DNA of 64,000 nt from Pseudanabaena mucicola str. Chao 1806 (GTDB lineage Bacteria; Cyanobacteriota; Cyanobacteriia; Pseudanabaenales; Pseudanabaenaceae), in the NCBI RefSeq assembly GCF_030323025.1, contig NZ_CP097329.1, positions 2,362,501-2,426,500 of the forward strand, written 5' to 3'. The notes beneath the pieces are model-generated. The model was not told the DNA's origin. It did no database searches and was given only the letters and a program-made list of their open reading frames with translations. Positions 1 through 64,000 of the stretch are shown one piece after another (within the stretch, counting starts at the first letter, position 1; every line of letters begins with the position of its first letter). The position numbers were made by a program, and so were the translations under genes.

Positions 1-183
1 AGAAAGAATGTTTTCAAGACAATCTGGATGACAAGTAAAGAATGGGGTTTAAATTTGCGAACAAAGGACTTGAGTACTGACCAAAGCATTTCAATGGGAT
101 TAAAATCATGTGAATAGCGAGGTAAATACAAAGGCTTTGCACCAGTAGTCGTAATCAGTTGCGAGTTTGTCAATAAGATTGTG
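1..183 (-). pseudogene. IS630-family transposase, C-terminal fragment
   Basis: Translating the minus strand gives a stretch reading TTGAKPLYLPRYSHDFNPIE followed by MLWSVLKSFVRKFKPHSL. The Tyr-Ser-x-Asp-Phe-Asn-Pro-Ile-Glu block, with Trp-Ser-x-Leu-Lys after it, is the hallmark of the C-terminal DDE region of IS630/Tc1-type transposases, and its Glu would be the last catalytic acid. The fragment runs off the left window edge. Its upstream side stops being recognisable near 150-183, where an IS256-type remnant starts, so at least this end is truncated. No intact start is visible. It is called from the motif alone; what lies left of the window is unknown. Confidence 0.6.
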
Positions 184-196
184 TCAAGGAAAAGAG

Positions 197-769
197 TTAG
201 AGGGGAAAGCGATCACCAAACTCAATAGCAAAACAATTGAGAGCAGCTTTCCAATCTTTAATGGGCATCGTCCATTTTTTAGCAATATTATTAATTACCA
301 AGAAAATGACCTTGAGAGCCGAATCATCGGAGGGAAAAGAACGATGATTGCGTAAGACCTTACGCAAAGTCATATTCATCGATTCAATCGCATTGGTGGT
401 GTAAATCGCTTTGCGGATATCCAAGGGAAAAGCAAAGAAAGGAATCACATGTTGCCAGTGTGTTAACCAAGACTTGCTAATCGTTGGGTAAAGATTGTCC
501 CAGTTCTCGGCAAAATCAACCAGAGTCCGTTCTGCTGCCTCAGCATTGAGAGCCGTATAAATTTTCCGCAGGTCGGCTGCCACAGATTTGCGGTGTTTCC
601 AAGAAACATAATTCAGAGAATTTCTGACCATATGCACGATACATAGTTGGATCTGGTTTTTGGGGAAAACGGTTTCTATGGCAGCAGGAAAACCCGTCAA
701 CCCATCGACACAGGCGATGAAAATGTCCTTGACTCCCCGATTCGATTGTTGATATTTGGTTGGAGGCAA
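197..769 (-). pseudogene. IS256-family transposase, C-terminal half (truncated)
   Basis: The 190-residue frame carries typical IS256 (mutator-type) features: NRGVKDIFIACVDGLTGFP near the start, CIVHMVRNSL, and IYTTNAIESMNMTLRK near the end. Complete IS256 transposases are about 400 residues, so roughly the first half, including the first catalytic Asp, is missing. Similarity begins abruptly around 745; the residues before NRGVKD do not look like the family, so the nominal start codon is an accident of the truncation. The gene lies directly against an IS630-type fragment, which suggests nested or successive insertions followed by decay. It should be inactive. Confidence 0.75.
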
Positions 770-819
770 TTCGTGATATGGTTCACAACCTAATGTTTGT
801 AATTATTTGAAGATGAACC

Positions 820-1083
820 ATGAGGAACTTTGAATATGATGAAGATAAGAGTCAATCTAATTTTGCTAAACATGGAATTGACTTTGTTGAAGCTCAAAAA
901 CTATGGAACGATCCAAATTTGCTAGAAATTCCTAGTAGAATTCAAGATGAACCGCGATTTGTAGTTATTGGTAAAATAAATAGTAAACATTGGTCTGGAG
1001 TTATCACCTACCGCGATCAAAATATTCGGATTATATATGTCCGCCGATCACGCACACAAGAGGTTGCCCTGTATGAACGCTAA
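820..1083 (+). CDS. brnT: BrnT-like toxin (DUF497)
   Basis: This 87-residue protein matches the BrnT/DUF497 pattern. It begins with FEYDEDKSQSNFAKHGIDF, the family's usual 'F-x-W/Y-D-x-x-K-x-x-x-N-x-x-K-H-G-I-x-F' opening. It continues with a central IGKI segment and ends with IRIIYVRRSRTQEVALYE, close to the common 'I-R-I-I-S-A-R-x-A-x-x-x-E' ending. BrnT proteins are small RelE-fold ribonucleases that inhibit translation until bound by BrnA. The stop codon overlaps the next gene by 11 nt, the usual toxin-first order of this module. It sits beside transposase debris, so recent mobility is plausible. Function is inferred from family and pairing. Confidence 0.8.
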   Translation: MRNFEYDEDKSQSNFAKHGIDFVEAQKLWNDPNLLEIPSRIQDEPRFVVIGKINSKHWSGVITYRDQNIRIIYVRRSRTQEVALYER

Positions 1084-1306
1084 AGACTTTGATCAAAAAT
1101 TCGACGATGGGGAAGAAGATATTATCGAAATGCTCGATCTATCTCAAGCTAAACGTCCCTTAGCTTCTCAAAAAAGGCTTAGCATAGAGTTACCTATTTG
1201 GATGATTGAGTTAATTAACCAAGAAGCCAAACGTTTAGGAGTAACACCACAAACAATTGTTCAAACATCTCTTGCTGAACATTTAGCAGTTAGTAACTTC
1301 AATTAG
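1073..1306 (+). CDS. CopG/BrnA-type antitoxin
   Basis: The start chosen is the ATG at 1073, inside the last codons of the toxin gene. A longer in-frame start at 1037 exists but would lie deep in brnT. The 77-residue product has an acidic N-terminal stretch (DDGEEDIIEMLD). A ribbon-helix-helix-like C-terminal half follows: KRLSIELPIWMIELINQEAK, then RLGVTPQTIVQTSLAEHL. This layout fits BrnA/CopG antitoxins, in which the C-terminal part binds operator DNA and the other part covers the toxin. Translational coupling with the toxin is likely from the overlap. The exact subfamily is uncertain. Confidence 0.75.
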   Translation: MNAKDFDQKFDDGEEDIIEMLDLSQAKRPLASQKRLSIELPIWMIELINQEAKRLGVTPQTIVQTSLAEHLAVSNFN

Positions 1307-1622
1307 AGGTGGATATTTTATTAGAGGAGATCGCTTTGTGGTGTGAGATAGTGAGGCGATCGCTGTTTGTTGATATTGATTAGAGGCGATTCGGGCAATG
1401 GCATCTCTTCTCTATTTGCGATTAATCAAGTGAAAAGAATTATCGCGGGGTAATACTCATTTAGAATTATGCCATTGTCATGGACATAACCATTAAGCGA
1501 TCGCTATTCCTCCATAAGTAATTACGCTAAAAGCATTATCGAAGATTTAAAAACCTTTAATTGGCTATAGATTGTCATGAATAGCATAAATAAGTAGAAG
1601 GGGTGCAGTGCACCCCATGATT
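1307..1622. other. Intergenic region with HIP1 sites and a terminator-like palindrome
   Basis: No coding frame is convincing here. The stretch contains HIP1-type GCGATCGC octamers or near matches and, at 1599-1615, the perfect palindrome GGGGTGCAGTGCACCCC. That palindrome lies just beyond the stop codon of the minus-strand TPM gene, so it may end that transcript, although the following T-run is weak. Confidence 0.5.
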
Positions 1623-2459
1623 CTACCGTACTTCAGGGGATGGAGTGGCGCGTTTAGGCGAAGGAATCAAATAAGCAATCACTGCACCACCGACAAATCC
1701 TGCAACATTGCGAAGAATCGGAACCCATTCATTAGTGCGGGTGAGTACAGGACCTAAGCCAAAGGAAATAAACAACATGCCCCATAGAGGTGTAAAAATG
1801 AGCGCCCATTTCCAAGCAAAGATTTCGCCCTCTTTGCGGGGATGCCCTGCAAAACCAAACACTACACCACCAACAATTGAAGTAATCAAGGTGAGAATCC
1901 ATTGCTCTTGGGGAATTCCAGGGACAACTGCACAGCCGTCCTGTTCTAAGCAGGTAGTAATTGCATCAATGGATGACAAAATTGATTGATCATAACCCTG
2001 TTCGCGCACATAAAATTGATTTCCATATCGCGATTGCAACTCGATCCAAAAGCCCCGTGATAGTAAAGGATATACCTCATCGCCAACGCTAAAATTTAAT
2101 AAATTGCGTCCACGTGAGTCAGCAACTAGCATGACGCTGCGATCATCTAAATTCCAAAAATCCTTCACAGCGCGACCAGGGGTGCGATCGACTTGAGTGA
2201 GTACACGCAATTTCCAGCCTGTTTGTTCTTCAAATTTGGTCAATTTTTGATCGATGGCTTTTTCTTCAACATCGGTCAAAAATCTGCCGAGATCGATTAC
2301 GTTGGTGTAGCTTTCTGGTAGTAACTCAGGTGCATCATAGGCATGGGCGGCTGGAATAGGCGTAAAGGCGATCACTAGGGGCAAAAAAACGGCGATCGCG
2401 ATCGCGCCAAGTCTCCGCGTCAATTTCTGCATAAATCTTTGTGGTGTGGGCTGAATCAT
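1623..2459 (-). CDS. TPM-domain thylakoid/membrane protein (Psb32-like)
   Basis: The 278-residue protein has an N-terminal signal/transmembrane segment (residues about 15-40, ending AHAYDAPELLP). A TPM domain follows (about 45-170), with the typical 'V-x-D-x-x-x-x-L-T-x-x-E' start seen here as NVIDLGRFLTDVEEKAI, plus WNLDDRSVMLVAD. The C-terminal third holds two or three membrane helices (ILTLITSIVGGVVFGFAG; WALIFTPLWGMLFISFGLG; GFVGGAVIAYLI). Cyanobacterial and plastid relatives (Psb32/TLP18.3) help photosystem II repair and protect against photoinhibition. The family match is clear. Assignment to Psb32 itself, rather than a paralogue, is an inference. No operon partner is visible. Confidence 0.75.
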   Translation of the reverse strand: MIQPTPQRFMQKLTRRLGAIAIAVFLPLVIAFTPIPAAHAYDAPELLPESYTNVIDLGRFLTDVEEKAIDQKLTKFEEQTGWKLRVLTQVDRTPGRAVKDFWNLDDRSVMLVADSRGRNLLNFSVGDEVYPLLSRGFWIELQSRYGNQFYVREQGYDQSILSSIDAITTCLEQDGCAVVPGIPQEQWILTLITSIVGGVVFGFAGHPRKEGEIFAWKWALIFTPLWGMLFISFGLGPVLTRTNEWVPILRNVAGFVGGAVIAYLIPSPKRATPSPEVR

Positions 2460-2558
2460 GGCTTTTATTAAAAGTTAAACCAAAGGATGATCTTAATATT
2501 TCTTAATATCTTAACAAGAGTATATAGTTAAAAATACTCCTTCTCCGTATTATTTCCT

Positions 2559-3398
2559 ATGGCAAGCCCAATTCAGTGGTATCCAGGTCATATCGCCAAA
2601 GCAGAAAGACAGTTATTAGAACAACTGAAATTGGTTGATGTGGTCATTGAAGTGCGTGATTCGCGCATTTTGCTGTCGAGTAGGCATCCCAAAATTGAAA
2701 AATGGGTTGAAGGAAAATCACATATTCTCGTGTGCAATCGCATTGATGCCATCTCCTCAACGGCAAAATCGCAGTGGACCCGCTGGTTTACAGAACAAGA
2801 GCGCATGGCATATTTCACCGATGCTCAGGCAGGGAAAGGGATGGTGGACTTGCTAAAGGCTGCTCAAGTAGCAGGGGAAAAGGTCAATGAACGGCGGCGC
2901 AATCGCGGTATGTTACCTCGCCCTGTTAGAGCCGTAGTGGTTGGCTTCCCCAATGTTGGGAAGTCAGCACTGATCAACCGTTTACTTAAGAAAAAAGTCG
3001 TAGCAAGTGCCAATAAGCCAGGGGTGACGCGCCAATTACGCTGGATCAGGATTTCTGATCAAATTGAGTTACTCGATACTCCTGGAGTAATTCCACCCTT
3101 GATCCACGATCAAAATGCTGCCTTGAAATTAGCCATTTGCGATGATATCGGACAGGCAGCCTATGACAATGTGTTAGTTGCTGCCGAAGCGGTGGATTTA
3201 TTAATTCAGCTCAATGTCAATTTAAAGAGTCGCTATGAAATTGATCCGACTAATTCAACTTCGGGGATTGAATATATTCACCAAGTTGCTGCTTTAAATA
3301 AATTTCAAGGTGATCTCGATAAAGTCGCACGATTGATTTTGTATGATTTCCGTAAGGGGAAATTGGGTGCGATCGCCTTGGAGTTACCTCCATCCTAA
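2559..3398 (+). CDS. rbgA: Ribosome biogenesis GTPase YlqF/RbgA
   Basis: This is a circularly permuted GTPase of 279 residues. The G4-type NRID (residues 60-63) comes first, then G1 GFPNVGKS (129-136), and then G3 DTPG (173-176). The opening IQWYPGHIAKA is diagnostic for YlqF/RbgA. The enzyme acts late in 50S subunit assembly, binding the immature particle and promoting incorporation of late proteins, with GTP hydrolysis releasing it. Length agrees with the family (about 280). The C-terminal region (180-279) contains the ANTAR-like helical extension expected for RNA contact. It is read divergently from the TPM gene, with a 99-nt spacer that must hold both promoters. Confidence 0.93.
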   Translation: MASPIQWYPGHIAKAERQLLEQLKLVDVVIEVRDSRILLSSRHPKIEKWVEGKSHILVCNRIDAISSTAKSQWTRWFTEQERMAYFTDAQAGKGMVDLLKAAQVAGEKVNERRRNRGMLPRPVRAVVVGFPNVGKSALINRLLKKKVVASANKPGVTRQLRWIRISDQIELLDTPGVIPPLIHDQNAALKLAICDDIGQAAYDNVLVAAEAVDLLIQLNVNLKSRYEIDPTNSTSGIEYIHQVAALNKFQGDLDKVARLILYDFRKGKLGAIALELPPS

Positions 3399-3480
3399 AT
3401 CTGTGAACTTTACATGAAGAGATCTGGTGATGGCGATCGCTTAAGTCATAATGATTGTCTGAAAAGAAGTTCAAGCAATT

Positions 3481-4407
3481 ATGACAAGCAAAATCTACTT
3501 AAAAGGCGTAAAAGCATACGGATACATAGGATATCTACCTGAAGAGAATGTATTAGGACAATGGTTTGAGGTTGATGCAACCCTATCGGTCGATTTTGCA
3601 AAAGCCAGCTATAGCGATGATATTGAAGATACGGTTAACTATATTTCTTGTATTCGGAAAATCGAGAATCTAATCCAGACTCGGAAATTTAAGTTGATTG
3701 AACGCTTAGCTGGGGAGATCGCTGACAGTCTCCTTGAAGATGAAAAAATTACTCAGGCTGAAGTAAAAATTATCAAGCATCCCCCAATTCCCAATTTCTT
3801 AGGTTCCGTTGCTGTCGAGATTGTGCGATCGCGAGTTCAAATCACCTCTACAAATACCGCAGCAACCAACCTAGAAGCAATCCCTGAAATGCAAGCAAAG
3901 CCTAGTCCTAAAGCCCCAAAAAACACCAGTGAGTCCCCATCACCCATCACCAATTCAGCCGAGTCCAAAATCATCAGCATCCATACTGACGGAGCCTGCT
4001 CTAAAAATCCAGGACCGGGAGGCTGGGGCGTAGTTGTTCACTTCTCTGATGGTAGTACTAAAGAGCTTGGCGGTGGTCTGCGCGAAACAACTAATAACCA
4101 AATGGAGTTACAGGGTGCGATCTCGGCTCTGGAATTTCTTGCCAGTCACAAACAATTAGCCTCTGTCGATCTCTATACCGATAGTAAATATGTACTTGAT
4201 GGCATTACCAAATGGATTAAGGGCTGGAAAAAGAACGGTTGGCAAACTAAAGACAATAAGCCCGTCAAAAATCAAGAATATTGGCAACAACTTGATCGCC
4301 TTAATTCTCCAAATATCCGATGGCACTGGGTCGAAGGTCATTCTGGTGATCCTGATAATGAGCGATGCGATGCGATCGCCCGCAGCTACACCGCTAAGTT
4401 TGCTTAA
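3481..4407 (+). CDS. Fusion: dihydroneopterin aldolase (FolB) + ribonuclease HI
   Basis: Residues 1-118 form a complete FolB-type dihydroneopterin aldolase: [19 protein letters not shown], then [20 protein letters not shown] and [10 protein letters not shown]. FolB converts 7,8-dihydroneopterin in folate synthesis. Residues about 120-162 are a Pro/Ser/Thr-rich linker. Residues 163-308 are a complete RNase [40 protein letters not shown] and [16 protein letters not shown]. The predicted catalytic residues are Asp170, Glu209, Asp234 and Asp297, with His287. RNase HI removes RNA from RNA:DNA hybrids. The frame is continuous with no internal stop, and each half is full length, so this is a true fusion rather than overlapping genes. 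A strong hairpin terminator follows at once. Confidence 0.9.
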
Positions 4408-4440
4408 ACAAATAGACTCGCATTGCGAGTCTATTTGTTT
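4406..4440 (+). terminator. Terminator after folB-rnhA fusion
   Basis: A perfect inverted repeat, AAACAAATAGACTCGCA and its complement, with practically no loop, begins inside the stop codon region of the fusion gene and is followed by an AT-rich tail. Confidence 0.8.
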
Positions 4441-4472
4441 ATTAACAATGTGTTTATTACAATTAAAATACA

Positions 4473-4886
4473 ATGGCTAGAGATTTATTCCATGATGCAG
4501 TAAAAAATGCACTAATCAAAGATGGTTGGCGGATTACTGATGATCCATTTTCCTTAAAAGTAGGAGATTCTGAACTTTATATTGACCTTGGCGCAGAAAG
4601 GCTCATCGCCGCCGAGCGCGACAATGAAAAAATTGCCGTAGAAATTAAAAGCTTTATTGGTAACTCATCTCTCAGTGATTTTCATTTAGCAGTCGGACAA
4701 TTTATTAACTATAGAATCGGTCTAAAAGCCGCATATCCAGACCGTAAACTATTTTTAGCAATTCCTTATACTGCCTATGAAACCTTCTTCAAGAAGGAAT
4801 TCCCACGCATGGTGATCCAAGAATGTCAGCTTGATATCTTAGTTTATGATGTAAAGAATGAGGTAATTGTCCAATGGAAAATCTAG
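4473..4886 (+). CDS. xisH: XisH-family protein (PD-(D/E)XK nuclease-like)
   Basis: The protein is 137 residues, the normal XisH length, with a family-typical start (MARDLFHDAVKNALIKDGW). The nuclease-like core is YIDLGAERLIAAERDNEKI followed by AVEIKSF, giving the Asp38...Glu57-x-Lys59 pattern of PD-(D/E)XK folds. FSLKVGD, YRIGLKA and LFLAIP are also conserved. XisH was first named in Anabaena as a factor needed for excision of the fdxN element. Many cyanobacteria have several xisHI pairs with no such element, so the ancestral role is unclear. Its stop overlaps xisI by 13 nt. Its near neighbour is an Argonaute-like gene, which makes a defence role worth testing. Confidence 0.9.
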   Translation: MARDLFHDAVKNALIKDGWRITDDPFSLKVGDSELYIDLGAERLIAAERDNEKIAVEIKSFIGNSSLSDFHLAVGQFINYRIGLKAAYPDRKLFLAIPYTAYETFFKKEFPRMVIQECQLDILVYDVKNEVIVQWKI

Positions 4887-5218
4887 AAAAAAGCAACAGC
4901 TACCGCAACATTATTAAACAATTTCTTCGCCAATATGCATCTTATAAACCTTCACATGGCGAGATCGAAATGCAAACCCTATTTGATACTGAACAGGATC
5001 GCTATCAAGTACTAGCAATTGGTTGGGATCAAGAAAAACGTATCTATGGTTGCTCAATGCACCTCGATATTAAAGCAGGAAAAGTCTGGATTCAAGCTAA
5101 CAATACAGAAATAGATATTGCTGAGACTTTAGTTGCTCAAGGAGTACCCAAAGAAGATATCGTGATTGGCTTACAACCTGCTTATCTAAGGCAATACACG
5201 GGATATGCGATCGCCTAA
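4874..5218 (+). CDS. xisI: XisI-family protein
   Basis: This 114-residue protein has the classic XisI pattern. An N-terminal helix is followed by YQVLAIGWDQEKRIYGCSMH, then the DIKAGKVWIQANNTEIDIA strand, AETLVAQGVPKEDIVIG, and the C-terminal tail PAYLRQYTGYAIA. XisI always pairs with XisH, and here the two frames overlap by 13 nt, so they are translationally coupled. XisI is generally thought to be the small partner that controls or completes XisH; the biochemistry is not settled. The Argonaute-like frame begins 28 nt after its stop, close enough for one transcript. Confidence 0.9.
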   Translation: MENLEKSNSYRNIIKQFLRQYASYKPSHGEIEMQTLFDTEQDRYQVLAIGWDQEKRIYGCSMHLDIKAGKVWIQANNTEIDIAETLVAQGVPKEDIVIGLQPAYLRQYTGYAIA

Positions 5219-5246
5219 AACATCTAAAATATATAGGTAAATACTA

Positions 5247-6473
5247 ATGTTTTATCTCAGTAGCTCAAAAGTATGTTTATATGTCCCCAATTGCCATTGG
5301 GAATTAAAAGATAGTTATGATTTAAAACTACAATTTATCAATACAAATAATCTTTGTATTGATGATTGTAAGTATCTAGTACAAGCAACTAGTGATACTG
5401 GTGGTAAAAAAACAAGGAAACTTTCTTTTTTTCTTGTACACGATATATATCAAGAAGAAAATTATCACAAATTATTTTTACAAAAATACTTAACTATTGA
5501 AGATACATCAAAAATTAAAATGTTTTTGATTGTTCATGATGTTCAGTCTACTAACAATACATCTCTTATAGATTTAACTCAAATATTGAAAATATATAAT
5601 AATTTTAAATTTGAGCCATTTTCAACTGTTATGCCTGTTGAATCAAATGGATTTAATCTTAAAATGGAAATAAAAAATCTGTTTAGTAATGTAGGATTTG
5701 AATTTAAAGATCATTATTCAGTTATATTTTCTTTCAAAGAACAAATTCACGATGATGATAGGCTCTTGGTGGTCAAAAAAGGAGTGCATTTTTCTCTTGA
5801 AAAATATGAAATTAATGACGTATGGCTTAATTTATCTGGTGTCAACTTTTCTAGAAGTGTCAAATCAATTAAAAGCCTGAAAATACCTGAGCCAATAGAT
5901 CATAGTAAACATAAGTTTGTAAATATCAAAACAGGTAGTAAGTTGCCGATAGATGTTAAAGAGATTAAACAAGTGCGTCATGCAGAAAATTTCTATGAGA
6001 CATTTAGTAGTGACAAAGCTATTGACAAGTCATTTGGCAACCTCAGATTTTCTCAAGGTAAATATTACTTTGAACAGACAAATTTAGAATCTTTGGTTAA
6101 AATGATAGATGACTTACATAAAAGAAGTCAAAATAAATCTAAATTTATTAACTTTGATAGTCTAGGTAATGTTGGTCTAAAGCCAAAAATTATACATACA
6201 ATAAAAAAGTTTGTGTTTGCTAATCGAGAGCTTTATTATACTCCTGCGAAAGGTCTGCATCATTGCGGAGTGTTGGTTGTTCCATCTGGTTTAAAATTAA
6301 AATTACTCATATCTAAAAATGCGATCAATGAAGCTTTTGATGTCATAAAAAATATCAATGAAAGAATTAAATTCTTATATAAAAACTCTGTCGGAGCTAT
6401 ATCTCAAGAAGATATTATTGTTTTTGACTATGAAAACTTTACAGAACAAGATTCTTTGTCTAGTATTTATTAA
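5247..6473 (+). CDS. Prokaryotic Argonaute, N-terminal part (frame-broken)
   Basis: The 408-residue frame has no single diagnostic motif until its C-terminal part. There, YYTPAKGLHHCGVLVVPSG followed by LKLKLLISKN, and later SQEDIIVFDYE, resemble the L2/early-MID section of long prokaryotic Argonautes ('...G-L-x-x-x-G-x...'). The next frame supplies an intact MID/PIWI region with no missing segment. The stop at 6471-6473 is reached because the frame changes by one base within about 6425-6455. Joined at that point the product would be about 690 residues, the size of a long Argonaute (TtAgo is 685). The sequence is much more AT-rich than its neighbours, suggesting transfer. It may be a decayed gene, a programmed frameshift, a split gene, or a base error. 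Confidence 0.7.
   Translation: MFYLSSSKVCLYVPNCHWELKDSYDLKLQFINTNNLCIDDCKYLVQATSDTGGKKTRKLSFFLVHDIYQEENYHKLFLQKYLTIEDTSKIKMFLIVHDVQSTNNTSLIDLTQILKIYNNFKFEPFSTVMPVESNGFNLKMEIKNLFSNVGFEFKDHYSVIFSFKEQIHDDDRLLVVKKGVHFSLEKYEINDVWLNLSGVNFSRSVKSIKSLKIPEPIDHSKHKFVNIKTGSKLPIDVKEIKQVRHAENFYETFSSDKAIDKSFGNLRFSQGKYYFEQTNLESLVKMIDDLHKRSQNKSKFINFDSLGNVGLKPKIIHTIKKFVFANRELYYTPAKGLHHCGVLVVPSGLKLKLLISKNAINEAFDVIKNINERIKFLYKNSVGAISQEDIIVFDYENFTEQDSLSSIY
6425..6458 (+). other. Frameshift site inside the Argonaute gene
   Basis: Upstream frame residues (...EDIIVFDYENFTEQ) and downstream frame residues (KILCLVFIND...) are both Argonaute-like, and the switch falls within this ~30-bp window. One surplus base relative to an intact gene explains it. 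The only short homopolymer is an A4 run near 6433. A stop follows in the first frame 15-40 bases later. No obvious CUU-UGA-type or A6-type slippery site is present, which slightly favours mutation or base error over programmed shifting. Confidence 0.6.
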
Positions 6474-7320
6474 TGATAAATATAGCTGTCTAGTGCATTT
6501 AAACATTATTAAAGAAGATTTTACTGACATTAACAGTTCTATTATTAAATTCTTAAAAAGAAATAATTTGAATTTCACACTAATCAATCAGTTGGAAAAA
6601 TATACAATTGCAAATGCCTTACTTAAGTTGGGACTGAAGAAAGGTGCTATTCCTTGGAAGATAAATTTCATAGATCATGAAGACTTTAATCACATTTTTA
6701 TTGGAGTTGATTTAGGTCATGATCATTCTCATAGATCAAGTAATTTAACAATTATTGCAATTAACAACCAAGGCTTATTGCTCAGCAAATACCAAAAACT
6801 CAATTTACCTATTAGTGAGAATATTCCTTTGATAGAACTAAGACAGGCATTGAAGAAAATATTTAACCAAATACCAGAGCGTTTAAAACAGAACTTAAAA
6901 ATGACAATTCATAGAGATGGAAATTTTCATGAATTATCTTCTTTTCAAGAAGTCATGCTTGAATTGGGAATCAAAGAATATAATCTAGTTGAAGTTATAA
7001 AATCTGATGTCCCTATAATTGGATTTCGCGAACAAAATCATTCAAATTATATTGATGGCTTCACTGGATATTATCTATACAAAGATTTTTTAGCTTATTT
7101 AGTGACAAATGACCAATCTTTAAAACAAGGGACTTCGCCATCACCTCTGAAAATAAAGAAAATCATTGGATACAAATCAATTCATCAAATAGTAGAAGAA
7201 ATATTTTGGCTAACTAAAGCTTATTCAATTAACATTTTTGAATCTACTAAATTGCCAATTACTACCTTACTAGCCAATAACTTCGCATACACCAGATCTC
7301 TAATTCATTTTACGAACTAA
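6430..7320 (+). CDS. Prokaryotic Argonaute, MID-PIWI part (frame-broken)
   Basis: This frame is +1 relative to the upstream one; its first usable ATG is at 6430, although similarity begins at KILCLVFINDKYSCLV. MID-like sequence ends in LKLGLKKGAIPW, the conserved 'K-L-G-x-x-P-W' joint. PIWI follows: FIGVDLG (first Asp, codon at 6709), IHRDGNF (second catalytic Asp, codon at 6916), VEVIKSDVP, QGTSPSPLKI and LPITTLLANNFAYTRS. In Argonautes the final tetrad residue lies in the 'L-A-(D/H)' segment. Here it is Asn, giving a DEDN-type site if one of the Glu residues near 6820-6840 is the glutamate finger. Such guide-directed nucleases defend against plasmids and phages. Confidence 0.78.
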   Translation: MKTLQNKILCLVFINDKYSCLVHLNIIKEDFTDINSSIIKFLKRNNLNFTLINQLEKYTIANALLKLGLKKGAIPWKINFIDHEDFNHIFIGVDLGHDHSHRSSNLTIIAINNQGLLLSKYQKLNLPISENIPLIELRQALKKIFNQIPERLKQNLKMTIHRDGNFHELSSFQEVMLELGIKEYNLVEVIKSDVPIIGFREQNHSNYIDGFTGYYLYKDFLAYLVTNDQSLKQGTSPSPLKIKKIIGYKSIHQIVEEIFWLTKAYSINIFESTKLPITTLLANNFAYTRSLIHFTN

Positions 7321-7327
7321 GTCTTAC

Positions 7328-8527
7328 CTAAATTTTTAACTCTGGTTCGGTAAAATCAAAAGGTAATTCGTTGTTAATCGCTTGAATTTGCTTTGCTTCG
7401 TAAGCATTGACCTCATTGATATAGGGAACCAGAATTTGCTTGAGGCGATCGCGATAAAAGCGATGCAAACTGTAATTTGGAGTTGCAGGAAACCCACGCC
7501 GCTTTTTGTGTTGACCACCTGCACCCGGGTCAAAGCGCTTAATCCCTTGAGAAATTGCCCACTCAATCGGCGTGTAATAGCAAGCATTAAAATGCAAACA
7601 ATCAATTTCTTGCACACAGCCCCAATAGCGCCCAAATAATTGATCCCCCTTACGAATACAGAATGACATGCCTACAGGTTGCGGATAATCCTCAATCTCT
7701 CCAGCCACAAACACAAGCTGATCGCGGAAACTATGGGCTAAATGTTCAAAAAACTTGCGATTTAAATATTTACTTCCACCCCAGAATTTATTGCAATGAT
7801 CGTTATATAGCTCATACATATAGCTATAGAAATAATGGGGAATCTCTTCACCTGTGTATACCCGCATCTTGATCCCCGTACTTTCCACTGACTTGCGTTC
7901 CCGTTTGATATTACGGCGTTGATTCGCATTGAAATTTTTGAGGTAATCATCAAAATCTTTAAACTCTTGATTTTCCCAAACATAACTATGGTGCATCCAA
8001 GTCGTAAACCCTCGCGACTCCAACTCATGCTTCCAACTAGGATCAACATAGAGAAAGTTACAGCCAGACATTTGGTAGCGATCGCAAAGTTTATCGATCT
8101 CTAACAACATCAAGTCATAGATTTTGGATACTTCGTCAGGGCGATCGCTCAGATCAGGATGCACCAAAAAGCGATAGCCCACCGCAGGCGTAAAGGGAGC
8201 CATCCCCAACAACTTTGGATAATACTCAATACCTAGCCGATAGGACAAATCCGCCCATTGATGGTCAAACACAAACTCCCCTTGGCTATGCCCCTTCATA
8301 TACAAAGGTGCAGCCGCCACCAATACATCCCTTTGCCACACCAATAAATGACTAGGTAGCCATCCTTGCTGAGCGATCGCACAGCCCGAAGCTTCTAAAT
8401 TCGAGAGCCATTCCCATTCAAAGAAAGGAGTTACCAAAGGTTTTGCAAGAATATTCCATACTTCAGCCTTGACCTTGTTAACTGTATCTACCCAAGTCGT
8501 CGTATAACGGGAAGCCTGTTGCAGCAT
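7328..8527 (-). CDS. GNAT-fold N-acyltransferase, PF04339 (FemAB-like)
   Basis: The 399-residue protein is a member of the 'peptidogalycan biosynthesis/recognition' family (DUF482, PF04339). Recognisable blocks are TPFFEWEWLSNLEASGC near the start, YFYSYMYELYNDHCNKFWGG, GRYWGC, and FDPGAGGQHKKRRGF near the end. The family has a double GNAT fold like FemAB aminoacyltransferases; its substrate is not known. Length is typical. It is read toward the Argonaute fragment, with only 7 nt between stop codons, so the two genes converge. No signal peptide is visible, so it should be cytoplasmic. Confidence 0.85.
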   Translation of the reverse strand: MLQQASRYTTTWVDTVNKVKAEVWNILAKPLVTPFFEWEWLSNLEASGCAIAQQGWLPSHLLVWQRDVLVAAAPLYMKGHSQGEFVFDHQWADLSYRLGIEYYPKLLGMAPFTPAVGYRFLVHPDLSDRPDEVSKIYDLMLLEIDKLCDRYQMSGCNFLYVDPSWKHELESRGFTTWMHHSYVWENQEFKDFDDYLKNFNANQRRNIKRERKSVESTGIKMRVYTGEEIPHYFYSYMYELYNDHCNKFWGGSKYLNRKFFEHLAHSFRDQLVFVAGEIEDYPQPVGMSFCIRKGDQLFGRYWGCVQEIDCLHFNACYYTPIEWAISQGIKRFDPGAGGQHKKRRGFPATPNYSLHRFYRDRLKQILVPYINEVNAYEAKQIQAINNELPFDFTEPELKI

Positions 8528-8657
8528 AGTAAAAGTCTTGGCAATGTTTAGGTAAGTTATTCAGTATACATAGCTTAACAAATGCCAACAGAAACCAACA
8601 GCACCAAAAAGCTAGAAATACATCGCTACCTTCTAATTTTTTGAGACTTGAGGAAAG

Positions 8658-9138
8658 TATGAATTTATGTAAACAAAATGTGTCTTACAATACCATCTGA
8701 GTTAATGTATATACATAGCACAAGAGATAAAGCAACTCAATCCAAACGCAATTCCATCTCACATATTGAAGTTAAGCTTTCAATAGGAGGAGGAAGCAAA
8801 AAGAAAGAGTTAGAAGTCAAGTCGGATTGACGCTTTGTTGCTCCCCACGATTCTTCGATCTTTACGGGGCAGTGCTTATTCCTAAAGATCGGTGTAGTTT
8901 TGATAGCTTCACTAGCCTACATTGTAATTAAGGTCTCTTAAATTTTTCTAGTACATTAGTCGGTTTTTAAACTAGTACTACGAGTAAATGAGACAAACTT
9001 ATGTAGTTAAAAAGATAAGGGCTACAGTACAAAGTTAATCAATACCTAACACGCATTAGCAAACCCCTAGTACGACAACTAATTGAATTATATTAAAACA
9101 TGAGTCTAGCAGCCTTCTGCTAGACTCATTGAGTTTTT
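8658..9138 (+). ncRNA. Candidate structured RNA, copy 1 of a tandem duplicated cassette
   Basis: This ~480-bp unit is repeated at 9266-9746. The two share three strongly similar blocks (about 8658-8755, 8816-8940 and 9017-9138) separated by diverged linkers. Shared elements are the palindrome ATGTATATACAT; a long-range stem GATCTTTA...TAAAGATC enclosing CGGGGCAGTGCTTAT; GGATTGACGCTTTGTTGCTC; TTAATCAATACCTAACACG; and a terminal hairpin AGTCTAGCAG/CTGCTAGACT followed by T5. Conserved stems, variable linkers and a shared terminator suggest a transcribed, folded RNA. The small frame starting MCLTIPSELMYIH differs between the copies by mainly amino-acid-changing substitutions, so coding is unlikely. 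It matches no RNA class known to me. Strand is inferred from the terminator. Confidence 0.45.
9100..9138 (+). terminator. Terminator of cassette copy 1
   Basis: The stem ATGAGTCTAGCAG pairs with CTGCTAGACTCAT across a CTT-type loop and is followed by TGAGTTTTT. The same hairpin closes copy 2. Confidence 0.8.
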
Positions 9139-9177
9139 GGGATAAATTATGCCTAGCTACTTATGTACAACAGACGC

Positions 9178-9255
9178 TAGTGCTGCAAAGTGATTTTTTT
9201 AGTAATTATGTTGCGGGCGCTTTGCGCCCGCAACATAATTACATGGCATAACTAC
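9178..9255. repeat. R1 palindromic MITE-like repeat, copy 1
   Basis: The ends AGTGCTGCAAAGT and ATGGCATAACTACC flank a central GC-rich hairpin, GTTGCGGGCGC/GCGCCCGCAAC. It separates the two RNA-like cassettes and is the most diverged full-size R1 copy; no clean target duplication remains. Confidence 0.75.
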
Positions 9256-9265
9256 CCAAGAAGCA

Positions 9266-9746
9266 TATGAATTTATGTAAACAAAATGTGTCTTACAATA
9301 CCACCTGAGTTAATGTATATACATGGCACAAGAGACAGAGCAACTCAATCCAAACGCAAACCCAGCTTGAGTTCCGAAAGCAACCTTTTCATTAAAAAGG
9401 AGGAGAAGCAAATAGAAAGAGTTAAAAGTCAAAGACGGATTGACGCTTTGTTGCTCCCTGCGATTCCTCGATCTTTACGGGGCAGTGCTTATCCTAAAGA
9501 TCGGTGTAGTTTTGATAACTTCGATAGCCTGTATCATTATTGAGGTCTCTTAATTTTTGTCTTTTGTATTTTTAGGTTTTGACCTAGCATTATGACAATT
9601 GAGGCAAACTGATTTAGCTTAAACGTAAAGGCTACAGCGCATAGTTAATCAATACCTAACACGTCCAGTTAAACCTCTAGTAGATAACTAATTGAATTAT
9701 TTTAGACATGAGTCTAGCAGCCTTCTGCTAGACTCATTGAGTTTTT
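9266..9746 (+). ncRNA. Candidate structured RNA, copy 2
   Basis: This is the second copy of the 8658-9138 cassette, lying 128 bp further on. The first ~95 bases and the ~125-base central block match copy 1 closely, while the segments near 9360-9425 and 9551-9610 do not. The hairpins ATGTATATACAT, GATCTTTA/TAAAGATC and the terminal stem are preserved. A frame of 85 codons (9286-9543) exists only in this copy; copy 1 is interrupted after about 50 codons, so I do not call it a gene. The unit ends about 120 bp before tpiA and carries its own terminator, so it is not a tpiA leader. Confidence 0.45.
9708..9746 (+). terminator. Terminator of cassette copy 2
   Basis: The stem and loop are identical to those at 9100-9138: ATGAGTCTAGCAG paired with CTGCTAGACTCAT, then TGAGTTTTT. 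Confidence 0.8.
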
Positions 9747-9864
9747 AAGGAAACTAAAACTAAAGATGTTGCTTCGCAACAGCTTTGCGATGAATGATCC
9801 ATCTTTCGGTAAAATAAAGAACAATTCATTATTTTCATAATCCTAACTCAGGGGTAAACGAGCC

Positions 9865-10614
9865 TTGCCTAAAATCGTTATTGCTGGCAACTGGAAAATG
9901 TATAAAACCCAGTCCGAAGCCAAAGCATTTTTCTCAGAATTTCCTGCACATCTTAAAGCCACCGCATCCCAAGCGGCGATCGCTGATCAGCAAATCCTCG
10001 TTTGCGTGCCTTTTACCAATCTTGCGATCCTTCAGACTGTTGTGCCATCACTTGGTCAAAACAACTTAAGTATAGGTGCTCAAAATGTTCACTGGGCTGA
10101 AAATGGCGCATTTACAGGTGAAATTTCTGCGCCAATGCTAGTCGAGCTTGGCATCAAATATGTAATCATTGGACACAGTGAACGCCGTCAGTTTTTTGGC
10201 GAAACTGATGAAACGGTAAACAAACGTCTTAAATCAGCACAAGCTCATGGTTTAACCCCTATCCTCTGTGTTGGTGAAAGCAAGCAACAAAGGGATGCCA
10301 ATGAGACTGAATCTTGGATTTTCTCGCAACTTGCCTCCGATCTCGTTGATGTTGACCAAAATAATTTGATCATTGCCTACGAACCAATCTGGGCAATCGG
10401 TACAGGTGACACCTGCAACGCAAGTGAAGCTAATCGTGTGATTGGACTGATTCGTAGTAAGTTAAGTAATCGCGATACTACAATTCAGTATGGTGGTTCC
10501 GTCAAGTCTGATAATATCGATGAAATTATGGCACAACCTGAAATTAATGGTGTATTAGTTGGTGGAGCTAGTCTTGACCCAGCAGGCTTCGCACGTATTA
10601 TTAATTATCGTTAA
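9865..10614 (+). CDS. tpiA: Triosephosphate isomerase
   Basis: The enzyme interconverts dihydroxyacetone phosphate and glyceraldehyde 3-phosphate in the Calvin cycle and glycolysis. Catalytic landmarks are all present: GNWKMYK (Asn and Lys near residues 9-11), [11 protein letters not shown] (catalytic His), [10 protein letters not shown] (catalytic Glu and the mobile loop), and YGGSVKSDN with [11 protein letters not shown] at the phosphate site. Length of 249 residues is normal. The start is a TTG at 9865, fixed by the conserved [10 protein letters not shown]; no ATG is available nearby. It stands alone between the RNA-like cassettes and the str operon. Confidence 0.97.
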
Positions 10615-10730
10615 CCTTGATTCAGGTTTACTTTTCATCTTTAAAATTTACTCGCTGTCTATATACCCAACATAAGTACAGCGATCGCTACAGCCTACAT
10701 AACCATAACAAATTTGATCAAGTTGCAAAA

Positions 10731-10760
10731 TTGACTTTATGAGATCAACTTTGTTATAAT
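10731..10760 (+). promoter_or_regulatory. Promoter of the str operon
   Basis: A TTGACT -35 box (10731-10736) and a perfect TATAAT -10 box (10755-10760) are separated by 18 bp, about 50 bp before the rpsL start. This is the strongest consensus-like promoter I can see in the window. Confidence 0.7.
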
Positions 10761-10811
10761 TATGTGCTGTTGACTAGAATACACAGCCGCAGATCTACCA
10801 AATCATCACTT

Positions 10812-11225
10812 ATGCCCACGATCCAACAGCTCATTCGCAGTGAGCGCCAAACCATAAATACAAAAACAAAGTCTCCTGCTCTTAAGAGCTGTCCTCAGCG
10901 CAGGGGAGTATGTACGCGCGTTTACACTACAACACCCAAAAAACCCAACTCTGCACTTAGAAAAGTTGCTCGCGTACGCTTGACTTCTGGATTTGAAGTC
11001 ACTGCATACATCCCTGGTATTGGGCATAACCTCCAAGAACATTCCGTTGTGATGATTAGAGGCGGTCGTGTAAAAGATTTGCCAGGTGTACGCTATCACA
11101 TCATCCGTGGAACTCTTGATACTTCAGGTGTAAAGGATCGTAAGCAAGGACGCTCCAAGTATGGCGCGAAGCGACCTAAGCCTGGTCAAGCACCAGCCGC
11201 AAGCACTGGCAAGAAGAAAAAGTAA
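10812..11225 (+). CDS. rpsL: 30S ribosomal protein S12
   Basis: The start at 10812 gives [13 protein letters not shown], the universal S12 N-terminus. An upstream in-frame ATG at 10764 would overlap the promoter region and is not used. [34 protein letters not shown] and [18 protein letters not shown] are the standard S12 blocks. Both Lys residues whose change gives streptomycin resistance appear intact: K in TTPKKPNS and K in [12 protein letters not shown]. The 137-residue length includes the usual cyanobacterial Lys-rich tail. It is the first gene of rpsL-rpsG-fusA-tuf. S12 lies at the decoding centre of the small subunit. Confidence 0.98.
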
Positions 11226-11295
11226 AAGTCAGGCATTAAACAACTCAATTTAGCAAAATTAGCAATTCATTCTATAAGGTGAATTTAGTACCATA

Positions 11296-11766
11296 ATGTC
11301 CCGTAGAACTAAAGCGTCAAAACGCATAACTCCTCCAGATTCGGTTTATAATAGCCGACTCATTAGTATGCTCATCCGCCGTGTTATGTCACGCGGTAAG
11401 CATTCTGTAGCTTCTCACATAGTTTACAAAGCCCTAGACACAATCGGCGAACGTACAGGCAACCCACCACTTGAAGTATTTGATCGGGCAATTCGTAATG
11501 CCACTCCACTAGTAGAAGTAAAAGCGCGTCGTGTTGGTGGTGCAACTTATCAAGTACCTATGGAAGTGCGTACTGACCGCGGTGTTGCTCTGGCTCTTCG
11601 CTGGTTAGTCCAATACTCTCGTGCTCGTGCTGGGCGCAGCATGGTCACCAAGTTAGCAAACGAACTGATGGATGCTGCTAATGAAACAGGTCAGACCATC
11701 CGTAAACGTGAAGAAACTCACAAAATGGCAGAAGCAAACAAAGCCTTTGCCCACTACCGCTACTAA
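11296..11766 (+). CDS. rpsG: 30S ribosomal protein S7
   Basis: The 156-residue protein begins [20 protein letters not shown] and includes [39 protein letters not shown] and [20 protein letters not shown], all standard for S7. S7 nucleates assembly of the head of the 30S subunit by binding 16S rRNA and contacts mRNA and tRNA at the exit site. It follows rpsL by 70 nt and precedes fusA by 79 nt, the usual str-operon order. Confidence 0.98.
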
Positions 11767-11845
11767 CTTTCTTGAGCCATAGCTTACCTCGCTATACTAT
11801 TCTTAACATAAATTCTAAATTCCTGACAAACACGAGGAAACAATT

Positions 11846-13924
11846 GTGGAACGCTCTATTGCCTTAGATAAGGTACGCAATATAGGTATTGCAGCGCACA
11901 TTGACGCTGGTAAAACCACAACTACAGAGCGCATTCTATTTTATTCTGGCGTTGTTCACAAAATCGGTGAAGTTCATGATGGAACCGCAACGACAGATTG
12001 GATGGCGCAAGAACGTGAGCGTGGTATTACCATTACAGCAGCAGCAATTAGCACTAGTTGGAAAGAACACCGCATCAACATCATTGACACCCCTGGACAC
12101 GTAGACTTCACCATCGAAGTAGAGCGTTCTATGCGTGTACTTGATGGTGTAGTTGCTGTTTTCTGTGCAGTTGGTGGTGTACAACCCCAATCCGAAACTG
12201 TATGGAGGCAGGCAGATCGCTATAAGGTACCTCGTTTAGTGTTCGTCAATAAGATGGATCGGATGGGAGCAAATTTCTTGCGAGTAAGAGAACAAATCCG
12301 TGCTCGCTTCGGTTCTAATGCTGTTCCAATCCAATTACCTATCGGAAGTGAGGCAGAATTAATAGGTATCATTGACCTAGTCAAAATGAAAGCCTACATC
12401 TATAAAGATGAAATCGGCAAAGATATCGAAGAAACAGATATTCCTGCTGACATGGCTGATCTTACGAATGATTGGCGTGCTCAGTTGTTAGAGTCAGTAG
12501 CTGATTCTGATGATGTGTTGATGGAAAAGTATCTTGAAGGAGAAGAACTCTCTGAAGAGGAAGTAAGATTAGGTCTGCGTAAAGGGACTTTGAACGGCAA
12601 GATTGTACCAATGACTTGTGGTTCAGCTTTCAAGAATAAAGGCGTACAACTGCTACTCGATGCTGTCATTGATTACTTGCCTTCACCTATTGATGTTAAA
12701 CCAGTTCAAGGTTTACTACCTAATGGTGAAGAGGCTATTCGTGAGTCTAATGATAATGCACCAATGTCTGCTTTAGCATTCAAGATCATGTCTGACCCCT
12801 ATGGTCGTCTTACCTTCGTGCGTGTTTACTCTGGAGTTCTGAAAAAGGGATCATATGCTCTCAACTCTAGCAAAAACAAAAAGGAAAGAATCTCACGACT
12901 GATTGTTTTAAAAGCCGACGAGCGTCAAGAGGTTGATGAACTCAGAGCGGGGGATCTTGGTGCAGTATTAGGACTCAAGGACACCTTTACTGGAGACACT
13001 CTTTGTGAGGATACAGCACCAATCGTTCTTGAGACTCTATTTATTCCTGAACCTGTTATTTCTGTGGCAGTTGAGCCAAAGACAAAGCAGGATATGGAAA
13101 AATTATCTAAGGCTCTGCAATCTTTATCTGAGGAAGATCCTACCTTCCGTGTCATGACTGATTCAGAAACTAATCAAACAATTATTTCTGGTATGGGTGA
13201 GCTTCATCTTGAAATTCTCGTTGATCGGATGAAGCGGGAGTTCAATGTTGAAGCTAACGTTGGTGCACCTCAGGTTGCTTACCGTGAAACTATTCGCAAG
13301 ACTGTCTCTAACGTTGAAGGCAAGTTTATGCGTCAAAGTGGAGGTAAAGGACAATATGGTCACGTTGTGATCGATTTGGAACCTGCTGATCCAGGTACAG
13401 GATTTGAGTTTGTGTCAAAAATCGTCGGTGGTGTTATTCCTAAGGAATACATTAAACCTTCGGAGCAAGGCATGAAGGAAGCCTGTGAATCAGGTATTCT
13501 GGCGGGTTATCCTCTCATTGATGTTAGAGCAACCCTCGTCCATGGTTCTTTCCATGATGTGGACTCTTCAGAAATGGCTTTCAAAATTGCTGGCTCCATG
13601 GCAATTAAGGAAGCTGTAATGAAAGCTCAACCTGTTTTGCTTGAACCAATGATGAAGGTTGAAGTAGAAACACCAGAAGACTATATGGGCGATGTCATTG
13701 GAGACCTCAGCCGTCGTCGAGGCAACATTGCTGGTATGGAAGATACTCCATCTGGCAAACGGGTTGAAGCAAGAGTTCCCTTGTCTGAGATGTTTGGTTA
13801 CTCCACTGACCTTCGCTCAGCAACTCAAGGTAGAGCTAGCTTCTCAATGGAATTTAGCCATTATGAAGAAGTACCCAGAAACGTTGCTGAGGCAATTATT
13901 GCGAAAAGCAAGGGCAAAGAGTAG
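11846..13924 (+). CDS. fusA: Translation elongation factor G
   Basis: The GTG start is set by the conserved opening (V)[19 protein letters not shown] and by a GAGGAAA Shine-Dalgarno-like sequence just upstream. GTPase motifs are [10 protein letters not shown] (G1), DTPGHVDF (G3) and [10 protein letters not shown] (G4). The switch region is [11 protein letters not shown]. Domain IV is present ([18 protein letters not shown]), ending [23 protein letters not shown] translocates tRNAs and mRNA after peptide bond formation and helps recycle ribosomes. Its 692 residues match cyanobacterial EF-G. Confidence 0.98.
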
Positions 13925-13951
13925 TCCTGTAAATTACTCTATCGATGCTCT

Positions 13952-14000
13952 ATAAACTAGAGTAATAAATACCCAAAATACTCTATAAATTAGAGTAACC
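13952..14000 (+). repeat. Short direct/inverted repeat between fusA and tuf
   Basis: CTCTATAAACTAGAGTAA and CTCTATAAATTAGAGTAA lie about 33 bp apart, each itself an imperfect palindrome (ACTCT...AGAGT). They sit in the fusA-tuf gap, so they could be a protein-binding site or an RNA processing signal that sets the high tuf level. The role is unknown. Confidence 0.5.
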
Positions 14001-14030
14001 ATTACCAAAATTAAGGATAATTAGGAAAAA

Positions 14031-15263
14031 ATGGCACGCGCTAAATTTGAAAGAACCAAGCCCCACGTTAATATCGGTACTATTGGTCACGTTGATCATG
14101 GTAAGACCACTTTAACTGCTGCAATCACCATGACTTTGGCAGCAGCAGGTCAAGCAACAGCTAAGGCATACGACCAAATCGATGCTGCACCTGAAGAGAA
14201 AGCTCGTGGTATTACTATTAATACTGCTCACGTTGAGTATCAAACTGCTGAACGTCACTATGCTCACGTTGACTGTCCAGGTCACGCTGACTATGTTAAG
14301 AACATGATCACTGGTGCGGCTCAAATGGACGGAGCTATTTTGCTGGTATCTGCTGCTGATGGTCCTGAGCCTCAAACCCGTGAACACATCTTGCTAGCTC
14401 GTCAGGTAGGTGTACCTAACCTAGTAGTTTTCTTGAATAAAGAAGACCAAATGGAAGGTGAAGACGAACTTGTTGAGCTTGTTGAGCTTGAAGTTCGCGA
14501 ATTGCTATCTTCTTATGATTTCGATGGCGATAATATCCCCATCACTCGTGGTTCTGCATTGAAAGCAGTTGAGCAAATGACTGCGAGTCCTAAGACCCAG
14601 CGTGGGGAAAATCCTTGGGTAGATAAGATTTGGGCTTTGATGGATTCTGTTGACTCATACATTCCTACCCCTGAACGTGCTGTAGATAAGCCATTCTTAA
14701 TGGCTGTTGAAGATGTATTCTCAATTACTGGTCGTGGTACTGTGGCGACGGGTCGGATTGAGCGTGGTACTGTCAAGGTTGGCGATGTTGTAGAACTCGT
14801 TGGGCTTGGTGAAACTCGTTCCACTACCGTTACTGGTATTGAGATGTTCAAGAAGAGCTTGGACGAAGGACTTGCGGGCGATAACGCAGGGCTCTTGCTC
14901 CGTGGTATTCAAAAGAACGATATCGAGCGTGGTATGGTTTTGGCTAAGCCCAAGTCCATCACTCCTCACACTCAATTTGAAGGTCAGGTATACATTTTGA
15001 CCGAAAAAGAAGGCGGTCGTAAGACTCCTTTCTTCCCTGGCTATCGTCCTCAGTTCTATGTGCGTACAACTGACGTAACTGGAACCATTGTTAGCTTCAC
15101 TGCTGATGATGGTAGTGCGGCAGAAATGGTTATGCCTGGCGATCGCATTAAGGTAACGGTTGAATTGATTAACCCGATCGCAATTGAACAAGAAATGCGT
15201 TTTGCAATTCGTGAAGGAGGGCGTACTGTTGGATCTGGTGTTGTTACCAGTATCTTGAAGTAG
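14031..15263 (+). CDS. tuf: Translation elongation factor Tu
   Basis: Canonical EF-Tu of 410 residues: [15 protein letters not shown] (G1), [12 protein letters not shown] (switch I), [18 protein letters not shown] (G3), [11 protein letters not shown] (G4; Glu replaces the usual Lys in NKxD, as NKED is common in cyanobacteria), and RHTPFF-like [22 protein letters not shown] in domain II/III. EF-Tu carries aminoacyl-tRNA to the ribosome. The 11-residue [12 protein letters not shown]-type insert is usual for cyanobacteria and plastids. It closes the str operon here and a strong terminator follows; rpsJ, often next in cyanobacteria, is absent. Confidence 0.98.
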
Positions 15264-15279
15264 TTCTAAACTTTCTAAC

Positions 15280-15308
15280 AAAAAAGCCTCGCAACGCGAG
15301 GCTTTTTT
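15280..15308. terminator. Bidirectional terminator between tuf and devC-like gene
   Basis: AAAAAAGCCTCG-CAA-CGAGGCTTTTTT type hairpin: an A6 tract on one side and a T6 tract on the other serve both converging genes. Confidence 0.9.
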
Positions 15309-15312
15309 ATTT

Positions 15313-16482
15313 TTAGTCAAATATTTCCGCAGGATCAGCCCTTTGGACTTTGCGAAGGGATAATGTTCCTGATATTGCACACATGGCAACTGTGAGTATA
15401 AATAATTGCAAAATGCGATCAATCCCTAACTCCATCAATAAACCTGTAGCATTCTGAGTAATGTGATAGAGGATTGCACAAGCTGAAATAGCTGGCATGA
15501 AACCGCATAAAGCTAAAAGTAAGGATTCTTGCAATACAAGACTAAATAGATAAAAGTTGCTGTAGCCCATTGCCTTAAGGGTGGCATACTCTGCAAGATG
15601 ATCAGAAACGTCTTTGTAGAGGACTTGGTAAACAATCACAACTCCGACGATAAAACCCATAGCTACACCCAAGCCAAAGATAAAACCGATAGGAGTTGCT
15701 TCTGACCAGTAGTTTAACTCTAAGTTAATGAATTCCTGTTTAGTCAATACTTTTACGTCTTGCTCTAATTGCGATCGCATGGCATCGCGAATAGCGATTG
15801 CATCGGTTCCTTGTTCTAATTGCACTAGACCCAAGCTAATATTTCCGACAAGTCGATCGGGAAAAATTCGCAAAAAGTTCTGTTCGCTAGTGATCAGTGT
15901 GCCATTGGCGGCAAAGGAAACCCCCATGTTAAATAGCCCACCGATGGTAATGGCTCGATTCGCAACTTCCTTAGTAAGACTTTTACCTCTGGCAATCGCT
16001 ACTTCATATTCCGAGGCGATCGCACCATAAAAGTCTTCTCGCGAACCGCGATCAAATAAAACAACATCAGGTAGTAGGGTTTTATCTAAGTCTGGTTTGA
16101 TATCAGGAAATAAAAAAGGATTAGCTTGTGGCGAAACGCCGATCGCTAAAATATCCTCTTTGACTCCAAGCTCAGGGGCATTCCAAACAGCTAAGCCAAT
16201 ATACACAGGATGTACGGACTTAACACCTGTGAATCCATTAGCCTGGTAGAGACGACGGCGCGAAAACTGCTTCAGGTTCAGCAAATTATTGGAGCTAGGA
16301 TGAATCAGGATGAGGTCACTCCGTAAATTCAGGTGCAATAATACAGCACTTTTAAATAGAGCTTCCTGAAAGCCTAGTTGCATCGCAATCAAAATTACCG
16401 CAAACATGATGCCAAGGATAGCGATCGCTAAACGCCCCTTTTGATAGGTCAGTTGCAGCCACGCTAAAGGAATCGCTAACAT
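15313..16482 (-). CDS. devC: DevC-type ABC transporter permease (FtsX/MacB-like)
   Basis: The 389-residue protein has four predicted membrane helices in the FtsX arrangement: one at about 18-40 (LAIAILGIMFAVILIAMQLGF), then a large extracytoplasmic domain, then three near the C-terminus. The latter include FIFGLGVAMGFIVGVVIVYQ and LFILTVAMCAISGTL. The segment LYKDVSDHLAEYATLKAMGY and the C-terminal RADPAEIFD are typical of DevC. DevBCA is an ATP-driven exporter with TolC, known for heterocyst glycolipid export, but present in many forms in non-heterocystous species. No devA ATPase or devB adaptor lies adjacent, so this permease is an orphan here. Confidence 0.85.
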   Translation of the reverse strand: MLAIPLAWLQLTYQKGRLAIAILGIMFAVILIAMQLGFQEALFKSAVLLHLNLRSDLILIHPSSNNLLNLKQFSRRRLYQANGFTGVKSVHPVYIGLAVWNAPELGVKEDILAIGVSPQANPFLFPDIKPDLDKTLLPDVVLFDRGSREDFYGAIASEYEVAIARGKSLTKEVANRAITIGGLFNMGVSFAANGTLITSEQNFLRIFPDRLVGNISLGLVQLEQGTDAIAIRDAMRSQLEQDVKVLTKQEFINLELNYWSEATPIGFIFGLGVAMGFIVGVVIVYQVLYKDVSDHLAEYATLKAMGYSNFYLFSLVLQESLLLALCGFMPAISACAILYHITQNATGLLMELGIDRILQLFILTVAMCAISGTLSLRKVQRADPAEIFD

Positions 16483-16508
16483 GAATTTTAAGGTGATTTC
16501 AATGTAGA

Positions 16509-16597
16509 TATAGCAGTCCTAAATCATTTGTAGTTTTTGGGATTTGTGGAAGCGCACCCCGAAGGTGTGAACTTTCACAAACCATTCAGGATTGCTA
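16509..16597. repeat. R3 repeat copy (TAGCAGTCCTAAAT family)
   Basis: The ends TAGCAGTCCTAAAT and ATTCAGGATTGCTA form an imperfect terminal inverted repeat around an AAGCGCACCCCGAAGGTG core. Related copies are at about 41650, 41868, 57234 and 60516. Confidence 0.6.
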
Positions 16598-16637
16598 ATG
16601 TGAGTTATGCTTAGCACAACTCACGTATACATTGATT

Positions 16638-19600
16638 TTAAGATGGTGGTGTAGATTTGAGATATTTATAGAGCCAAGCACAGCCACCTAAACAGGTACG
16701 TTTATCCTCCTCAGAAACATTAGTGTTCGTTCTTAAGTATTCTTGAAGCCACTGACAACCACGAATCAAGAGGTTGTCTAGATCGAGATTCCACATGATA
16801 ATTTTGTGATCTTCACCCGTCGATACTAAAATTTTACCATTAGGACTGAAGCATACACTTCGTACGGAGCCCTGATGACCATTAAAGGTACGTAACAGAG
16901 TCCCATCACCACTCCAAAACTGAATTGTGGAGTCTTCGCTTGCCGAAACAATTGACTTACCATCGGGACTGAAACAAACACTAGTTACCTCAGCACTATG
17001 TCCATTGAGGGTTTTGATCAAGTCTCCTTCAATGCTCCATAGTTTGACACTTTGATCCATACTGCCACTAGCGAGCATCTTGCCATTTGGGTTAAAGCAA
17101 ACCGTATAAACTTCCGCACTATGAGAGTCTAAGGTTCTGAGAAGAGTGCCATCCCAACTCCAAAGATTGATCAGTTTGTCTTTACTGGCTGAGGCAAGCA
17201 TGCTGCCGTCAGGACTAAAGTCAATGCTATAGACTTCGGCAGCGTGACCTGTGAGAGTTTGTAACCATTTGCCATCAGCACTCCATACCCGCACAGTCCC
17301 ATCGGCGCTACAAGATGCAAAAACCTGTCCATCACAGCGATAGACAATGCTATGAATTTCAGCACGATGAGCGCTGATCGTATCAATCAGGGTTCCATCC
17401 GTCCGCCAAATTTTAATCGAGGTATCTGCGCCCGCAGTGAGAATAGTAGTACTATCGGGACTGAAAGTAACACAATTGACCTTGTCGTTATGTCCTTCTA
17501 GTACAGCTTCTAACGTGCCATTAGCATTCCAAAGATTAACAGTTTTATCTTTACAGGCAGAGGCGAGGTACTTCGAATTGGGACTAAAGGCTATAGAAGC
17601 GACTTGATCAGTATGTCCAATTAATGTGCGTAAAGGTGTACCCTGAAGTGACCAGAGTTTTATTGTTGTATCCCTACTAGCCGAGACTAGTGTTTTTCCA
17701 TCGGGACTAAAGGTAATGCTGTGTACAACATCGCCATGACCTTGGAAGGTACAGATTAAGCCTTGTTCAATATTCCAAATGCGAATAGTACGATCAAAGC
17801 CACAGGATGCAATGGTGTTACTGTCATTGCTAAACGCCACACTCCAGACCTTATCGGAATGTCCATAAAATGTTTTGATTAAAAGACCGTCGGAACCCCA
17901 CATTTTGACAGTGCGATCACGGCTACCAGAAATGATCGATAGACCATTGGGCGCATAAGCAACACTTTCGACAAAGCTATCATGTCCGCGTAAATGCCTG
18001 ATTGGTAAGCCCGAAATATTCCAAATGATCAGGTTGCGATCGGCGCTGCCTGATACGAGGGATTTGCTGTTGGGATGAAATGCAACACAGGTAACCCAGC
18101 GATCATGACCACCACGTAAAGTCCGAATTGGCGCACCATCGCTTTTCCAGATCTTGACAGTCGTATCTTCACTGGCTGAAGCAATCATCTCGCCATTATG
18201 GCTAAAACAGACATCTAGCACAGGACCTTCATGTCCTTTCATCGTTGCGATTGGCTGTGGGGAAAATTCACCTGTCTTGGGATTGCGCTGCCACAGCTTC
18301 ACCGTATTGTCACGACTACCTGACACAAGTAAGTTACCATCGGGACTAAAAGCTACACTAGTGACCCAGTTAGTATGTCCCACTAAGGTTTGTAATAATA
18401 CACCTGAAATATTCCAGATTTTAATGGTGCGATCGCTACTGGCTGACGCAATAAACTGACCATCGCAAGAGTAACAAACCTTATTAACCCAGAAGCCATG
18501 GCCTTCAAGGCGATTATATTCATGAGTCCCATAGACAACTTGCTCTAGAGCCGTAATTGTGCGAATTTGTGTGTTTGCCCGCAAATTTACGAGAGCACTT
18601 TCATCAACTTGGGTGGTGAGGCGCTTAAGTTGTACTCCACCTATTACGCCTGCAATCATGGCCTCTATATGATTATTTGACAAATAGAGAGCTTCTGAAG
18701 AAATTGTGAGAGCGACAATTTTTTCATTGATTTCGCCCATCTCAGCAGCGATCCGTTGATGTCGCTCAGCATCTAGACTTTTTTCGAGTTCTTGACTTAG
18801 CTTTTCAAGGCGATCAGCATCAGCGGCACGTGCAGCCATTAGCTGTTCGCGCTCATTGATTCTTTGCGATGCTTCTAAAAAATTACGATCAATTTTGGAG
18901 AGGTCTGTTTGGTCATCTGCCCAAGCTAGGGCTTCTGCTAGGCGAGTTCCCCTTAACAAAGCAGACTCATCAGTTTCTTCGGATCGCTCCCAAGCCTGTA
19001 AAGCCTCAAGGTATGGGCAGTTTCGCAACTCCGAGAAATTTACCTTCTGCTTAATCTTGATCACAACTATCGATACATCATCTTCAGGGATATCTGTACC
19101 TGAGAAATCATTGAGGGCTTGCTTTAAACCATTTAAAATCTCAGTAGCTGTTAGTTGAGATAAGTTAATCACGTTCTGAAGCAATGGCGAAATATTTTCT
19201 CCCTGAGATCTGCCAAACTCCTGACCTTGAGCATTAGCTGCTTCAAATAGACCATCGCTAAAAAAGATCACGATATCGCCTTCGTTCAAAGCTCGTGATG
19301 TGGAGTTATAGGAAGCACTATCAAAGCGACCAAGGGCGATCGCAGGATTAACGACTTCTTCACAGGTATTCGTTTTCGCGCGATAAATGAGTGGACCAGG
19401 AATACCTGCATTCCCTATATTTAATTCATAGGTAGTAAAATCAAGCGCTCCATAACATAGCGCTAAGGAATCATCAATACCACTTTTACAAAGTAATTGA
19501 TTTAATGAATTCAGTACTAGTGCAGGATTTTGTAATCTACCCTGCTGGGCATAGGCATCAAGCTGTCCTTTAAATAAAGCAGCATGAATCGCACCTGCGA

Positions 19601-19805
19601 CCGACTTACCTGAAGAGTCAGCGATCGCTACTGCTAATATGCCTGACTGTTCTAGGAATTGGTAATAGTCCCCGCCAAGATCTACGGCTGTCCAAACCTC
19701 CGCAGCAATATCTAGCCCTTGGTAAGAAGGCAGACTCTGTGGCAGCAAGCTTCTTTGGAGTAGTCTGCCACTTGATAGATCATTAAAAGTTTCATTTAAC
19801 TGCAT
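16638..19805 (-). CDS. SpoIIE/RsbU-type phosphatase fused to 14 WD40 repeats
   Basis: The protein is 1055 residues. Residues about 10-255 form a PP2C-like SpoIIE domain: LGGDYYQF, AIADSSGKSVAGAIHAAL, LNIGNAGIPGPLIYR, DIVIFFSDGLFEAAN and IPEDDVSIVVIKI. The metal-binding Asp residues are retained. Residues about 255-430 are helical and coiled-coil-like. From about 440 onward there are 14 WD40 repeats, each of about 41 residues (for example GHTNWVTSVAFSPDGNLLVSGS), enough for two seven-bladed propellers, followed by a short helical tail. No transmembrane segment is seen. Such proteins dephosphorylate anti-sigma-antagonist-like partners in response to unknown signals. The target is not identifiable here. 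Confidence 0.92.
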   Translation of the reverse strand: MQLNETFNDLSSGRLLQRSLLPQSLPSYQGLDIAAEVWTAVDLGGDYYQFLEQSGILAVAIADSSGKSVAGAIHAALFKGQLDAYAQQGRLQNPALVLNSLNQLLCKSGIDDSLALCYGALDFTTYELNIGNAGIPGPLIYRAKTNTCEEVVNPAIALGRFDSASYNSTSRALNEGDIVIFFSDGLFEAANAQGQEFGRSQGENISPLLQNVINLSQLTATEILNGLKQALNDFSGTDIPEDDVSIVVIKIKQKVNFSELRNCPYLEALQAWERSEETDESALLRGTRLAEALAWADDQTDLSKIDRNFLEASQRINEREQLMAARAADADRLEKLSQELEKSLDAERHQRIAAEMGEINEKIVALTISSEALYLSNNHIEAMIAGVIGGVQLKRLTTQVDESALVNLRANTQIRTITALEQVVYGTHEYNRLEGHGFWVNKVCYSCDGQFIASASSDRTIKIWNISGVLLQTLVGHTNWVTSVAFSPDGNLLVSGSRDNTVKLWQRNPKTGEFSPQPIATMKGHEGPVLDVCFSHNGEMIASASEDTTVKIWKSDGAPIRTLRGGHDRWVTCVAFHPNSKSLVSGSADRNLIIWNISGLPIRHLRGHDSFVESVAYAPNGLSIISGSRDRTVKMWGSDGLLIKTFYGHSDKVWSVAFSNDSNTIASCGFDRTIRIWNIEQGLICTFQGHGDVVHSITFSPDGKTLVSASRDTTIKLWSLQGTPLRTLIGHTDQVASIAFSPNSKYLASACKDKTVNLWNANGTLEAVLEGHNDKVNCVTFSPDSTTILTAGADTSIKIWRTDGTLIDTISAHRAEIHSIVYRCDGQVFASCSADGTVRVWSADGKWLQTLTGHAAEVYSIDFSPDGSMLASASKDKLINLWSWDGTLLRTLDSHSAEVYTVCFNPNGKMLASGSMDQSVKLWSIEGDLIKTLNGHSAEVTSVCFSPDGKSIVSASEDSTIQFWSGDGTLLRTFNGHQGSVRSVCFSPNGKILVSTGEDHKIIMWNLDLDNLLIRGCQWLQEYLRTNTNVSEEDKRTCLGGCAWLYKYLKSTPPS

Positions 19806-19965
19806 ATACTAGTAGGCAGAGAGATCCTGAGGACAAATACTAGCAAAAATAACAGCCTGTTGAGAAAAGGTATAGCGTTGTAAACCTTGCAAATAGTCTG
19901 AATCATTTTACTTTATTATGTCTATCCCATAAAAACCTCATCAACATGCTGTAATTTAACTATTA

Positions 19966-20484
19966 TCATTCACATTCAAGGGTTTCACGGGTTAGTCTTT
20001 TGGTCTTTGGATTTTGTCCTTTTGCCAATTGACAAAGCTTCTGACGTACTGGGGGTCGTAAGTCCACATCGGTAAAGTCAGCTCCATCAATAATTACATT
20101 ATTAAAGGAAGTTCCATAGGCAAAAGCGCCTTCTAGTAATGCGTTAGTTAAATTTGCTTTGTCAAGACGGGCATTATCAAGAGTGCTATTGCTGAGATTT
20201 GCACCTGTTAAGTTCGATTCTTTCATATTAGCAGCAAAAAAGCTAACTCCTTGGGCATCAGCATTTACAAATGAAGAATTCCTGAGATCTGATTCATTAA
20301 ACTGATAACCTTGGAGAGATCGCCCTGAAAAATCAGATCCTTCCAAAAAAGCTTTGACATATACATCAGCACTAACAGGATTTGCACCAAATACGATCAG
20401 GGATAAGCATAGCAATATATTGATGGTTTTAAAGATAAAATTTCGTAAGAACCAAGCTGCGGTTTTCATAATCATTATTTCCAT
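19966..20484 (-). CDS. Secreted pentapeptide-repeat protein
   Basis: A signal peptide spans about residues 1-39 (NILLCLSLIVFGANPVSADVYV). Tandem pentapeptide repeats follow, of the A(D/N)LxX type, over about residues 48-140: EGSDFSGRSLQGYQFNESDL, ANMKESNLTGANLSNSTL, ARLDKANLTNALLEGA, and DGADFTDVDL. The C-terminal tail has two Cys residues (KLCQLAKGQ... and ...LECE) that could form a disulfide. The protein is probably periplasmic or in the thylakoid lumen, where cyanobacteria keep several such proteins. The fold is a right-handed quadrilateral beta-helix; the function is not known. Confidence 0.85.
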   Translation of the reverse strand: MEIMIMKTAAWFLRNFIFKTINILLCLSLIVFGANPVSADVYVKAFLEGSDFSGRSLQGYQFNESDLRNSSFVNADAQGVSFFAANMKESNLTGANLSNSTLDNARLDKANLTNALLEGAFAYGTSFNNVIIDGADFTDVDLRPPVRQKLCQLAKGQNPKTKRLTRETLECE

Positions 20485-20680
20485 ATGTTATTGAGACTAT
20501 CACAAGCGGGTAATTAGCTGGGCTTAATTTACATCAGAGCCAAAACTTGTGGCGTACGCGCAGCGAGCACCACAGGTTTTGGGGCATTTAATTGCGCTTA
20601 GTTACTTCATACCAAATAGGGACTGCACCAATGTCAGATACTCCCAATTTTATAGACTAGGAAGATACAGAGAAAGCATA

Positions 20681-21109
20681 ATGACTAAGCAAGTAGGCGA
20701 TCGCGGTGAGATCTTGGTGGCGCAACTCTTGCAGAGCAATGGCTGGCAAGTTTTAGAGACGCAATGGCGCTGTCAATGGGGAGAGTTGGATGTCATCGTC
20801 AAGGATCAACAATGGTTACTTTTTGTGGAGGTCAAGACTAGAAGCGCTCGCAATTGGGATGGCGATGGCAGTCTTGCGATATCGCCGCAAAAACAAGCCA
20901 AACTTATTAAGGCAGCATCTCTATTTTTAAGTCAGCATCCAGAATTTGCCAATCTAAATTGTCGATTTGATGTGGCATTGGTACGGCGTAAAAATGGCGA
21001 TCGCTATCAAATAAGCACAAATGTCCATCATGCTAATCCAAAGCCAATTACGTCAGCCTTTACTTTACAAACCTATATTGAGGAAGCCTTTATTGCCGAT
21101 GCTTTCTAA
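20681..21109 (+). CDS. yraN: YraN/UPF0102 family endonuclease-like protein
   Basis: The ATG at 20681 is preferred because conservation begins at [18 protein letters not shown]. An upstream in-frame start at 20549 would add 44 residues of non-conserved sequence, including a palindromic repeat. The core [21 protein letters not shown] is the family signature (Glu/Asp...Glu-Val-Lys) and matches the PD-(D/E)XK nuclease pattern. The rest ([24 protein letters not shown]) is also conserved. The protein has 142 residues. YraN is widespread in bacteria and is suspected of acting on Holliday junctions or DNA uptake, but this is unproven. Confidence 0.88.
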
Positions 21110-21256
21110 AAAATGCAAGTTAGAGATAATTTGAAACTAGCTTTGAGAGGATGGGGGCTACGCAAACTCCCTCTTAAAAGGTCAAAAGTGAAAGCTTTGC
21201 TTAGTAAGTGTTTTAATTTTGGATTTTTAAATTTAGATTTTTAAAATTTGCCAGAA

Positions 21257-21293
21257 AGGATAGAGGGACGCTTAGCGTCCCTCTATCCTTTTT
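21257..21293. terminator. Bidirectional terminator
   Basis: AAAGGATAGAGGGACGC pairs with GCGTCCCTCTATCCTTTTTT around a TTA loop and lies at the 3' end of the minus-strand glycosyltransferase gene. Confidence 0.8.
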
Positions 21294-22618
21294 TAGAAAT
21301 ATTCATGTTTACAAAAACTCGGTTGATTTTGATGCAGTTGGTGAATTTGCTCAAGGTATGACTGACTCTGCTCTTTTAGCCCCAAAGCCTTAATATATTT
21401 AGGGATGGCTTGGTCAATCGTGTAGTGCATTTCGAGTAATTTCCGAGCATTCTTGCCAAGTCTTATTTGCGTATTTGGATCGGCAGCAAGCATGCGGATA
21501 TAGTCAGCTAAACCCTGTGCATCACCATTATCAAAGCAACTACCACAATCGCCTCGACTAACCATTTCGCGCAAATAATTGTCCTGAGGACAGATCACCG
21601 CCACGGGTCGCCCTGCGGCTAAGATGCCATAGATTTTCGATGGGGCGATGGTATCACCGACATTCGGCAAAATGCTGACCAAAGAGAGATCGCAAGCGGT
21701 CAGGGAAAAAGGCAAAACTTCTCGATCTTGGTAAGGCAATTGTAACGCATTTGGCAGTTCTCCAGAGGTAATCGCATTGGCAATCATCTGTGAACCCACC
21801 CCATTACCGATAAATACAAACTTAATATCCGCACGATGGCTCAGCAATTGCATACATTTGATCATTGTCCGACTATCATGGCAACGACCCAAGTTACCTG
21901 AATACAACACGACAAAACTATCGGTTAAGCCATATTGATTGGAAAACCAATTGTCTAGCTTGGCAATCGGATTGATAAATTGCGGATCAGCCCAGCTATG
22001 GATCACATGAATTTTGTCCACCAAATGTTTGTTTTTTTTGACTAATAGCTGCTTCATTGGCTCACTTAGGACAATCAATGATTCGGCTCTGTCCCAAACC
22101 TTACTATTCACAAATTCCCAAAATTTGACAATCCAATGATTTGGGGCAATAACCCTCAAACGCACGGCTACTTCAGGATAAATATCATAAATAATGCAGC
22201 TATAGGTATGCCCAAAAATCTTGTTGTAAAACCAACCAATTAAACCGAGGAAGGGAGGTGCAGAAGTAAGTACTAAATGTGAGCCACGAATACTTTTACG
22301 CCGAAATTTAATTATGCATCGCAGTAGGAACAAGAGACTGCAGATGAGTTTATTGCGAATCCGCTTTGACATAATGTGTACGGAACCAGTACGTCTTACG
22401 AAAACACCATTGCTCAATTCTTGATGTTCTACATTGGTTTGACGAAATGCATATCCTGGCATCCCAGTAAATACACTCACATCAAAACCCTCTTGAGCTA
22501 GCGCACCAGCTAAGTCATAGATAAATTGTCCAGTCGCTGCATAGTCAGGTGGATAAAACTGAGTAATGATACTAATGCTAGTTTTTAAGTGGTTGTTACC
22601 TGCCATTATTTTACTCAT
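21293..22618 (-). CDS. Glycosyltransferase, GT4 family (WbuB/WcaI-like)
   Basis: The 441-residue protein has an N-terminal GT-B domain (ISIITQFYPPDYAATGQFIYDLA, then FDVSVFTGMPGY). The second domain has VVLYSGNLGRCHDSRTMIKC and the sugar-nucleotide-binding region DLSLVSILPNVGDTIAPSKIYGILAAGRPV, where Pro-Ser-Lys substitutes for the usual Glu-based EX7E pattern and is typical of the WbuB/WcaI group. It probably adds a sugar during lipopolysaccharide, capsule or extracellular polysaccharide synthesis. There are no adjacent polysaccharide genes to suggest the polymer. The ATG start at 22618 gives a normal length. Confidence 0.85.
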   Translation of the reverse strand: MSKIMAGNNHLKTSISIITQFYPPDYAATGQFIYDLAGALAQEGFDVSVFTGMPGYAFRQTNVEHQELSNGVFVRRTGSVHIMSKRIRNKLICSLLFLLRCIIKFRRKSIRGSHLVLTSAPPFLGLIGWFYNKIFGHTYSCIIYDIYPEVAVRLRVIAPNHWIVKFWEFVNSKVWDRAESLIVLSEPMKQLLVKKNKHLVDKIHVIHSWADPQFINPIAKLDNWFSNQYGLTDSFVVLYSGNLGRCHDSRTMIKCMQLLSHRADIKFVFIGNGVGSQMIANAITSGELPNALQLPYQDREVLPFSLTACDLSLVSILPNVGDTIAPSKIYGILAAGRPVAVICPQDNYLREMVSRGDCGSCFDNGDAQGLADYIRMLAADPNTQIRLGKNARKLLEMHYTIDQAIPKYIKALGLKEQSQSYLEQIHQLHQNQPSFCKHEYF

Positions 22619-22811
22619 CAGTTATTTTTCGCCATCACCTGTTACAACTAGCTACATATCAGGTTCTGTCGAATGGCTTACCGCAGCTATGGAGATAGCC
22701 TTTGATCCCAAACCAGAACTTACAGGTTTAATAGCTCTATAAAAATGTCTGCGTAACTATAACGTAAATTTGATTTAGTGGCATTATTTAGTATGATTTT
22801 GTCGGATTTGA

Positions 22812-23774
22812 TCACCTGTAGTTATCTAGTAGGCGATCGCCTGCCTCGATCAACGCACTCCTGATCCCCACTTCAGTCATTGAGTGACCCGCATCAGGGA
22901 CAACTACAAATTCAGCTTCGGGGAAAGCTTGATGTAATTCCCAAGCTGTAAACATCGGGCAAACCACGTCATAACGACCTTGGACAATCACCGTTGGGAT
23001 CTGGCGAATGCGATCAATGTTTTGTAGTAGTTGACTTTCAGAGATGAAGAAGCCTTTATTCATAAAGTAATGGCACTCAAGACGGGCAAAGGCATCAGCG
23101 AAATCTTCTGTCCCAAAACGCTCAATTAATGATGCATCAGGAATCAACTTACTTGTGCTTGCCTCCCAAACTGACCAAGCACGGGCAGCTTGCGATCGCT
23201 CTTGCGGGACATCACTGGTGAGACGACGATAATAAGCGGAAATCATGTCGTCACGTTCTTCAATGGGGATCGGTTGCAGGTATTTTTCCCAAGCGTCTGG
23301 GAAAAAATAACTTGCTCCCTCTTGATAAAACCAATCCAGTTCTTTTTTTCGCAGCATGAAGATGCCCCGCAAAATTAGAGCTTTGCAATATTCGGGATAG
23401 GTTTGGCTATAGGAAAGCGCAAGGGTACTGCCCCAACTACCTCCTGACACAGTCCAGCGATCGATGTTTAGATATTTCCGCAAGTTTTCAATATCCTCTA
23501 CCAAATGCCATGTGGTGTTTTCGCGAAGTTCGGCATGAGGTGTACTTTGACCACAGCCACGTTGATCAAATTGAACAATTCGCCAGCGCTGAGTATCAAA
23601 ATACTGACGGTATATTGGTTGACTACCACCTCCTGGTCCGCCATGCAAAATGATGACGGGGTGACCTTGGGGATTGCCTGATTCTTCAAAATAAATTGTG
23701 TGTAAATCTGAGACTTTGAGGAATCCTTGGTGATATGGCTCGATCGCTGGATATAGTTCACGCATAGAAAACAA
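22812..23774 (-). CDS. pip: Prolyl iminopeptidase (alpha/beta hydrolase)
   Basis: The protein has 320 residues. The family opening LYPAIEPYHQGFLKVSDLH is followed by the oxyanion motif ILHGGPGGGSQP and the nucleophile elbow VSGGSWGSTLAL (catalytic Ser). The Asp lies in YDVVCPM and the catalytic His in DAGHSMTEVG. Pip releases N-terminal proline from peptides in the cytoplasm. The cap domain residues LRGIFMLRKKELDWFYQEGAS also match the family. The gene stands alone, 37-80 nt from a terminator shared with the upstream permease gene. Confidence 0.94.
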   Translation of the reverse strand: MFSMRELYPAIEPYHQGFLKVSDLHTIYFEESGNPQGHPVIILHGGPGGGSQPIYRQYFDTQRWRIVQFDQRGCGQSTPHAELRENTTWHLVEDIENLRKYLNIDRWTVSGGSWGSTLALSYSQTYPEYCKALILRGIFMLRKKELDWFYQEGASYFFPDAWEKYLQPIPIEERDDMISAYYRRLTSDVPQERSQAARAWSVWEASTSKLIPDASLIERFGTEDFADAFARLECHYFMNKGFFISESQLLQNIDRIRQIPTVIVQGRYDVVCPMFTAWELHQAFPEAEFVVVPDAGHSMTEVGIRSALIEAGDRLLDNYR

Positions 23775-23827
23775 GAATTTATAGCTTGGTCAGTTATGGA
23801 AATGCTAAATATATCCTCAAAAATCAG

Positions 23828-23852
23828 AAAGGGTCGCTTTGCGACCCTTTCC
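23828..23852. terminator. Terminator between permease and pip genes
   Basis: GAAAGGGTCGC/GCGACCCTTTC hairpin around TTT, lying at the 3' end of the minus-strand ABC-2 permease gene. Confidence 0.7.
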
Positions 23853-23855
23853 TTC

Positions 23856-24635
23856 CTATAAATGACTTTCTTTTCGTAACATCCGTTTATAAGCGAGCCA
23901 TCCTGAGGCGATCGCCACAATAAAAAATCCTGCTAAAAACCGCAAATGCAAAACCATGTCGGTACTAGTTAGCGCTTTGCTGTCGGTCGAGAGAGCTGTA
24001 AAGGCTTCGCTCATGTGATAGACAGGATTGAATTGAGTGATTAACAGTAAATCCTTCGATAAAAAGGTGGTAGGAAAAAATGCGCCACCTAACATCAATA
24101 GCGGTACGCCAAAACCTGCCACCAGCGAATTCACATCTTCGACCTTACGCGCAAATTTGGTGGCAAGGACAAATCCCATCCCCACGTAGGAACCAATGCT
24201 CGCCAAGATCACTAAGGCTCCCACCGCAATTGATCCGCTAAAGCGCACTTCCCAAAAGGCAGCTACGGTATAGATAATCAAAGTCTGCCCCACACCGATC
24301 ACGGCATAGGCAAAGAAAATACCTAAGAAATAGGAAATCCCGTTAATTGGCGAAATTAATAAACGTTTAATAGTCAGGCTTTCGCGTTCAGCAACAATAG
24401 TGGACATCGTGCCGCCAAGACAGCTAAAAAATAGGGCTGAGCCAATCAATGAGGCAGGAGCCGCTAGTTTGAAAGATTCGGCAGTGGTAATTTTTGAACC
24501 TTCCGCCAAGACAAAGCCATTGAGTAATAGCATCGAAATCGGGAAGATCACCCACAGGAGTAAGGTGCGGTATGTCCGAAATAGTTCTAATAAAATACGT
24601 CGCCCGATCGCGATCGCTTCATACCCATAGTTCAT
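23856..24635 (-). CDS. ABC-2 type transporter permease
   Basis: The 259-residue membrane protein has about six helices: LLLWVIFPISMLLLNGFVLA, LIGSALFFSCLGGTMSTIVA, YFLGIFFAYAVIGVGQTLIIYTVA, VGALVILASIGSYVGMGFVLA, PLLMLGGAFFPTTFL and LRFLAGFFIVAIASGWLA. The 'ERESLTIKRLLISPING' loop after helix two is the ABC-2 coupling region. The second-to-last helix (PLLMLGGAFFPTTFL) is the common ABC-2 signature. These permeases export drugs or polysaccharide or lipid precursors. No ATPase gene lies next to it, so its partner is elsewhere and the substrate is unknown. Confidence 0.85.
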   Translation of the reverse strand: MNYGYEAIAIGRRILLELFRTYRTLLLWVIFPISMLLLNGFVLAEGSKITTAESFKLAAPASLIGSALFFSCLGGTMSTIVAERESLTIKRLLISPINGISYFLGIFFAYAVIGVGQTLIIYTVAAFWEVRFSGSIAVGALVILASIGSYVGMGFVLATKFARKVEDVNSLVAGFGVPLLMLGGAFFPTTFLSKDLLLITQFNPVYHMSEAFTALSTDSKALTSTDMVLHLRFLAGFFIVAIASGWLAYKRMLRKESHL

Positions 24636-24720
24636 GTGAGCTGTGCAGTAATTGATTACTTGTATAGTAATTGTAAAAGTAGGATCAGCTTTCCAGTCAT
24701 AACGGGGTGTATTTTACCTA

Positions 24721-24769
24721 ATAAAACCCCAAAAGCTGCGCGTGCGCCGCAGCTTTTGGGGTTTTATGT
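24721..24769. repeat. Long hairpin between divergent genes
   Basis: ATAAAACCCCAAAAGCTGCG pairs with CGCAGCTTTTGGGGTTTTAT. It lies between two divergently read genes, where no terminator is needed, so a mobile palindromic repeat or regulatory element is more likely. Confidence 0.6.
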
Positions 24770-24881
24770 TTTTATTAAAAATATTGCAAAACAAAATTTT
24801 TAATAAAAATATTGTGGTTTTCCTGACGACAAAGTAATGTAAATCAGACAAAGATCAAAATCCTAAGATAGAAGCATAACT

Positions 24882-25940
24882 GTGTTAGATGGCAAAACTA
24901 TCTTTAACAAATTCCTCAAACGCTTTTTAATTGCAGCGATCGCAATTTATCTTGCCTTTCGCCTGCGACAGACTTTGCAATTATTACTGACCAGCTTATT
25001 CTTAGCTGGCGCTATTTCCCCGATTATTGAAAAGATCACCAGCGTTCGGATCAATGTCCACAATTGGCGCATTGGTTTAAATCGGGTCTGGGCAGTTGTA
25101 TTACTTTATCTAGTTTTATTAATCGTCGTGGCTTTAGCGATCACCCCCGCACCACAGATTATTTTAGAACTTGGTCAATTTTTTATTAAGCTTCCCAATC
25201 TCCTAGAGCAAATCCAACTTCCCAAAGGCGGTCTACTCAATCTCAGTCAAGAACAACTCAATCGCATTCTCCAAACTCAACCACTCATCGATCAAGCCCA
25301 AAATTTTGGCAAGGAAATTGTAAGTCAAACCTTTGGGTTTACCCTCCAAATTTTTAATGCGATCGGGGTGGGCATTTTAAGTCTCTTGATTACTGCCTAC
25401 ATGGTAATCAATTCCAGTAGTTTAATGCGGCGATGTCTGAGCCCTTTCTCTAAAAGAGTACGCCATGAAGTCGAATTTTTGATCCCACCCATTACCAGAT
25501 GTCTCGGAGCCTATGTGGTCGGTCGCATTGGTACTTCGACCTTGTTGGGCTTTTGTACTTACTTAACTCTCTCTCTATTTGGCATTCCCTATTCAGGAGC
25601 TTTGGGACTATTAGTAGCTATCTCTAATCTCGTTCCTTATATAGGTGGATTAGTTGCTCTCATTGCCATTTTCATTGCTGCATGGGGAGTGGAATTTAAT
25701 AAAGGAGCGATCGCTCTATTTATCTGCTTTAGTCTGCAACAAATCGAAGCATTTATTCTACAACCTTGGCTCGTTGCACCCTATCTCAACCTCGATCCTT
25801 TTGAACTGTTACTATCCATTATCGTTGGTGCAGAACTTTTTGGCATAGTTGGAGCAATTATCGCTCCACCGATCGCAGGAACTAGCCGCATACTCTTCAA
25901 TCACTTTGCAAGTCCTATAACAACTGATTCAGAAGAATAA
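24882..25940 (+). CDS. AI-2E family transporter (PerM/UPF0118)
   Basis: The GTG start at 24882 gives 352 residues, normal for the family. Eight or so membrane helices are visible: FLIAAIAIYLAFRL, LLLTSLFLAGAISPIIEKI, VWAVVLLYLVLLIVVALAI, IFNAIGVGILSLLITAYMV, LLGFCTYLTLSLFGIPYSGALGLLVAISNLVPYIGG, IAIFIAAWGV and LLLSIIVGAELFGIVGAIIAPPIAG. The motif 'P-Y-x-G...G' (NLVPYIGGLVALI) is conserved. The family includes AI-2 exporters and Na+/H+ antiporters; the substrate here cannot be deduced. A terminator follows. Confidence 0.9.
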   Translation: MLDGKTIFNKFLKRFLIAAIAIYLAFRLRQTLQLLLTSLFLAGAISPIIEKITSVRINVHNWRIGLNRVWAVVLLYLVLLIVVALAITPAPQIILELGQFFIKLPNLLEQIQLPKGGLLNLSQEQLNRILQTQPLIDQAQNFGKEIVSQTFGFTLQIFNAIGVGILSLLITAYMVINSSSLMRRCLSPFSKRVRHEVEFLIPPITRCLGAYVVGRIGTSTLLGFCTYLTLSLFGIPYSGALGLLVAISNLVPYIGGLVALIAIFIAAWGVEFNKGAIALFICFSLQQIEAFILQPWLVAPYLNLDPFELLLSIIVGAELFGIVGAIIAPPIAGTSRILFNHFASPITTDSEE

Positions 25941-25963
25941 AAAAGGCGCATTGCGCCTTTTTT
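25940..25963. terminator. Bidirectional terminator
   Basis: AAAAAAGGCGCA/TGCGCCTTTTTT hairpin, shared by the AI-2E gene on the plus strand and the YciI gene on the minus strand. Confidence 0.9.
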
Positions 25964-25965
25964 AT

Positions 25966-26280
25966 TTAATAAACTTGAAGCCATTCATAGACTTCATAAT
26001 CTGTCCAAATCCCATGTTGCCAATAGGGATCGGCTTCTACGAGTTGTTTTGCGGAATTCAAATCATGGGCAACATATACTGCAAATACCTTAGTGATATC
26101 TTGAGTCGGACCAATGGATAACAACTTCCCTGATTCGTGCAAAGCTTTCAGATTATCTAGATGTGCTTGGCGAAAGGGAGCGCGTTTTTCGATGACATTT
26201 TCGCAATAGCTGCCCCAAACCACAAATTTCTTTAATTCTGTGCTCAATTTCCTAAAAATCCCAAAAATAACTTGACTCAT
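25966..26280 (-). CDS. YciI-family protein
   Basis: The 104-residue frame has the YCII fold pattern: KKFVVWGSYCENVIEKRAPFRQAHLDNL, then HESGKLLSIGPTQD, FAVYVAHDLNSAKQLVEADPY and IWTDYEVYEW. Conserved His (QAHLDNL) and Asp (ADPYW) form the presumed active site. YciI-like proteins resemble muconolactone isomerase; their substrates are unknown. About 16 residues before KKFVVWGS are non-conserved, so translation may begin a little later, though no better ATG is present. Confidence 0.8.
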   Translation of the reverse strand: MSQVIFGIFRKLSTELKKFVVWGSYCENVIEKRAPFRQAHLDNLKALHESGKLLSIGPTQDITKVFAVYVAHDLNSAKQLVEADPYWQHGIWTDYEVYEWLQVY

Positions 26281-26424
26281 AAATCAAGATTGATGACAGC
26301 ATCTTGCTTATTTACAAAGCTCAGCTAAACTTTTACAAGAGTTGCTATGTGGCACTTATAAAAGTTTAGCTTGATTTTATGACAGCACTTTGGGCTGTAG
26401 TAATCTTGTTTATTAAATTCTATT

Positions 26425-26598
26425 TTAGTTGAAAAACAAGCGATCAATGATCAAAGTAACGGCTGTGGCAAATGCTGTTACCCCGATCGCTACAAGAACA
26501 TTTTGACCTTGACTCACACTAAAGCAAGCAACTGTGCCTGCGCCCAAACCTGCTGTAACTGCTGCAACTACAGGATCTTTAGTTGATTTATTGTACAT
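26425..26598 (-). CDS. Small membrane protein, 57 aa
   Basis: I read this gene directly from the sequence. From the ATG at 26596-26598 the frame gives MYNKSTKDPVVAAVTAGLGA, then GTVACFSVSQGQNVLVAIGV and TAFATAVTLIIDRLFFN before a stop at 26425. It has two hydrophobic segments rich in Ala, Gly and Val joined by a short polar turn, so it is probably a hairpin membrane protein. Codon use looks like the host, and the surrounding AT-rich sequence stops abruptly at its borders. I do not recognise a family. No strong Shine-Dalgarno sequence is seen. Confidence 0.6.
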   Translation of the reverse strand: MYNKSTKDPVVAAVTAGLGAGTVACFSVSQGQNVLVAIGVTAFATAVTLIIDRLFFN

Positions 26599-26885
26599 AT
26601 TATAAAATACCGACCATTGGAAAATTTTTTAATAATGGTTAGCCTACAGCAGTCAACAAAATCTGTTGAGGGTTCTCAATAATTCTTCACCCTAATCTAC
26701 ATAGGAATTACACATCGACTCAAAGCCCAGTATATTCATGAGCATTGCGTCAGTCCTAAAGGTATAGATAATGTATATTTCTCTTTTAATTGAACAGTTA
26801 AATTAGCTAATTAATCGTGAAATATAATCTGTTAAAAAATTTTATGATAATATTCAGTCAATAATCACACTATAATCTGCTAATT

Positions 26886-28760
26886 ATGATAGAGAACAGC
26901 GACGGCAAGCGTGAGATCAAGATTTATAAGAAAACCTTTCGCTTGCCAACGCTATCGGGGGGCAAACTGGAACAACTGCAAATGCAAATTCATCAGCGCA
27001 ATGAACATTTGAGTAAAGGTCGATTGGTTATAAAAAAAGAAGAACAACGAAGTTTATTTAGTAAAATCAGTAAAAAGATTGTTGAGTATAAAATCCTTAA
27101 GCCTCTTAGCCTTGAGGAACGTTATGAGGAATTAAATGCAATTGTGCAGGACTATGATCAGACAGTGCTAGTCCTCAAGCATCATGAGTATGATTATCAA
27201 AAGTTCTTTCAGGAATTAGCTCAAGAAATTAGAGAAACTATTGGCGAAAATTGCAAAGCAATCGCTGAGAAAGAAACTAAACGGCAGCTCAAGGAACAAC
27301 TAGAACTGCAGAAATCTAATCCTAATCAGCAAGCTCTAGCAATGTTGGACAATATGCGATCACAACTATTCGATATTGCCAAATCAACGGGATATGCTGC
27401 GGTGCTGATGCTCAAGAAATTGGATTTGATGAGTGAAAGTCTCAAACGCATTGCCAGTGATCATGATTCACAAAAGCAGCTATTGGCACAGTTGCTAGAA
27501 GAAATCCGATCACAAAAGGATCTCTATGAATTGCAATTAGAGATTAATGCCCTGCAAGCAAAAACTGCAGAATTTGTGGACATTGCCCTCAACTTTGAAG
27601 ATTACATGAAGCCATTTATGGGCAGTTTTCAGAACTTGTTAACCAATGTCTCAAAGGTGGACAAAGAGCTATCTAAGGCAATGGATGAGATTCAGAACAT
27701 TGCCAATTTGCTAGAATCTCAACAGTTTCGCTGTATTGAGACAGATCAAGAATCACTACGTATTGCCGACTTTTTGGTAACTGGCGAAATAAAAAAAGAT
27801 CACCTACAGGATGCCATAAAGCGTATAGATAACGTCCAGTTGCAGACGAGTTTTGAAGTTCAGATGAGTAATGATAAGGGTGTGAGTATTTCCGAATGTT
27901 TGGCAAATATTCGCGAGTTCCTGGATCTGAAACTGGAGGCAATTATAGAAATCGATATATCTGCGATCACGATTAATGAACCAAATCTCAACTTTGACAC
28001 TCATACCTCTGATAGCTTAAACCTAGACCTCGGCAACGGCATCACCCTAGAACTAGTGCGCGTTTCCGAAGGGAAATTTATGATGGGATCGCCAGATGGT
28101 CAAGGCGACAGTGATGAGCGTCCACAACATGAGGTGAACTTACAAGAATTTCTAATAGGGAAATATGCAGTTACAAATATCCAATGGCAAGCCGTAATGA
28201 AAACCAAGGGATCGTCAAAGTACGACAAAAAGTTCCAAGGGGATTTACAGCCCGTTGTGGGGGTGTCATGGCATGAGGCTAGAGCTTTTTGCACTACGCT
28301 ATCACAACAGATAGGAAGAGATGTCCGACTTCCTACTGAGGCAGAATGGGAATATGCTGCTAGAGGTGGCAATAGAAGCTTGGGCTTTGCCTACGCGGGG
28401 AGCAATTATCTTAATGAGATTGGTTGGTATGCTCAAAATAGCGGTAGTGTAACCCATCCATCAGGGCAGAAAAATAAGAATGAAATTGGTATTTATGATA
28501 TGAGTGGCAATGTCTGGGAATGGTGTTTGGATGAGTGGCATGACAGCTATGCGGATAAACCTCAGAATCTTAAACAACAGGGAAATCAAGCATGGGGTGA
28601 TATCAGTGTAAGCGATAATGATAATTGTTCTCGCTTACTGCGTGGTGGGTCTTGGATCTACTTTGCGGTCTATTGTCGTTCTGCCCTTCGTTTCAAATAC
28701 AATGCGCGTATTCAGAGCAACCTCATTGGGTTCCGTGTCGTCTGCGTTCCTTCTTCTTGA
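26886..28760 (+). CDS. Coiled-coil protein with FGE/SUMF1 domain (DGR-like target)
   Basis: The protein is 624 residues. Residues 1-330 are mainly helical and rich in Glu, Lys and Gln (coiled-coil-like), for example LKEQLELQKSNPNQQALAML. Residues about 375-624 form a formylglycine-generating-enzyme-like C-type-lectin fold: LELVRVSEGKFMMGSPDGQG, LPTEAEWEYAARGG, GIYDMSGNVWEWCLDEW, LLRGGSW and IGFRVVCVPSS. The region after GGSW (residues 591-618) has hydrophobic or aromatic residues at positions where relatives have Asn runs, with conserved CRSA and IGFRVV anchors. This is the variable-region layout of diversity-generating retroelement targets. The Cys pair needed for catalytic FGE is not evident, so it is more likely a binding protein. 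Confidence 0.85.
   Translation: MIENSDGKREIKIYKKTFRLPTLSGGKLEQLQMQIHQRNEHLSKGRLVIKKEEQRSLFSKISKKIVEYKILKPLSLEERYEELNAIVQDYDQTVLVLKHHEYDYQKFFQELAQEIRETIGENCKAIAEKETKRQLKEQLELQKSNPNQQALAMLDNMRSQLFDIAKSTGYAAVLMLKKLDLMSESLKRIASDHDSQKQLLAQLLEEIRSQKDLYELQLEINALQAKTAEFVDIALNFEDYMKPFMGSFQNLLTNVSKVDKELSKAMDEIQNIANLLESQQFRCIETDQESLRIADFLVTGEIKKDHLQDAIKRIDNVQLQTSFEVQMSNDKGVSISECLANIREFLDLKLEAIIEIDISAITINEPNLNFDTHTSDSLNLDLGNGITLELVRVSEGKFMMGSPDGQGDSDERPQHEVNLQEFLIGKYAVTNIQWQAVMKTKGSSKYDKKFQGDLQPVVGVSWHEARAFCTTLSQQIGRDVRLPTEAEWEYAARGGNRSLGFAYAGSNYLNEIGWYAQNSGSVTHPSGQKNKNEIGIYDMSGNVWEWCLDEWHDSYADKPQNLKQQGNQAWGDISVSDNDNCSRLLRGGSWIYFAVYCRSALRFKYNARIQSNLIGFRVVCVPSS
28635..28757 (+). other. Candidate DGR variable region
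   Basis: The last 41 codons of the FGE-fold gene code for LLRGGSW, six variable residues, CRSA, a variable stretch, NLIGFRVV and CVPSS. Variable positions use codons such as ATC, TAC, TTT, GTC, TTC, CTC and AGC. These could arise from AAC/AAT template codons by changes at A only, as a diversity-generating retroelement would make. C-ending codons are unusually frequent compared with the rest of the gene. No template repeat or reverse transcriptase is seen in the window. Confidence 0.45.
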
Positions 28761-28785
28761 GTAATACCAAGCATTAGAGTTGATG

Positions 28786-28883
28786 AGTAGCTAGACATAA
28801 GTAAACTAAAACCAGAGTTTATTCCGCCCGCGTAGCGGGCGGAATAAACTCTGGTTTTAGGTTTTAATTAAGTTGAGCTACTT
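28786..28883. repeat. R2 palindromic repeat, copy 1
   Basis: The ends AGTAGCTAGACATAAGTAAA and TTAAGTTGAGCTACTT are imperfect inverted repeats around an AACCAGAGTTTATTCCGCCC hairpin. Other copies are at about 40257, 53809 and 62216. Confidence 0.75.
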
Positions 28884-28897
28884 AGAAGGAACTTTGG

Positions 28898-28932
28898 GTA
28901 GTCAAGCAACACAATTACATTGCATGACTACT
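28898..28932. repeat. R1 short derivative
   Basis: GTAGTCAAGCAACACAATTA followed by CATTGCATGACTAC preserves both R1 ends but lacks the GC-rich core. Confidence 0.55.
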
Positions 28933-28963
28933 CAAAAAGGCGGCGCAATGCGCCGCCTTTTTG
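28933..28963. terminator. Terminator of radical SAM gene
   Basis: AAAAAGGCGGCGCA/TGCGCCGCCTTTTT perfect hairpin just beyond the stop codon of the minus-strand gene. Confidence 0.9.
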
Positions 28964-28975
28964 ATGATACATAGA

Positions 28976-30562
28976 TTAGCTAGCTAAATCTAATTCTCTT
29001 GCTGGAGTAGGATTTATGAGCTTGAGACGCTCTTCCTCTTTCCAATAGGCAGATAACTGAGCTTCAATTTCACGACGGACAATATCGCGGTACTCCATGA
29101 AATGTTCATTGTGAGCGCAGACGATCAGGTAATGTTCCCACACCGCAGGATTGCGCTTGATCATGCTAAAGAGATGATGCCAGAACTTCCAACGGGTATC
29201 GCGCTTGATGCCTTGTCGCCAGACGATAATGGCTAATGCTTTAAGATCGGTAAGAGTGGGAAGCTTTGCGGCAACTTTCACCCTCGGCGCGCCCAACTTT
29301 AAGAAATAACTATAAACGCGATCGAGGTATGCGTGTGGCTCATATAGAGCGCAGAAGGCTTCCACATATTCACGAGCAATTTCCTCGACGGGGCGCGTTG
29401 GCTCAAAATTCATCAAAGTGGTTTGGTTCAAGTTACCATTCTGACTCCGTAATCGTCCTTCTTTTTCAAGACGATACCAGAGCGCTGTGTGGGGCAATGC
29501 TTGCAACATCGCAAAGGTGGTGGTGGGGATGCCCGTTAGTTCGGCAAATCGGACAATGCGATCGCCTGCTCCTTTCTTCTCACCATCAAAGCCAATGATG
29601 AAGCCAGCCATAACGCGAAGGCCTGTTTTGGTGATAGCTTCCACAGAATCTAGTAGCGATGACCTTGTATTTTGGAACTTTTTGGTCATTTGCAGACTAT
29701 CTTCATCGGGAGTCTCAATACCGAGGAATACAGCATCAAAATAGCATTCCATCATCAGATCCATCAGTTCCTGATCGGCAGCAAGATCGATAGAGGCTTC
29801 AGTATTAAAACGGAAGGGATAGCCATGGGATTTTTGCCATTCCTTCAATTCAAGCAAGAGCAATCGGACATTGCGCTTATTACCGATGAAGTTGTCATCA
29901 ACCATAAACACGCCTCGCCGCCAGCCCAGACTATAGAGATATTCGAGTTCGGCGAGTAACTGAGCAGGAGTCTTGGTGCGGGGTTTGCGTCCGTATAAAA
30001 CGATGATGTCGCAGAATTCGCATTGGAATGGGCAACCACGAGAGAACTGCACTGACATTGAGTCGTAGGCATCAAATTCCAAGAGGTCAAAGCGAGGAAT
30101 CGGTGTAGTGGTGACATCGGGCTTTTCGTTGGTACGGAAGATGCCACTGGGTTCACCCTTGGAGATCGCCTCAACAAACATCGGTAAAGTGATTTCTCCC
30201 TCATCCAAAATTAGGTAATCGACACCTGCAGCTTGAGGCTCTTCAGGAGACGATGTGGGGTAAGGACCTCCGCAGGCAACTTTTTTGCCACGGCGTTTCG
30301 CTTCTTTAATCAGGGATAACAAGTCATCTTTCTGGACGATCATCGCTGACAGAATGACCATATCCGCCCATTGCCACTCCTCCTCAGTAATTGATCGAAT
30401 ATTGCGATCGACCAATTTAAAATTCCATTCTTGTGGCAAGATCGCCGCAACTGTAATCAATCCTAGCGGAGGTAGTAGCACCTTGCGATTTACTAGCTCT
30501 AGAATTTTTTCGTAAGACCAAAATGTTTTGGGAAAAAGTGGGTAAACCAGTAGAACGTTCAT
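28976..30562 (-). CDS. B12-binding domain radical SAM protein (DUF4070)
   Basis: The protein is 528 residues. Residues 1-140 form a cobalamin-binding Rossmann domain (NVLLVYPLFPKTFWSYEK, then WADMVILSAMIVQK, CGGPYPTSSPEE and VDYLILDEGE). The radical SAM core begins at SRGCPFQCEFCDI, where CxxxCxxC ligates the 4Fe-4S cluster, and runs to about 400. The remainder (REYVEAFCALYEPHAYLDR; WRQGIKRDTRWKFWHHLF) is the DUF4070 extension. B12-dependent radical SAM enzymes often methylate unreactive carbons; some relatives act in hopanoid or bacteriochlorophyll modification. The substrate here cannot be read from context. It is cytoplasmic, and monocistronic judging from the flanking terminator. Confidence 0.9.
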   Translation of the reverse strand: MNVLLVYPLFPKTFWSYEKILELVNRKVLLPPLGLITVAAILPQEWNFKLVDRNIRSITEEEWQWADMVILSAMIVQKDDLLSLIKEAKRRGKKVACGGPYPTSSPEEPQAAGVDYLILDEGEITLPMFVEAISKGEPSGIFRTNEKPDVTTTPIPRFDLLEFDAYDSMSVQFSRGCPFQCEFCDIIVLYGRKPRTKTPAQLLAELEYLYSLGWRRGVFMVDDNFIGNKRNVRLLLLELKEWQKSHGYPFRFNTEASIDLAADQELMDLMMECYFDAVFLGIETPDEDSLQMTKKFQNTRSSLLDSVEAITKTGLRVMAGFIIGFDGEKKGAGDRIVRFAELTGIPTTTFAMLQALPHTALWYRLEKEGRLRSQNGNLNQTTLMNFEPTRPVEEIAREYVEAFCALYEPHAYLDRVYSYFLKLGAPRVKVAAKLPTLTDLKALAIIVWRQGIKRDTRWKFWHHLFSMIKRNPAVWEHYLIVCAHNEHFMEYRDIVRREIEAQLSAYWKEEERLKLINPTPARELDLAS

Positions 30563-30686
30563 ACCTTTTGGGATTTAAGTGGGCGGATACTCTGTCTTCA
30601 TCCCCAAAGCCCTTGCTCCTAAAAGATTAGGGGAGCAAGAAAAGTTTTTCTCTCAATCCTATGGGAGAGGGTTGGGGTAAGGGGCT

Positions 30687-31151
30687 TTAGACAGCAGGGA
30701 AACCAGTGCGGATATCTTCGATTACACCATCACGGAGGACTATTTCCACGCGCATCTGAGCAATCAAGTTATCGCCTTTACTTGCAGGGAAATAGCTATC
30801 AAGTTGTCCTTGGGAGACTTCTTGTTCTAATTCCAAATTTTGTACTTGGGTCAATTGGGTCAACAATTGATTCTTTTGCTCCAATAATTCGGCTTTAACC
30901 CGATTCATTTCTGCACGAATGCCTTCAAGAGCGCTAGATACTTCTGCCGAAAATGGCTTGATACTTTGACGCTCAATTTCACTAATTTGACGAGAACCTT
31001 GGGCATCAACTTGTTGCACTTGGGCATCGATTTGCGAAATTTGCAGTTGCAATTGTTGCTGCATTTCCTCTTTCCAGCGTTGCGTCACAATTACTTGAAT
31101 ATTCGCAGTGCGACGTAATAAAAGCTGATTAGAAAAATCGATCAAACTCAC
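30687..31151 (-). CDS. YlqD-like coiled-coil protein
   Basis: The 154-residue protein begins MSLIDFSNQLLLRRTANIQV and continues VIVTQRWKEEMQQQLQLQIS, then a long Gln/Glu-rich coiled coil (about 30-115), and ends with a beta-rich tail (NLIAQMRVEIVLRDGVIEDIRTG). The order helix-coil-beta and the closing 'V-x-L-x-D-G-x-I-x-x-I-R-x-G' segment match YlqD-family proteins, which are common in cyanobacteria and Firmicutes but of unknown function. The gene follows the acyl-CoA synthetase by about 60 nt in the same orientation, so they may share a transcript. Confidence 0.75.
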   Translation of the reverse strand: MSLIDFSNQLLLRRTANIQVIVTQRWKEEMQQQLQLQISQIDAQVQQVDAQGSRQISEIERQSIKPFSAEVSSALEGIRAEMNRVKAELLEQKNQLLTQLTQVQNLELEQEVSQGQLDSYFPASKGDNLIAQMRVEIVLRDGVIEDIRTGFPAV

Positions 31152-31211
31152 ACTTATCTCCAGTTAGCTAATAATTGATGGGGATGATGCAATGGCAAAG
31201 CAAATGCGTCA

Positions 31212-33107
31212 TCATGAAGTAAACATTTTGACAATAATATCTTGATAACGCTCAAATACGATGTTACGTCGGATTTTGAATGTCTGTGTGAGGAACCCAT
31301 TTTCGATTGTAAAGGGTTCAGGCAAGAACTCAAAAACACCAATGCGATCATTAATGCTATATCCAGGGCGGTTTTGCACTTCACGGGTCAGTTCTTCGCG
31401 ATAAAGGTTGCGAATTTTGGGCTGATTCAACTCTGGCAAAACACTTACCAAATTTGAATCGGGGGGAATTAAACCCGTAGCTTCCAGTGCTGAAAGATTA
31501 GGAACGATTAACACACCCAATTGTTTCTGGTCTTGCCCCACTAATACAACCTGATCAATATAGGGACTGCGAATACAGGCATCTTCAATGGGTTGAGGCT
31601 CAATATTCTCACCGTTAGTTAAGACGATCGTATCTTTAGCACGACCTGTGATGATTAGATCATCCCATTTGCTGACATATCCCAAATCGCCTGTGTCAAA
31701 CCATCCCTGGGGATCGATCGCTTTTGCTGTCGCTTCAGGATTTTTGTAATAGCCCTGCATCACTTGTGGACCCCGAATGAGGACTAATCCTTGTTGACCA
31801 ATTGGGACATCGGCTCTAGTGGACATATTAACGATGCGGGTTTCGGTCTGGGGCAAGGGCTGTCCATCACCACCACGAATATTGCGATGTGGACGGCGCA
31901 CGTGGGTAATGGGGGAGGTTTCGGTCAAGCCATATCCACCCAAAATTTCGATACCAACAATTTCATAAAAATCTTCGAGGTGTTCAGCGATCGAGCCACC
32001 ACCACTGACGATGTATTTAAAATTGCCACCCGTTGCTTCGCGTACTTTTTGATAAACCAATTTATGACCAAGTTGGTGAAATGCCCATAGAATTAATGTT
32101 ACCAGCGATGCTTTTAATTTGTCACCTAGAGAAGGATAGAGATTTTCGAGGTTTAAACCTTGGACAACCCGCTTAGCAGTGATATATTTTTGGCTGATCT
32201 TGAGGAAAAGTTTGACTAAGCGCTGTTTGCTCTCAGGCTGATCGCGGCAGTTTTTTTGCACACCCTCATAGATGGATTCCCACAGACGCGGCACTGCGAC
32301 CATGTAATGCGGTTTATGTTCTTTTAAGTCTTTTTTAATGGTGCGAAGATTGGTGTAGATTTGGGTGCAACCTTGGGAGAAGATAAAATATTCAAAGGTA
32401 CGCTCATAGGAATGCCATGTGGGGAGAATGCTAAGAACACGCTCATTGACCTCAAGTTGCAAAACGGTCTGTGCTGCCTCTACTTCGTAAAGGAAATTGC
32501 CGTGGGTGAGCATAACTCCCTTGGGTCGCGCAGTTGTGCCAGAGGTGTAGATCAGTGTAGCTAGGGTGTCGCGTTTGATGCTAGGATTACCTAAATCTTT
32601 ACTGAGACCCTTATCTAGTAATTGCTGGAAGTTATAGACTCCTTCGGGAGGGTTTTCGTCTGACAGCAAGATAATTTGTTTGACTAGAAGGCTATGCAAT
32701 TCTGGTTCGAGCTTTTTGAGGGTTGCCAGATTTTCGACGACGATCGCTACGCTATCACTATGCTCGATGATGTAGAGCAGCTCACTCCGCTCTGCTTGAG
32801 AACTTCGCGTTGCATTGGCAGCCCCAATCGCTAAAATTCCCTGATCGGCAATTAACCACCTTGGTGAGTTATCGGCTATGAGCGCCACTTTATCGCCAAA
32901 GTTCACACCTAGAGATCGCAAACCTGCCCCAAATTGATTAATTTGCTCAAATGTGTCTTTATAGGAAATTCTGATTGGCGGCTTGGCATGGGGATCGTAG
33001 AGAGCGATCGCATCAGGATGAAATTTTGCTCTTTGTTCCCATATTTGCCAGAGACTATTGAATTGCTGTACCTGCGATGTCTGAACAGAATTGGGCATAA
33101 ACTTCAA
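31212..33107 (-). CDS. Long-chain acyl-CoA/acyl-ACP synthetase (AMP-binding)
   Basis: The protein is 631 residues. The phosphate-binding loop is TLIYTSGTTARPKGVMLTHG, followed by ILPTWHSYERTFEYF, GYGLTETSPITHVRRP (the A5 motif), WFDTGDLGY (A7) and IITGRAKDTIVLTNGENIEP (A8). It activates fatty acids with ATP to acyl-AMP and then to CoA or ACP thioesters. In cyanobacteria the main enzyme of this type (Aas) recycles free fatty acids released from membranes using ACP. Length fits the FadD15/AAS group. The translation start at 33107 is plausible, with a conserved N-terminus a few residues in. Confidence 0.92.
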   Translation of the reverse strand: MKFMPNSVQTSQVQQFNSLWQIWEQRAKFHPDAIALYDPHAKPPIRISYKDTFEQINQFGAGLRSLGVNFGDKVALIADNSPRWLIADQGILAIGAANATRSSQAERSELLYIIEHSDSVAIVVENLATLKKLEPELHSLLVKQIILLSDENPPEGVYNFQQLLDKGLSKDLGNPSIKRDTLATLIYTSGTTARPKGVMLTHGNFLYEVEAAQTVLQLEVNERVLSILPTWHSYERTFEYFIFSQGCTQIYTNLRTIKKDLKEHKPHYMVAVPRLWESIYEGVQKNCRDQPESKQRLVKLFLKISQKYITAKRVVQGLNLENLYPSLGDKLKASLVTLILWAFHQLGHKLVYQKVREATGGNFKYIVSGGGSIAEHLEDFYEIVGIEILGGYGLTETSPITHVRRPHRNIRGGDGQPLPQTETRIVNMSTRADVPIGQQGLVLIRGPQVMQGYYKNPEATAKAIDPQGWFDTGDLGYVSKWDDLIITGRAKDTIVLTNGENIEPQPIEDACIRSPYIDQVVLVGQDQKQLGVLIVPNLSALEATGLIPPDSNLVSVLPELNQPKIRNLYREELTREVQNRPGYSINDRIGVFEFLPEPFTIENGFLTQTFKIRRNIVFERYQDIIVKMFTS

Positions 33108-33265
33108 GGTTTTAACTAATTTTTAATTATTCGGGATTTCGCGAAATCCTATTTAAAAACTAACCATTAATTTAAGAATTGCGTAAGCCTTAAAATCATA
33201 GATTATTTATAATGGTTGTCATTTGTTTCCACATAGAGTCTTCCTTGGAGCCTATGAAGTAATAA

Positions 33266-34375
33266 TCAAGAAAGTACTGTTTCATAGATTTCTTTGAGCA
33301 ATCCCTTTTGAACACGACCACTTTTAGTTTTGCCGCCAATTACGAGTAGCCATAATTCCGTAAATTGCCATTTGTATATTGGCATAGGATGGGCAGTCAA
33401 ATTCCGCAATTTGGCAATTTGATCAATTTTGCTGGCGGCTTTGCGATCAGATCGCAACCATTGCGACAGGGGATGTTGCCATTGTGCGAGAAATTCTTTG
33501 ACTAATTGGTGATCGCTGGTTGATATTTTCTGATCGTTAAACTTTTGGTAATACAGGCGATCGCGATCGTCACTAGATAGATACTCTTGATTTAAAACTT
33601 CTTCCCGAAAAGTGTCCCATTCCTTCGCAATCAAATAGGGCAAACTCCCAATTGTATATTTGCCTCGATTTCTCAATGTCACTCCCGCAATTACAAATTC
33701 TTTTTGCTGGGAATATTGCTGACACATAAACCAATAAAAACTTTTAAAGAAGCTATGCACAATCTCGCGTTCAACCACACTAGCAATGTACAAACACGAA
33801 GGCTTATAGTCAGAAAAGTTCTCCGTAAAAATATCTGACTCTACTAAATATTTATGCTTGTAGGCACTAAAAAGATCTTTGCGACTCGCCGTTTCTAGCT
33901 GATGCCAAGCATTTTTCCCTAGCCTTTTGAGTAATTTCGCCTCAATTTCTTGCTCATCATAGTTAAAGGCGGGTGTAGTTTGTTTCTCAGATAAGGCTTT
34001 AATTTGATCGCGTAGATGGAGTATTTCTTCTCTTTCTGTATCTGACAAATCAGCCTTTTCTCTAAAGATCGAGATCTCTGCATTCAGCAAGCGAATTTGC
34101 TCATCTTTATCTTTGATTAACTTCTGCTTTTCCTCTAGATCCAGTGCAGTAACTGCTGCCTTGACTAAGTTGTAATAATTACTCTTTAAAATATCAACTT
34201 CTTGGGAGGTAGCACGACTCTTGCCCCGCAAAGCAATTTTTTGTCCCTGCTGCACTGCGAGAATTTCACCTTCAGGATTGCGGATTCTTAATTCTTTAAT
34301 CTCGCCCTGATCGCTAGAAAGCGAAACCACACTACATTCATATTTACGCTGACTATAGTAAAACTCCGCTTTCAT
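33266..34375 (-). CDS. Coiled-coil protein with HEPN-like RNxxxH motif
   Basis: The protein has 369 residues and belongs to no family I recognise. Residues 1-50 look beta-rich (YECSVVSLSSDQGEIKELRI). Residues 75-135 form a coiled coil (EEKQKLIKDKDEQIRLLNAE). The C-terminal half (140-369) is mainly helical and contains KLRNLTAHPMP, where Arg324-Asn-x-x-x-His329 matches the Rx4-6H signature of HEPN nucleases, including the polar residue after Arg. HEPN proteins are often toxins or defence RNases. No partner antitoxin is obvious next to it. The motif alone is modest evidence, so the nuclease call is speculative. Confidence 0.6.
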   Translation of the reverse strand: MKAEFYYSQRKYECSVVSLSSDQGEIKELRIRNPEGEILAVQQGQKIALRGKSRATSQEVDILKSNYYNLVKAAVTALDLEEKQKLIKDKDEQIRLLNAEISIFREKADLSDTEREEILHLRDQIKALSEKQTTPAFNYDEQEIEAKLLKRLGKNAWHQLETASRKDLFSAYKHKYLVESDIFTENFSDYKPSCLYIASVVEREIVHSFFKSFYWFMCQQYSQQKEFVIAGVTLRNRGKYTIGSLPYLIAKEWDTFREEVLNQEYLSSDDRDRLYYQKFNDQKISTSDHQLVKEFLAQWQHPLSQWLRSDRKAASKIDQIAKLRNLTAHPMPIYKWQFTELWLLVIGGKTKSGRVQKGLLKEIYETVLS

Positions 34376-34462
34376 ATTGCGTTATTGCGATCGCTGTTTT
34401 TAGCAGTAGAAATGATCATTTGCAAGAGTTTAGCAGGCAGCTTGTAGGTACTTGACTATAAT

Positions 34463-34505
34463 TAGCTTCGACTATGCTCAGCTATAGCTGAGCGTAGTCG
34501 AAGCC
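34463..34505. repeat. Perfect palindrome upstream of hfq
   Basis: GCTTCGACTATGCTCAGCTA is followed by its exact complement, giving a 40-bp inverted repeat without a loop. Its arms resemble the GGCTTCGACTTCGCTTAGCC segments inside R3 repeats. Confidence 0.6.
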
Positions 34506-34530
34506 ACTGTAATGCCTTACTTAAAATTAT

Positions 34531-34579
34531 TGGTAGTCATGCAACACAATTACTAAAAAAATTACTTTGCAGCACTACC
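34531..34579. repeat. R1 short copy downstream of hfq
   Basis: GGTAGTCATGCAACACAATT and TTTGCAGCACTACC ends, lacking the GC-rich core. The flanks AAATTATT and AAGTTATT agree at 7 of 8 positions, as expected for an 8-bp target duplication. Confidence 0.7.
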
Positions 34580-34582
34580 AAG

Positions 34583-34804
34583 TTATTTAATATAAACGAT
34601 CGCATGTTGCCAGATCACCACTTTGTGTCCTGATGTGTCCAAACAAATACATTGATCATCGATCCAGCTAATTTTGCCATGAAGTTGATCACCTGTGAGC
34701 AGCTTGATCTCAACCTCATTCTTATCGCGAATGATGCTATGAATGCGGCGAATACTTGGTAGGGAGGTGTTGAGTCCGATTTTGGTTGCTGTTGGTGCGC
34801 TCAT
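34583..34804 (-). CDS. hfq: Cyanobacterial Hfq-like RNA-binding protein
   Basis: The 73-residue protein is the short cyanobacterial type of Hfq: LPSIRRIHSIIRDKNEVEIK, then LLTGDQLHGKISWIDDQC and HKVVIWQHAIVYIK. The Sm fold is clear, with the final VxxxxHAIxYI resembling the Sm2 'Y-K-H-A-I-S' motif. In Synechocystis this Hfq lacks a strong RNA chaperone role and binds the pilus ATPase PilB1, and its loss abolishes phototaxis; a similar role here is an inference. An R1 repeat lies immediately downstream. Confidence 0.9.
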   Translation of the reverse strand: MSAPTATKIGLNTSLPSIRRIHSIIRDKNEVEIKLLTGDQLHGKISWIDDQCICLDTSGHKVVIWQHAIVYIK

Positions 34805-34938
34805 CGTCTTATACCTATAGCAGTTTTACGAATATTATCATCAAACTAGATTTGCTTTTCAGCGCTGTAGGTGCCGAAAAGCAAATCTAGTCTGTTTAAG
34901 CTTACGCATCGCGTGGACAAATCCCAGACAATAATACT

Positions 34939-36066
34939 TTATGTTGCTAAATGGCTATGATGAAAAACGGTGCTGCTATATAGCTGGAAGCAGTTATCCC
35001 ACAGGCTGGGTTTAGTTCGCTCAAGGATCACATGGGTTTCTGCGATCGCCTGTAAAAATTCTGGATACACAATCGACATTTCCGCAAAATTTTGAAAATC
35101 ACTGGCGTTTTTTGCCGTGGGCATCGTCCGATCCAGCCATTTACCCAGTTCCAGCCAACGTTCCTTGACCGTTGGGGCAATGTGCTTTAGTGATCGTTCG
35201 ACGGACAATTGCAAACCAAAATCAAAGCGATACTGATTATCATGAAATCGGAGAATCCCGCCATGATCGCAAACTTCACCATTGAGCCGAAAACTTCGCA
35301 AATGGAGATCGCAAATCTGAATCCGATCTAAAATTTGCTCCTTGCGGGCAAGTTTATGTTTTGCATCAAACACCACCACATCCCCAAAGGTCGGCAAAAT
35401 TCCCTCTACTTTGGTAATGACATCTTGGGGCGTAAAAGTAATTTCATTGGTATCAGTGATCGCCTGAATTTGGTAATTGCCCTTTACCTGCAACTCATTA
35501 AAATATGTCACCTGATAGATCGGGATTTGGGCGATCGCATCAATACTTAACCAAATCGCCGCAATACCACAATTTTGTAAATCCTCACCATAGGCTTGCA
35601 TCTCAGCTAGCGTACCTATGCGAATAATTTTGGGATAACGATTTGGGATTTTAAATCTTGCTGTGTAGGGATCGGTACGAAAAACTCTGGCAAGTTTAGC
35701 TATCGCCCAGTCTTTTTTCTCAGGAGATACTGGCAATAGCGCTAAATAGGCGAAACAAGAACCACCTGCAAGCTTGGTGATTTCATCCATCCGCTCTTGC
35801 CGCGCCCGCACCTCTGCCATTTCGATCGCAAGCAATCCTTGTCGCGCCTGCGTAATTAACTTGGCAGGTAACTGAGCCTTAAGCAGACGGCGAAAAATTT
35901 CCTCAGCTTCATTAGGGTTACCCATGGCATTATAGAGTCGCCCTTGCAAAATCTGTAACTGCGGATCGTCAGGAGAATCTGATAGCAATTGCTGAAGCGT
36001 TGCTGACGCTGCAGGGAATTGTTGATGAGCAAACTGACTCTCAAACGCAGCTACGAGATCTTGCAT
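34939..36066 (-). CDS. TPR-repeat protein of unknown function
   Basis: The 375-residue protein starts with about three TPR-like helix pairs (residues 1-90: FPAASATLQQLLSDSPDDPQ, LQGRLYNAMGNPNEAEEIF). A conserved middle follows (FRTDPYTARFKIPNRYPKII) and a large C-terminal region that looks like a mixed alpha/beta domain, including VFDAKHKLARKEQIL and LRFHDNQYRFDFG. No signal peptide or membrane segment is seen, so it is probably cytoplasmic. Similar proteins appear to be restricted to cyanobacteria. I cannot assign a function to the C-terminal part. Confidence 0.7.
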   Translation of the reverse strand: MQDLVAAFESQFAHQQFPAASATLQQLLSDSPDDPQLQILQGRLYNAMGNPNEAEEIFRRLLKAQLPAKLITQARQGLLAIEMAEVRARQERMDEITKLAGGSCFAYLALLPVSPEKKDWAIAKLARVFRTDPYTARFKIPNRYPKIIRIGTLAEMQAYGEDLQNCGIAAIWLSIDAIAQIPIYQVTYFNELQVKGNYQIQAITDTNEITFTPQDVITKVEGILPTFGDVVVFDAKHKLARKEQILDRIQICDLHLRSFRLNGEVCDHGGILRFHDNQYRFDFGLQLSVERSLKHIAPTVKERWLELGKWLDRTMPTAKNASDFQNFAEMSIVYPEFLQAIAETHVILERTKPSLWDNCFQLYSSTVFHHSHLAT

Positions 36067-36109
36067 GAAGAATTTTGTAGATATATCAAAATCATTGACA
36101 GGAACCTTT

Positions 36110-36634
36110 CTAGAATCGTAACCCTAAGCCAGTTTGCAAAGAAGTTGCGGATGTACCAGAGGAATTACGATAGGCATCAAAGGCGAAGATGACATTACCA
36201 AATAATACAAGATTGCTATTAGGTAAGGTGTAGTCAATACCAGGCTGAATAACAAAACTATTTTTGTTGCCGACTGGAGTGGTATCAACGGTATTTGATA
36301 AAGAAACACCAGCTCCAATGTAAATATCTGCATCAAAGTTTAGTGGCACGTCAAAGGAAACAGTTGGCACAACTGCGGTACTGCTACCAATCAAAATTTG
36401 GGTGCGAACCGACACAGGAAATTCCAGAAATTTATAACGGGCAGCGACGAGTCCAGATGTGCGTGAGGTTTCTCCTGCCGCAGCGTTACCACTGGTAAAT
36501 CCAAAGCTTGCACCCACACCGATATAACTACCATAGGCAGGCTGAGCTTGAACTGAGGGGACAGAGAATGCGGATATGCATCCTAATGTAGTTAAGCCGA
36601 GTAGTATCTTACTTAAGTTAGCTAGATTTTTCAC
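36110..36634 (-). CDS. Outer-membrane beta-barrel-like protein
   Basis: The 174-residue protein begins with a signal peptide (residues 1-30, ending PSVQAQPAYGSYIG). The mature part has repeated short amphipathic strands rich in Gly, aromatic and small residues: YIGVGASFGFTSG, SGLVAARYKFLEFPVSVRTQ, DADIYIGAGVSLSNTVD, NLVLFGNVIFAFDAYR. It ends in Leu-Arg-Phe, and a C-terminal aromatic is typical of proteins handled by the BAM complex. About eight strands fit an OmpA/OmpX-size barrel. No specific family is recognised. Confidence 0.7.
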   Translation of the reverse strand: MKNLANLSKILLGLTTLGCISAFSVPSVQAQPAYGSYIGVGASFGFTSGNAAAGETSRTSGLVAARYKFLEFPVSVRTQILIGSSTAVVPTVSFDVPLNFDADIYIGAGVSLSNTVDTTPVGNKNSFVIQPGIDYTLPNSNLVLFGNVIFAFDAYRNSSGTSATSLQTGLGLRF

Positions 36635-36894
36635 AGATATCCCTTCCTTTTACTAAGAGACGATTTTATTTATCTTTAAGGAATAACCCCTTCAGGCAGA
36701 CAGACTATCACAAGTTGGTTAAATCGACGAAAATTTTTCTAACAAATAAATATATAGCGTTTACTACAACAATCTTTAACTACTCATCACCCAAAAGGAG
36801 ATATACAAACCATAGATAAAGATGTATGCTAAAGTGCTGTTGAGTAATACTCGCAACAAGCAAAGAATTTTACATAGTACGCATCTATTGACCT

Positions 36895-36981
36895 ATGGCG
36901 GAATTAGCAGTCTATTTTGTTTTGAGCGTCGGAGTACCTTACACAATCTGGACAATTGTAAGACCATTCACTGACTCTTAA
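36895..36981 (+). CDS. Possible 28-aa membrane peptide
   Basis: I found this frame by reading the gap: MAELAVYFVLSVGVPYTIWT, then IVRPFTDS and stop. One hydrophobic span of about 20 residues with polar ends resembles the very small photosynthetic membrane subunits of cyanobacteria, but it matches none I know (PetN, PsbT, PsbM, Psb30). An imperfect hairpin, CCAAAAAGTGTGAGG paired with CTTCATACTTTTTGG, follows at 36992-37031 and could end its transcript. No Shine-Dalgarno sequence is seen. Confidence 0.35.
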   Translation: MAELAVYFVLSVGVPYTIWTIVRPFTDS

Positions 36982-37045
36982 ATTTCAACCACTCCAAAAA
37001 GTGTGAGGTAGCTTAATACTTCATACTTTTTGGGATTTCAGGATT

Positions 37046-37765
37046 TTAGCTTTGAGTTTGTAGATTTGCTAAGCCCAAGTATGTAATTTTCATCGGTTCA
37101 ATCTTGAAACGGCAGGGCAATACCTTTACTCCTCTGGCGATCGCCTCTGTGAAGAGCTTGGCATATTCAGGGTCAGCTTCGGATCCTGCGGCAAAGCGAT
37201 CGCAATCTCCACGATTAATAAAAAAAATTAAGGTGGCGCTGGTATTTGCATCAATTACTGACATGAGTTCGCGTAGGTGTTTTTGACCTCGTGTCGTCAC
37301 CGTATCAGGAAACAAGGCTAAATTGCCAATACACCAAGTTGTATTTTTAACTTCCAAATAGTTCTTTTTTTGATAATGATCATCTGTCAAAAGAAAATCG
37401 ATCCGACTCTTTTCATTGCCATAGGCAACTTCACTCGTTACCGTTGTGTAGGGTTCTAGCTCTGGTAATAAGTGGAGATCGAGCATAGTTCCAATTACGC
37501 GATTAGGAAGACTAGTATTAATACCGATCCATTCATTATCTAGATATATTGCTTCCCAACTATAGGCGAGTTTGCGTTTAGGATTAGAGTGATGGGAAAC
37601 CAACACAGGACTACCAATTTGACATACCCCAGTCATTGGTCCTGTATTTGCACAATGGGCAGTAATTATTTCACCATTCTCTAACTCTATATCTGCAAAG
37701 AAACGTTTATAACGTCTAACTAGGCGACCGAGGATTAGCTCAGAATAAGTGTGAACTAGGGTCAT
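37046..37765 (-). CDS. sfsA: SfsA (DNA/RNA nuclease-like) protein
   Basis: The 239-residue protein shows the SfsA pattern: GRLVRRYKRFFADIELENGE, HCANTGPMTGVCQ, GNEKSRIDFLLTD, YLEVKNTTW (the Glu-Val-Lys of a PD-(D/E)XK-like site), FPDTVTTRGQKHLREL and FFINRGDCDRFA. SfsA was named 'sugar fermentation stimulation' in E. coli. Its fold suggests a nuclease, but its cellular role is unsettled. Length is normal and the gene is monocistronic. Confidence 0.94.
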   Translation of the reverse strand: MTLVHTYSELILGRLVRRYKRFFADIELENGEIITAHCANTGPMTGVCQIGSPVLVSHHSNPKRKLAYSWEAIYLDNEWIGINTSLPNRVIGTMLDLHLLPELEPYTTVTSEVAYGNEKSRIDFLLTDDHYQKKNYLEVKNTTWCIGNLALFPDTVTTRGQKHLRELMSVIDANTSATLIFFINRGDCDRFAAGSEADPEYAKLFTEAIARGVKVLPCRFKIEPMKITYLGLANLQTQS

Positions 37766-37840
37766 GAGATTATTACAAGTTTTTGATATTGAGTGAGATG
37801 TAAAGAATTAATGCTAGAACTTGGTTGCTTAAAAAATGCG

Positions 37841-37920
37841 GTAGTCATGCAATGTAATTGTGTTGCGGGCGCTTCGCGCCCGCAACACAATTACTAAAAA
37901 AATTACCTTGCAGCACTACC
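37841..37920. repeat. R1 MITE-like repeat with target duplication
   Basis: The ends GGTAGTCATGCA and TGCAGCACTACC flank the GTTGCGGGCGC palindrome. The element is flanked by AAAAATGC on both sides, an 8-bp direct repeat. Confidence 0.85.
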
Positions 37921-37969
37921 AAAAATGCTACGGCAGTCCTAAATTAAGATATATATGGCTTTGGCTGAG

Positions 37970-38060
37970 TTCAGCAAAGCTTGACACTCCCCGCACTGAA
38001 GTGACGGGGATTCCTGATTCAGCGAGACAACTTACCAGATAGACTTGCATCTATTTGGCA
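37970..38060 (-). ncRNA. Probable omega RNA (right end), copy 1
   Basis: By analogy with studied TnpB elements, the 3' end of tnpB and the right-end sequence form the guide-RNA scaffold, and the adjacent host bases form the guide. Here a hairpin of CCCCGTCACTTCAGTGCGGG lies at the element end, followed by host sequence AGCTTTGCTGAACTC... The RNA ends are not visible from sequence alone. Confidence 0.45.
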
Positions 38061-39285
38061 GAGGTCGAACTCTCCACAGGCGTTAATTTCCCTATGCCCT
38101 AGGGTATTTAGACCTTTAGCTAAGATATTCAAAGCCGCATTGTGGTCACGGTCTAATACAGTGCCACAAAGCCCACAGTGATGAGTACGCTGACTCAATG
38201 TTTTGACAACTTGCTTACCGCAGTTTGAGCAATTCTGACTTGTATATTGGGGAGGCACTGCAACCGTGACCTTACCAAATACTTTGCCAAAATACTCAAC
38301 CCAATCTCGAAACATAGACCAGCTTGCATCAGATATTGATTTAGCTAATTTACGATTCTTGACCATATTTCGCACTTGCAAATCTTCATAAGCAATCAGG
38401 TCGTTAGACCTCACTACGCACCTTGCAGTCTTTACCGCAAAGTCTTTACGCTGCCTACTTACTTGCAAATGCTTTTTAGCTAATCGTTTAATTGCTTTTC
38501 TACGATTAGCAGATCCCTTTTTCCGCTTAGAAACCTTGCGCTGCAATTTTTTGAGTTGACGCTCTGACTTTCTAAGGATTCTGGGATTTTCGACTGTTTG
38601 ACCATTGCTATCAGTGTAGAAGTGATTAAGTCCAACATCCAATCCGATTGTGGTTTGAGTCGGTTCTATTTCTTCGCGCCGATCCACATCAACACAGAAC
38701 TGAGCATAGTAACCATCAGCCCGTCTTACCAGTCTGATTCGTTTTATCTGCTCTATCTGGTAGAAATTAAGGTCACGTGAACCAATTAATTTGAGTCTGC
38801 CAATCTTAAAGCCATCAGTCAAAGTTAGATGTTTCCGATCTTCACTAAGCTTCCATCCTGAAGTTTTGTATTCCACAGAATGACCACGCTTTTTGAATTT
38901 TGGATATCCTTTCTTGCCTGATACTTTCTTCTTGCAATTTTCAAAGAACCGATTAATCGCTGACCATGCTCTCTCAGCACTGGCTTGTCTTGCCTGTGAG
39001 TTTAGTTTTTTCGCAAACTCAAACTCTTTGGCAAGTACAGCACAATACTTATTGAGATCGTACTTGTCGCTATCCTTTACATCCATCCATAGCCTTAAAG
39101 CCTTATTACGCACAAACAGAGCAGTACGAATTGCCTCATCGATGAGGTTGTACTGTCCTGTTTTGCCTTTAAGTTTTGCTTCGAGGACTAACATCGATTT
39201 GTAGAATCTTATGCTGTATATTGTAGCATAGATTAATATAAAGCCGTCCTAGAAGGACGGGGTTTTAGACCCAATTTCCCGATAA
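37981..39285 (-). mobile_element. TnpB-only IS200/IS605-type element, copy 1
   Basis: About 1.3 kb on the minus strand. Its left end is TTATCGGGAAATTGGGTCTA with a CCGTCCT/AGGACGG hairpin. Its right end is a CCCCGTCACTTCAGTGCGGG hairpin followed by GAGTGTCAA. Boundaries are set by comparison with the second copy at 54077-55381. There is no tnpA, so it would need a transposase in trans. The left end lies 1 bp beyond the stop codon of the Cof gene. The other end lies in what seems to be an R3 repeat (GCAGTCCTAAATTAAGATAT). Confidence 0.88.
38019..39194 (-). CDS. tnpB: TnpB RNA-guided nuclease, copy 1
   Basis: The 391-residue protein has the RuvC triad in the regions GLDVGLNHFYTDS (Asp), IAYEDLQVRNM (Glu) and DRDHNAALNI (Asp). 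A CxxC...CxxC zinc finger is seen (CSNCGKQVV; HCGLCGTVL), and the OrfB helix-turn-helix N-terminal part is intact. TnpB proteins cut DNA guided by an omega RNA (reRNA) derived from the element's right end and help retain the element. The right-end hairpin and flank at about 37975-38030 are the likely RNA scaffold and guide. No frameshift is seen. It is nearly identical to the copy at 54168. Confidence 0.93.
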   Translation of the reverse strand: MLVLEAKLKGKTGQYNLIDEAIRTALFVRNKALRLWMDVKDSDKYDLNKYCAVLAKEFEFAKKLNSQARQASAERAWSAINRFFENCKKKVSGKKGYPKFKKRGHSVEYKTSGWKLSEDRKHLTLTDGFKIGRLKLIGSRDLNFYQIEQIKRIRLVRRADGYYAQFCVDVDRREEIEPTQTTIGLDVGLNHFYTDSNGQTVENPRILRKSERQLKKLQRKVSKRKKGSANRRKAIKRLAKKHLQVSRQRKDFAVKTARCVVRSNDLIAYEDLQVRNMVKNRKLAKSISDASWSMFRDWVEYFGKVFGKVTVAVPPQYTSQNCSNCGKQVVKTLSQRTHHCGLCGTVLDRDHNAALNILAKGLNTLGHREINACGEFDLCQIDASLSGKLSR

Positions 39286-39286
39286 G

Positions 39287-40123
39287 CTATAAAACAAATT
39301 TGGCGATCGCTGCTACCACACCGTCCTCTTCCACGCTAGGCGCAACCCAATCCGAGAGAGGCTTTAATCCCTCAGGACTATTACCCATCGCTACACCGAT
39401 ACCAGCATATTCGATCATCTCTAAATCGTTGAAGTTATCACCGATCGCTAGAACCTGAGAGCGGTCAAAGCCCAAAATATTCTCAGCTAAATGTTTTACA
39501 GCCGTACCTTTATTCGCAATCGGATTGGTTGCCTCAAAGAATGTTGCCACCGACTTTGTAAGATAAAGTTGCTGCGGCGTATAGCGATCTTTCAGGACTC
39601 TTAGCATTTCCGTCACTAATTCGGCGGTATCACTTAGAGCCAAAATTTTTGTGGGTGGATGATCAGTGCTAGCACTAGTCAGAAATTCGCGTAAATCACC
39701 AACCACCTTAACGCCAACCTTAGAACGTTCAGCATAGGCTTGGGTTTGGGCAGTCATCTTGCGAACGTAGAGTTCATCATTAACGTAAATATGAATCGAA
39801 AGCTGGTCATTTGTCGCAAATTCGCCCAGATCATCTAACAAAGACAGAGCCTGCTCTAATTCCACTGGCCAATGTCCTACTAATGCATCGGTTTGAGGAT
39901 CTTTGATAAATGCACCTTGATAGGAGATCAATGGCATATCTGAAGCGATCGCTTCATGAAAGCGTAATGCTGAGCGATACATTCTCCCTGTGGCGATCGC
40001 TACCTTGACACCCCTAGCTTGAGCCGCTTTCACCGCAACTTTCACTGCATCATTGACCTGATTGGCATCACCGCTAATCGTGCCATCAATATCTACCACG
40101 ACCAGTTTTATATCTTGTGCCAT
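39287..40123 (-). CDS. Cof-type HAD phosphatase
   Basis: The 278-residue protein has HAD motifs I VVDIDGTI (nucleophile Asp), II (IATGR), and IV ALGDNFNDLEMIEYAG-type AIGDNFNDLEMIEYAG, with Lys in ANKGTAVKHLAEN. The C2-type cap (LSIHIYVNDELYVRKMT) marks it as Cof-like (IIB). Such enzymes dephosphorylate sugar phosphates, flavins or pyridoxal phosphate; the substrate cannot be predicted. The TnpB element begins 1-2 bp after its stop codon, without damaging the gene. Confidence 0.9.
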   Translation of the reverse strand: MAQDIKLVVVDIDGTISGDANQVNDAVKVAVKAAQARGVKVAIATGRMYRSALRFHEAIASDMPLISYQGAFIKDPQTDALVGHWPVELEQALSLLDDLGEFATNDQLSIHIYVNDELYVRKMTAQTQAYAERSKVGVKVVGDLREFLTSASTDHPPTKILALSDTAELVTEMLRVLKDRYTPQQLYLTKSVATFFEATNPIANKGTAVKHLAENILGFDRSQVLAIGDNFNDLEMIEYAGIGVAMGNSPEGLKPLSDWVAPSVEEDGVVAAIAKFVL

Positions 40124-40256
40124 GAGTTTTGTCTTGCTTTGTATGAACTTGAATAGGGCTTACTGCTTGGAATAGTTTAGCGAAGATCGCCACATTCAAG
40201 CTGTAGCAAGTAATGCTTGTAAAAATTTTCATAAAAAAGCCTCACAAAGCGAGGTC

Positions 40257-40350
40257 TTCTAGACATAATTCAATATAAAACAAGAAAACTGTAGCGCATG
40301 CTTCGCGTGCGCTACAGTTTTTTTGTTTTTAATTATGCCTAGCTACTTAC
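40257..40350. repeat. R2-like repeat with terminator-type hairpin
   Basis: The ends CTAGACATAATT and AATTATGCCTAGCTACTT resemble R2. The core ACTGTAGCGCATGC/GCGTGCGCTACAGT, flanked by a T-run on the plus strand and A-rich sequence on the other side, lies just beyond the stop of the minus-strand TPR gene and may terminate it. Confidence 0.6.
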
Positions 40351-41253
40351 TTATTTCTCAGTACAGGCTGAACCAACCAAACCACGGCATTGTTCACGGA
40401 TTTCTACCAACAGACTGGGATTCAACTGCTTAGCTTTACTCAGGGCTAGTTCAAATTGCTTTTTCGCCTCAGGAATATTGCTACCTTGCATCCATAGGAT
40501 CTGTCCTTTCAGATAATTGAGTTCTGGGTTATTCGGCGCAGAAGCAAGGGCTTTATTCACAGCATCTAGGGCAAGATCGGGCATACGTGCATCGCGATAG
40601 GCTAGAGCAATACCACGCCATTTCAGATAGTCAGGAGCTGCGTATTGCTTCAGGCTCGATAAGGCAGATTCAAGGTCTGATAGGGGCAACACCGAAGCAA
40701 TTAGCATATCAATGTAGCCCTTTATCAAGTTCAGTTCAGGATCATTTGCATCAATATCCTGTGCTTTTTTGATGTTGTCAAATACGCTCTGGACAAGGGG
40801 CAAAGCCTTAGGTGCGCTAGCTACGCCTTCGGTTTTGACGATATATCCTGCTTCGATCAAGTCACTGGCTGCCAAGTAGATATGGGCTCTGAGGTCATCT
40901 TTGCCTCTCAATGCTTCGGCATTGCGACGCACCCGTTTACCAGCTACTTGCATTCCTAAAAAGTCTTCTTTGGCGTAAAAGGTGGCGGATCTTAGCGCAA
41001 ATACAAGCGGCTCATCAGCTTCAGTACCTAAAGCTTTGTCTAACTGTCTCACTGCTTCTACATAGTTGCCGTCTTTGAACATTAATTCAAAGGCTTTTTG
41101 AGTTTCACTACCAATCGCCCTAGCATTTGAGGTGCGAAATGGATCGGCGGCGAAGCTAGGCATTGCGGTGGTGGCGCTGACTAATGCTGCCAATATGGAT
41201 GCAAATATTGGTACGAGTTTTGGCGCAGGTATTGGTTTCAAAGGACACTTCAT
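40351..41253 (-). CDS. Sll0314/Alr1548-type secreted TPR protein
   Basis: The 300-residue protein has a signal peptide (residues about 1-35: SILAALVSATTAMPSFAADP) and then TPR-type helices. TPR-like consensus occurs at YVEAVRQLDKALGTEADEPL, DLALDAVNKALASAPNNPEL and IPEAKKQFELALSKAKQLNP. Two Cys residues near the C-terminus (REQCRGLVGSACTEK) could form a disulfide, fitting a periplasmic protein. It resembles the cyanobacterial Sll0314/Alr1548 family, of unknown function. The TPR region probably mediates protein-protein contact. Confidence 0.8.
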   Translation of the reverse strand: MKCPLKPIPAPKLVPIFASILAALVSATTAMPSFAADPFRTSNARAIGSETQKAFELMFKDGNYVEAVRQLDKALGTEADEPLVFALRSATFYAKEDFLGMQVAGKRVRRNAEALRGKDDLRAHIYLAASDLIEAGYIVKTEGVASAPKALPLVQSVFDNIKKAQDIDANDPELNLIKGYIDMLIASVLPLSDLESALSSLKQYAAPDYLKWRGIALAYRDARMPDLALDAVNKALASAPNNPELNYLKGQILWMQGSNIPEAKKQFELALSKAKQLNPSLLVEIREQCRGLVGSACTEK

Positions 41254-41354
41254 ATGATTTCCCCGAAAATATCAGGCTATAGGTAGTTAGTAAAGTTTAG
41301 AACGTATTCTTAGGCATTCTGTCAAAATTTATTCGGACTTAACCTAAACACTTA

Positions 41355-41506
41355 TAGGACTTACGCGCAATTGCCCTGTAATAAATTAAGGGCTGATAGC
41401 TTAAACCCTTTGAAACGGGTTGATCACAGAAACTTTTTAGCCCACTTTAGCTGACTTTAGCTTTAAGCCAAGAACTTGAGTTCTTGGTTATTTTGCGTAA
41501 GTCCTA
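41355..41506. repeat. R4 repeat (TAGGACTTACGC ends)
   Basis: TAGGACTTACGCGCAATTGC at one end and TTTTGCGTAAGTCCTA at the other form terminal inverted repeats. The same ends appear at 59622-59714 and, in part, at 60636-60714. Confidence 0.7.
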
Positions 41507-41649
41507 ACTTAATAACAAATTACGAAAGTGTAGCAACACTTTTGTGGTTTAAAAACAAATCTAGTAAGTTTTTCTATGAAGAAATGGCTAAGCCATTTCT
41601 TCATATGGACTTAATCTAAATTTAGACTAAATTTCCGATCTATCTGCAA

Positions 41650-41945
41650 TATAGCAATCCTCAATGAGATGTGAGTAGCTACTTCACTCAGCCATCAGTT
41701 TAGGGTTGGCTAAGCTAAAGTTGTCTTGAATAGCTTTTAGAGGGGCTTCGACTTCGCTCAGCCCTCGGTGTAAGTTAGCTGAGAGAAGTTGAAGCTGTAG
41801 GTTTTATTTGAATTATCTATCAGCCAAAGCCAATGGTTCTTACAATTGATTTAAGATTGCTATATATAGCAGTCCTAAATCAGTTATAGATTTTTGGGTT
41901 TATGAAAGCGAAACCCGAAGGGGGGTGCTTCTATAAACTCATCTT
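41650..41945. repeat. Two adjacent R3 repeats
   Basis: ATATAGCAATCCTCAATGAG...GATTTAAGATTGCTATATAT is one unit with inverted ends. ATATAGCAGTCCTAAATCAG then starts a second, containing GAAAGCGAAACCCGAAGG. Confidence 0.55.
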
Positions 41946-42150
41946 TGAAAGACGATTTTAGTTTACAAAAAGTTTCTGACCTTCTCCTAACAGCCTAAAT
42001 CTTGTTTGACGCGCTGTCTTTTGACTCCCTTTGCAAATACCGTCATCATAAACCCAGACTAAAATTCAACTCGACTTTGCGGCTAAGCCGCGTAGGGCAT
42101 TAGCAAAGGCTTTGCCCTTATTTTTCGTGAATAAATAAGGAATAATTAAA

Positions 42151-42489
42151 GTGCAACGTATTTTTTCGATTCTAGCGATCGCCTTAACTATGTTGGTCAG
42201 CTTCACTTTCGGTCAGCCAGCATTTGGTGAACTATCCGCAGGCGCAAAAATCTTTAATAATAACTGCGCTCAATGTCATGCAGGTGGACGCAATAATGTA
42301 GTTGCAGCCAAGACCTTGAAGGCAGATGCCCTAGAAAAGTATGGTAAAAACACCGTAGAAGCAATTATCCTCCAAGTGACTAACGGCAAAGGCGCAATGC
42401 CCGCTTTTGGCAAGAAGCTTAAAGCTGAGGAAATTGAGTTAGTTTCTAATTACGTACTTGAACAAGCCAAGAATGGTTGGGCTAAATAA
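42151..42489 (+). CDS. petJ: Cytochrome c6
   Basis: The GTG start gives a 112-residue precursor with a signal peptide (residues 1-26, ...SFTFGQPAFGELSA). The c-type heme site is CAQCH (Cys39, Cys42, His43). The axial Met lies in GKGAMPAFGKKLKAEEIE, and the C-terminal helix ends NGWAK. Cytochrome c6 carries electrons from cytochrome b6f to photosystem I in the thylakoid lumen and replaces plastocyanin when copper is scarce. In many cyanobacteria petJ is repressed by copper. A strong hairpin follows, so it is at least partly monocistronic. Confidence 0.95.
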   Translation: MQRIFSILAIALTMLVSFTFGQPAFGELSAGAKIFNNNCAQCHAGGRNNVVAAKTLKADALEKYGKNTVEAIILQVTNGKGAMPAFGKKLKAEEIELVSNYVLEQAKNGWAK

Positions 42490-42503
42490 GAATTAATTTT
42501 TTG

Positions 42504-42536
42504 GTTTAGTAGATGAGTTTTGACTCATCTACTAAA
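42504..42536 (+). terminator. Terminator after petJ
   Basis: TTTAGTAGATGAGT/ACTCATCTACTAAA hairpin around TTTTG, followed by a T-rich stretch. Confidence 0.75.
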
Positions 42537-42572
42537 CATTTTATTTTTTATTTTTTTAAGGAAAGCGATCGC

Positions 42573-43157
42573 ATGAAATTCCAGAACTTCCTATCTCGAT
42601 TGACATCACAATTCGTAGCTTTGCTTTCTTGCAGCGCGATTACCATGCTCGCAACAACTACGGTAGCAATAGCCCAGACAACACAAATTAAGACAAGTTC
42701 TCGCATTTTCAACGTCAAAGGAGAACTTGTCGGAACTGCCACATTTACCCAAACACCTTTAGGTGTGAAAGTTGATCTCAATGTGCAAAACCTAGCACAG
42801 GGAGAACATATGGTGCTTTTACATGAAAAAGGCAAATGTGACGCACCCGACTTTAAGACATCTGGCAATCATTTCGATCCATTGGATGGTGAGACGGAAG
42901 TTAGCAATCACCTCCATAACAAGCATGAAGATGTCAAACACAAACCTGCTGGCGATTTACCCAATATTATCGTTAACTTAGATAGGAAAGGCACTCTAAC
43001 AGCCCTATTGCCAAAATTAACTTTGGGTTCAGGAAAAAACTCTTTGCTGAGACAAGGTGGTACGTCGATTATTATCCACGCAGGTGCAAATGGGAAATCA
43101 ACGATTCCCAATGTAGATTATAAGACTCGGATTGCTTGTGGAATCATTAAACCTTAA
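42573..43157 (+). CDS. Cu/Zn superoxide dismutase-like protein, metal site degenerate
   Basis: The start at 42573 (RBS AAGGAAAG) is better than the upstream frame start at 42513. The 194-residue precursor has a signal peptide (...TVAIAQTTQ). The SodC fold is recognisable: GEHMVLLHEKGKCDAPDFKT, SGNHFDP, KPAGDLPNIIV, IIIHAGAN and RIACGIIKP. In active enzymes the first block reads G-x-H-G-F-H-x-H-E. Here the first copper His is replaced by Leu, and the zinc-site His before 'AGDL' appears to be Pro. Other ligands (His in LLHE, SGNHF, IIHAG; Asp in GDLPN) remain. It may therefore lack dismutase activity and could serve in copper binding. The position after petJ is consistent with that. Confidence 0.85.
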   Translation: MKFQNFLSRLTSQFVALLSCSAITMLATTTVAIAQTTQIKTSSRIFNVKGELVGTATFTQTPLGVKVDLNVQNLAQGEHMVLLHEKGKCDAPDFKTSGNHFDPLDGETEVSNHLHNKHEDVKHKPAGDLPNIIVNLDRKGTLTALLPKLTLGSGKNSLLRQGGTSIIIHAGANGKSTIPNVDYKTRIACGIIKP

Positions 43158-43172
43158 AAACAGTCTGAACAC

Positions 43173-43619
43173 ATGCTTGAATTATCTTCTATCTTATTAA
43201 ACTTACATTTATCCAATATTACTAGCACTGATGCTCATTCAGAAGGATCACCAGTGCGTATTTCCCATGAAGTGAGAACTTCTCAAGACATTGGCGGCAC
43301 AATTCATATTGAACCTAATGATCGACCTATTGCTGGTCAAAAAACGCGCATCTGGATTGCTCTCACTAAACGCGGAGGCGAAGTCATTCCCTATGCAAAA
43401 TGTAATTGTCAGATGGAAGTGCGATCGCTAACAGATCGTAATCTTAAATTTACGGTATCCAACTCCTCAAAAATTATTGATCGATTTTTGGGACTATCGA
43501 GTCTCGAAGTTACATTTCCGCAAATTGGACGATATGAACTCAATCTCAAAGGTTCACCGAAGGATGATGGCGGTTTTGCACCATTTGAATTGACCTTTAC
43601 GACTAATGTAGGCAGATAG
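43173..43619 (+). CDS. Hypothetical beta-rich protein in copper-type cluster
   Basis: The 148-residue protein is unassigned. It has a short hydrophobic N-terminus (LSSILLNLHLS) and then a beta-sandwich-like region: TIHIEPNDRPIAGQKTRIWI, VIPYAKCNCQMEVRSL, SSLEVTFPQIGRYELNL, FAPFELTFTTNVG. The pattern resembles YtkA/FixH-like or CopC-like extracytoplasmic domains, but the match is loose. A Cys-Asn-Cys pair (residues in AKCNCQM) could bind metal. It lies 15 nt after the SodC-like gene and 24 nt before the SafE-type gene, so they probably form one transcript. Confidence 0.65.
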   Translation: MLELSSILLNLHLSNITSTDAHSEGSPVRISHEVRTSQDIGGTIHIEPNDRPIAGQKTRIWIALTKRGGEVIPYAKCNCQMEVRSLTDRNLKFTVSNSSKIIDRFLGLSSLEVTFPQIGRYELNLKGSPKDDGGFAPFELTFTTNVGR

Positions 43620-43643
43620 GGCAGAAAGCGCTATAAATAAAGA

Positions 43644-44846
43644 ATGCTAGATTTATTGCTTGTTGCCGCTTTAGGATTTTTGGGGAGCTTTGGTCATTGT
43701 GTAGGCATGTGTGGACCTCTGACCGTCGCCTTTTCGCTTTCAGGTAAGGATAAATATCCTCCAGATATTTCTCGCAATTGGCAACAGCATTTATATTTTC
43801 ATACCCTTTTAAATATTGGCAGAATTCTTAGCTATACGATCGCTGGGGCGGTGATTGGGGCGATCGGTTCGGTGCTAGTTGCTGGCGGACAATTAGCAGG
43901 TATTGAGAGTGATCTGCGGCGTTGGTTGGCAATTTTGACAGGAATACTTTTAATTTGGATGGGAATGATTCAGATCAAGCCCGAAAGCTTGCCGAATATT
44001 CCCTTTCTCAATCCGATGGCAATGATAGCACTCCATCAACGTCTCAATAAGGCGATGATAAAGTTGTCATTCAATTCCCATCCACTTTCCCCTACCTTAC
44101 TGGGCATGACATGGGGCTTGATTCCTTGTGGATTTCTCTATACTGCTCAAATTAAGGCTGCCGAAACCAGTAGCATATGGCAGGGTGCGCTGACAATGTT
44201 TGCCTTTGGATTGGGAACATTACCTTCGATGCTAGGAATAGGTGTCTTTGCAGGTTTATTAAGTCGCGATCACCGTAGTCAATTATTTCAATTGGGCGGA
44301 TGGATTACGCTCATCATCGGGATTTTGACATTACTTCGCACTAGCGACATGATGGACTATACAGGACATGGCGGTTTGATTTTGTTAATCCTTACCCTTG
44401 CCGCCCGTCCCCTCAGTCATTTACTTAAATTCTGTGCGCCTCTGATGCTCTATCGACGGGCGATTGGTGTTGGAGCATTCGTTCTTTCTATTGCCCATAC
44501 CTTCCATATGGTCGAGCATTCTTTCCAATGGAACTTTGATGCTTTATCCTTCATGATTCCGCAACATCAAGTTTCGATCTGGATTGGCGCGATCGCGATC
44601 GCCTTGATGACTCCTGCGGCGCTCACTAGTTCCGATTGGATGGTTAAAAGACTCGGTAGGTATTGGCGCTATTTACATTTACTCTCAGTCCCTGCCTTAT
44701 TACTTGCGTCAGTACATACAATTGCGATCGGTTCTAATTATCTCGGTGCTATGACTTTGACTCCACGGAATTGGATTTTGACGATTCTCTGGGGATTGAT
44801 AACTATAGGAACTTTGTTAATCAGAACTTGGAAGTTTAGAAAGTAA
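43644..44846 (+). CDS. TauE/SafE (UreH/CcdA-like) fused to ferric-reductase-like domain
   Basis: The protein is 400 residues. The N-terminal half (1-235) is a SafE/UreH-like transporter domain: ALGFLGSFGHCVGMCGPLTV and GMTWGLIPCGFLYTAQIKA, with GHCVGMCGP and IPCGF as the characteristic Cys-containing motifs. The C-terminal half (about 265-400) has a ferric-reductase-like/MsrQ heme-b membrane domain: RRAIGVGAFVLSIAHTFHM, ALTSSDWMVKRLGRYWRYLH and LLSVPALLLASVHTIAIGS. SafE/UreH relatives near copper genes are linked to copper delivery or cytochrome assembly. The heme part could reduce the metal on its way. Both parts are complete. Confidence 0.82.
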   Translation: MLDLLLVAALGFLGSFGHCVGMCGPLTVAFSLSGKDKYPPDISRNWQQHLYFHTLLNIGRILSYTIAGAVIGAIGSVLVAGGQLAGIESDLRRWLAILTGILLIWMGMIQIKPESLPNIPFLNPMAMIALHQRLNKAMIKLSFNSHPLSPTLLGMTWGLIPCGFLYTAQIKAAETSSIWQGALTMFAFGLGTLPSMLGIGVFAGLLSRDHRSQLFQLGGWITLIIGILTLLRTSDMMDYTGHGGLILLILTLAARPLSHLLKFCAPLMLYRRAIGVGAFVLSIAHTFHMVEHSFQWNFDALSFMIPQHQVSIWIGAIAIALMTPAALTSSDWMVKRLGRYWRYLHLLSVPALLLASVHTIAIGSNYLGAMTLTPRNWILTILWGLITIGTLLIRTWKFRK

Positions 44847-45221
44847 TCGCGATTGCCAATTGCATGGTCAAAAATTTTTGTGTCGTATCCTTAGTACTGG
44901 ATAAAAAAGTATACAAACTCGTAAGGAGCTTAGTTACTTTAATTAATCGTAAGTAAGTCCCTAGGCTCGATTCCCCGCTAGAGGCGAGCAATCAAGCCTG
45001 TACTTCACCAGACTGGTAAACGCTATAAAAGCTTCCAAGCTTTTTTATGTACAAAGCGATGGAAATAATGGAAATATAAGTCTAAATGTTATAAGCGATT
45101 TGAGATATATTTCACTTATGAAATAGAGCGCTAATCTCAAAGTGTTACTACACTAACTTAAACCCATGACATTTGCGTTAAACTAAGAGGCTAAGTCTCT
45201 TAAATATGTAGTTGCTTTACG
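44847..45221. other. Intergenic region with possible small RNA and a motif shared with 52.46 kb
   Basis: No coding frame is seen. A block at 44963-45030 holds GGCTCGATTCCCCGCTAGAG and CCTGTACTTCACCAGACTGG, then TAAACGCTATAAAAGC. It is followed by an AAAAGCTT/AAGCTTTT hairpin with a T-run ending near 45047, resembling a terminated small transcript on the plus strand. The TACTTCACCAGACTGG part recurs near 52468 with one change. Confidence 0.5.
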
Positions 45222-45740
45222 ATGGAGTCACTGTTTTCTACTCAAGGCATCATGGTTATGCTGCTCGGTGCATACGCTGTTGCCATGTGGATGTTTCTTA
45301 CCAGCGCACCAAAAGTACATACGATCATGGTTTCTGACCTCGATCAAGCACGATATTTTTATGAAGGCGAGTTAAAATTGCCGATCGCCGATGTGCCTCT
45401 ACATTACTACTATGGCTATGAATACGGTATGGGCGCACCTGCTGATCCTATTTATATTCCTGCCACAGCCCGAACCGCTAAATCTAAATATTCAGCAGAT
45501 ATGGAAGGCGCATGGTATCAACTAAAGAAAAATGTGCAACTGCATATCGTTCCTGGAGCAAATACCACAGATTCCAATCGCAGTCGGCATATTTGTTTTA
45601 ATCGCGACTGTGTAGAACAACTCTTGTTGCAAATTCAAATTAAAGGCATTAAGCACAAAGTCCGTAGCGAAAAGCCGCTTAACTTTTTAGTCAAAGATCC
45701 TGATGGACAGGTAATTGAAATTGCTGAAGTCATCAGCTAA
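45222..45740 (+). CDS. VOC (glyoxalase/bleomycin-resistance) family protein
   Basis: The 172-residue protein starts with a hydrophobic helix (TQGIMVMLLGAYAVAMWMFL) and a VOC module follows: VHTIMVSDLDQARYFYEGEL, the family's strand-helix start, then LHIVPGANT, HICF and FLVKDPDGQVIEIAE, its end. Metal-ligand-like His and Glu are present (VHTI; EIAE). VOC enzymes are diverse, so no reaction can be named. The N-terminal membrane anchor is unusual for a VOC protein and suggests attachment to the membrane. Confidence 0.8.
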   Translation: MESLFSTQGIMVMLLGAYAVAMWMFLTSAPKVHTIMVSDLDQARYFYEGELKLPIADVPLHYYYGYEYGMGAPADPIYIPATARTAKSKYSADMEGAWYQLKKNVQLHIVPGANTTDSNRSRHICFNRDCVEQLLLQIQIKGIKHKVRSEKPLNFLVKDPDGQVIEIAEVIS

Positions 45741-45869
45741 ACCCGAAAGAGGACTTGCATTCCAAGTCCTCTTTTTTTGATCTTGTGACCTAGATAACGT
45801 TTAGAATGATCGCTAGTGTCCAAAATAAACATGTGAATAGTGGACAGCAACGAACGAGTATTTGAAGAT

Positions 45870-47039
45870 ATGGCAACAAAGCAAGCAGCGATTTTGGTCT
45901 TGGCGGATGGTACTTGTTACCGTGGCTATGCGTTTGGCGCGTCTGGAACCGCGATCGGCGAAGTGGTATTTAATACAGGTATGACTGGCTACCAAGAGGT
46001 AATGACCGATCCCAGCTACCGAGGACAAATTGTTACTTTTACCTGTCCTGAACTTGGCAATACGGGCGTAACGCCTGAAGATGATGAATCCGATCGCCCG
46101 CAGGTGCGTGGTGTAATTGCGCGAAATATTACGGTAGTACCTAGCAATTGGCGATCGCGTCAGTCCTTGCCTGATTACCTCAAGGCACATAATGTTGTTG
46201 GTATTACGGGCATTGATACTCGTGCGCTCACCCGCAAACTGCGATCGTTCGGTGCAATGAATGGCGGCATCTCTACTGAAATCCTCGATCCCGAAGTGTT
46301 ATTGGCTCAAGTAAAAGCAGCGCCATCAATGCAAGGTCAGAACCTCGCTCAAGAAGCTTCCACCGATCGCATTTATGAATGGACAGAAAAAACTATCTCT
46401 GAATGGGAATTTGTGGAGCCATCACAGTTATCAGGTGAACAGTTGACTGTTGTCGCGATCGATTTTGGCGTTAAGCGCAATATTCTCCGTCGCCTTGCTA
46501 GTTATGGTTGCCGCGTGATAGTTGTTCCTGCTGATACCCCATCGGAAAAGATTCTTTCCTACAATCCCGACGGTATTTTCCTTTCTAACGGACCTGGCGA
46601 TCCCGCAGCCGTAACCCAAGGCATTGAAACTGCTAAAGCTTTACTAGCAGCAAATAAGCCTATGTTTGGTATTTGCTTAGGACACCAAATTTTAGGATTA
46701 TCAATGGGTGGCGACACTTTCAAGCTCAAGTTTGGACATCGCGGACTCAATCAACCTTCCCAAAACCAAGCTAAAAATGCTGATCGTCGTGTAGAAATCA
46801 CGAGTCAAAATCACGGTTTTGCGCTGACAGGAGAATCCTTTGAGCAATCTCCCGCGATGCTAACCCATATCAATCTCAATGATCATACTGTTGCAGGCTT
46901 AGAGCACAAAACCTTGCCTATCTTCTCAGTGCAATACCACCCAGAAGCTAGCCCTGGTCCTCACGATGCCGATTATCTCTTCGAGCGTTTTGTCAACTCC
47001 ATGCGCGAACATAAAAATAGTAAGCAAGTTGCGGCTTGA
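45870..47039 (+). CDS. carA: Carbamoyl-phosphate synthase, small subunit
   Basis: The start ATG at 45870 ([20 protein letters not shown]) fits the family. A GTG at 45840 would add ten non-conserved residues ([10 protein letters not shown]). The N-terminal domain is typical: [34 protein letters not shown]. The class I amidotransferase domain has the Cys in [12 protein letters not shown] and His/Glu in [13 protein letters not shown]. CarA cleaves glutamine to supply ammonia to CarB for arginine and pyrimidine synthesis. CarB is elsewhere, as usual in cyanobacteria. A long perfect hairpin lies downstream. Confidence 0.96.
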
Positions 47040-47081
47040 TCCCGTCTCAGTCTTCTAAATCATGGGTGACACAAATTCTCT

Positions 47082-47136
47082 CTCAAAGATAGAAACGACA
47101 TCCTTGCTAAGCAAGGATGTCGTTTCTATCTTTGAG
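47082..47136. repeat. Long perfect hairpin after carA
   Basis: CTCAAAGATAGAAACGACAT continues CCTTGCTAAGCAAGG and then its complement, giving a 27-bp stem with no T-run. It can act as a terminator, but the length suggests a repeat element. Confidence 0.7.
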
Positions 47137-47237
47137 ATGTCAAAGGCGGGTGATCTAGTCTCTAAAGTGCGATGATATATGTATATGTTTGGAGCGATCG
47201 CATCACTTACATTTCTAATTAACTTTCTATTACAACT

Positions 47238-48329
47238 ATGCCAACACCCGTACCAGCACTTCCCACTGACTCTGAAGGACTATTGAGACTCTTACGCCAT
47301 AAGGAAGGAACTTGGGTGCAGTGGGGAATAGCATGCCAAATGCTCCAGAAAATGGGCGAAAATTCTCTTGCTATCTTTGAAAATACTGGTTTTGAGCCAA
47401 TTCAACAAAATCAGATTGTTGTTGCTTCACAGGTTTATGCTAGTTTGCAAGCAGGTAATGCCTCAGATATTGTCCTAGCCCACTTTGAACAAAAAGGAAG
47501 TGACATTCTCTATGAGTTGCGCGTACTCAATCAATCGGAACGGGTCACCATGGCAACCTTTGCCCTTGAGAAAAATCTTGATGTATTGGAAGCAAAGGAT
47601 ATCGTTAAAGCAATTAAGGAGGCTGCAACAGTTGCTAACTTGCCAGAAGGATTCACCCGACATCCAGGTGATGCAGTAGTTTTACAAATTCTCAAAGCTA
47701 CTCAGGGCAAAATCGATCCACAGGAACGGACAAGATTGATTGCAAGAGGTCTACGTTTTGCCCATGGTGACAAAGCTCGTGCTGCGATCGAGCGGTTGCT
47801 CACCGACATGGCAAATCCTTCAAAAAAGAAAGCCCCAAGCTTACCCACATTTCGTTACGATGGTGAGGACAATATTCCGCGTATCTTACCTGTGGCAGGT
47901 ACTCTGCCTTTGTCGGCAGCCCAGTTTCAAGCAGTTACTCAAGTAACAGAACTAACTCCCTTTGGTATTGTGCATTCCCATAGTGAGGCTACTTGGGCAA
48001 CTCTTCCTGGTTGGTTTGTGGTACATAAAGCAGAAGATGGTGTGATTGTTTCTTGTAATACTGATACCTTGCAAGTTGCCATTTCTCAAGAAGTACTTAG
48101 CGCCGATCGCGATCGCGCTGAGGATATCCTGATATTAGTCGATCGCGCCCAAAGGAATTGGGATGAAAGTAGCTATTTTGCGATCGCAGATCAAGATGGC
48201 AATCTCAAATTTGCATGGTTTGACTCCCAGCCAGACGTAGAAATCCTTGGCAAAGTTACTTTGACATTGCGGCCCAAACGCTTCTTTGACGAAAATGCAT
48301 CTCAAGATCGCTGGCAGTTTGAGGAATAG
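47238..48329 (+). CDS. raf1: RuBisCO accumulation factor 1
   Basis: The 363-residue protein matches Raf1: LLRLLRHKEGTWVQWGIACQ, ENTGFEPIQQNQIVVASQVY and LPEGFTRHPGDAVVLQIL in the N-terminal helical domain. The beta-domain follows: ILPVAGTLPLSAAQFQAVTQ, FGIVHSHSEATWATLPGWFV and FAWFDSQPDVEILGKVTLTL. Raf1 dimers clamp RbcL dimers and help form the RbcL8 core before RbcS binds. Length is normal, and the linker near residue 195 (NPSKKKAPS) separates the two domains as expected. Two hairpin terminators follow. Confidence 0.94.
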   Translation: MPTPVPALPTDSEGLLRLLRHKEGTWVQWGIACQMLQKMGENSLAIFENTGFEPIQQNQIVVASQVYASLQAGNASDIVLAHFEQKGSDILYELRVLNQSERVTMATFALEKNLDVLEAKDIVKAIKEAATVANLPEGFTRHPGDAVVLQILKATQGKIDPQERTRLIARGLRFAHGDKARAAIERLLTDMANPSKKKAPSLPTFRYDGEDNIPRILPVAGTLPLSAAQFQAVTQVTELTPFGIVHSHSEATWATLPGWFVVHKAEDGVIVSCNTDTLQVAISQEVLSADRDRAEDILILVDRAQRNWDESSYFAIADQDGNLKFAWFDSQPDVEILGKVTLTLRPKRFFDENASQDRWQFEE

Positions 48330-48336
48330 AGAAACT

Positions 48337-48377
48337 TCAAAATAATAAAAATCGCAGAGCGATTTTTATTATTTTGA
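48337..48377. terminator. Terminator after raf1
   Basis: TCAAAATAATAAAAATCGC pairs with GCGATTTTTATTATTTTGA around AGA. It can serve the plus-strand gene. Confidence 0.8.
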
Positions 48378-48387
48378 GCCTAGACAT

Positions 48388-48424
48388 AAAACAAAAAGCC
48401 CTGCAATGCAGGGCTTTTTGTTTT
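48388..48424. terminator. Bidirectional hairpin before the DUF4912 gene end
   Basis: AAAACAAAAAGCCCTGCA/TGCAGGGCTTTTTGTTTT perfect stem, at the 3' side of the minus-strand DUF4912 gene. Confidence 0.85.
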
Positions 48425-48438
48425 AAGAGTATTGAAGT

Positions 48439-49719
48439 TTAACTAATCCATTCAGGAATTGCTTCTTCCTTAGTATTAGTACGACGCTCAAGGGTTTGAC
48501 GCTCGAACTTCATGTGAATGGCGCGATTTTGTTCGCCATCTGCTGCCACCGCAAAGATTGGATAATCTTGGATACCATCTTGGAAAGATGTGTGGAAGCG
48601 GAACGTACCATCGGAGTTGAGCTTAATAGGACGACCACCGATGGTGACAGAAGCATCAGGCTCAGTTGCACCATAGACGATCAACTCTGCATCTGCAACC
48701 AACCAGAATTGGCGAGGACGGATGGGAGATTCGCTAGAGAAGAAGCTATAGCTAGACTCTAGACCAATGCCAGAGTAGTTGATGCCGCTAGCACTAAGCG
48801 CACCTGCTGCTCCAGCAAACAAGCCTGCACCCGATGGGAAGATGTAGGAGCTAATGGATTCAGGAGCCATACCGATTCCAGATTCATGCTGCATCGAGCC
48901 ATAGAGTGAACCAGAAATACGTTGGATCTCGGCTTCACGAGCGATGTTGAAGATTTCGTCGTAGGAAGTATCGGTAGTAGATGCTTCTTCGGGAGCAGGT
49001 GCTGCTTTTTTGGCAGGAGGTACAAGCGTGAAGAAGGTTTGCCCTTTAAGACTTTGATCCCAAGGTACAGTAATAAAATTATCTTCCACCCATTCCGATG
49101 GGAATACAGGGGGAACATGGACGACCTTAGAACGGGTGAGGACTAACCAACGACCATCAGCACAACGATAGCCAAGCTCCGCCACATAGTCGCGATCGCT
49201 AATCGGAATTGGCAAATACCATTCACGAGCGAGTTCGTCACTATTGTATTCTTGTAAGTTATTGGGAGTTTGATAGTCTAAGTTGATATCAGTAGCATCG
49301 TACAAACGAAGCGCTAACTGTTGCCCACCTTGATTTCTCAACTCTTCCTTATGAGAATTAGGTACATCCCAATAAACATAAGCCCACTGGGGATCGCGAG
49401 GTAGTAAGACGATGCGGCTTTCTCCATAACCAGTAGGAATATCGCCAATGTTCTTATCAATAGCGGCAAGTGATTCTAAGTTTTCTTCTGTTTCTTCACT
49501 ACCCAAATTAAACTTTGATGCTTCCACGATTTCTTGAGTCTCCGAGTTAATGCTATCTGCTTGGGTTGAGGCTGCGCCTTGAGCGGAAAGAATGGTTTGA
49601 ATATCAGCAAGTAGCTGAGATTTTCGCATTCGACTATAACGAGAAATTTCTAGCTCTGCTGCTACTTTACGAAGTTGACGCAAGGTCATTTCTTCTAAGG
49701 GAGGACGTTCCCTCGCCAT
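48439..49719 (-). CDS. DUF4912 protein with Rho-N/SAP-like N-terminus
   Basis: The start at 49719 (MARERPPLEEMTLRQLRKVA) has a GGAGG sequence 8 nt upstream, so it is preferred to a start five codons earlier. Residues 1-50 resemble the Rho termination factor N-terminal/SAP-like domain (MTLRQLRKVAAELEISRYSR, MRKSQLLADI). The centre is DUF4912: IVLLPRDPQWAYVYWDVPNS and LALRLYDATDIN, followed by WYLPIPISDRDYVAELGYRC. The C-terminal part (RQFWLVADAELIVYGATEPD, ASVTIGGRPIKLNSDGTFRF) is a beta-rich domain. Proteins of this kind are common in cyanobacteria; the role is unknown, and the N-terminal motif suggests nucleic-acid contact. Confidence 0.85.
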   Translation of the reverse strand: MARERPPLEEMTLRQLRKVAAELEISRYSRMRKSQLLADIQTILSAQGAASTQADSINSETQEIVEASKFNLGSEETEENLESLAAIDKNIGDIPTGYGESRIVLLPRDPQWAYVYWDVPNSHKEELRNQGGQQLALRLYDATDINLDYQTPNNLQEYNSDELAREWYLPIPISDRDYVAELGYRCADGRWLVLTRSKVVHVPPVFPSEWVEDNFITVPWDQSLKGQTFFTLVPPAKKAAPAPEEASTTDTSYDEIFNIAREAEIQRISGSLYGSMQHESGIGMAPESISSYIFPSGAGLFAGAAGALSASGINYSGIGLESSYSFFSSESPIRPRQFWLVADAELIVYGATEPDASVTIGGRPIKLNSDGTFRFHTSFQDGIQDYPIFAVAADGEQNRAIHMKFERQTLERRTNTKEEAIPEWIS

Positions 49720-50066
49720 ACAATTAACCTCCAACTGCTTGTAATTAAATTTTCCACAATTTCATAAAACTGTGGAATCGGATTGTAGCTATGTCCATTT
49801 TGCCAAAATTTTTTGAATGGTCAATGACTGAAAGGTTCATCTTCTAATGGTTCAGGCTAATTTATGGAGCTTTTGCAGTACAAATACTTAGCCAAAACCA
49901 AATACCTGTCATTGTTGTGGCGATCACAATGGCTAATTTTCATGGGGATCGCAATGTCATGAAACTATAACATTACGATCCCCTCCTCTGGATACTAGGG
50001 GAGGTTGTCCCAAAAGCCATAAGATTAGAGGGACAACAAAATGTGTAATTTCATAAACCTATAACT
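49720..50066. other. Divergent intergenic region
   Basis: The region separates DUF4912 from psb27 and must hold promoters for both. It has no coding frame and no repeat family that I recognise. Confidence 0.5.
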
Positions 50067-50588
50067 ATGAAGACAAAATACGGGTCTTTATTTAAGTCTT
50101 TAAATAAATCTTTGGAAGGTTCTTTACAAGACTTGTGTCGTTCAGCGATCACATTTGCTTTGGCATTATTAGTTGTAATCGGTAGTTTTACCTCAGAAGC
50201 AGATGCAGCCTTATTTTCGAGAAAGAACGAAAGCTTGACTACCAAAGAAATTCAGACCCTTGTTAATGCAGGTTTGACAGGCAACTATGTTGCTGATACG
50301 ACAGATACCATCAAAGCTCTGCGGGAAGCAATTAATTTGCCCGAAAATGCTGATAATCGCGCAGCAGTAAAAGCATCAGCACGTTATAAAATTAACGCTT
50401 ATGTCTCGCGTTATCGAGCTGATCGCGACAAGAATGGATTTTATTCCTACACAACAATGTTAACAGCCCTTAATACTTTGGCAGGATACTACAACGGCAC
50501 TGCCAAGCGGGCAGTACCTGCCAAGGTACGCGATCGCTTGCTGCAAGAGTTTGATCGTGCTGAAGCAGCGCTTGCACAAGGACGTTAG
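50067..50588 (+). CDS. psb27: Photosystem II assembly protein Psb27 (no lipobox)
   Basis: The 173-residue precursor has an extended N-terminus, a hydrophobic segment (AITFALALLVVIGSFTSEAD) and then a Psb27 core: GLTGNYVADTTDTIKALREA, INLPENADNRAAV, INAYVSRYRADRDKNGFYSY, TTMLTALNTLAGYYN and VPAKVRDRLLQEFDRAEAAL. Psb27 binds CP43 on the lumenal side of immature photosystem II and keeps the manganese cluster from assembling too early. Most cyanobacterial Psb27 proteins are lipoproteins with Cys after the signal peptide. Here the cleavage region is SEADA-ALFS with no Cys, so this form appears soluble in the lumen. Confidence 0.9.
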   Translation: MKTKYGSLFKSLNKSLEGSLQDLCRSAITFALALLVVIGSFTSEADAALFSRKNESLTTKEIQTLVNAGLTGNYVADTTDTIKALREAINLPENADNRAAVKASARYKINAYVSRYRADRDKNGFYSYTTMLTALNTLAGYYNGTAKRAVPAKVRDRLLQEFDRAEAALAQGR

Positions 50589-50711
50589 CAAGGGGATTGT
50601 TCTTATGTTTGAGGAACGCCGCTTTGCGACATTCCTCGAGCCTTGATTTGGCGATTTTCTACTATAAGCAAAATGAAAACTCTGAGCAATTAATGAGATT
50701 AATTTTTTGTT

Positions 50712-50791
50712 GGTAGTGCTGCAAAGTAATTTTTTAGTAATTGTGTTGCGGGCGCGAAGCGCCCGCAACACAATTACATTGCATGACTACC
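50712..50791. repeat. R1 MITE-like repeat with target duplication
   Basis: GGTAGTGCTGCAAAG...TTGCATGACTACC encloses the GTTGCGGGCGCGAAGCGCCC hairpin. Both flanks read TTTTTGTT, an 8-bp direct repeat. Confidence 0.85.
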
Positions 50792-50853
50792 TTTTTGTTT
50801 TTAGATGAGTATGCGATCATTTGAAAACCTCTATAGCGCGAGGATGACAAACA

Positions 50854-52128
50854 TTGGTGACAGGATTGGTAACTATATACGAGGCATTGCACCAAGCCCC
50901 CCAAACCCGTGAGTTTTTCGAGGAGTTGCACCAAACTGACGCAAAGGAATTTTGGCATCGGGCGATCGCTGTTTTGCAGCAGTTTTCAATGCAGAGACAG
51001 TTGAAGGGGATACTCCTTACACATCACCCCTACATCATCCCTAATGCTGCTCTTCGCCAAACTGAGTTACAAACTTGGGTATTTACCACTAGTAAATCTT
51101 CTTTATTCCCTACAGGGACTTTACCAATTGGCAATACTCAAGTAGTTTCTCTACCTAAGTCAGATGCTCTGAATCAGGAATGGTTCTGTCTCCTCATCAC
51201 TGAAACCTTCGGTATCTTAGTGGTTTCCTCTACTAAAAGCCATAGCTGTCTCTGGTCACTTCATCCCCAAGCGATTCAAACTGCAATCACTACTTTATTA
51301 ACACGTATTCGGCGTTCTGAACAACAGACTGCATTACAAGCTAAATTGCAGCAATTTCCACCAATCATGCCCCCCTATCAGATCATGGCAAGATTTGGCG
51401 CAATTTTAATGGCACAGAGTTCCATTCATCAAGAATTGCCAGTTCCTGAGATCCAAGAAGTCGATATTATCAAAGCAATTACCCATGAGGTTCGCACTCC
51501 GTTAACTACAATCCGCATGTTAGTGCGATCGTTGAAACGTCGTAAAGATGTTTCCGCAGAAGTTAAAACTCGCTTAGATCGAGTAGATGCTGAATGTACA
51601 GAACAGATTGAAAGATTTAATTTAATTTTTGAGGCGGCACAACTAGATAGCTATCCCATTATGTTAGAGGCTACGCAAATTGAAGAAATCCTTAGTGATG
51701 GATTTATGCGTTGGCAAGAACATGCAGGGAGAAGACAAATATCCTTAGAAATGATTTTGCCAACGGAAATTCCTGCTATTTCTAGCAATGCTTTACTTCT
51801 ATCTCAAGTACTGAATGGTCTAGTGGATCGCTTAGTACGGAGCTTTCCCCCTGATAGTCATATTCAATTAATTCTGACTAGTGCTGGGGAATATCTCAAA
51901 CTACAATTCCAATCGCAGGTGACTAGCCAAAGTAGTGGTGACTTACCATTGCTTAAAGCAGTAGGGCAATGGCTAATGTTACAACCTGAGACAGGAACGT
52001 TAAGTTTGAGCTTACCGACTACTAAGACTTTATTAAAGGCTCTAGGCGGCAAACTCACTGTCAGAATGCATTCAAGTAGTGCCGCCTATGATGGCGAAAT
52101 TTTGACGATCTTTTTACCATTTTTTTGA
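50854..52128 (+). CDS. Sensor histidine kinase with degenerate ATPase domain
   Basis: The protein is 424 residues. Residues about 1-170 are a GAF/DICT-like sensor region of unclear type. Residues 203-270 are a HisKA domain, with phospho-acceptor His211 in AITHEVRTPLTTIRMLVRSL. The remaining part resembles HATPase_c, but the N-box Asn pattern is missing (LSQVLNGLVDRLVRSFPPDS) and no clear DxGxG is present. The last segment (LLKALGGKLTVRMHSSSAAY, EILTIFLPFF) retains the domain ending. It may bind ATP poorly or act as a phospho-acceptor for another kinase. Start is TTG 50854 or GTG 50857. No response regulator gene is adjacent. Confidence 0.82.
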   Translation: MVTGLVTIYEALHQAPQTREFFEELHQTDAKEFWHRAIAVLQQFSMQRQLKGILLTHHPYIIPNAALRQTELQTWVFTTSKSSLFPTGTLPIGNTQVVSLPKSDALNQEWFCLLITETFGILVVSSTKSHSCLWSLHPQAIQTAITTLLTRIRRSEQQTALQAKLQQFPPIMPPYQIMARFGAILMAQSSIHQELPVPEIQEVDIIKAITHEVRTPLTTIRMLVRSLKRRKDVSAEVKTRLDRVDAECTEQIERFNLIFEAAQLDSYPIMLEATQIEEILSDGFMRWQEHAGRRQISLEMILPTEIPAISSNALLLSQVLNGLVDRLVRSFPPDSHIQLILTSAGEYLKLQFQSQVTSQSSGDLPLLKAVGQWLMLQPETGTLSLSLPTTKTLLKALGGKLTVRMHSSSAAYDGEILTIFLPFF

Positions 52129-52543
52129 TTTTGTGGCATATCTAATAAATAATACCATTCAGGAATTTTTTATTAGGTATGTGCTACCAGTTTGTAAGCT
52201 TCATCCAACAATTAACTGAGCGTGTGGTGATCTTAAATCAACGTTGTTAGCTTCTATTGATACTTAGATTAGAACTGAAACATTTTTGAAAGTGTTGCGA
52301 AGCGCCACTTTCAAAAACGTTTCTGGGTTTTAAGTAAGCACAAGGCGCTTTACTTAGTAATGTATTAATAATTTAGGTTGCAATTTTCACATTAAATATA
52401 CTAACAAGAAAATTACAATATGCTGCTTTTCAGTTTGTTTTGCTCCTATGTGTGAGGAAATAAACCCCTACTTCACTAGACTGGGAAACACAATATAAAG
52501 TAATAGACTAATTTTAGAAAAAATAATTGAGACTTCAACATTG
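52129..52543. other. Intergenic region upstream of binding-protein gene
   Basis: No coding frame is seen. A hairpin at about 52286-52325 (TTTTTGAAAGTG..CACTTTCAAAAACG) is followed by a shared motif, CCCCTACTTCACTAGACTGG (52466-52485), also found near 45 kb. Confidence 0.5.
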
Positions 52544-53770
52544 ATGAAAAAAACAATCAAACAATTTTGTAGCTTGGCGATCGCGGCTTTAATGTCCTGC
52601 TTACTAGCTGTAGCTTGTACACCAAGCAATGCTCCCTCAAATAACAATGCCACTAGTTCTACCACTGGCAATCAAGCACCAATTTCCATTGGTATTGCTG
52701 TTGCTCAAACCAGTAATGTTGCTCTTCTAGGGCAAGAGCAAGTTACAGGGGCAAAGATTGCGGAGACCTATTTCAATAAGCAAGGTGGGGTTAATGGCAC
52801 ACCAATTCGCCTAGTTTTTCAAGATACCGCAGGTGATGAACAGGGTGCAATCAACGCTTTCAATACGTTAATTTCTCAAGATAAAGTTGTCGGTATTGTT
52901 GGTCCCACATTATCTCAACAAGCCTTTAGCGCTGACCCGATCGCTGAGCGTGCAGGTTTACCTGTCATTGCACCATCAAATACTGCTAAGGGGATTCCCC
53001 AAATCGGTAAATATATTTCGCGAGTATCTGCTCCAGTAGCTGTCGTTGCACCCAATGCGATCGAAGCTGCCCTGAAAATAAATCCACAAATTAAGAAGGT
53101 CGCAGTCTTCTATGCTCAGAATGATGCTTTTAGCAAATCAGAAACGGGCACTTTCCAAGAGACTGTTAAGCAAAAAGGGTTAGATCTGGCAACTGTGCAA
53201 ACATTCCAAACTACAGATACTGATTTTCAATCTCAAGTAACCAACGCAATTAATATCAAGCCTGATTTGATTATCATTTCTGGTCTATCTGCTGATGGAG
53301 GCAACCTCGTTAAGCAGTTACGAGAACTTGGTTACAAAGGTCTAATCATTGGTGGTAATGGCTTAAATACTTCCAATATTCTCCCCGTTTGCAAGGCTCT
53401 TTGTGATGGCATCATTATTGCTCAAGCCTACAGCCCTGAGCTAAAGAATGACATCAATGCTGAATTCCGTAAACTCTATACTGAGCAAAGCAAGAAAGAA
53501 CCGCCTCAGTTTAGTGCTCAAGCATTTACAGGTGTACAAGTATTTGTAGAGGCTCTGCGGACTCTCGATAAAACTACTAAAATTAGTACTTTGTCATTGC
53601 CTCAACTTCGCACCCAACTCAATGACACTTTGCTCGCAGGTAAATATGAAACTCCTCTAGGCGAGATTTCCTTCACCCCTGAAGGTGAAATCGTGCAGAA
53701 GAAGTTTTATGTTGCACAAATCAAAATGGAAGCTGACGGTAATAGTGGCAAGTTTACATTTATCCAATAA
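52544..53770 (+). CDS. ABC transporter substrate-binding lipoprotein (Leu/Ile/Val type)
   Basis: The ATG at 52544 is used instead of TTG at 52541. A lipoprotein signal peptide ends MSCLLAVACTPSNAP, with Cys about residue 25. A low-complexity Ser/Asn/Thr linker follows (NAPSNNNATSSTTGNQAP). The body is a type I periplasmic binding protein (Peripla_BP_6): IGIAVAQTSNVALLGQEQVT, GAKIAETYFNKQGGVNGTPI, VGIVGPTLSQQAFSADPIAE and AFTGVQVFVEALRTLDKTTK. It should deliver branched-chain or other amino acids, or amides, to an ABC permease, none of which is adjacent. Confidence 0.9.
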   Translation: MKKTIKQFCSLAIAALMSCLLAVACTPSNAPSNNNATSSTTGNQAPISIGIAVAQTSNVALLGQEQVTGAKIAETYFNKQGGVNGTPIRLVFQDTAGDEQGAINAFNTLISQDKVVGIVGPTLSQQAFSADPIAERAGLPVIAPSNTAKGIPQIGKYISRVSAPVAVVAPNAIEAALKINPQIKKVAVFYAQNDAFSKSETGTFQETVKQKGLDLATVQTFQTTDTDFQSQVTNAINIKPDLIIISGLSADGGNLVKQLRELGYKGLIIGGNGLNTSNILPVCKALCDGIIIAQAYSPELKNDINAEFRKLYTEQSKKEPPQFSAQAFTGVQVFVEALRTLDKTTKISTLSLPQLRTQLNDTLLAGKYETPLGEISFTPEGEIVQKKFYVAQIKMEADGNSGKFTFIQ

Positions 53771-54076
53771 AAAAACAGATTTTTGATGGTATTGAGACTT
53801 TGAGTAGTAAGTAGCTCGACTTAATTAAAACCTAAAACCAGAGTTTGTTCCGCCCGCTACTCGGGCGGAACAAACTTTTCGGTTTTTAGTTTACTTATGT
53901 CTAGCTACTTATAGGAATATTTTTAAGAGTGATGCTTAATGACAACTTCAAAAATATCTCTGGTTTTTAAGTAAGCGCAAAGTGCTGTAACGTCAGTTCA
54001 GACTAAGCTGACAAATTAAAACAAACATTGAGAGCTATGCTTTGCGTAGCTCTCCTCAATGTTTTTATACATTAAT
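53771..54076. other. Repeat-rich gap before TnpB copy 2
   Basis: It contains an R2 element (53809-53911) and a hairpin at 54024-54063 (AAACATTGAGAGCTA..TAGCTCTCCTCAATGTTT). No gene is seen. Confidence 0.6.
53809..53911. repeat. R2 palindromic repeat
   Basis: AAGTAGCTCGACTTAATTAA at one end and TTACTTATGTCTAGCTACTT at the other flank a GTTTGTTCCGCCCGC/GCGGGCGGAACAAAC hairpin. Confidence 0.75.
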
Positions 54077-55381
54077 TTATCGGGAAATTGGGTCTAAAAC
54101 CCCGTGCTAGAAGGACGGCTTTGTATTAATCTATGCTACAATATACAGCATAAGACTTACTAAATCCATGTTAGTCCTCGAAGCAAAACTAAAAGGCAAA
54201 ACAGGACAGTACAACCTCATCGATGAGGCAATTCGTACTGCTCTGTTTGTGCGTAATAAGGCTTTAAGGCTATGGATGGATGTAAAGGATAGCGACAAGT
54301 ACGATCTCAATAAGTATTGTGCTGTACTTGCCAAAGAGTTTGAGTTTGCCAAAAAACTAAACTCACAGGCAAGGCAAGCCAGTGCGGAGAGGGCCTGGTC
54401 AGCAATTAATCGGTTCTTTGAGAACTGCAAAAAGAAGATATCGGGGAAGAAAGGTTTTCCCAGATTCAAGAAGCGTGGTCATTCTGTGGAATACAAAACT
54501 TCAGGATGGAAGCTTAGTGAAGATCGGAAACATCTAACTTTGACTGATGGCTTTAAGATTGGCAGACTCAAATTAATTGGTTCACGTGACCTTAATTTCT
54601 ACCAGATAGAGCAGATAAAACGAATCAGACTGGTAAGACGGGCTGATGGGTACTATGCTCAATTCTGTGTTGATGTTGATCGGCGTGAAGAAATAGAACC
54701 ATCAAAAACTACTATCGGGTTAGATGTTGGACTCAATCACTTCTATACCGATAGCAATGGTCAAACAGTCGAAAATCCCAGAATCCTTAGAAAGTCAGAG
54801 CGTCAACTCAAAAAGTTGCAGCGCAAAGTTTCTAAGCGTAAAAAGGGTTCTGCTAATCGAAGAAAAGCAATTAAACGATTAGCTAAAAAGCATTTGCAAG
54901 TAAGTAGGCAACGTAAAGACTTTGCGGTTAAGACTGCAAGGTGCGTAGTGAGGTCTAACGACCTGATTGCCTATGAAGATTTGCAAATTCGCAACATGGT
55001 TAAAAACCACAAATTAGCTAAGTCGATCAGTGATGCAAGCTGGTCAATGTTTTGCCAATGGGTTGAGTATTTTGGCAAGGTATTTGGCAAGGTTACTGTG
55101 GCTGTACCGCCCCAATATACAAGCCAAAACTGCTCAAACTGCGGTAAGCAAGTTGTCAAAACATTGAGTCAGCGTACTCATCACTGTGGGCATTGTGGCA
55201 CTGTATTAGACCGTGACCACAATGCGGCTCTGAATATTTTAGCTATTGGTCTAAATAGGGTAGGGCATACCCAAATTCACGCCTGTGGAGAGTTCGACCT
55301 CTACCAATTAGATGCAAGTCTATCTGGTAAGTTGTCTCGCTGAATCAGGAATCCCCGTCACTTCAGTGCGGGGAGTGTCAA
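54077..55381 (+). mobile_element. TnpB-only IS200/IS605-type element, copy 2
   Basis: Plus-strand copy of the element at 37981-39285, opposite in orientation. Left end TTATCGGGAAATTGGGTCTA; right-end hairpin CCCCGTCACTTCAGTGCGGG, then GAGTGTCAA. The two copies agree over nearly their whole length and have few coding differences. The right end supplies the TGA stop of the adjacent minus-strand radical SAM gene. No tnpA is present. Confidence 0.88.
54168..55343 (+). CDS. tnpB: TnpB RNA-guided nuclease, copy 2
   Basis: The 391-residue protein is nearly identical to the other copy. The triad regions are GLDVGLNHFYTDS, IAYEDLQIRNM and DRDHNAALNI, with zinc-finger CSNCGKQVV and HCGHCGTVLD. Differences include KKISGKKGFPRFKKRG for KKVSGKKGYPKFKKRG, and a C-terminal change (IGLNRVGHTQIHACGEFDLY for KGLNTLGHREINACGEFDLC). 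Both open reading frames are intact, so the family is recent here. The omega RNA would come from the 3' end and right-end hairpin. Confidence 0.93.
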   Translation: MLVLEAKLKGKTGQYNLIDEAIRTALFVRNKALRLWMDVKDSDKYDLNKYCAVLAKEFEFAKKLNSQARQASAERAWSAINRFFENCKKKISGKKGFPRFKKRGHSVEYKTSGWKLSEDRKHLTLTDGFKIGRLKLIGSRDLNFYQIEQIKRIRLVRRADGYYAQFCVDVDRREEIEPSKTTIGLDVGLNHFYTDSNGQTVENPRILRKSERQLKKLQRKVSKRKKGSANRRKAIKRLAKKHLQVSRQRKDFAVKTARCVVRSNDLIAYEDLQIRNMVKNHKLAKSISDASWSMFCQWVEYFGKVFGKVTVAVPPQYTSQNCSNCGKQVVKTLSQRTHHCGHCGTVLDRDHNAALNILAIGLNRVGHTQIHACGEFDLYQLDASLSGKLSR

Positions 55382-55400
55382 ACATTAACTAGTTCTTTCA
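55310..55400 (+). ncRNA. Probable omega RNA (right end), copy 2
   Basis: The scaffold hairpin CCCCGTCACTTCAGTGCGGG lies at the element end. The guide would be the adjacent host sequence, here starting ACATTAACTAGTTC, which is the 3' end of the radical SAM gene. Confidence 0.45.
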
Positions 55401-57012
55401 TTGGTGCAGCCAGTGCTTCTTCTAAAGGAGCACGTCCGAGACGTTCTTCGAGAATATTCATCACGGTACGCCCGAAGTCATCATCATCACGTTTCCATGC
55501 TTCTAGACATACTTCACCAAAGAAAGAACCTAATGGCTCAGGATTCCAAAGGAGTTTCTTGGCAGTCCAAGGCATCATACTCATCGGGTTATAGCCTTCC
55601 TTAAGAATGTTGTTTTTGAGAGCATATTCTTCCAGATGTGTATGTGGTTGTAAACCAATAAAGAAGATCGCAGGTTCTACTTTATCCGCACCAAATATTG
55701 CTTCTAGTTCACGATGATAGGAGATCGTTTGACGAATGGTGTCAAAGGTTTCATCAATGACATTAAAGGAATAGTTAACCGATACCAATTCATTGAAACC
55801 TGCGGATTTGAGATCGCGACAGTTTTGTAAGACGGATTTCAGGTTATAGCCCATTCGCATTTTGCGGACTAACTCTTGTGAACCGCTAGTAATCCCAATC
55901 TCAAAGTAGCTCATCCCTGTTTCTACCATTAGCTGACAGAGGTAAGGTGTGAGATTGTCGGCTCGAATATAGGCTGCCCAATGGATGTCAGTCATGCCTG
56001 ATGCCTTGACTTTTTCGAGTAGTTCTACAGCATCATCGATGAATTTTTTGGCAGGAATAAATTGAGCGTCGGTAAACCAGAAGTTACGCACACCCCGATC
56101 GTAAAGTTGACGCATTTCTCTAATGACTTCATCGGAGGGATTGATGCGAACCTTTTTCCCTTCAATGACTGTGTAAATGCAATAGCAACAGTTGTGAGGA
56201 CAGCCGCGCTTAGTTTGCACACCAATATAAAAGTCGCGATCACGGAAGTAGTAATTAAAATCTTCCCAAATCGATTCGATATATTCGTAATCACAGGCGC
56301 TTTTTTCGATGGGAGCAGGTTCCTCATGAATCAGTCTTGGACGAGGATTGGTTTCGCCAACCACATAACAACGATCGCTTGCAATTTCCCGACCTTGGAC
56401 TAGTCGCTCTAATAGTGATTCACCCTCTCCTACCGAAATAATCGTTCCTTTGGGTAAAATATTCCCTAATTGCTCATAAAACACACTAACTGCTCCACCA
56501 CCGATTACGGCTCTGGCTTTTGGATGATAGCGTCTCGCTCGACTTAACCCGCGTCGGATTAACTGCGAATTGCGCCAAAGTTCAGTGTAGTAAGAAGTAA
56601 ACAGGCGTAAACCATTGACAGCACCGCGCAATTTCTGAACAGGATTTTTGGCGTAGTAAAACTCAAAGGCATTTTGGAGGGGGTTACCGCCACGTCCGCC
56701 CACGGGTGCATAGATCTGAATATCGCGCCAAGAAAATACGAGCAAATTGGGTTGAAACTTGTCGATCGCCCGATCTAAAGCCGCATAAAAATCTAAGGGT
56801 GGGACTGTGCCAAGATCAAAAATATTTTGCTGGACATGGGGCGCGATTTTATGGATATGATCTGATAAATAAACTACGCCAATCGGAAAAATTGGGTTAC
56901 ATGGTAGGCGCACATACAAAATGCGATCGCAGCCTTCTGATACTGTAGTTAGAGCTTCAGATATGTCACCAGATGAGGTGCGCGCATCGTTTTGGGGATC
57001 ATTGGCAGACAT
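55378..57012 (-). CDS. B12-binding radical SAM protein (PSII high-light acclimation type)
   Basis: The protein is 544 residues. The N-terminal region (about 25-210) resembles a cobalamin-binding domain: DRILYVRLPCNPIFPIGVVY, IGGGAVSVFYEQLGNILPKG and IISVGEGESLLERLV. The radical SAM core has KRGCPHNCCYCIYTVIEGKK (CxxxCxxC), then IHWAAYIRADNLTPYLCQLM, SYFEIGITSGSQELVRKMR. The C-terminal part (NPEPLGSFFGEVCLEAWKRD) matches the cyanobacterial family annotated as a photosystem II high-light acclimation radical SAM protein; that name is from memory. The stop codon TGA overlaps the end of the TnpB element, so the last residues may have changed on insertion. Confidence 0.88.
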   Translation of the reverse strand: MSANDPQNDARTSSGDISEALTTVSEGCDRILYVRLPCNPIFPIGVVYLSDHIHKIAPHVQQNIFDLGTVPPLDFYAALDRAIDKFQPNLLVFSWRDIQIYAPVGGRGGNPLQNAFEFYYAKNPVQKLRGAVNGLRLFTSYYTELWRNSQLIRRGLSRARRYHPKARAVIGGGAVSVFYEQLGNILPKGTIISVGEGESLLERLVQGREIASDRCYVVGETNPRPRLIHEEPAPIEKSACDYEYIESIWEDFNYYFRDRDFYIGVQTKRGCPHNCCYCIYTVIEGKKVRINPSDEVIREMRQLYDRGVRNFWFTDAQFIPAKKFIDDAVELLEKVKASGMTDIHWAAYIRADNLTPYLCQLMVETGMSYFEIGITSGSQELVRKMRMGYNLKSVLQNCRDLKSAGFNELVSVNYSFNVIDETFDTIRQTISYHRELEAIFGADKVEPAIFFIGLQPHTHLEEYALKNNILKEGYNPMSMMPWTAKKLLWNPEPLGSFFGEVCLEAWKRDDDDFGRTVMNILEERLGRAPLEEALAAPMKELVNV

Positions 57013-57743
57013 AGGATTTAATCTCTAAATTTTAATAATTTTTTAATTATTTGAATCGTTTTTATTATTCTTGAGGCTTTCATTGCGATCGCCAACAATG
57101 CAATGTTTTTATTTTAAGCAATAAGTCTTTACATATCTTAATTATAATGTTTCTCAGTCTAATGAAGTATGGATTTGGGGAAAACAACAAGGTCAGCATA
57201 GGTAGCCCAGATCTTCATAGATCCTTAACCTTGATATAGCAATCCTAAATGAGTTTTAGAAGCGCACCCCGAGGGGATGAGCTTCCACAAACCCCAGAAT
57301 CTATATATTGAAATACAGCTAATTGAGCAGTCTACTTTTGCTTTAGGATAACTATCAAGAAAAATTTAAGTTAAAGACAAGCAAATTTCTATATTTAGTT
57401 TCAAAGTTTTGGTGATTTTTTATACTTGCTAAGTCTCTGTGAGTACTTATATTAAAATTTTCGTAATTGCCTTTGAAGATTCTAGGTGGTGGGGATCAAT
57501 TTCTTGCTCAGATATCTGCAAGTTGTAGTAGTGTTTACAATCCTTAGTTAGGCTTGAATGTTAGGTTTATATGCAAATTTAATAGTGAAATCGTTTATTC
57601 TTACGACCACTAAACATATCGGCAGGCATTATCTGGCTTTATTAAGAATATTTTTATGTTGCTAACTAAATTGCGACTACTTGGATAGTAAAAATCTGTT
57701 CATTTTTGGTTAATTAAATTATATAAATAAAATATAAAATTAT
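57013..57743. other. AT-rich intergenic region
   Basis: No gene is convincing. It contains an R3-type repeat at 57234-57300 (TATAGCAATCCTAAATGAGT, GAAGCGCACCCCGAGGGGAT). The last ~100 bp are very AT-rich, probably the promoter of the DUF1830 gene. Confidence 0.6.
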
Positions 57744-58106
57744 ATGTCTTTATTTGATCCCTTACCTGCTGATTTGCATGAAAAGAAAATTGTTTGCTCA
57801 TACGTCAATGCCACTAGCAAAATCCAAATTGCAAGGATTACTGATGTACCTCAATGGTATTTTGAGCGAGTCATCTTTCCTGGACAAAATTTAATTTTTG
57901 AAGCGATCTCCTCGGCACATGTTGAGATTCATACAGGGATGATGGCAAGCTCCATACTTTCAGATACAATTCCCTGTGTCCAATTACAGGTAGAAGAAGC
58001 TAGCACGACATTACCAAGTTGGGTTCCCATGAAGTCAATTAATAATGACCTGCTTGATGATCCATCGATGCTACTAGCGATGCCTGAACATGAAGTAGTC
58101 TCCTAG
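57744..58106 (+). CDS. DUF1830 domain protein
   Basis: The 120-residue protein shows the DUF1830 pattern: KKIVCSYVNATSKIQIARIT, DVPQWYFERVIFPGQNLIFE, AISSAHVEIHTGMMASSILS, DTIPCVQLQVE. The family is small and confined to cyanobacteria, with no known function. There is no signal peptide or membrane segment. The stop is 2 nt before the first ATG of the MBOAT gene, so the two genes are probably cotranscribed and possibly coupled. Confidence 0.88.
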   Translation: MSLFDPLPADLHEKKIVCSYVNATSKIQIARITDVPQWYFERVIFPGQNLIFEAISSAHVEIHTGMMASSILSDTIPCVQLQVEEASTTLPSWVPMKSINNDLLDDPSMLLAMPEHEVVS

Positions 58107-58108
58107 CA

Positions 58109-59602
58109 ATGGATTTTCTGCCCTTCCATTTATCCCAGTTTTTGGTGGGTATAAAAATGGATTTTTTGTCCCTTGATTATGCTCAATTCCTAATTATTAC
58201 GGCATTTGTTTATTGGCTCTTACCCAATGTGCAAGCACGATTGCTCGTTATTGTGACAGCAAGTTTAGTGTTTTACTCATTTATTCAGAGGCAATATGTC
58301 TGGTTATTGCTGGTAATGTTGACGATTAATTTTTGGTTGGGTAAAGAAATTTGTAAAGGAGATAAATTTCTAAAGCAGTGGTTGCTATTTGTGGGGGTTT
58401 TTTTTAATGTACTACTACTGTTTGGATTTAAATACATTCCCTTTGTTGCCGCAGTCATCGGCAATATTACAGGTTTGCCCGTCGGTAGTTCCTTAGCAAT
58501 TTGGGCAAAAGCCAATATTATTCCACCTATTACCCTAAGCTTCTTTGTCTTTGAATTAATTGCTTATTTAATCGATACTTATCGGGGAAATACACCTGCA
58601 AGGGATTTTCTCAGCTTTGCTGCCTACAAGTTATTTTTTGCAAAGTTACTATCAGGTCCAATTACCCGTTACCAAGAGTTTGCGCCCCAAATATCAACGC
58701 GAACACTTCCTGCCTTGTCTGACATTACCGAGGGAGTATGGCTGTTTGCCTGTGGAGCTGTCAAGAAAGGAATCATCGCCGACAATATGGCAAGATTAGT
58801 GGATCTCTGTTTTCGCAATACCGAACGTGCAGGCAGTCTAGATCTCTGGGTTGCCCTTATTGGCTATGGCATTCAGATTTACTGTGACTTTAGTGGTTAT
58901 ATCGATATGGCAAGGGGCAGTGCCTTATTACTAGGCTTTAAGCTACCACAAAATTTTGATTTTCCCTATTTCTCCACCAGCATTTCCGATTTTTGGCGAC
59001 GTTGGCACATGACCCTCGGTGCATGGATGCGAAGTTACCTCTATATTCCCCTCGGTGGCTCTCGTGGTGGTCTGTGGCGCACTTGCCTGAACTTGATGAT
59101 CATTATGTTCGTAGTTGGGATCTGGCATGGCGCAAACTGGGGCTTCATTATTTGGGGTATCTGGCATGGAGCCGCACTAGTGGGGCATCGTCTGTGGATG
59201 GAGCTTTGCTCATCATTTGAGGGGCTAAATAAGATCTGGAAGTACCTGCCGATGAAGATTGTGGCGATTTTGATGACCCAACTAGTCGTCTTTGTTGGTT
59301 GGATTCCTTTTCGCTTGCCTAATTTAGCGGATACCAATATGTTTTTACATCGGCTATGGGGCTATCAAAGTGATCCTCAATTTGGTGTAAAAATCTATGT
59401 CGAGTCCCTTGGGATTACCTTGGGGCAAATTACTTTATTAATGGGCGGTTTATTGCTCATGTCGCTAGTTGCCTATCAATGCGATCGCGCAAAGTGGCAG
59501 TTAAATTGGCAAATCAAGTTATTCCTGGTCCCCATCAGCCTCTTTCTCGTCAGTATCCTCAGCCCCGATAAGAAACTGCCCTTTATCTACTTTGATTTTT
59601 AA
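58109..59602 (+). CDS. MBOAT family membrane O-acyltransferase (AlgI-like)
   Basis: The frame is 497 residues; an alternative start at 58157 (MDFLSLDYAQFLIITAFVYW) is nearer to the conserved start and may be the real one. Membrane helices are numerous, and the core has YRGNTPARDFLSFAAYKLFF, FAKLLSGPITRYQEFAPQI, YCDFSGYIDMARGSALLLGF, and FPYFSTSISDFWRRWHMTLG. The catalytic His is in MFVVGIWHGANWGFIIWGIWHG. AlgI-type enzymes acetylate extracellular polysaccharides at the outer face, usually with an SGNH/AlgJ partner. No such partner is adjacent here. Confidence 0.92.
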   Translation: MDFLPFHLSQFLVGIKMDFLSLDYAQFLIITAFVYWLLPNVQARLLVIVTASLVFYSFIQRQYVWLLLVMLTINFWLGKEICKGDKFLKQWLLFVGVFFNVLLLFGFKYIPFVAAVIGNITGLPVGSSLAIWAKANIIPPITLSFFVFELIAYLIDTYRGNTPARDFLSFAAYKLFFAKLLSGPITRYQEFAPQISTRTLPALSDITEGVWLFACGAVKKGIIADNMARLVDLCFRNTERAGSLDLWVALIGYGIQIYCDFSGYIDMARGSALLLGFKLPQNFDFPYFSTSISDFWRRWHMTLGAWMRSYLYIPLGGSRGGLWRTCLNLMIIMFVVGIWHGANWGFIIWGIWHGAALVGHRLWMELCSSFEGLNKIWKYLPMKIVAILMTQLVVFVGWIPFRLPNLADTNMFLHRLWGYQSDPQFGVKIYVESLGITLGQITLLMGGLLLMSLVAYQCDRAKWQLNWQIKLFLVPISLFLVSILSPDKKLPFIYFDF

Positions 59603-59621
59603 TTTTCATTATCAATAGATC

Positions 59622-59714
59622 TAGGACTTACGCAAACCGAACGAATTTATTAGACTTGAGGTAGATGTGGTGCGGGCTTCGCCCGCACCACATCTACCCA
59701 GTGCGTAAGTCCTA
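59622..59714. repeat. R4 MITE-like element with 5-bp direct repeats
   Basis: TAGGACTTACGCA and TGCGTAAGTCCTA inverted ends surround a GGTAGATGTGGTGCGGGC hairpin. Both flanks read AGATC, a probable 5-bp target duplication. Confidence 0.8.
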
Positions 59715-59901
59715 AGATCTTTAAACACTGATTTAGCCCAAGAAACAGGCGCTTCTTGATGTCGCGCATTTTGCTAGTGATGGAGCAATCGTTCTGATCG
59801 TCAACCTGAGCCTGTTGATAAGTCTGATAGTTCGCTAGATCCAGATGCGATCGCGCAGACATATATGAATATTTTACGGCAACCTCGTAGCGCGTGGACA
59901 T
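59650..59901 (-). CDS. Small hypothetical protein or gene remnant
   Basis: The frame gives 83 residues starting MSTRYEVAVKYSYMSARSHL. It lies 47 nt after the DUF427 gene stop in the same direction, so it could be the second gene of an operon. Its last ~18 residues (WVDVVRAKPAPHLPQV) are read from the inserted R4 element, so the original C-terminus has been replaced. I recognise no family, no Shine-Dalgarno sequence is seen, and open frame continues upstream of the ATG. It could equally be a decayed fragment. Confidence 0.35.
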   Translation of the reverse strand: MSTRYEVAVKYSYMSARSHLDLANYQTYQQAQVDDQNDCSITSKMRDIKKRLFLGLNQCLKILGLTHWVDVVRAKPAPHLPQV

Positions 59902-59947
59902 GGGAATGGGAAAGGGCTCAGAGGGTTTCTAGAATTAGTGTCGGAAA

Positions 59948-60451
59948 CTACCAACCCCAAGTCCCAACTTTACCTTTAAAAGGCCCCACAATATCAGAAG
60001 TAATCCAGCCACCATAGAAATCACCTGATTGCGGCGTGATTAGCTCATCATTGACATAACATGCATCCATCAAGCTACCATAGAAACTGAGAGAATCTTG
60101 AATCTCCACAAAATTGGCAGTAGGGATTGAATATCGCCATGCAGCATTTTGGATATATTTATCAGCGATCGCAACATCATAATATTGACTAACTCCCTTC
60201 CATTCACAGCGAGTACGGCGCGAGGTTGCGACTAGATATTCCATTTTTATATCTTCTATCGGAATGTAGTAGCAAGGCGGATGACTAGTTTCCAACACAC
60301 GCTTAGCCCGTCGCGTTTCGGCTAAGACAACTCCATTACAAATTACGCGAATATGCTTATCCGTATCTTCCCAGATAGCAGGACGTGGATAATCCCAGAC
60401 AGACTCTTGACCATCTTGCGGTTCAATTCGTTGAGGATGCATCGAATACAT
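59948..60451 (-). CDS. DUF427 domain protein
   Basis: The 167-residue protein has the DUF427 pattern: ESVWDYPRPAIWEDTDKHIR, VICNGVVLAETRRAKRVLET, SHPPCYYIPIEDIKMEYL, TRCEWKGVSQYYDV and FYGSLMDACYVNDELITPQS, where a Glu/Cys/Trp-rich pocket is usual. The fold is a small beta-tent; its function is unknown. The start could be three codons later at MHPQRIEPQ. Its C-terminal part (SDIVGPFKGKVGTWGW) is the extended ending common in cyanobacteria. Confidence 0.88.
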   Translation of the reverse strand: MYSMHPQRIEPQDGQESVWDYPRPAIWEDTDKHIRVICNGVVLAETRRAKRVLETSHPPCYYIPIEDIKMEYLVATSRRTRCEWKGVSQYYDVAIADKYIQNAAWRYSIPTANFVEIQDSLSFYGSLMDACYVNDELITPQSGDFYGGWITSDIVGPFKGKVGTWGW

Positions 60452-60515
60452 TATTAAAAATTTCTTTGTAATTTAACAACCTCTGTATACTTAAAGTATA
60501 GAGGATTTATTGTGT

Positions 60516-60635
60516 ATATAGCAGTCCTAAATGAGATGTAAGTGGCTTCGACTTCGCTTAGCCATCTATAAACAAGGGCTGAGTGAAGTCAAAGCCAATG
60601 ATTTCTACAACTGATTTATGATTGCTGTATATATT
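60516..60635. repeat. R3 repeat
   Basis: ATATAGCAGTCCTAAATGAG at one end and TTTATGATTGCTGTATAT at the other form imperfect inverted ends; a GGCTTCGACTTCGCTTAGCC segment is internal. Confidence 0.6.
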
Positions 60636-60714
60636 GTGTAGATATGATGCATGCAAAGCCCACATCATATCTACACAATATGTAATAAGTTCGTTCAGTT
60701 TGTGTAAGTCCTAA
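60636..60714. repeat. R4-type half element
   Basis: One end reads GTGTAAGTCCTA. The hairpin TGTGTAGATATGATG/CATCATATCTACACA corresponds to the R4 core seen at 59622-59714. Confidence 0.6.
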
Positions 60715-60838
60715 TATGATGACAAGCGGTCGCAGTTGCCGTCTATCCACAGGGACAAATAAATATTTAGCAAAACCAGTTAAAATAAAGAAATTAGAAA
60801 GAGCAATTTAGCAATTTCTAGTTAATAAAAAGTTCAAG

Positions 60839-60917
60839 TAGTGCTGTAAAGTAATTTTTTTAGTAATTGTGTTGCGGGCGCGAAGCGCCCGCAACACAAT
60901 TACATTGCATGACTACC
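60839..60917. repeat. R1 MITE-like repeat with target duplication
   Basis: AGTAGTGCTGTAAAG...TTGCATGACTACC with the GTTGCGGGCGC hairpin. AAAGTTCA flanks both sides, an 8-bp direct repeat. Confidence 0.85.
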
Positions 60918-60956
60918 AAAGTTCAAAAATAAAAGTTCGGAAAATAGAAAATCAGT

Positions 60957-62096
60957 ATGTCTTCTATTTTGGTTATTGATGATGAAACCTATAATTTTGA
61001 TATCATTCAAATCTTGCTATCTAATCAAACCTATAAATTAGATTATGCATCTAGTGGTCAAGATGCACTTGATAACCTTGAGCATTATCAACCTGATGTA
61101 ATTTTACTTGATGTGATGATGCCTAAAATGGATGGAATTGAGGTATGTCGGCGACTCAAATCAATGGATGAATGGAAACATGTGCCGATTATCATGGTCA
61201 CATCTCTTTCCTCCAAAAAAGACATTGCTCTCTGTTTAGAATCAGGTGCAGATGATTTTATCAGTAAGCCCGTTGATCGCAATGAACTGGGCGCAAGAAT
61301 CAAATCCATGCTGCGGATTAAACAGCAATACGATCAGATTAAAGCACTATCGAAATTGCAAGAAAATACTATTCATGTTCTGCAAAACAATATGGATGAA
61401 TTATGCGGTAATTTATCTTCTACACTTCCACATGAACTAAGTACACCTCTTAATGGAATATCTGGAGCGATAGAAATAGTCATAAATGACCATCAAAACA
61501 TGAAATCTGATGAAATCAATGAATGGTTAAGTCTAGTGAAACAATCTATTCAAAGGCTAGAAACATTGACTAAAAAGTTCATAGAATATACAAAATTAGA
61601 GATATTTGCTATTAATCCTAAAGTTGATGATGGTATAAATACATACTACCTAGACCTACCTACAAGAGTTTTTATTGAAAATGTATGTGCAATAAAGGCA
61701 AATAATCGCTTAAACGATTTAGTTCTAGATCTTGAAGATATAAATATTTCTATGAACGAAAAAGATTTTCTATCTATGCTCAATGAGCTAGTAGAAAATG
61801 CATGTAAATTTTCCAAAGTTGGTACTTCAATCAAAGTAGCAAGTTGCACTAAGGATTATAAGTTATATCTATCTATATCTGACCAAGGACGGGGAATGAC
61901 TGAAGAGCAAATCAATAAAATTGGTGCTTTTGTTCAATTTGATCGGAGACATTATGAGCAGCAAGGAATCGGGCTAGGTTTAAAAATAGTCAAAAAAATC
62001 GTGGAAATCTATCAAGGGAAATTTTCAATTTCTAGTGTCTATGGTCAAGGAACTACAGTTAACATTGAATTACCCTTGGTTTCTCGTATTCTCTGA
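60957..62096 (+). CDS. Response regulator-histidine kinase hybrid
   Basis: The protein is 379 residues, with the receiver domain first. The receiver (1-120) has acidic pocket DD (ILVIDDE), phospho-acceptor Asp52 (VILLDVMMPKMDG) and Lys104 (FISKPVD). A HisKA-like segment follows, with His159 in SSTLPHELSTPLNGISGAIE. The HATPase_c part has NELVENACKFSKVGTSIKV (N box), ISDQGRGMTEEQI (G1) and QGIGLGLKIVKKIVEIYQGK (G2). It is a cytoplasmic REC-HK of the kind common in cyanobacteria and phytochrome pathways. No sensor domain or partner gene is nearby. The kinase motifs are complete, unlike the kinase at 50.9 kb. Confidence 0.93.
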   Translation: MSSILVIDDETYNFDIIQILLSNQTYKLDYASSGQDALDNLEHYQPDVILLDVMMPKMDGIEVCRRLKSMDEWKHVPIIMVTSLSSKKDIALCLESGADDFISKPVDRNELGARIKSMLRIKQQYDQIKALSKLQENTIHVLQNNMDELCGNLSSTLPHELSTPLNGISGAIEIVINDHQNMKSDEINEWLSLVKQSIQRLETLTKKFIEYTKLEIFAINPKVDDGINTYYLDLPTRVFIENVCAIKANNRLNDLVLDLEDINISMNEKDFLSMLNELVENACKFSKVGTSIKVASCTKDYKLYLSISDQGRGMTEEQINKIGAFVQFDRRHYEQQGIGLGLKIVKKIVEIYQGKFSISSVYGQGTTVNIELPLVSRIL

Positions 62097-62215
62097 ATAG
62101 GTAGCTTTTCAAGCAAGGTACAGGATTGCTTCATAGTGAATTACTGAGAAGCACTGTTACATTAATTTTGGGTTTATGTCCTAAGCAACTTTTGCGGTGC
62201 TATAAAAAGAAAAAA

Positions 62216-62320
62216 AGTAAGTAAACCAACTTAATTAAAATCTAAAACCAGAGTTTGTTCCCCCCGCTACGCGGGGGGAACAAACTTCTCGGTTTTTAGT
62301 TTACTTATGTCTGGCTACTT
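62216..62320. repeat. R2 palindromic repeat
   Basis: AAGTAAGTAAACCAACTTAA at one end and TTACTTATGTCTGGCTACTT at the other flank a GTTTGTTCCCCCCGC/GCGGGGGGAACAAAC hairpin. Confidence 0.75.
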
Positions 62321-62403
62321 GAGAATTGTGAATTTCTTTTTTCTGAGACAAAATGGAAGTTGCAATAAAATCTCTACTTTATGTGGATCTTACCTATTTA
62401 GAA

Positions 62404-62507
62404 CTGATGTTACGTGGAACAAATATCACCCTCACCCCCCTGCCCCCTCTCCCTTGATGGGAGAGGGGGCAGGGGTGAGGGTCTTAGAAACTTCCACGTA
62501 ACATCAG
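62404..62507. mobile_element. 104-bp MITE with 16-bp inverted ends and 6-bp target duplication
   Basis: The ends are CTGATGTTACGTGGAA and its complement. A large interior hairpin is formed by CCCTCACCCC...GCCCCCTCTCCC and its complement. The element is flanked on both sides by TTAGAA, a clear 6-bp target duplication. It lies at the 3' end of the ovothiol-type gene: the TGA of that gene falls inside the right-hand inverted end. Confidence 0.88.
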
Positions 62508-63835
62508 TTAGAAGTGTTTGCGGCAATCCGAAACCCAGCATGTTGGTAGAAGTTCGGGCGGAACCAGTTGCGATAATAAGGATAAGCTTCTGTTCCATTA
62601 GTAATCCATGAACCACCTGCCATCATATTATGCTTAGTATCAAAATATAGTGCAGAATAGTTCTCATAAAGGTAATGGGTTTGATAGCCATTGAGAGGGG
62701 TTAAGTTGTCGTTCAGCCATTCCCAAACATTGCCTCTTAGGTCGTATAGTCCTGATGGACTTATTGCTGATTCGAGATAGCCTACGGGACTAGGCGAGGC
62801 AAATTTTATGTTGAGATTAAATCTAGAACTATCGTCAGCTTGTGGTGAAACTCTATCAGTACCGTAAGTTGCCAAGTGATATTCAGCTTCAGTCATCAAT
62901 CGAGTATAATTTCCTTTCCAGCGACAATAGGCGATCGCTTCATGGTGATTGACCTCCACAGGAAAATCAAAGGGCATTGCGATTTCATCAAACATGGCAC
63001 GATATTTGTAGCCATCAGCATCAGGAATCCAGAACCTAGGATGCTGGACATCATGCTGAACTTTCCAAGCCCAAGCTGAATCTGACCAATAGTTTTGATT
63101 TGCATAGCCGCCATCTTTGACAAAATCAAGAAATTCGGCGTTAGTAATTAGGTATTTACTCGCTTGAAAAGTTGCCACATCGACAGTGCGATCGCCATAT
63201 TCGATATCCCAGCCATAGATATTGGAGTCTTGGGGCTTACCAAAGCGCACCGATCCCCCTGCAATTTCGATCATTTCATTGGGTTTGGTATAGCCATTTG
63301 CAGGCGCATATTCCCAACCTTGAGGACGTTGCAGCTTATCCACAGGTAATTGGCGAATCAACATGGATGAGGTTTCAATATGAATATACTGATGCTCGAT
63401 CGCCATCATTAGCGCCCAAAGTGGATGCTCTTGATTAATGGGTAAAGCGATCACTAAATTGTGGATTAGTTCGCTAATTCTGTCATAGGCTTGCTGCCGA
63501 TATGCCCACACTTCTATCACATCCGCTTGTCGTAGATTATCAAAAATGCTTTCAATTTCATCGGGCTTTTCAGGATCGACTCCAATCTCAAAGAGTCTTT
63601 CAAAATGGGGATTGATGCGATCGGTAACTAATCCAACTCTGACTAATTTGTTGATGTAAAAAACTGCTGAATGTCCTAGATAGAAGATTAGCAAATTGCG
63701 TAAAGGGTCAGGATTGAGATAGAAAGTTTCAGGACTAATTAAGCTCTTCCATAAAGTATCTTCGATTTGCCAAGCACGTTGATAATAGGCAAAAATATCT
63801 TGGCGATCGCAATGATGTAAATTAGGAGGCTGCAT
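62504..63835 (-). CDS. ovoA: 5-histidylcysteine sulfoxide synthase-like protein (OvoA N-terminal type)
   Basis: The 443-residue protein has a DinB-like N-terminal half: TFYLNPDPLRNLLIFYLGHS, AVFYINKLVRVGLVTDRINP, and the iron-binding motif MAIEHQYIHIETSSMLIRQL (HxxxH type). The FGE-sulfatase domain follows: MIEIAGGSVRFGKPQDSNI, AYCRWKGNYTRLMTEAEYHL, GLYDLRGNVWEWLNDNL and MAGGSWITN. OvoA oxidatively couples cysteine to histidine to start ovothiol synthesis. In fused OvoA a methyltransferase domain follows; here only the synthase half is present and a separate gene lies upstream. The stop is supplied by an inserted MITE; without it the protein would have ended AANTSK instead of AANTSN. Confidence 0.9.
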   Translation of the reverse strand: MQPPNLHHCDRQDIFAYYQRAWQIEDTLWKSLISPETFYLNPDPLRNLLIFYLGHSAVFYINKLVRVGLVTDRINPHFERLFEIGVDPEKPDEIESIFDNLRQADVIEVWAYRQQAYDRISELIHNLVIALPINQEHPLWALMMAIEHQYIHIETSSMLIRQLPVDKLQRPQGWEYAPANGYTKPNEMIEIAGGSVRFGKPQDSNIYGWDIEYGDRTVDVATFQASKYLITNAEFLDFVKDGGYANQNYWSDSAWAWKVQHDVQHPRFWIPDADGYKYRAMFDEIAMPFDFPVEVNHHEAIAYCRWKGNYTRLMTEAEYHLATYGTDRVSPQADDSSRFNLNIKFASPSPVGYLESAISPSGLYDLRGNVWEWLNDNLTPLNGYQTHYLYENYSALYFDTKHNMMAGGSWITNGTEAYPYYRNWFRPNFYQHAGFRIAANTSN

Positions 63836-63904
63836 TGGTTTTTCTAATTAAATTCTAAGTAAAATATTTTATAAAGTGCTACGAAATAACTCTTTCAAGG
63901 AATT

Positions 63905-64000
63905 TTAGATCGATTGGCAAAGCACTAAACCAAACCATTGTTGCGGATCTGTCCAGATTTTGATGGTTGCTAAACCTTGCGATCGCAATTGTGCTTGGAC
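63905..64000 (-). CDS. Methyltransferase C-terminus (EgtD/OvoA-partner-like), partial
   Basis: The frame runs off the right edge. Its last 31 residues end QGLATIKIWTDPQQWFGLVL then CQSI and stop. The pattern 'G-x-x-x-x-x-x-W-T-D-P-x-x-x-F-x-x-x-L' is that seen at the C-terminus of EgtD-like histidine methyltransferases. It lies 69 nt before the OvoA-like gene in the same orientation, so the two probably form an operon for a sulfur-containing histidine. The call rests on the short tail and on context. Confidence 0.5.
   Translation of the reverse strand, partial: VQAQLRSQGLATIKIWTDPQQWFGLVLCQSI

Follow-up and report, generated by a model that had tools for sequence, protein, structure and literature searches.

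Does an Argonaute gene that lies in two reading frames still encode a working protein, or has it been broken? The question is raised by a locus of Pseudanabaena mucicola str. Chao 1806, in a stretch of 64,000 nucleotides (hereafter the window) of a genome that forms a single contig of 4.53 Mb. The original prediction described the locus as a long prokaryotic Argonaute (pAgo) split by a single frame change and left four explanations unranked, namely a recent pseudogene, a programmed frameshift, a deliberate split and a base error. Here, we rank them. The gene is probably a transferred Argonaute, of a rare lineage related to that of Marinitoga piezophila (MpAgo), which a frameshift has recently turned into a pseudogene. 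A base error and a functional split are possible alternatives, and a programmed shift is unlikely.

Reading frames and Argonaute identity

The features of the gene are listed below. The list refers to MpAgo and to two close relatives of the window gene, with 52-54% identity, from Trichocoleus sp. FACHB-40 (L079) and Calothrix elsteri CCALA 953 (L078).

5247-6473, plus strand: ORF1, N-terminal half of the Argonaute, 408 aa; N, L1, PAZ and L2 assigned by position only
6358-7320, plus strand: ORF2, MID and PIWI; 320 aa if started at the first ATG (6358) and 296 aa if started at 6430
6455-6473, plus strand: probable frame-change zone, from the codon model and the alignment with Trichocoleus and Calothrix; about 4-10 residues ahead of SCLVHL (6484), which we take to be the first strand of MID
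6703-6723, plus strand: PIWI motif GVDLGHD with the first catalytic D, by alignment with MpAgo
6814-6831, plus strand: SENIPL with the catalytic E, aligned with LNEKMNL of MpAgo
6910-6921, plus strand: HRDG with the second catalytic D, by alignment with MpAgo
7267-7281, plus strand: LLANN, whose N is at the fourth catalytic position, the residue found there in MpAgo, by alignment with MpAgo

The frames of ORF1 and ORF2 differ by one base and overlap by 116 bases, and ORF1 is terminated by three tandem in-frame stops. A long pAgo is defined by one uninterrupted reading frame, which the window gene does not have. When the two frames are joined, a stop-free read of 690 residues is obtained. The search of this joined protein with Argonaute profiles, which had been proposed as a check, gave alignments that are colinear across the joint, of residues 282-680 to positions 302-696 of PDLC02388 and of residues 224-590 to positions 175-540 of PDLC01134. 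The layout of the ORFs, the stop-free read and these alignments bear out the prediction that both frames make up one protein of about 690 residues with a single frame change. The profiles align through the joint and the catalytic tetrad is intact; as was also predicted, no conserved part is evidently lacking. The region is as AT-rich as claimed, with a GC content of 27.8% for 5247-7320 compared with 41.3% for the window.

ORF2 contains the MID and PIWI domains of the Argonaute fold. It matches Pfam Piwi (E 4.3e-8) and two PADLOC pAgo/PIWI profiles (E 2.5e-28 and 6e-28), and its sequence matches in the PDB are KmAgo, AaAgo and MpAgo. The best of these is KmAgo (PDB 8xhs), with an E-value of 4.4e-12 for ORF2 alone and of 3.6e-16 with a three-row profile. 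A three-row fold model of ORF2 has a mean pLDDT of 56.9; because this model is weak, the fold search made with it, in which MpAgo (5i4a) is the top PDB match (E 3.9e-10), supports the case and does not carry it. Alignment with MpAgo shows an intact DEDN tetrad, formed by the D of GVDLG, the E of SENIPL, the D of HRDG and the N of LLANN, and it confirms the motifs GVDLG, HRDG and LPITTLLANN of the original prediction by placing the catalytic D, D and N in them. A part of PMC5435312 permits Asn at position X of the DEDX tetrad of pAgos, and by alignment the window gene has the DEDX tetrad expected of an active long-A protein. The quoted segment LKLGLKKGAIPW, which had been described as the MID joint, sits inside the MID domain instead. 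No second Piwi match was found in the genome at E 0.001.

ORF1 is tied to the Argonaute by its position and by its relatives. Alone, it has no Pfam match, it matches one PADLOC pAgo profile weakly (E 0.0054), and against the PDB it yields no Argonaute, with two fibre proteins at E 0.12-0.13. A profile made of ORF1 and its relatives has no PDB match up to E 1, and its hhalign comparison with canonical N-PAZ sequences gives a probability of 0.3%. The model of the whole protein, including the N-terminal part, is unusable (mean pLDDT 39.1). Homologues of ORF1 are found upstream of the same MID-PIWI in Trichocoleus, where the N half matches a PADLOC pAgo profile (E 3.2e-4), and in part at a contig end of the same Calothrix genome. 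The PADLOC matches, the PDB alignments and the joined read together support the identification as an Argonaute.

Position of the frame change

A codon model that was trained on the rest of the gene gives the best switch at 6455-6470, with scores of 18.7 to 20.0, against 14.1 to 15.2 for a switch at 6425-6431. The single frame change that was predicted is upheld, but its placement at 6425-6455 is shifted slightly later, near the stop of ORF1. With a switch at 6455-6470, DYE and VHL are 25 residues apart in both the window and Trichocoleus, therefore nothing seems to be missing; they are 27 residues apart in Calothrix. Strand SCLVHL aligned with the first MID strand of MpAgo. From these alignments, the frame change appears to lie at the L2/MID joint. 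This placement is uncertain by some ten codons, since another, looser alignment, made with canonical copies, matches that strand to residues starting at about 6454.

No run in the switch zone exceeds 3, and the frame is kept through the seven runs of 6-7 A or T that occur in other parts of the gene. Local RNA folds around the zone are no better than those of shuffled sequences (z 0.09 to 0.62). No Shine-Dalgarno-like site was recognised by eye before the ATGs at 6358 and 6430, and promoter-like sites are no commoner than in shuffles (12 vs 15.2).

Close relatives and their breaks

The Calothrix and Trichocoleus copies run in a single frame straight through the switch zone of the window, so the one-chain state looks ancestral and the change in the window derived. 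The same frame change, which the original prediction suggested might be found in related strains, is not shared. The Trichocoleus copy is broken twice, by an in-frame TGA (4163-4165) and by a change of frame where eight T follow one another (4821-4828), which is some 27-32 codons ahead of the zone of the window. The Calothrix gene spans an assembly gap: it starts close to the end of one contig, with 171 codons open to the edge, and resumes at the edge of another. One further member was found among 217 genomes of the Calothrix family, a remnant (G805) in which only about 100 residues of the C-terminal part are left, with a frame change and a deletion of 13 residues. All three members that can be read at their full extent (window, Trichocoleus and the G805 remnant) are disrupted, each differently. 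Among the four members no intact copy was seen, the fourth being the Calothrix gene that crosses the assembly gap.

The lineage is sparsely represented in the collections that were searched. A first scan of genome contigs with the window protein alone found no relative. The Trichocoleus and Calothrix copies came from a scan of the species-genome collection with the alignment of the window with MpAgo, a method that relies on short peptide patterns and may therefore overlook relatives. After these two, the best match in the 388-genome order sample is of the canonical kind (L085), and in the 6-genome Trichocoleus family only Trichocoleus itself was found. At E 0.001, and counting itself, ORF2 has matches in 13 genomes among 97 relatives and in 21 of the 388-genome class sample; none of the other matched genomes in those two samples exceeds 28% identity.

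The evidence from relative rates for decay of the window copy is equivocal. Counted without an outgroup, unique changes number 42 in the window against 33 in Trichocoleus (p 0.36) and against 21 in Calothrix (p 0.011), and on the tree the end branch of the window is 0.57, compared with 0.3 and 0.3.

Breaks among other cyanobacterial Argonautes

With a canonical Argonaute (L089) as the query, 74 genes were matched in 70 genomes of the 388-genome class sample. Open frames of 690 aa or more hold 67 of these genes, including one with an internal TGA (G299) and one of 1146 aa that may not be a pAgo (G080). The frame of the window, at 323, is the shortest, and some of the seven short matches may be cuts at contig ends or shorter types. 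The TGA of G299 (L127) lies within an otherwise full-length Argonaute frame of 759 aa. The matched Argonautes are mostly in full-length frames, and the lineage of the window looks worse off, on counts too small and too selected to support a statistical test. A Fisher test of 3/3 against 7/74 gives p 0.0016 with the window in both rows, and it is not relied on.

At least four broken copies (L085, L086, L087 and L099) are present in the order sample. The frame change of L085 precedes the first MID strand by about 20 residues, and its second half has a first listed start (1588) that is inside MID. L086 combines a stop with a frame change that precedes this strand by about 70 residues, L087 has one stop and L099 has two frame changes. 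Together with the window (one break) and Trichocoleus (two), nine breaks were mapped in six copies, L008, L092 and G805 being left out for their large losses. L086 may hold more than the two lesions counted, and a short second-frame match at the extreme N-terminus of L087 was not counted. Of the nine breaks, four fall in the stretch of about 70 residues that leads up to the first MID strand, and MID-PIWI has none. No probability is given to this clustering, because most of the copies were found through MID-PIWI similarity and the zone was chosen afterwards.

Genomic slot

The gene is flanked by the following features.

4473-4886, plus strand: XisH, upstream neighbour (Pfam XisH, E 8.1e-56)
4874-5218, plus strand: XisI, upstream neighbour and left edge of the Argonaute cargo (Pfam XisI, E 5e-44; edges by genome comparison)
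7328-8527, minus strand: convergent FemAB-like gene that bounds the variable slot on the right, present in 26 of 26 genomes of the genus

No DNA match to the Argonaute was found in the other 25 genomes of the genus, the same-species genome G097 included. The slot was compared by region in 13 genomes, two of which (L075 and L076) end before FemAB. The cargo between the gene at 3481-4407 and FemAB varies among genomes. The slot of G097 has a NYN-LOTUS gene (L064:1792-2667) and neither XisHI nor the Argonaute, that of G002 has XisHI followed by other genes, one of them with a WYL domain, that of G021 has only XisI with FemAB directly after it, and that of G018 has an acyltransferase gene. No XisHI was seen by eye in the ORF lists beside the Trichocoleus and Calothrix copies. 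On these comparisons, the Argonaute behaves as a solitary mobile cargo in a variable slot. The low GC content, the lack of a DNA match elsewhere in the genus and the variable slot support the claim of transfer made in the original prediction, and the gene appears to have been acquired horizontally. No terminal repeats or target-site duplications were recognised around it.

A known plasmid or phage carrier was also considered and rejected. In tblastn searches of plasmids, the matches are haloarchaeal Piwi proteins alone, four and three of them, at 24-27% identity, and no match was found in phages or in the scanned viral contigs.

Other features of the neighbourhood can be described. The XisH/XisI pair (4473-5218) is whole, partial or absent across the genus, and similar stretches occur elsewhere in many genomes. 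After FemAB there are two tandem copies of a repeat of roughly 480 bases, about 83% alike (8658-9138 and 9266-9746), each of which ends in the same terminator-like hairpin; there is no Rfam match in the window. Segment 197-769 is a C-terminal fragment (190 aa) of a Mutator-family transposase, and it is adjoined by genes for a BrnT toxin and a CopG-type antitoxin (820-1306), the antitoxin being just under the Pfam cut-off.

Explanations of the frame change

We propose that a solitary long Argonaute, a relative of MpAgo, was acquired horizontally into the slot between XisHI and FemAB. Judging from its family, the intact protein would have held a small guide in its MID domain and cut matching foreign nucleic acid with the DEDN site of PIWI. 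A single frame change near the L2/MID joint would then make translation stop after the N-terminal half. As the MID-PIWI half would be out of register and no longer translated, the gene has most likely turned into a pseudogene recently. This reading is favoured because one chain looks ancestral, the other members of the lineage differ in their lesions, and there is neither a site resembling a ribosome-binding site nor a sign of recoding. The event may be recent, since no second lesion is present, the tetrad is intact and the codon pattern is kept. We infer the loss of function, its recency and the former role of the protein. Two points can be raised against a pseudogene. Both halves are fully open and the break is where natural split Argonautes divide, which would also fit a two-chain protein; and the excess of unique changes in the window, being significant only against Calothrix, is equivocal.

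Some observations would fit a living gene in one intact frame, misread through a base or assembly error: the gene is AT-rich and is present in only one assembly, and the comparison with the same-species genome would, at its 95% upper bound, still permit 0.24 coding indels in the 2,074 bases of a gene of this length. That comparison, of G097 with the window over 34,610 colinear bases on both sides (26,170 of them in ORFs of at least 120 aa), found 111 mismatches and 6 indel sites, with none of the indels in such ORFs; it left out two matches between local repeat copies (8658 and 9266), and the Argonaute lies outside the compared stretch. With coding indels absent from G097 and no long run in the switch zone, while the runs of A or T elsewhere in the gene have not broken the frame, an error is unlikely and is not the leading explanation. 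The run of eight T at which Trichocoleus changes frame, in the same register as the window, is the kind of sequence that can slip, and together with the overlap of the frames and the tandem stops that end ORF1 it could suggest programmed frameshifting or transcriptional slippage joining both frames. The positions in the two genes are, however, 27-32 codons apart, Trichocoleus also has its in-frame TGA, both relatives are continuous at the position of the window, and the zone has neither a slip-prone run nor RNA structure above that of shuffles. We reject programmed frameshifting on these differing positions and on the lack of a run and of a structure, and consider it highly improbable.

A functional split would have ORF1 as an N-PAZ-L2 chain and ORF2 as a MID-PIWI chain that assemble like the AfAgo-N/AfAgo heterodimer. 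The break is at the L2/MID boundary, at which a part of PMC10954474 places the division of split long-B Argonautes; in ORF2 there are in-frame ATGs at 6358 and 6430; both frames are intact, as is the tetrad; and four of the nine mapped breaks precede MID closely, with none in MID-PIWI. The split is, however, not kept in Calothrix and Trichocoleus, which are single-chain across the break of the window, and neither ATG is preceded by a recognisable Shine-Dalgarno-like site. The closest parallel, L085, has the first listed start of its other half within MID, the downstream gene is the convergent FemAB and not an effector of the AfAgo type, and the count of breaks is biased towards copies found by MID-PIWI similarity. 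An assembly of two chains in the manner of AfAgo is distinctly unlikely here.

It is worth stating what such an assembly would mean. That separate N-terminal and MID-PIWI lobes might reassemble as a catalytically active (DEDN) two-chain Argonaute is a long shot. If it were true, the repeated breaks before MID (window, Trichocoleus, L085 and, farther upstream, L086) would mark a hinge split that active long-A Argonautes tolerate or that is selected in them; inactive long-B or short Argonautes are the split forms that a part of PMC10954474 describes. The locus would allow a direct test of whether an active Argonaute can be split at the hinge. If it is just a dead gene, it has met the ordinary fate of transferred defence genes. 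A small lineage is added beside MpAgo, in named cyanobacteria, with copies that are not beside recognised CRISPR genes and with no intact copy seen, and it gives concrete form to the question of why Argonautes are so easily gained and lost.

Comparison with known Argonautes

In the literature that we consulted on pAgos with a frameshift or split and on XisH/XisI, no account of this lineage was recognised, although one may exist in print. In a PIWI tree of 22 rows, the window, Trichocoleus and Calothrix group with MpAgo with support of 99/98, the tool warning of long branches and unusual composition, and the lineage is apart from the other cyanobacterial Argonautes compared.

MpAgo (PDB 5i4a and 5ux0), of the MID-OH group, shares with the window gene the DEDN pattern and the clade, and it is the top fold match. 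It differs in that identity is about 30%, the frame of the window gene is broken and this gene is not beside CRISPR genes. A part of PMC6299218 places the Argonaute within CRISPR loci in all nine MID-OH strains. The immediate neighbours of the window gene are XisI and FemAB, and not a CRISPR locus with Cas1/Cas2; because they are not cas genes, the window Argonaute is regarded as a relative of the MID-OH group and is not filed as a member. No cas gene was recognised by eye in the ORF lists beside the Trichocoleus and Calothrix copies. In the pocket for a 5'-OH guide, the canonical first Tyr is not seen, and in a loose alignment the Lys of KLG is aligned with KMG of MpAgo in all three copies; in the same alignment, the aromatic residue before this Lys is absent in Calothrix.

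KmAgo from Kurthia massiliensis (8xhs) is the best PDB sequence match, yet its identity is 26% and, by alignment, the fourth position of its tetrad is D while that of the window gene is N. The canonical long Argonautes of cyanobacteria (L002, L055, L089 and others) have a MID-PIWI identity of 20-25% over 16 rows and form a different clade. With the split long-B pair AfAgo/AfAgo-N, the window gene shares the layout only, two frames divided at the L2/MID boundary, a division that according to a part of PMC10954474 arose several times independently. In the same partial account, AfAgo has a PIWI domain without catalytic activity and an effector gene commonly follows downstream, whereas the window gene has an intact tetrad, no effector downstream and relatives that are single-chain at the split point.
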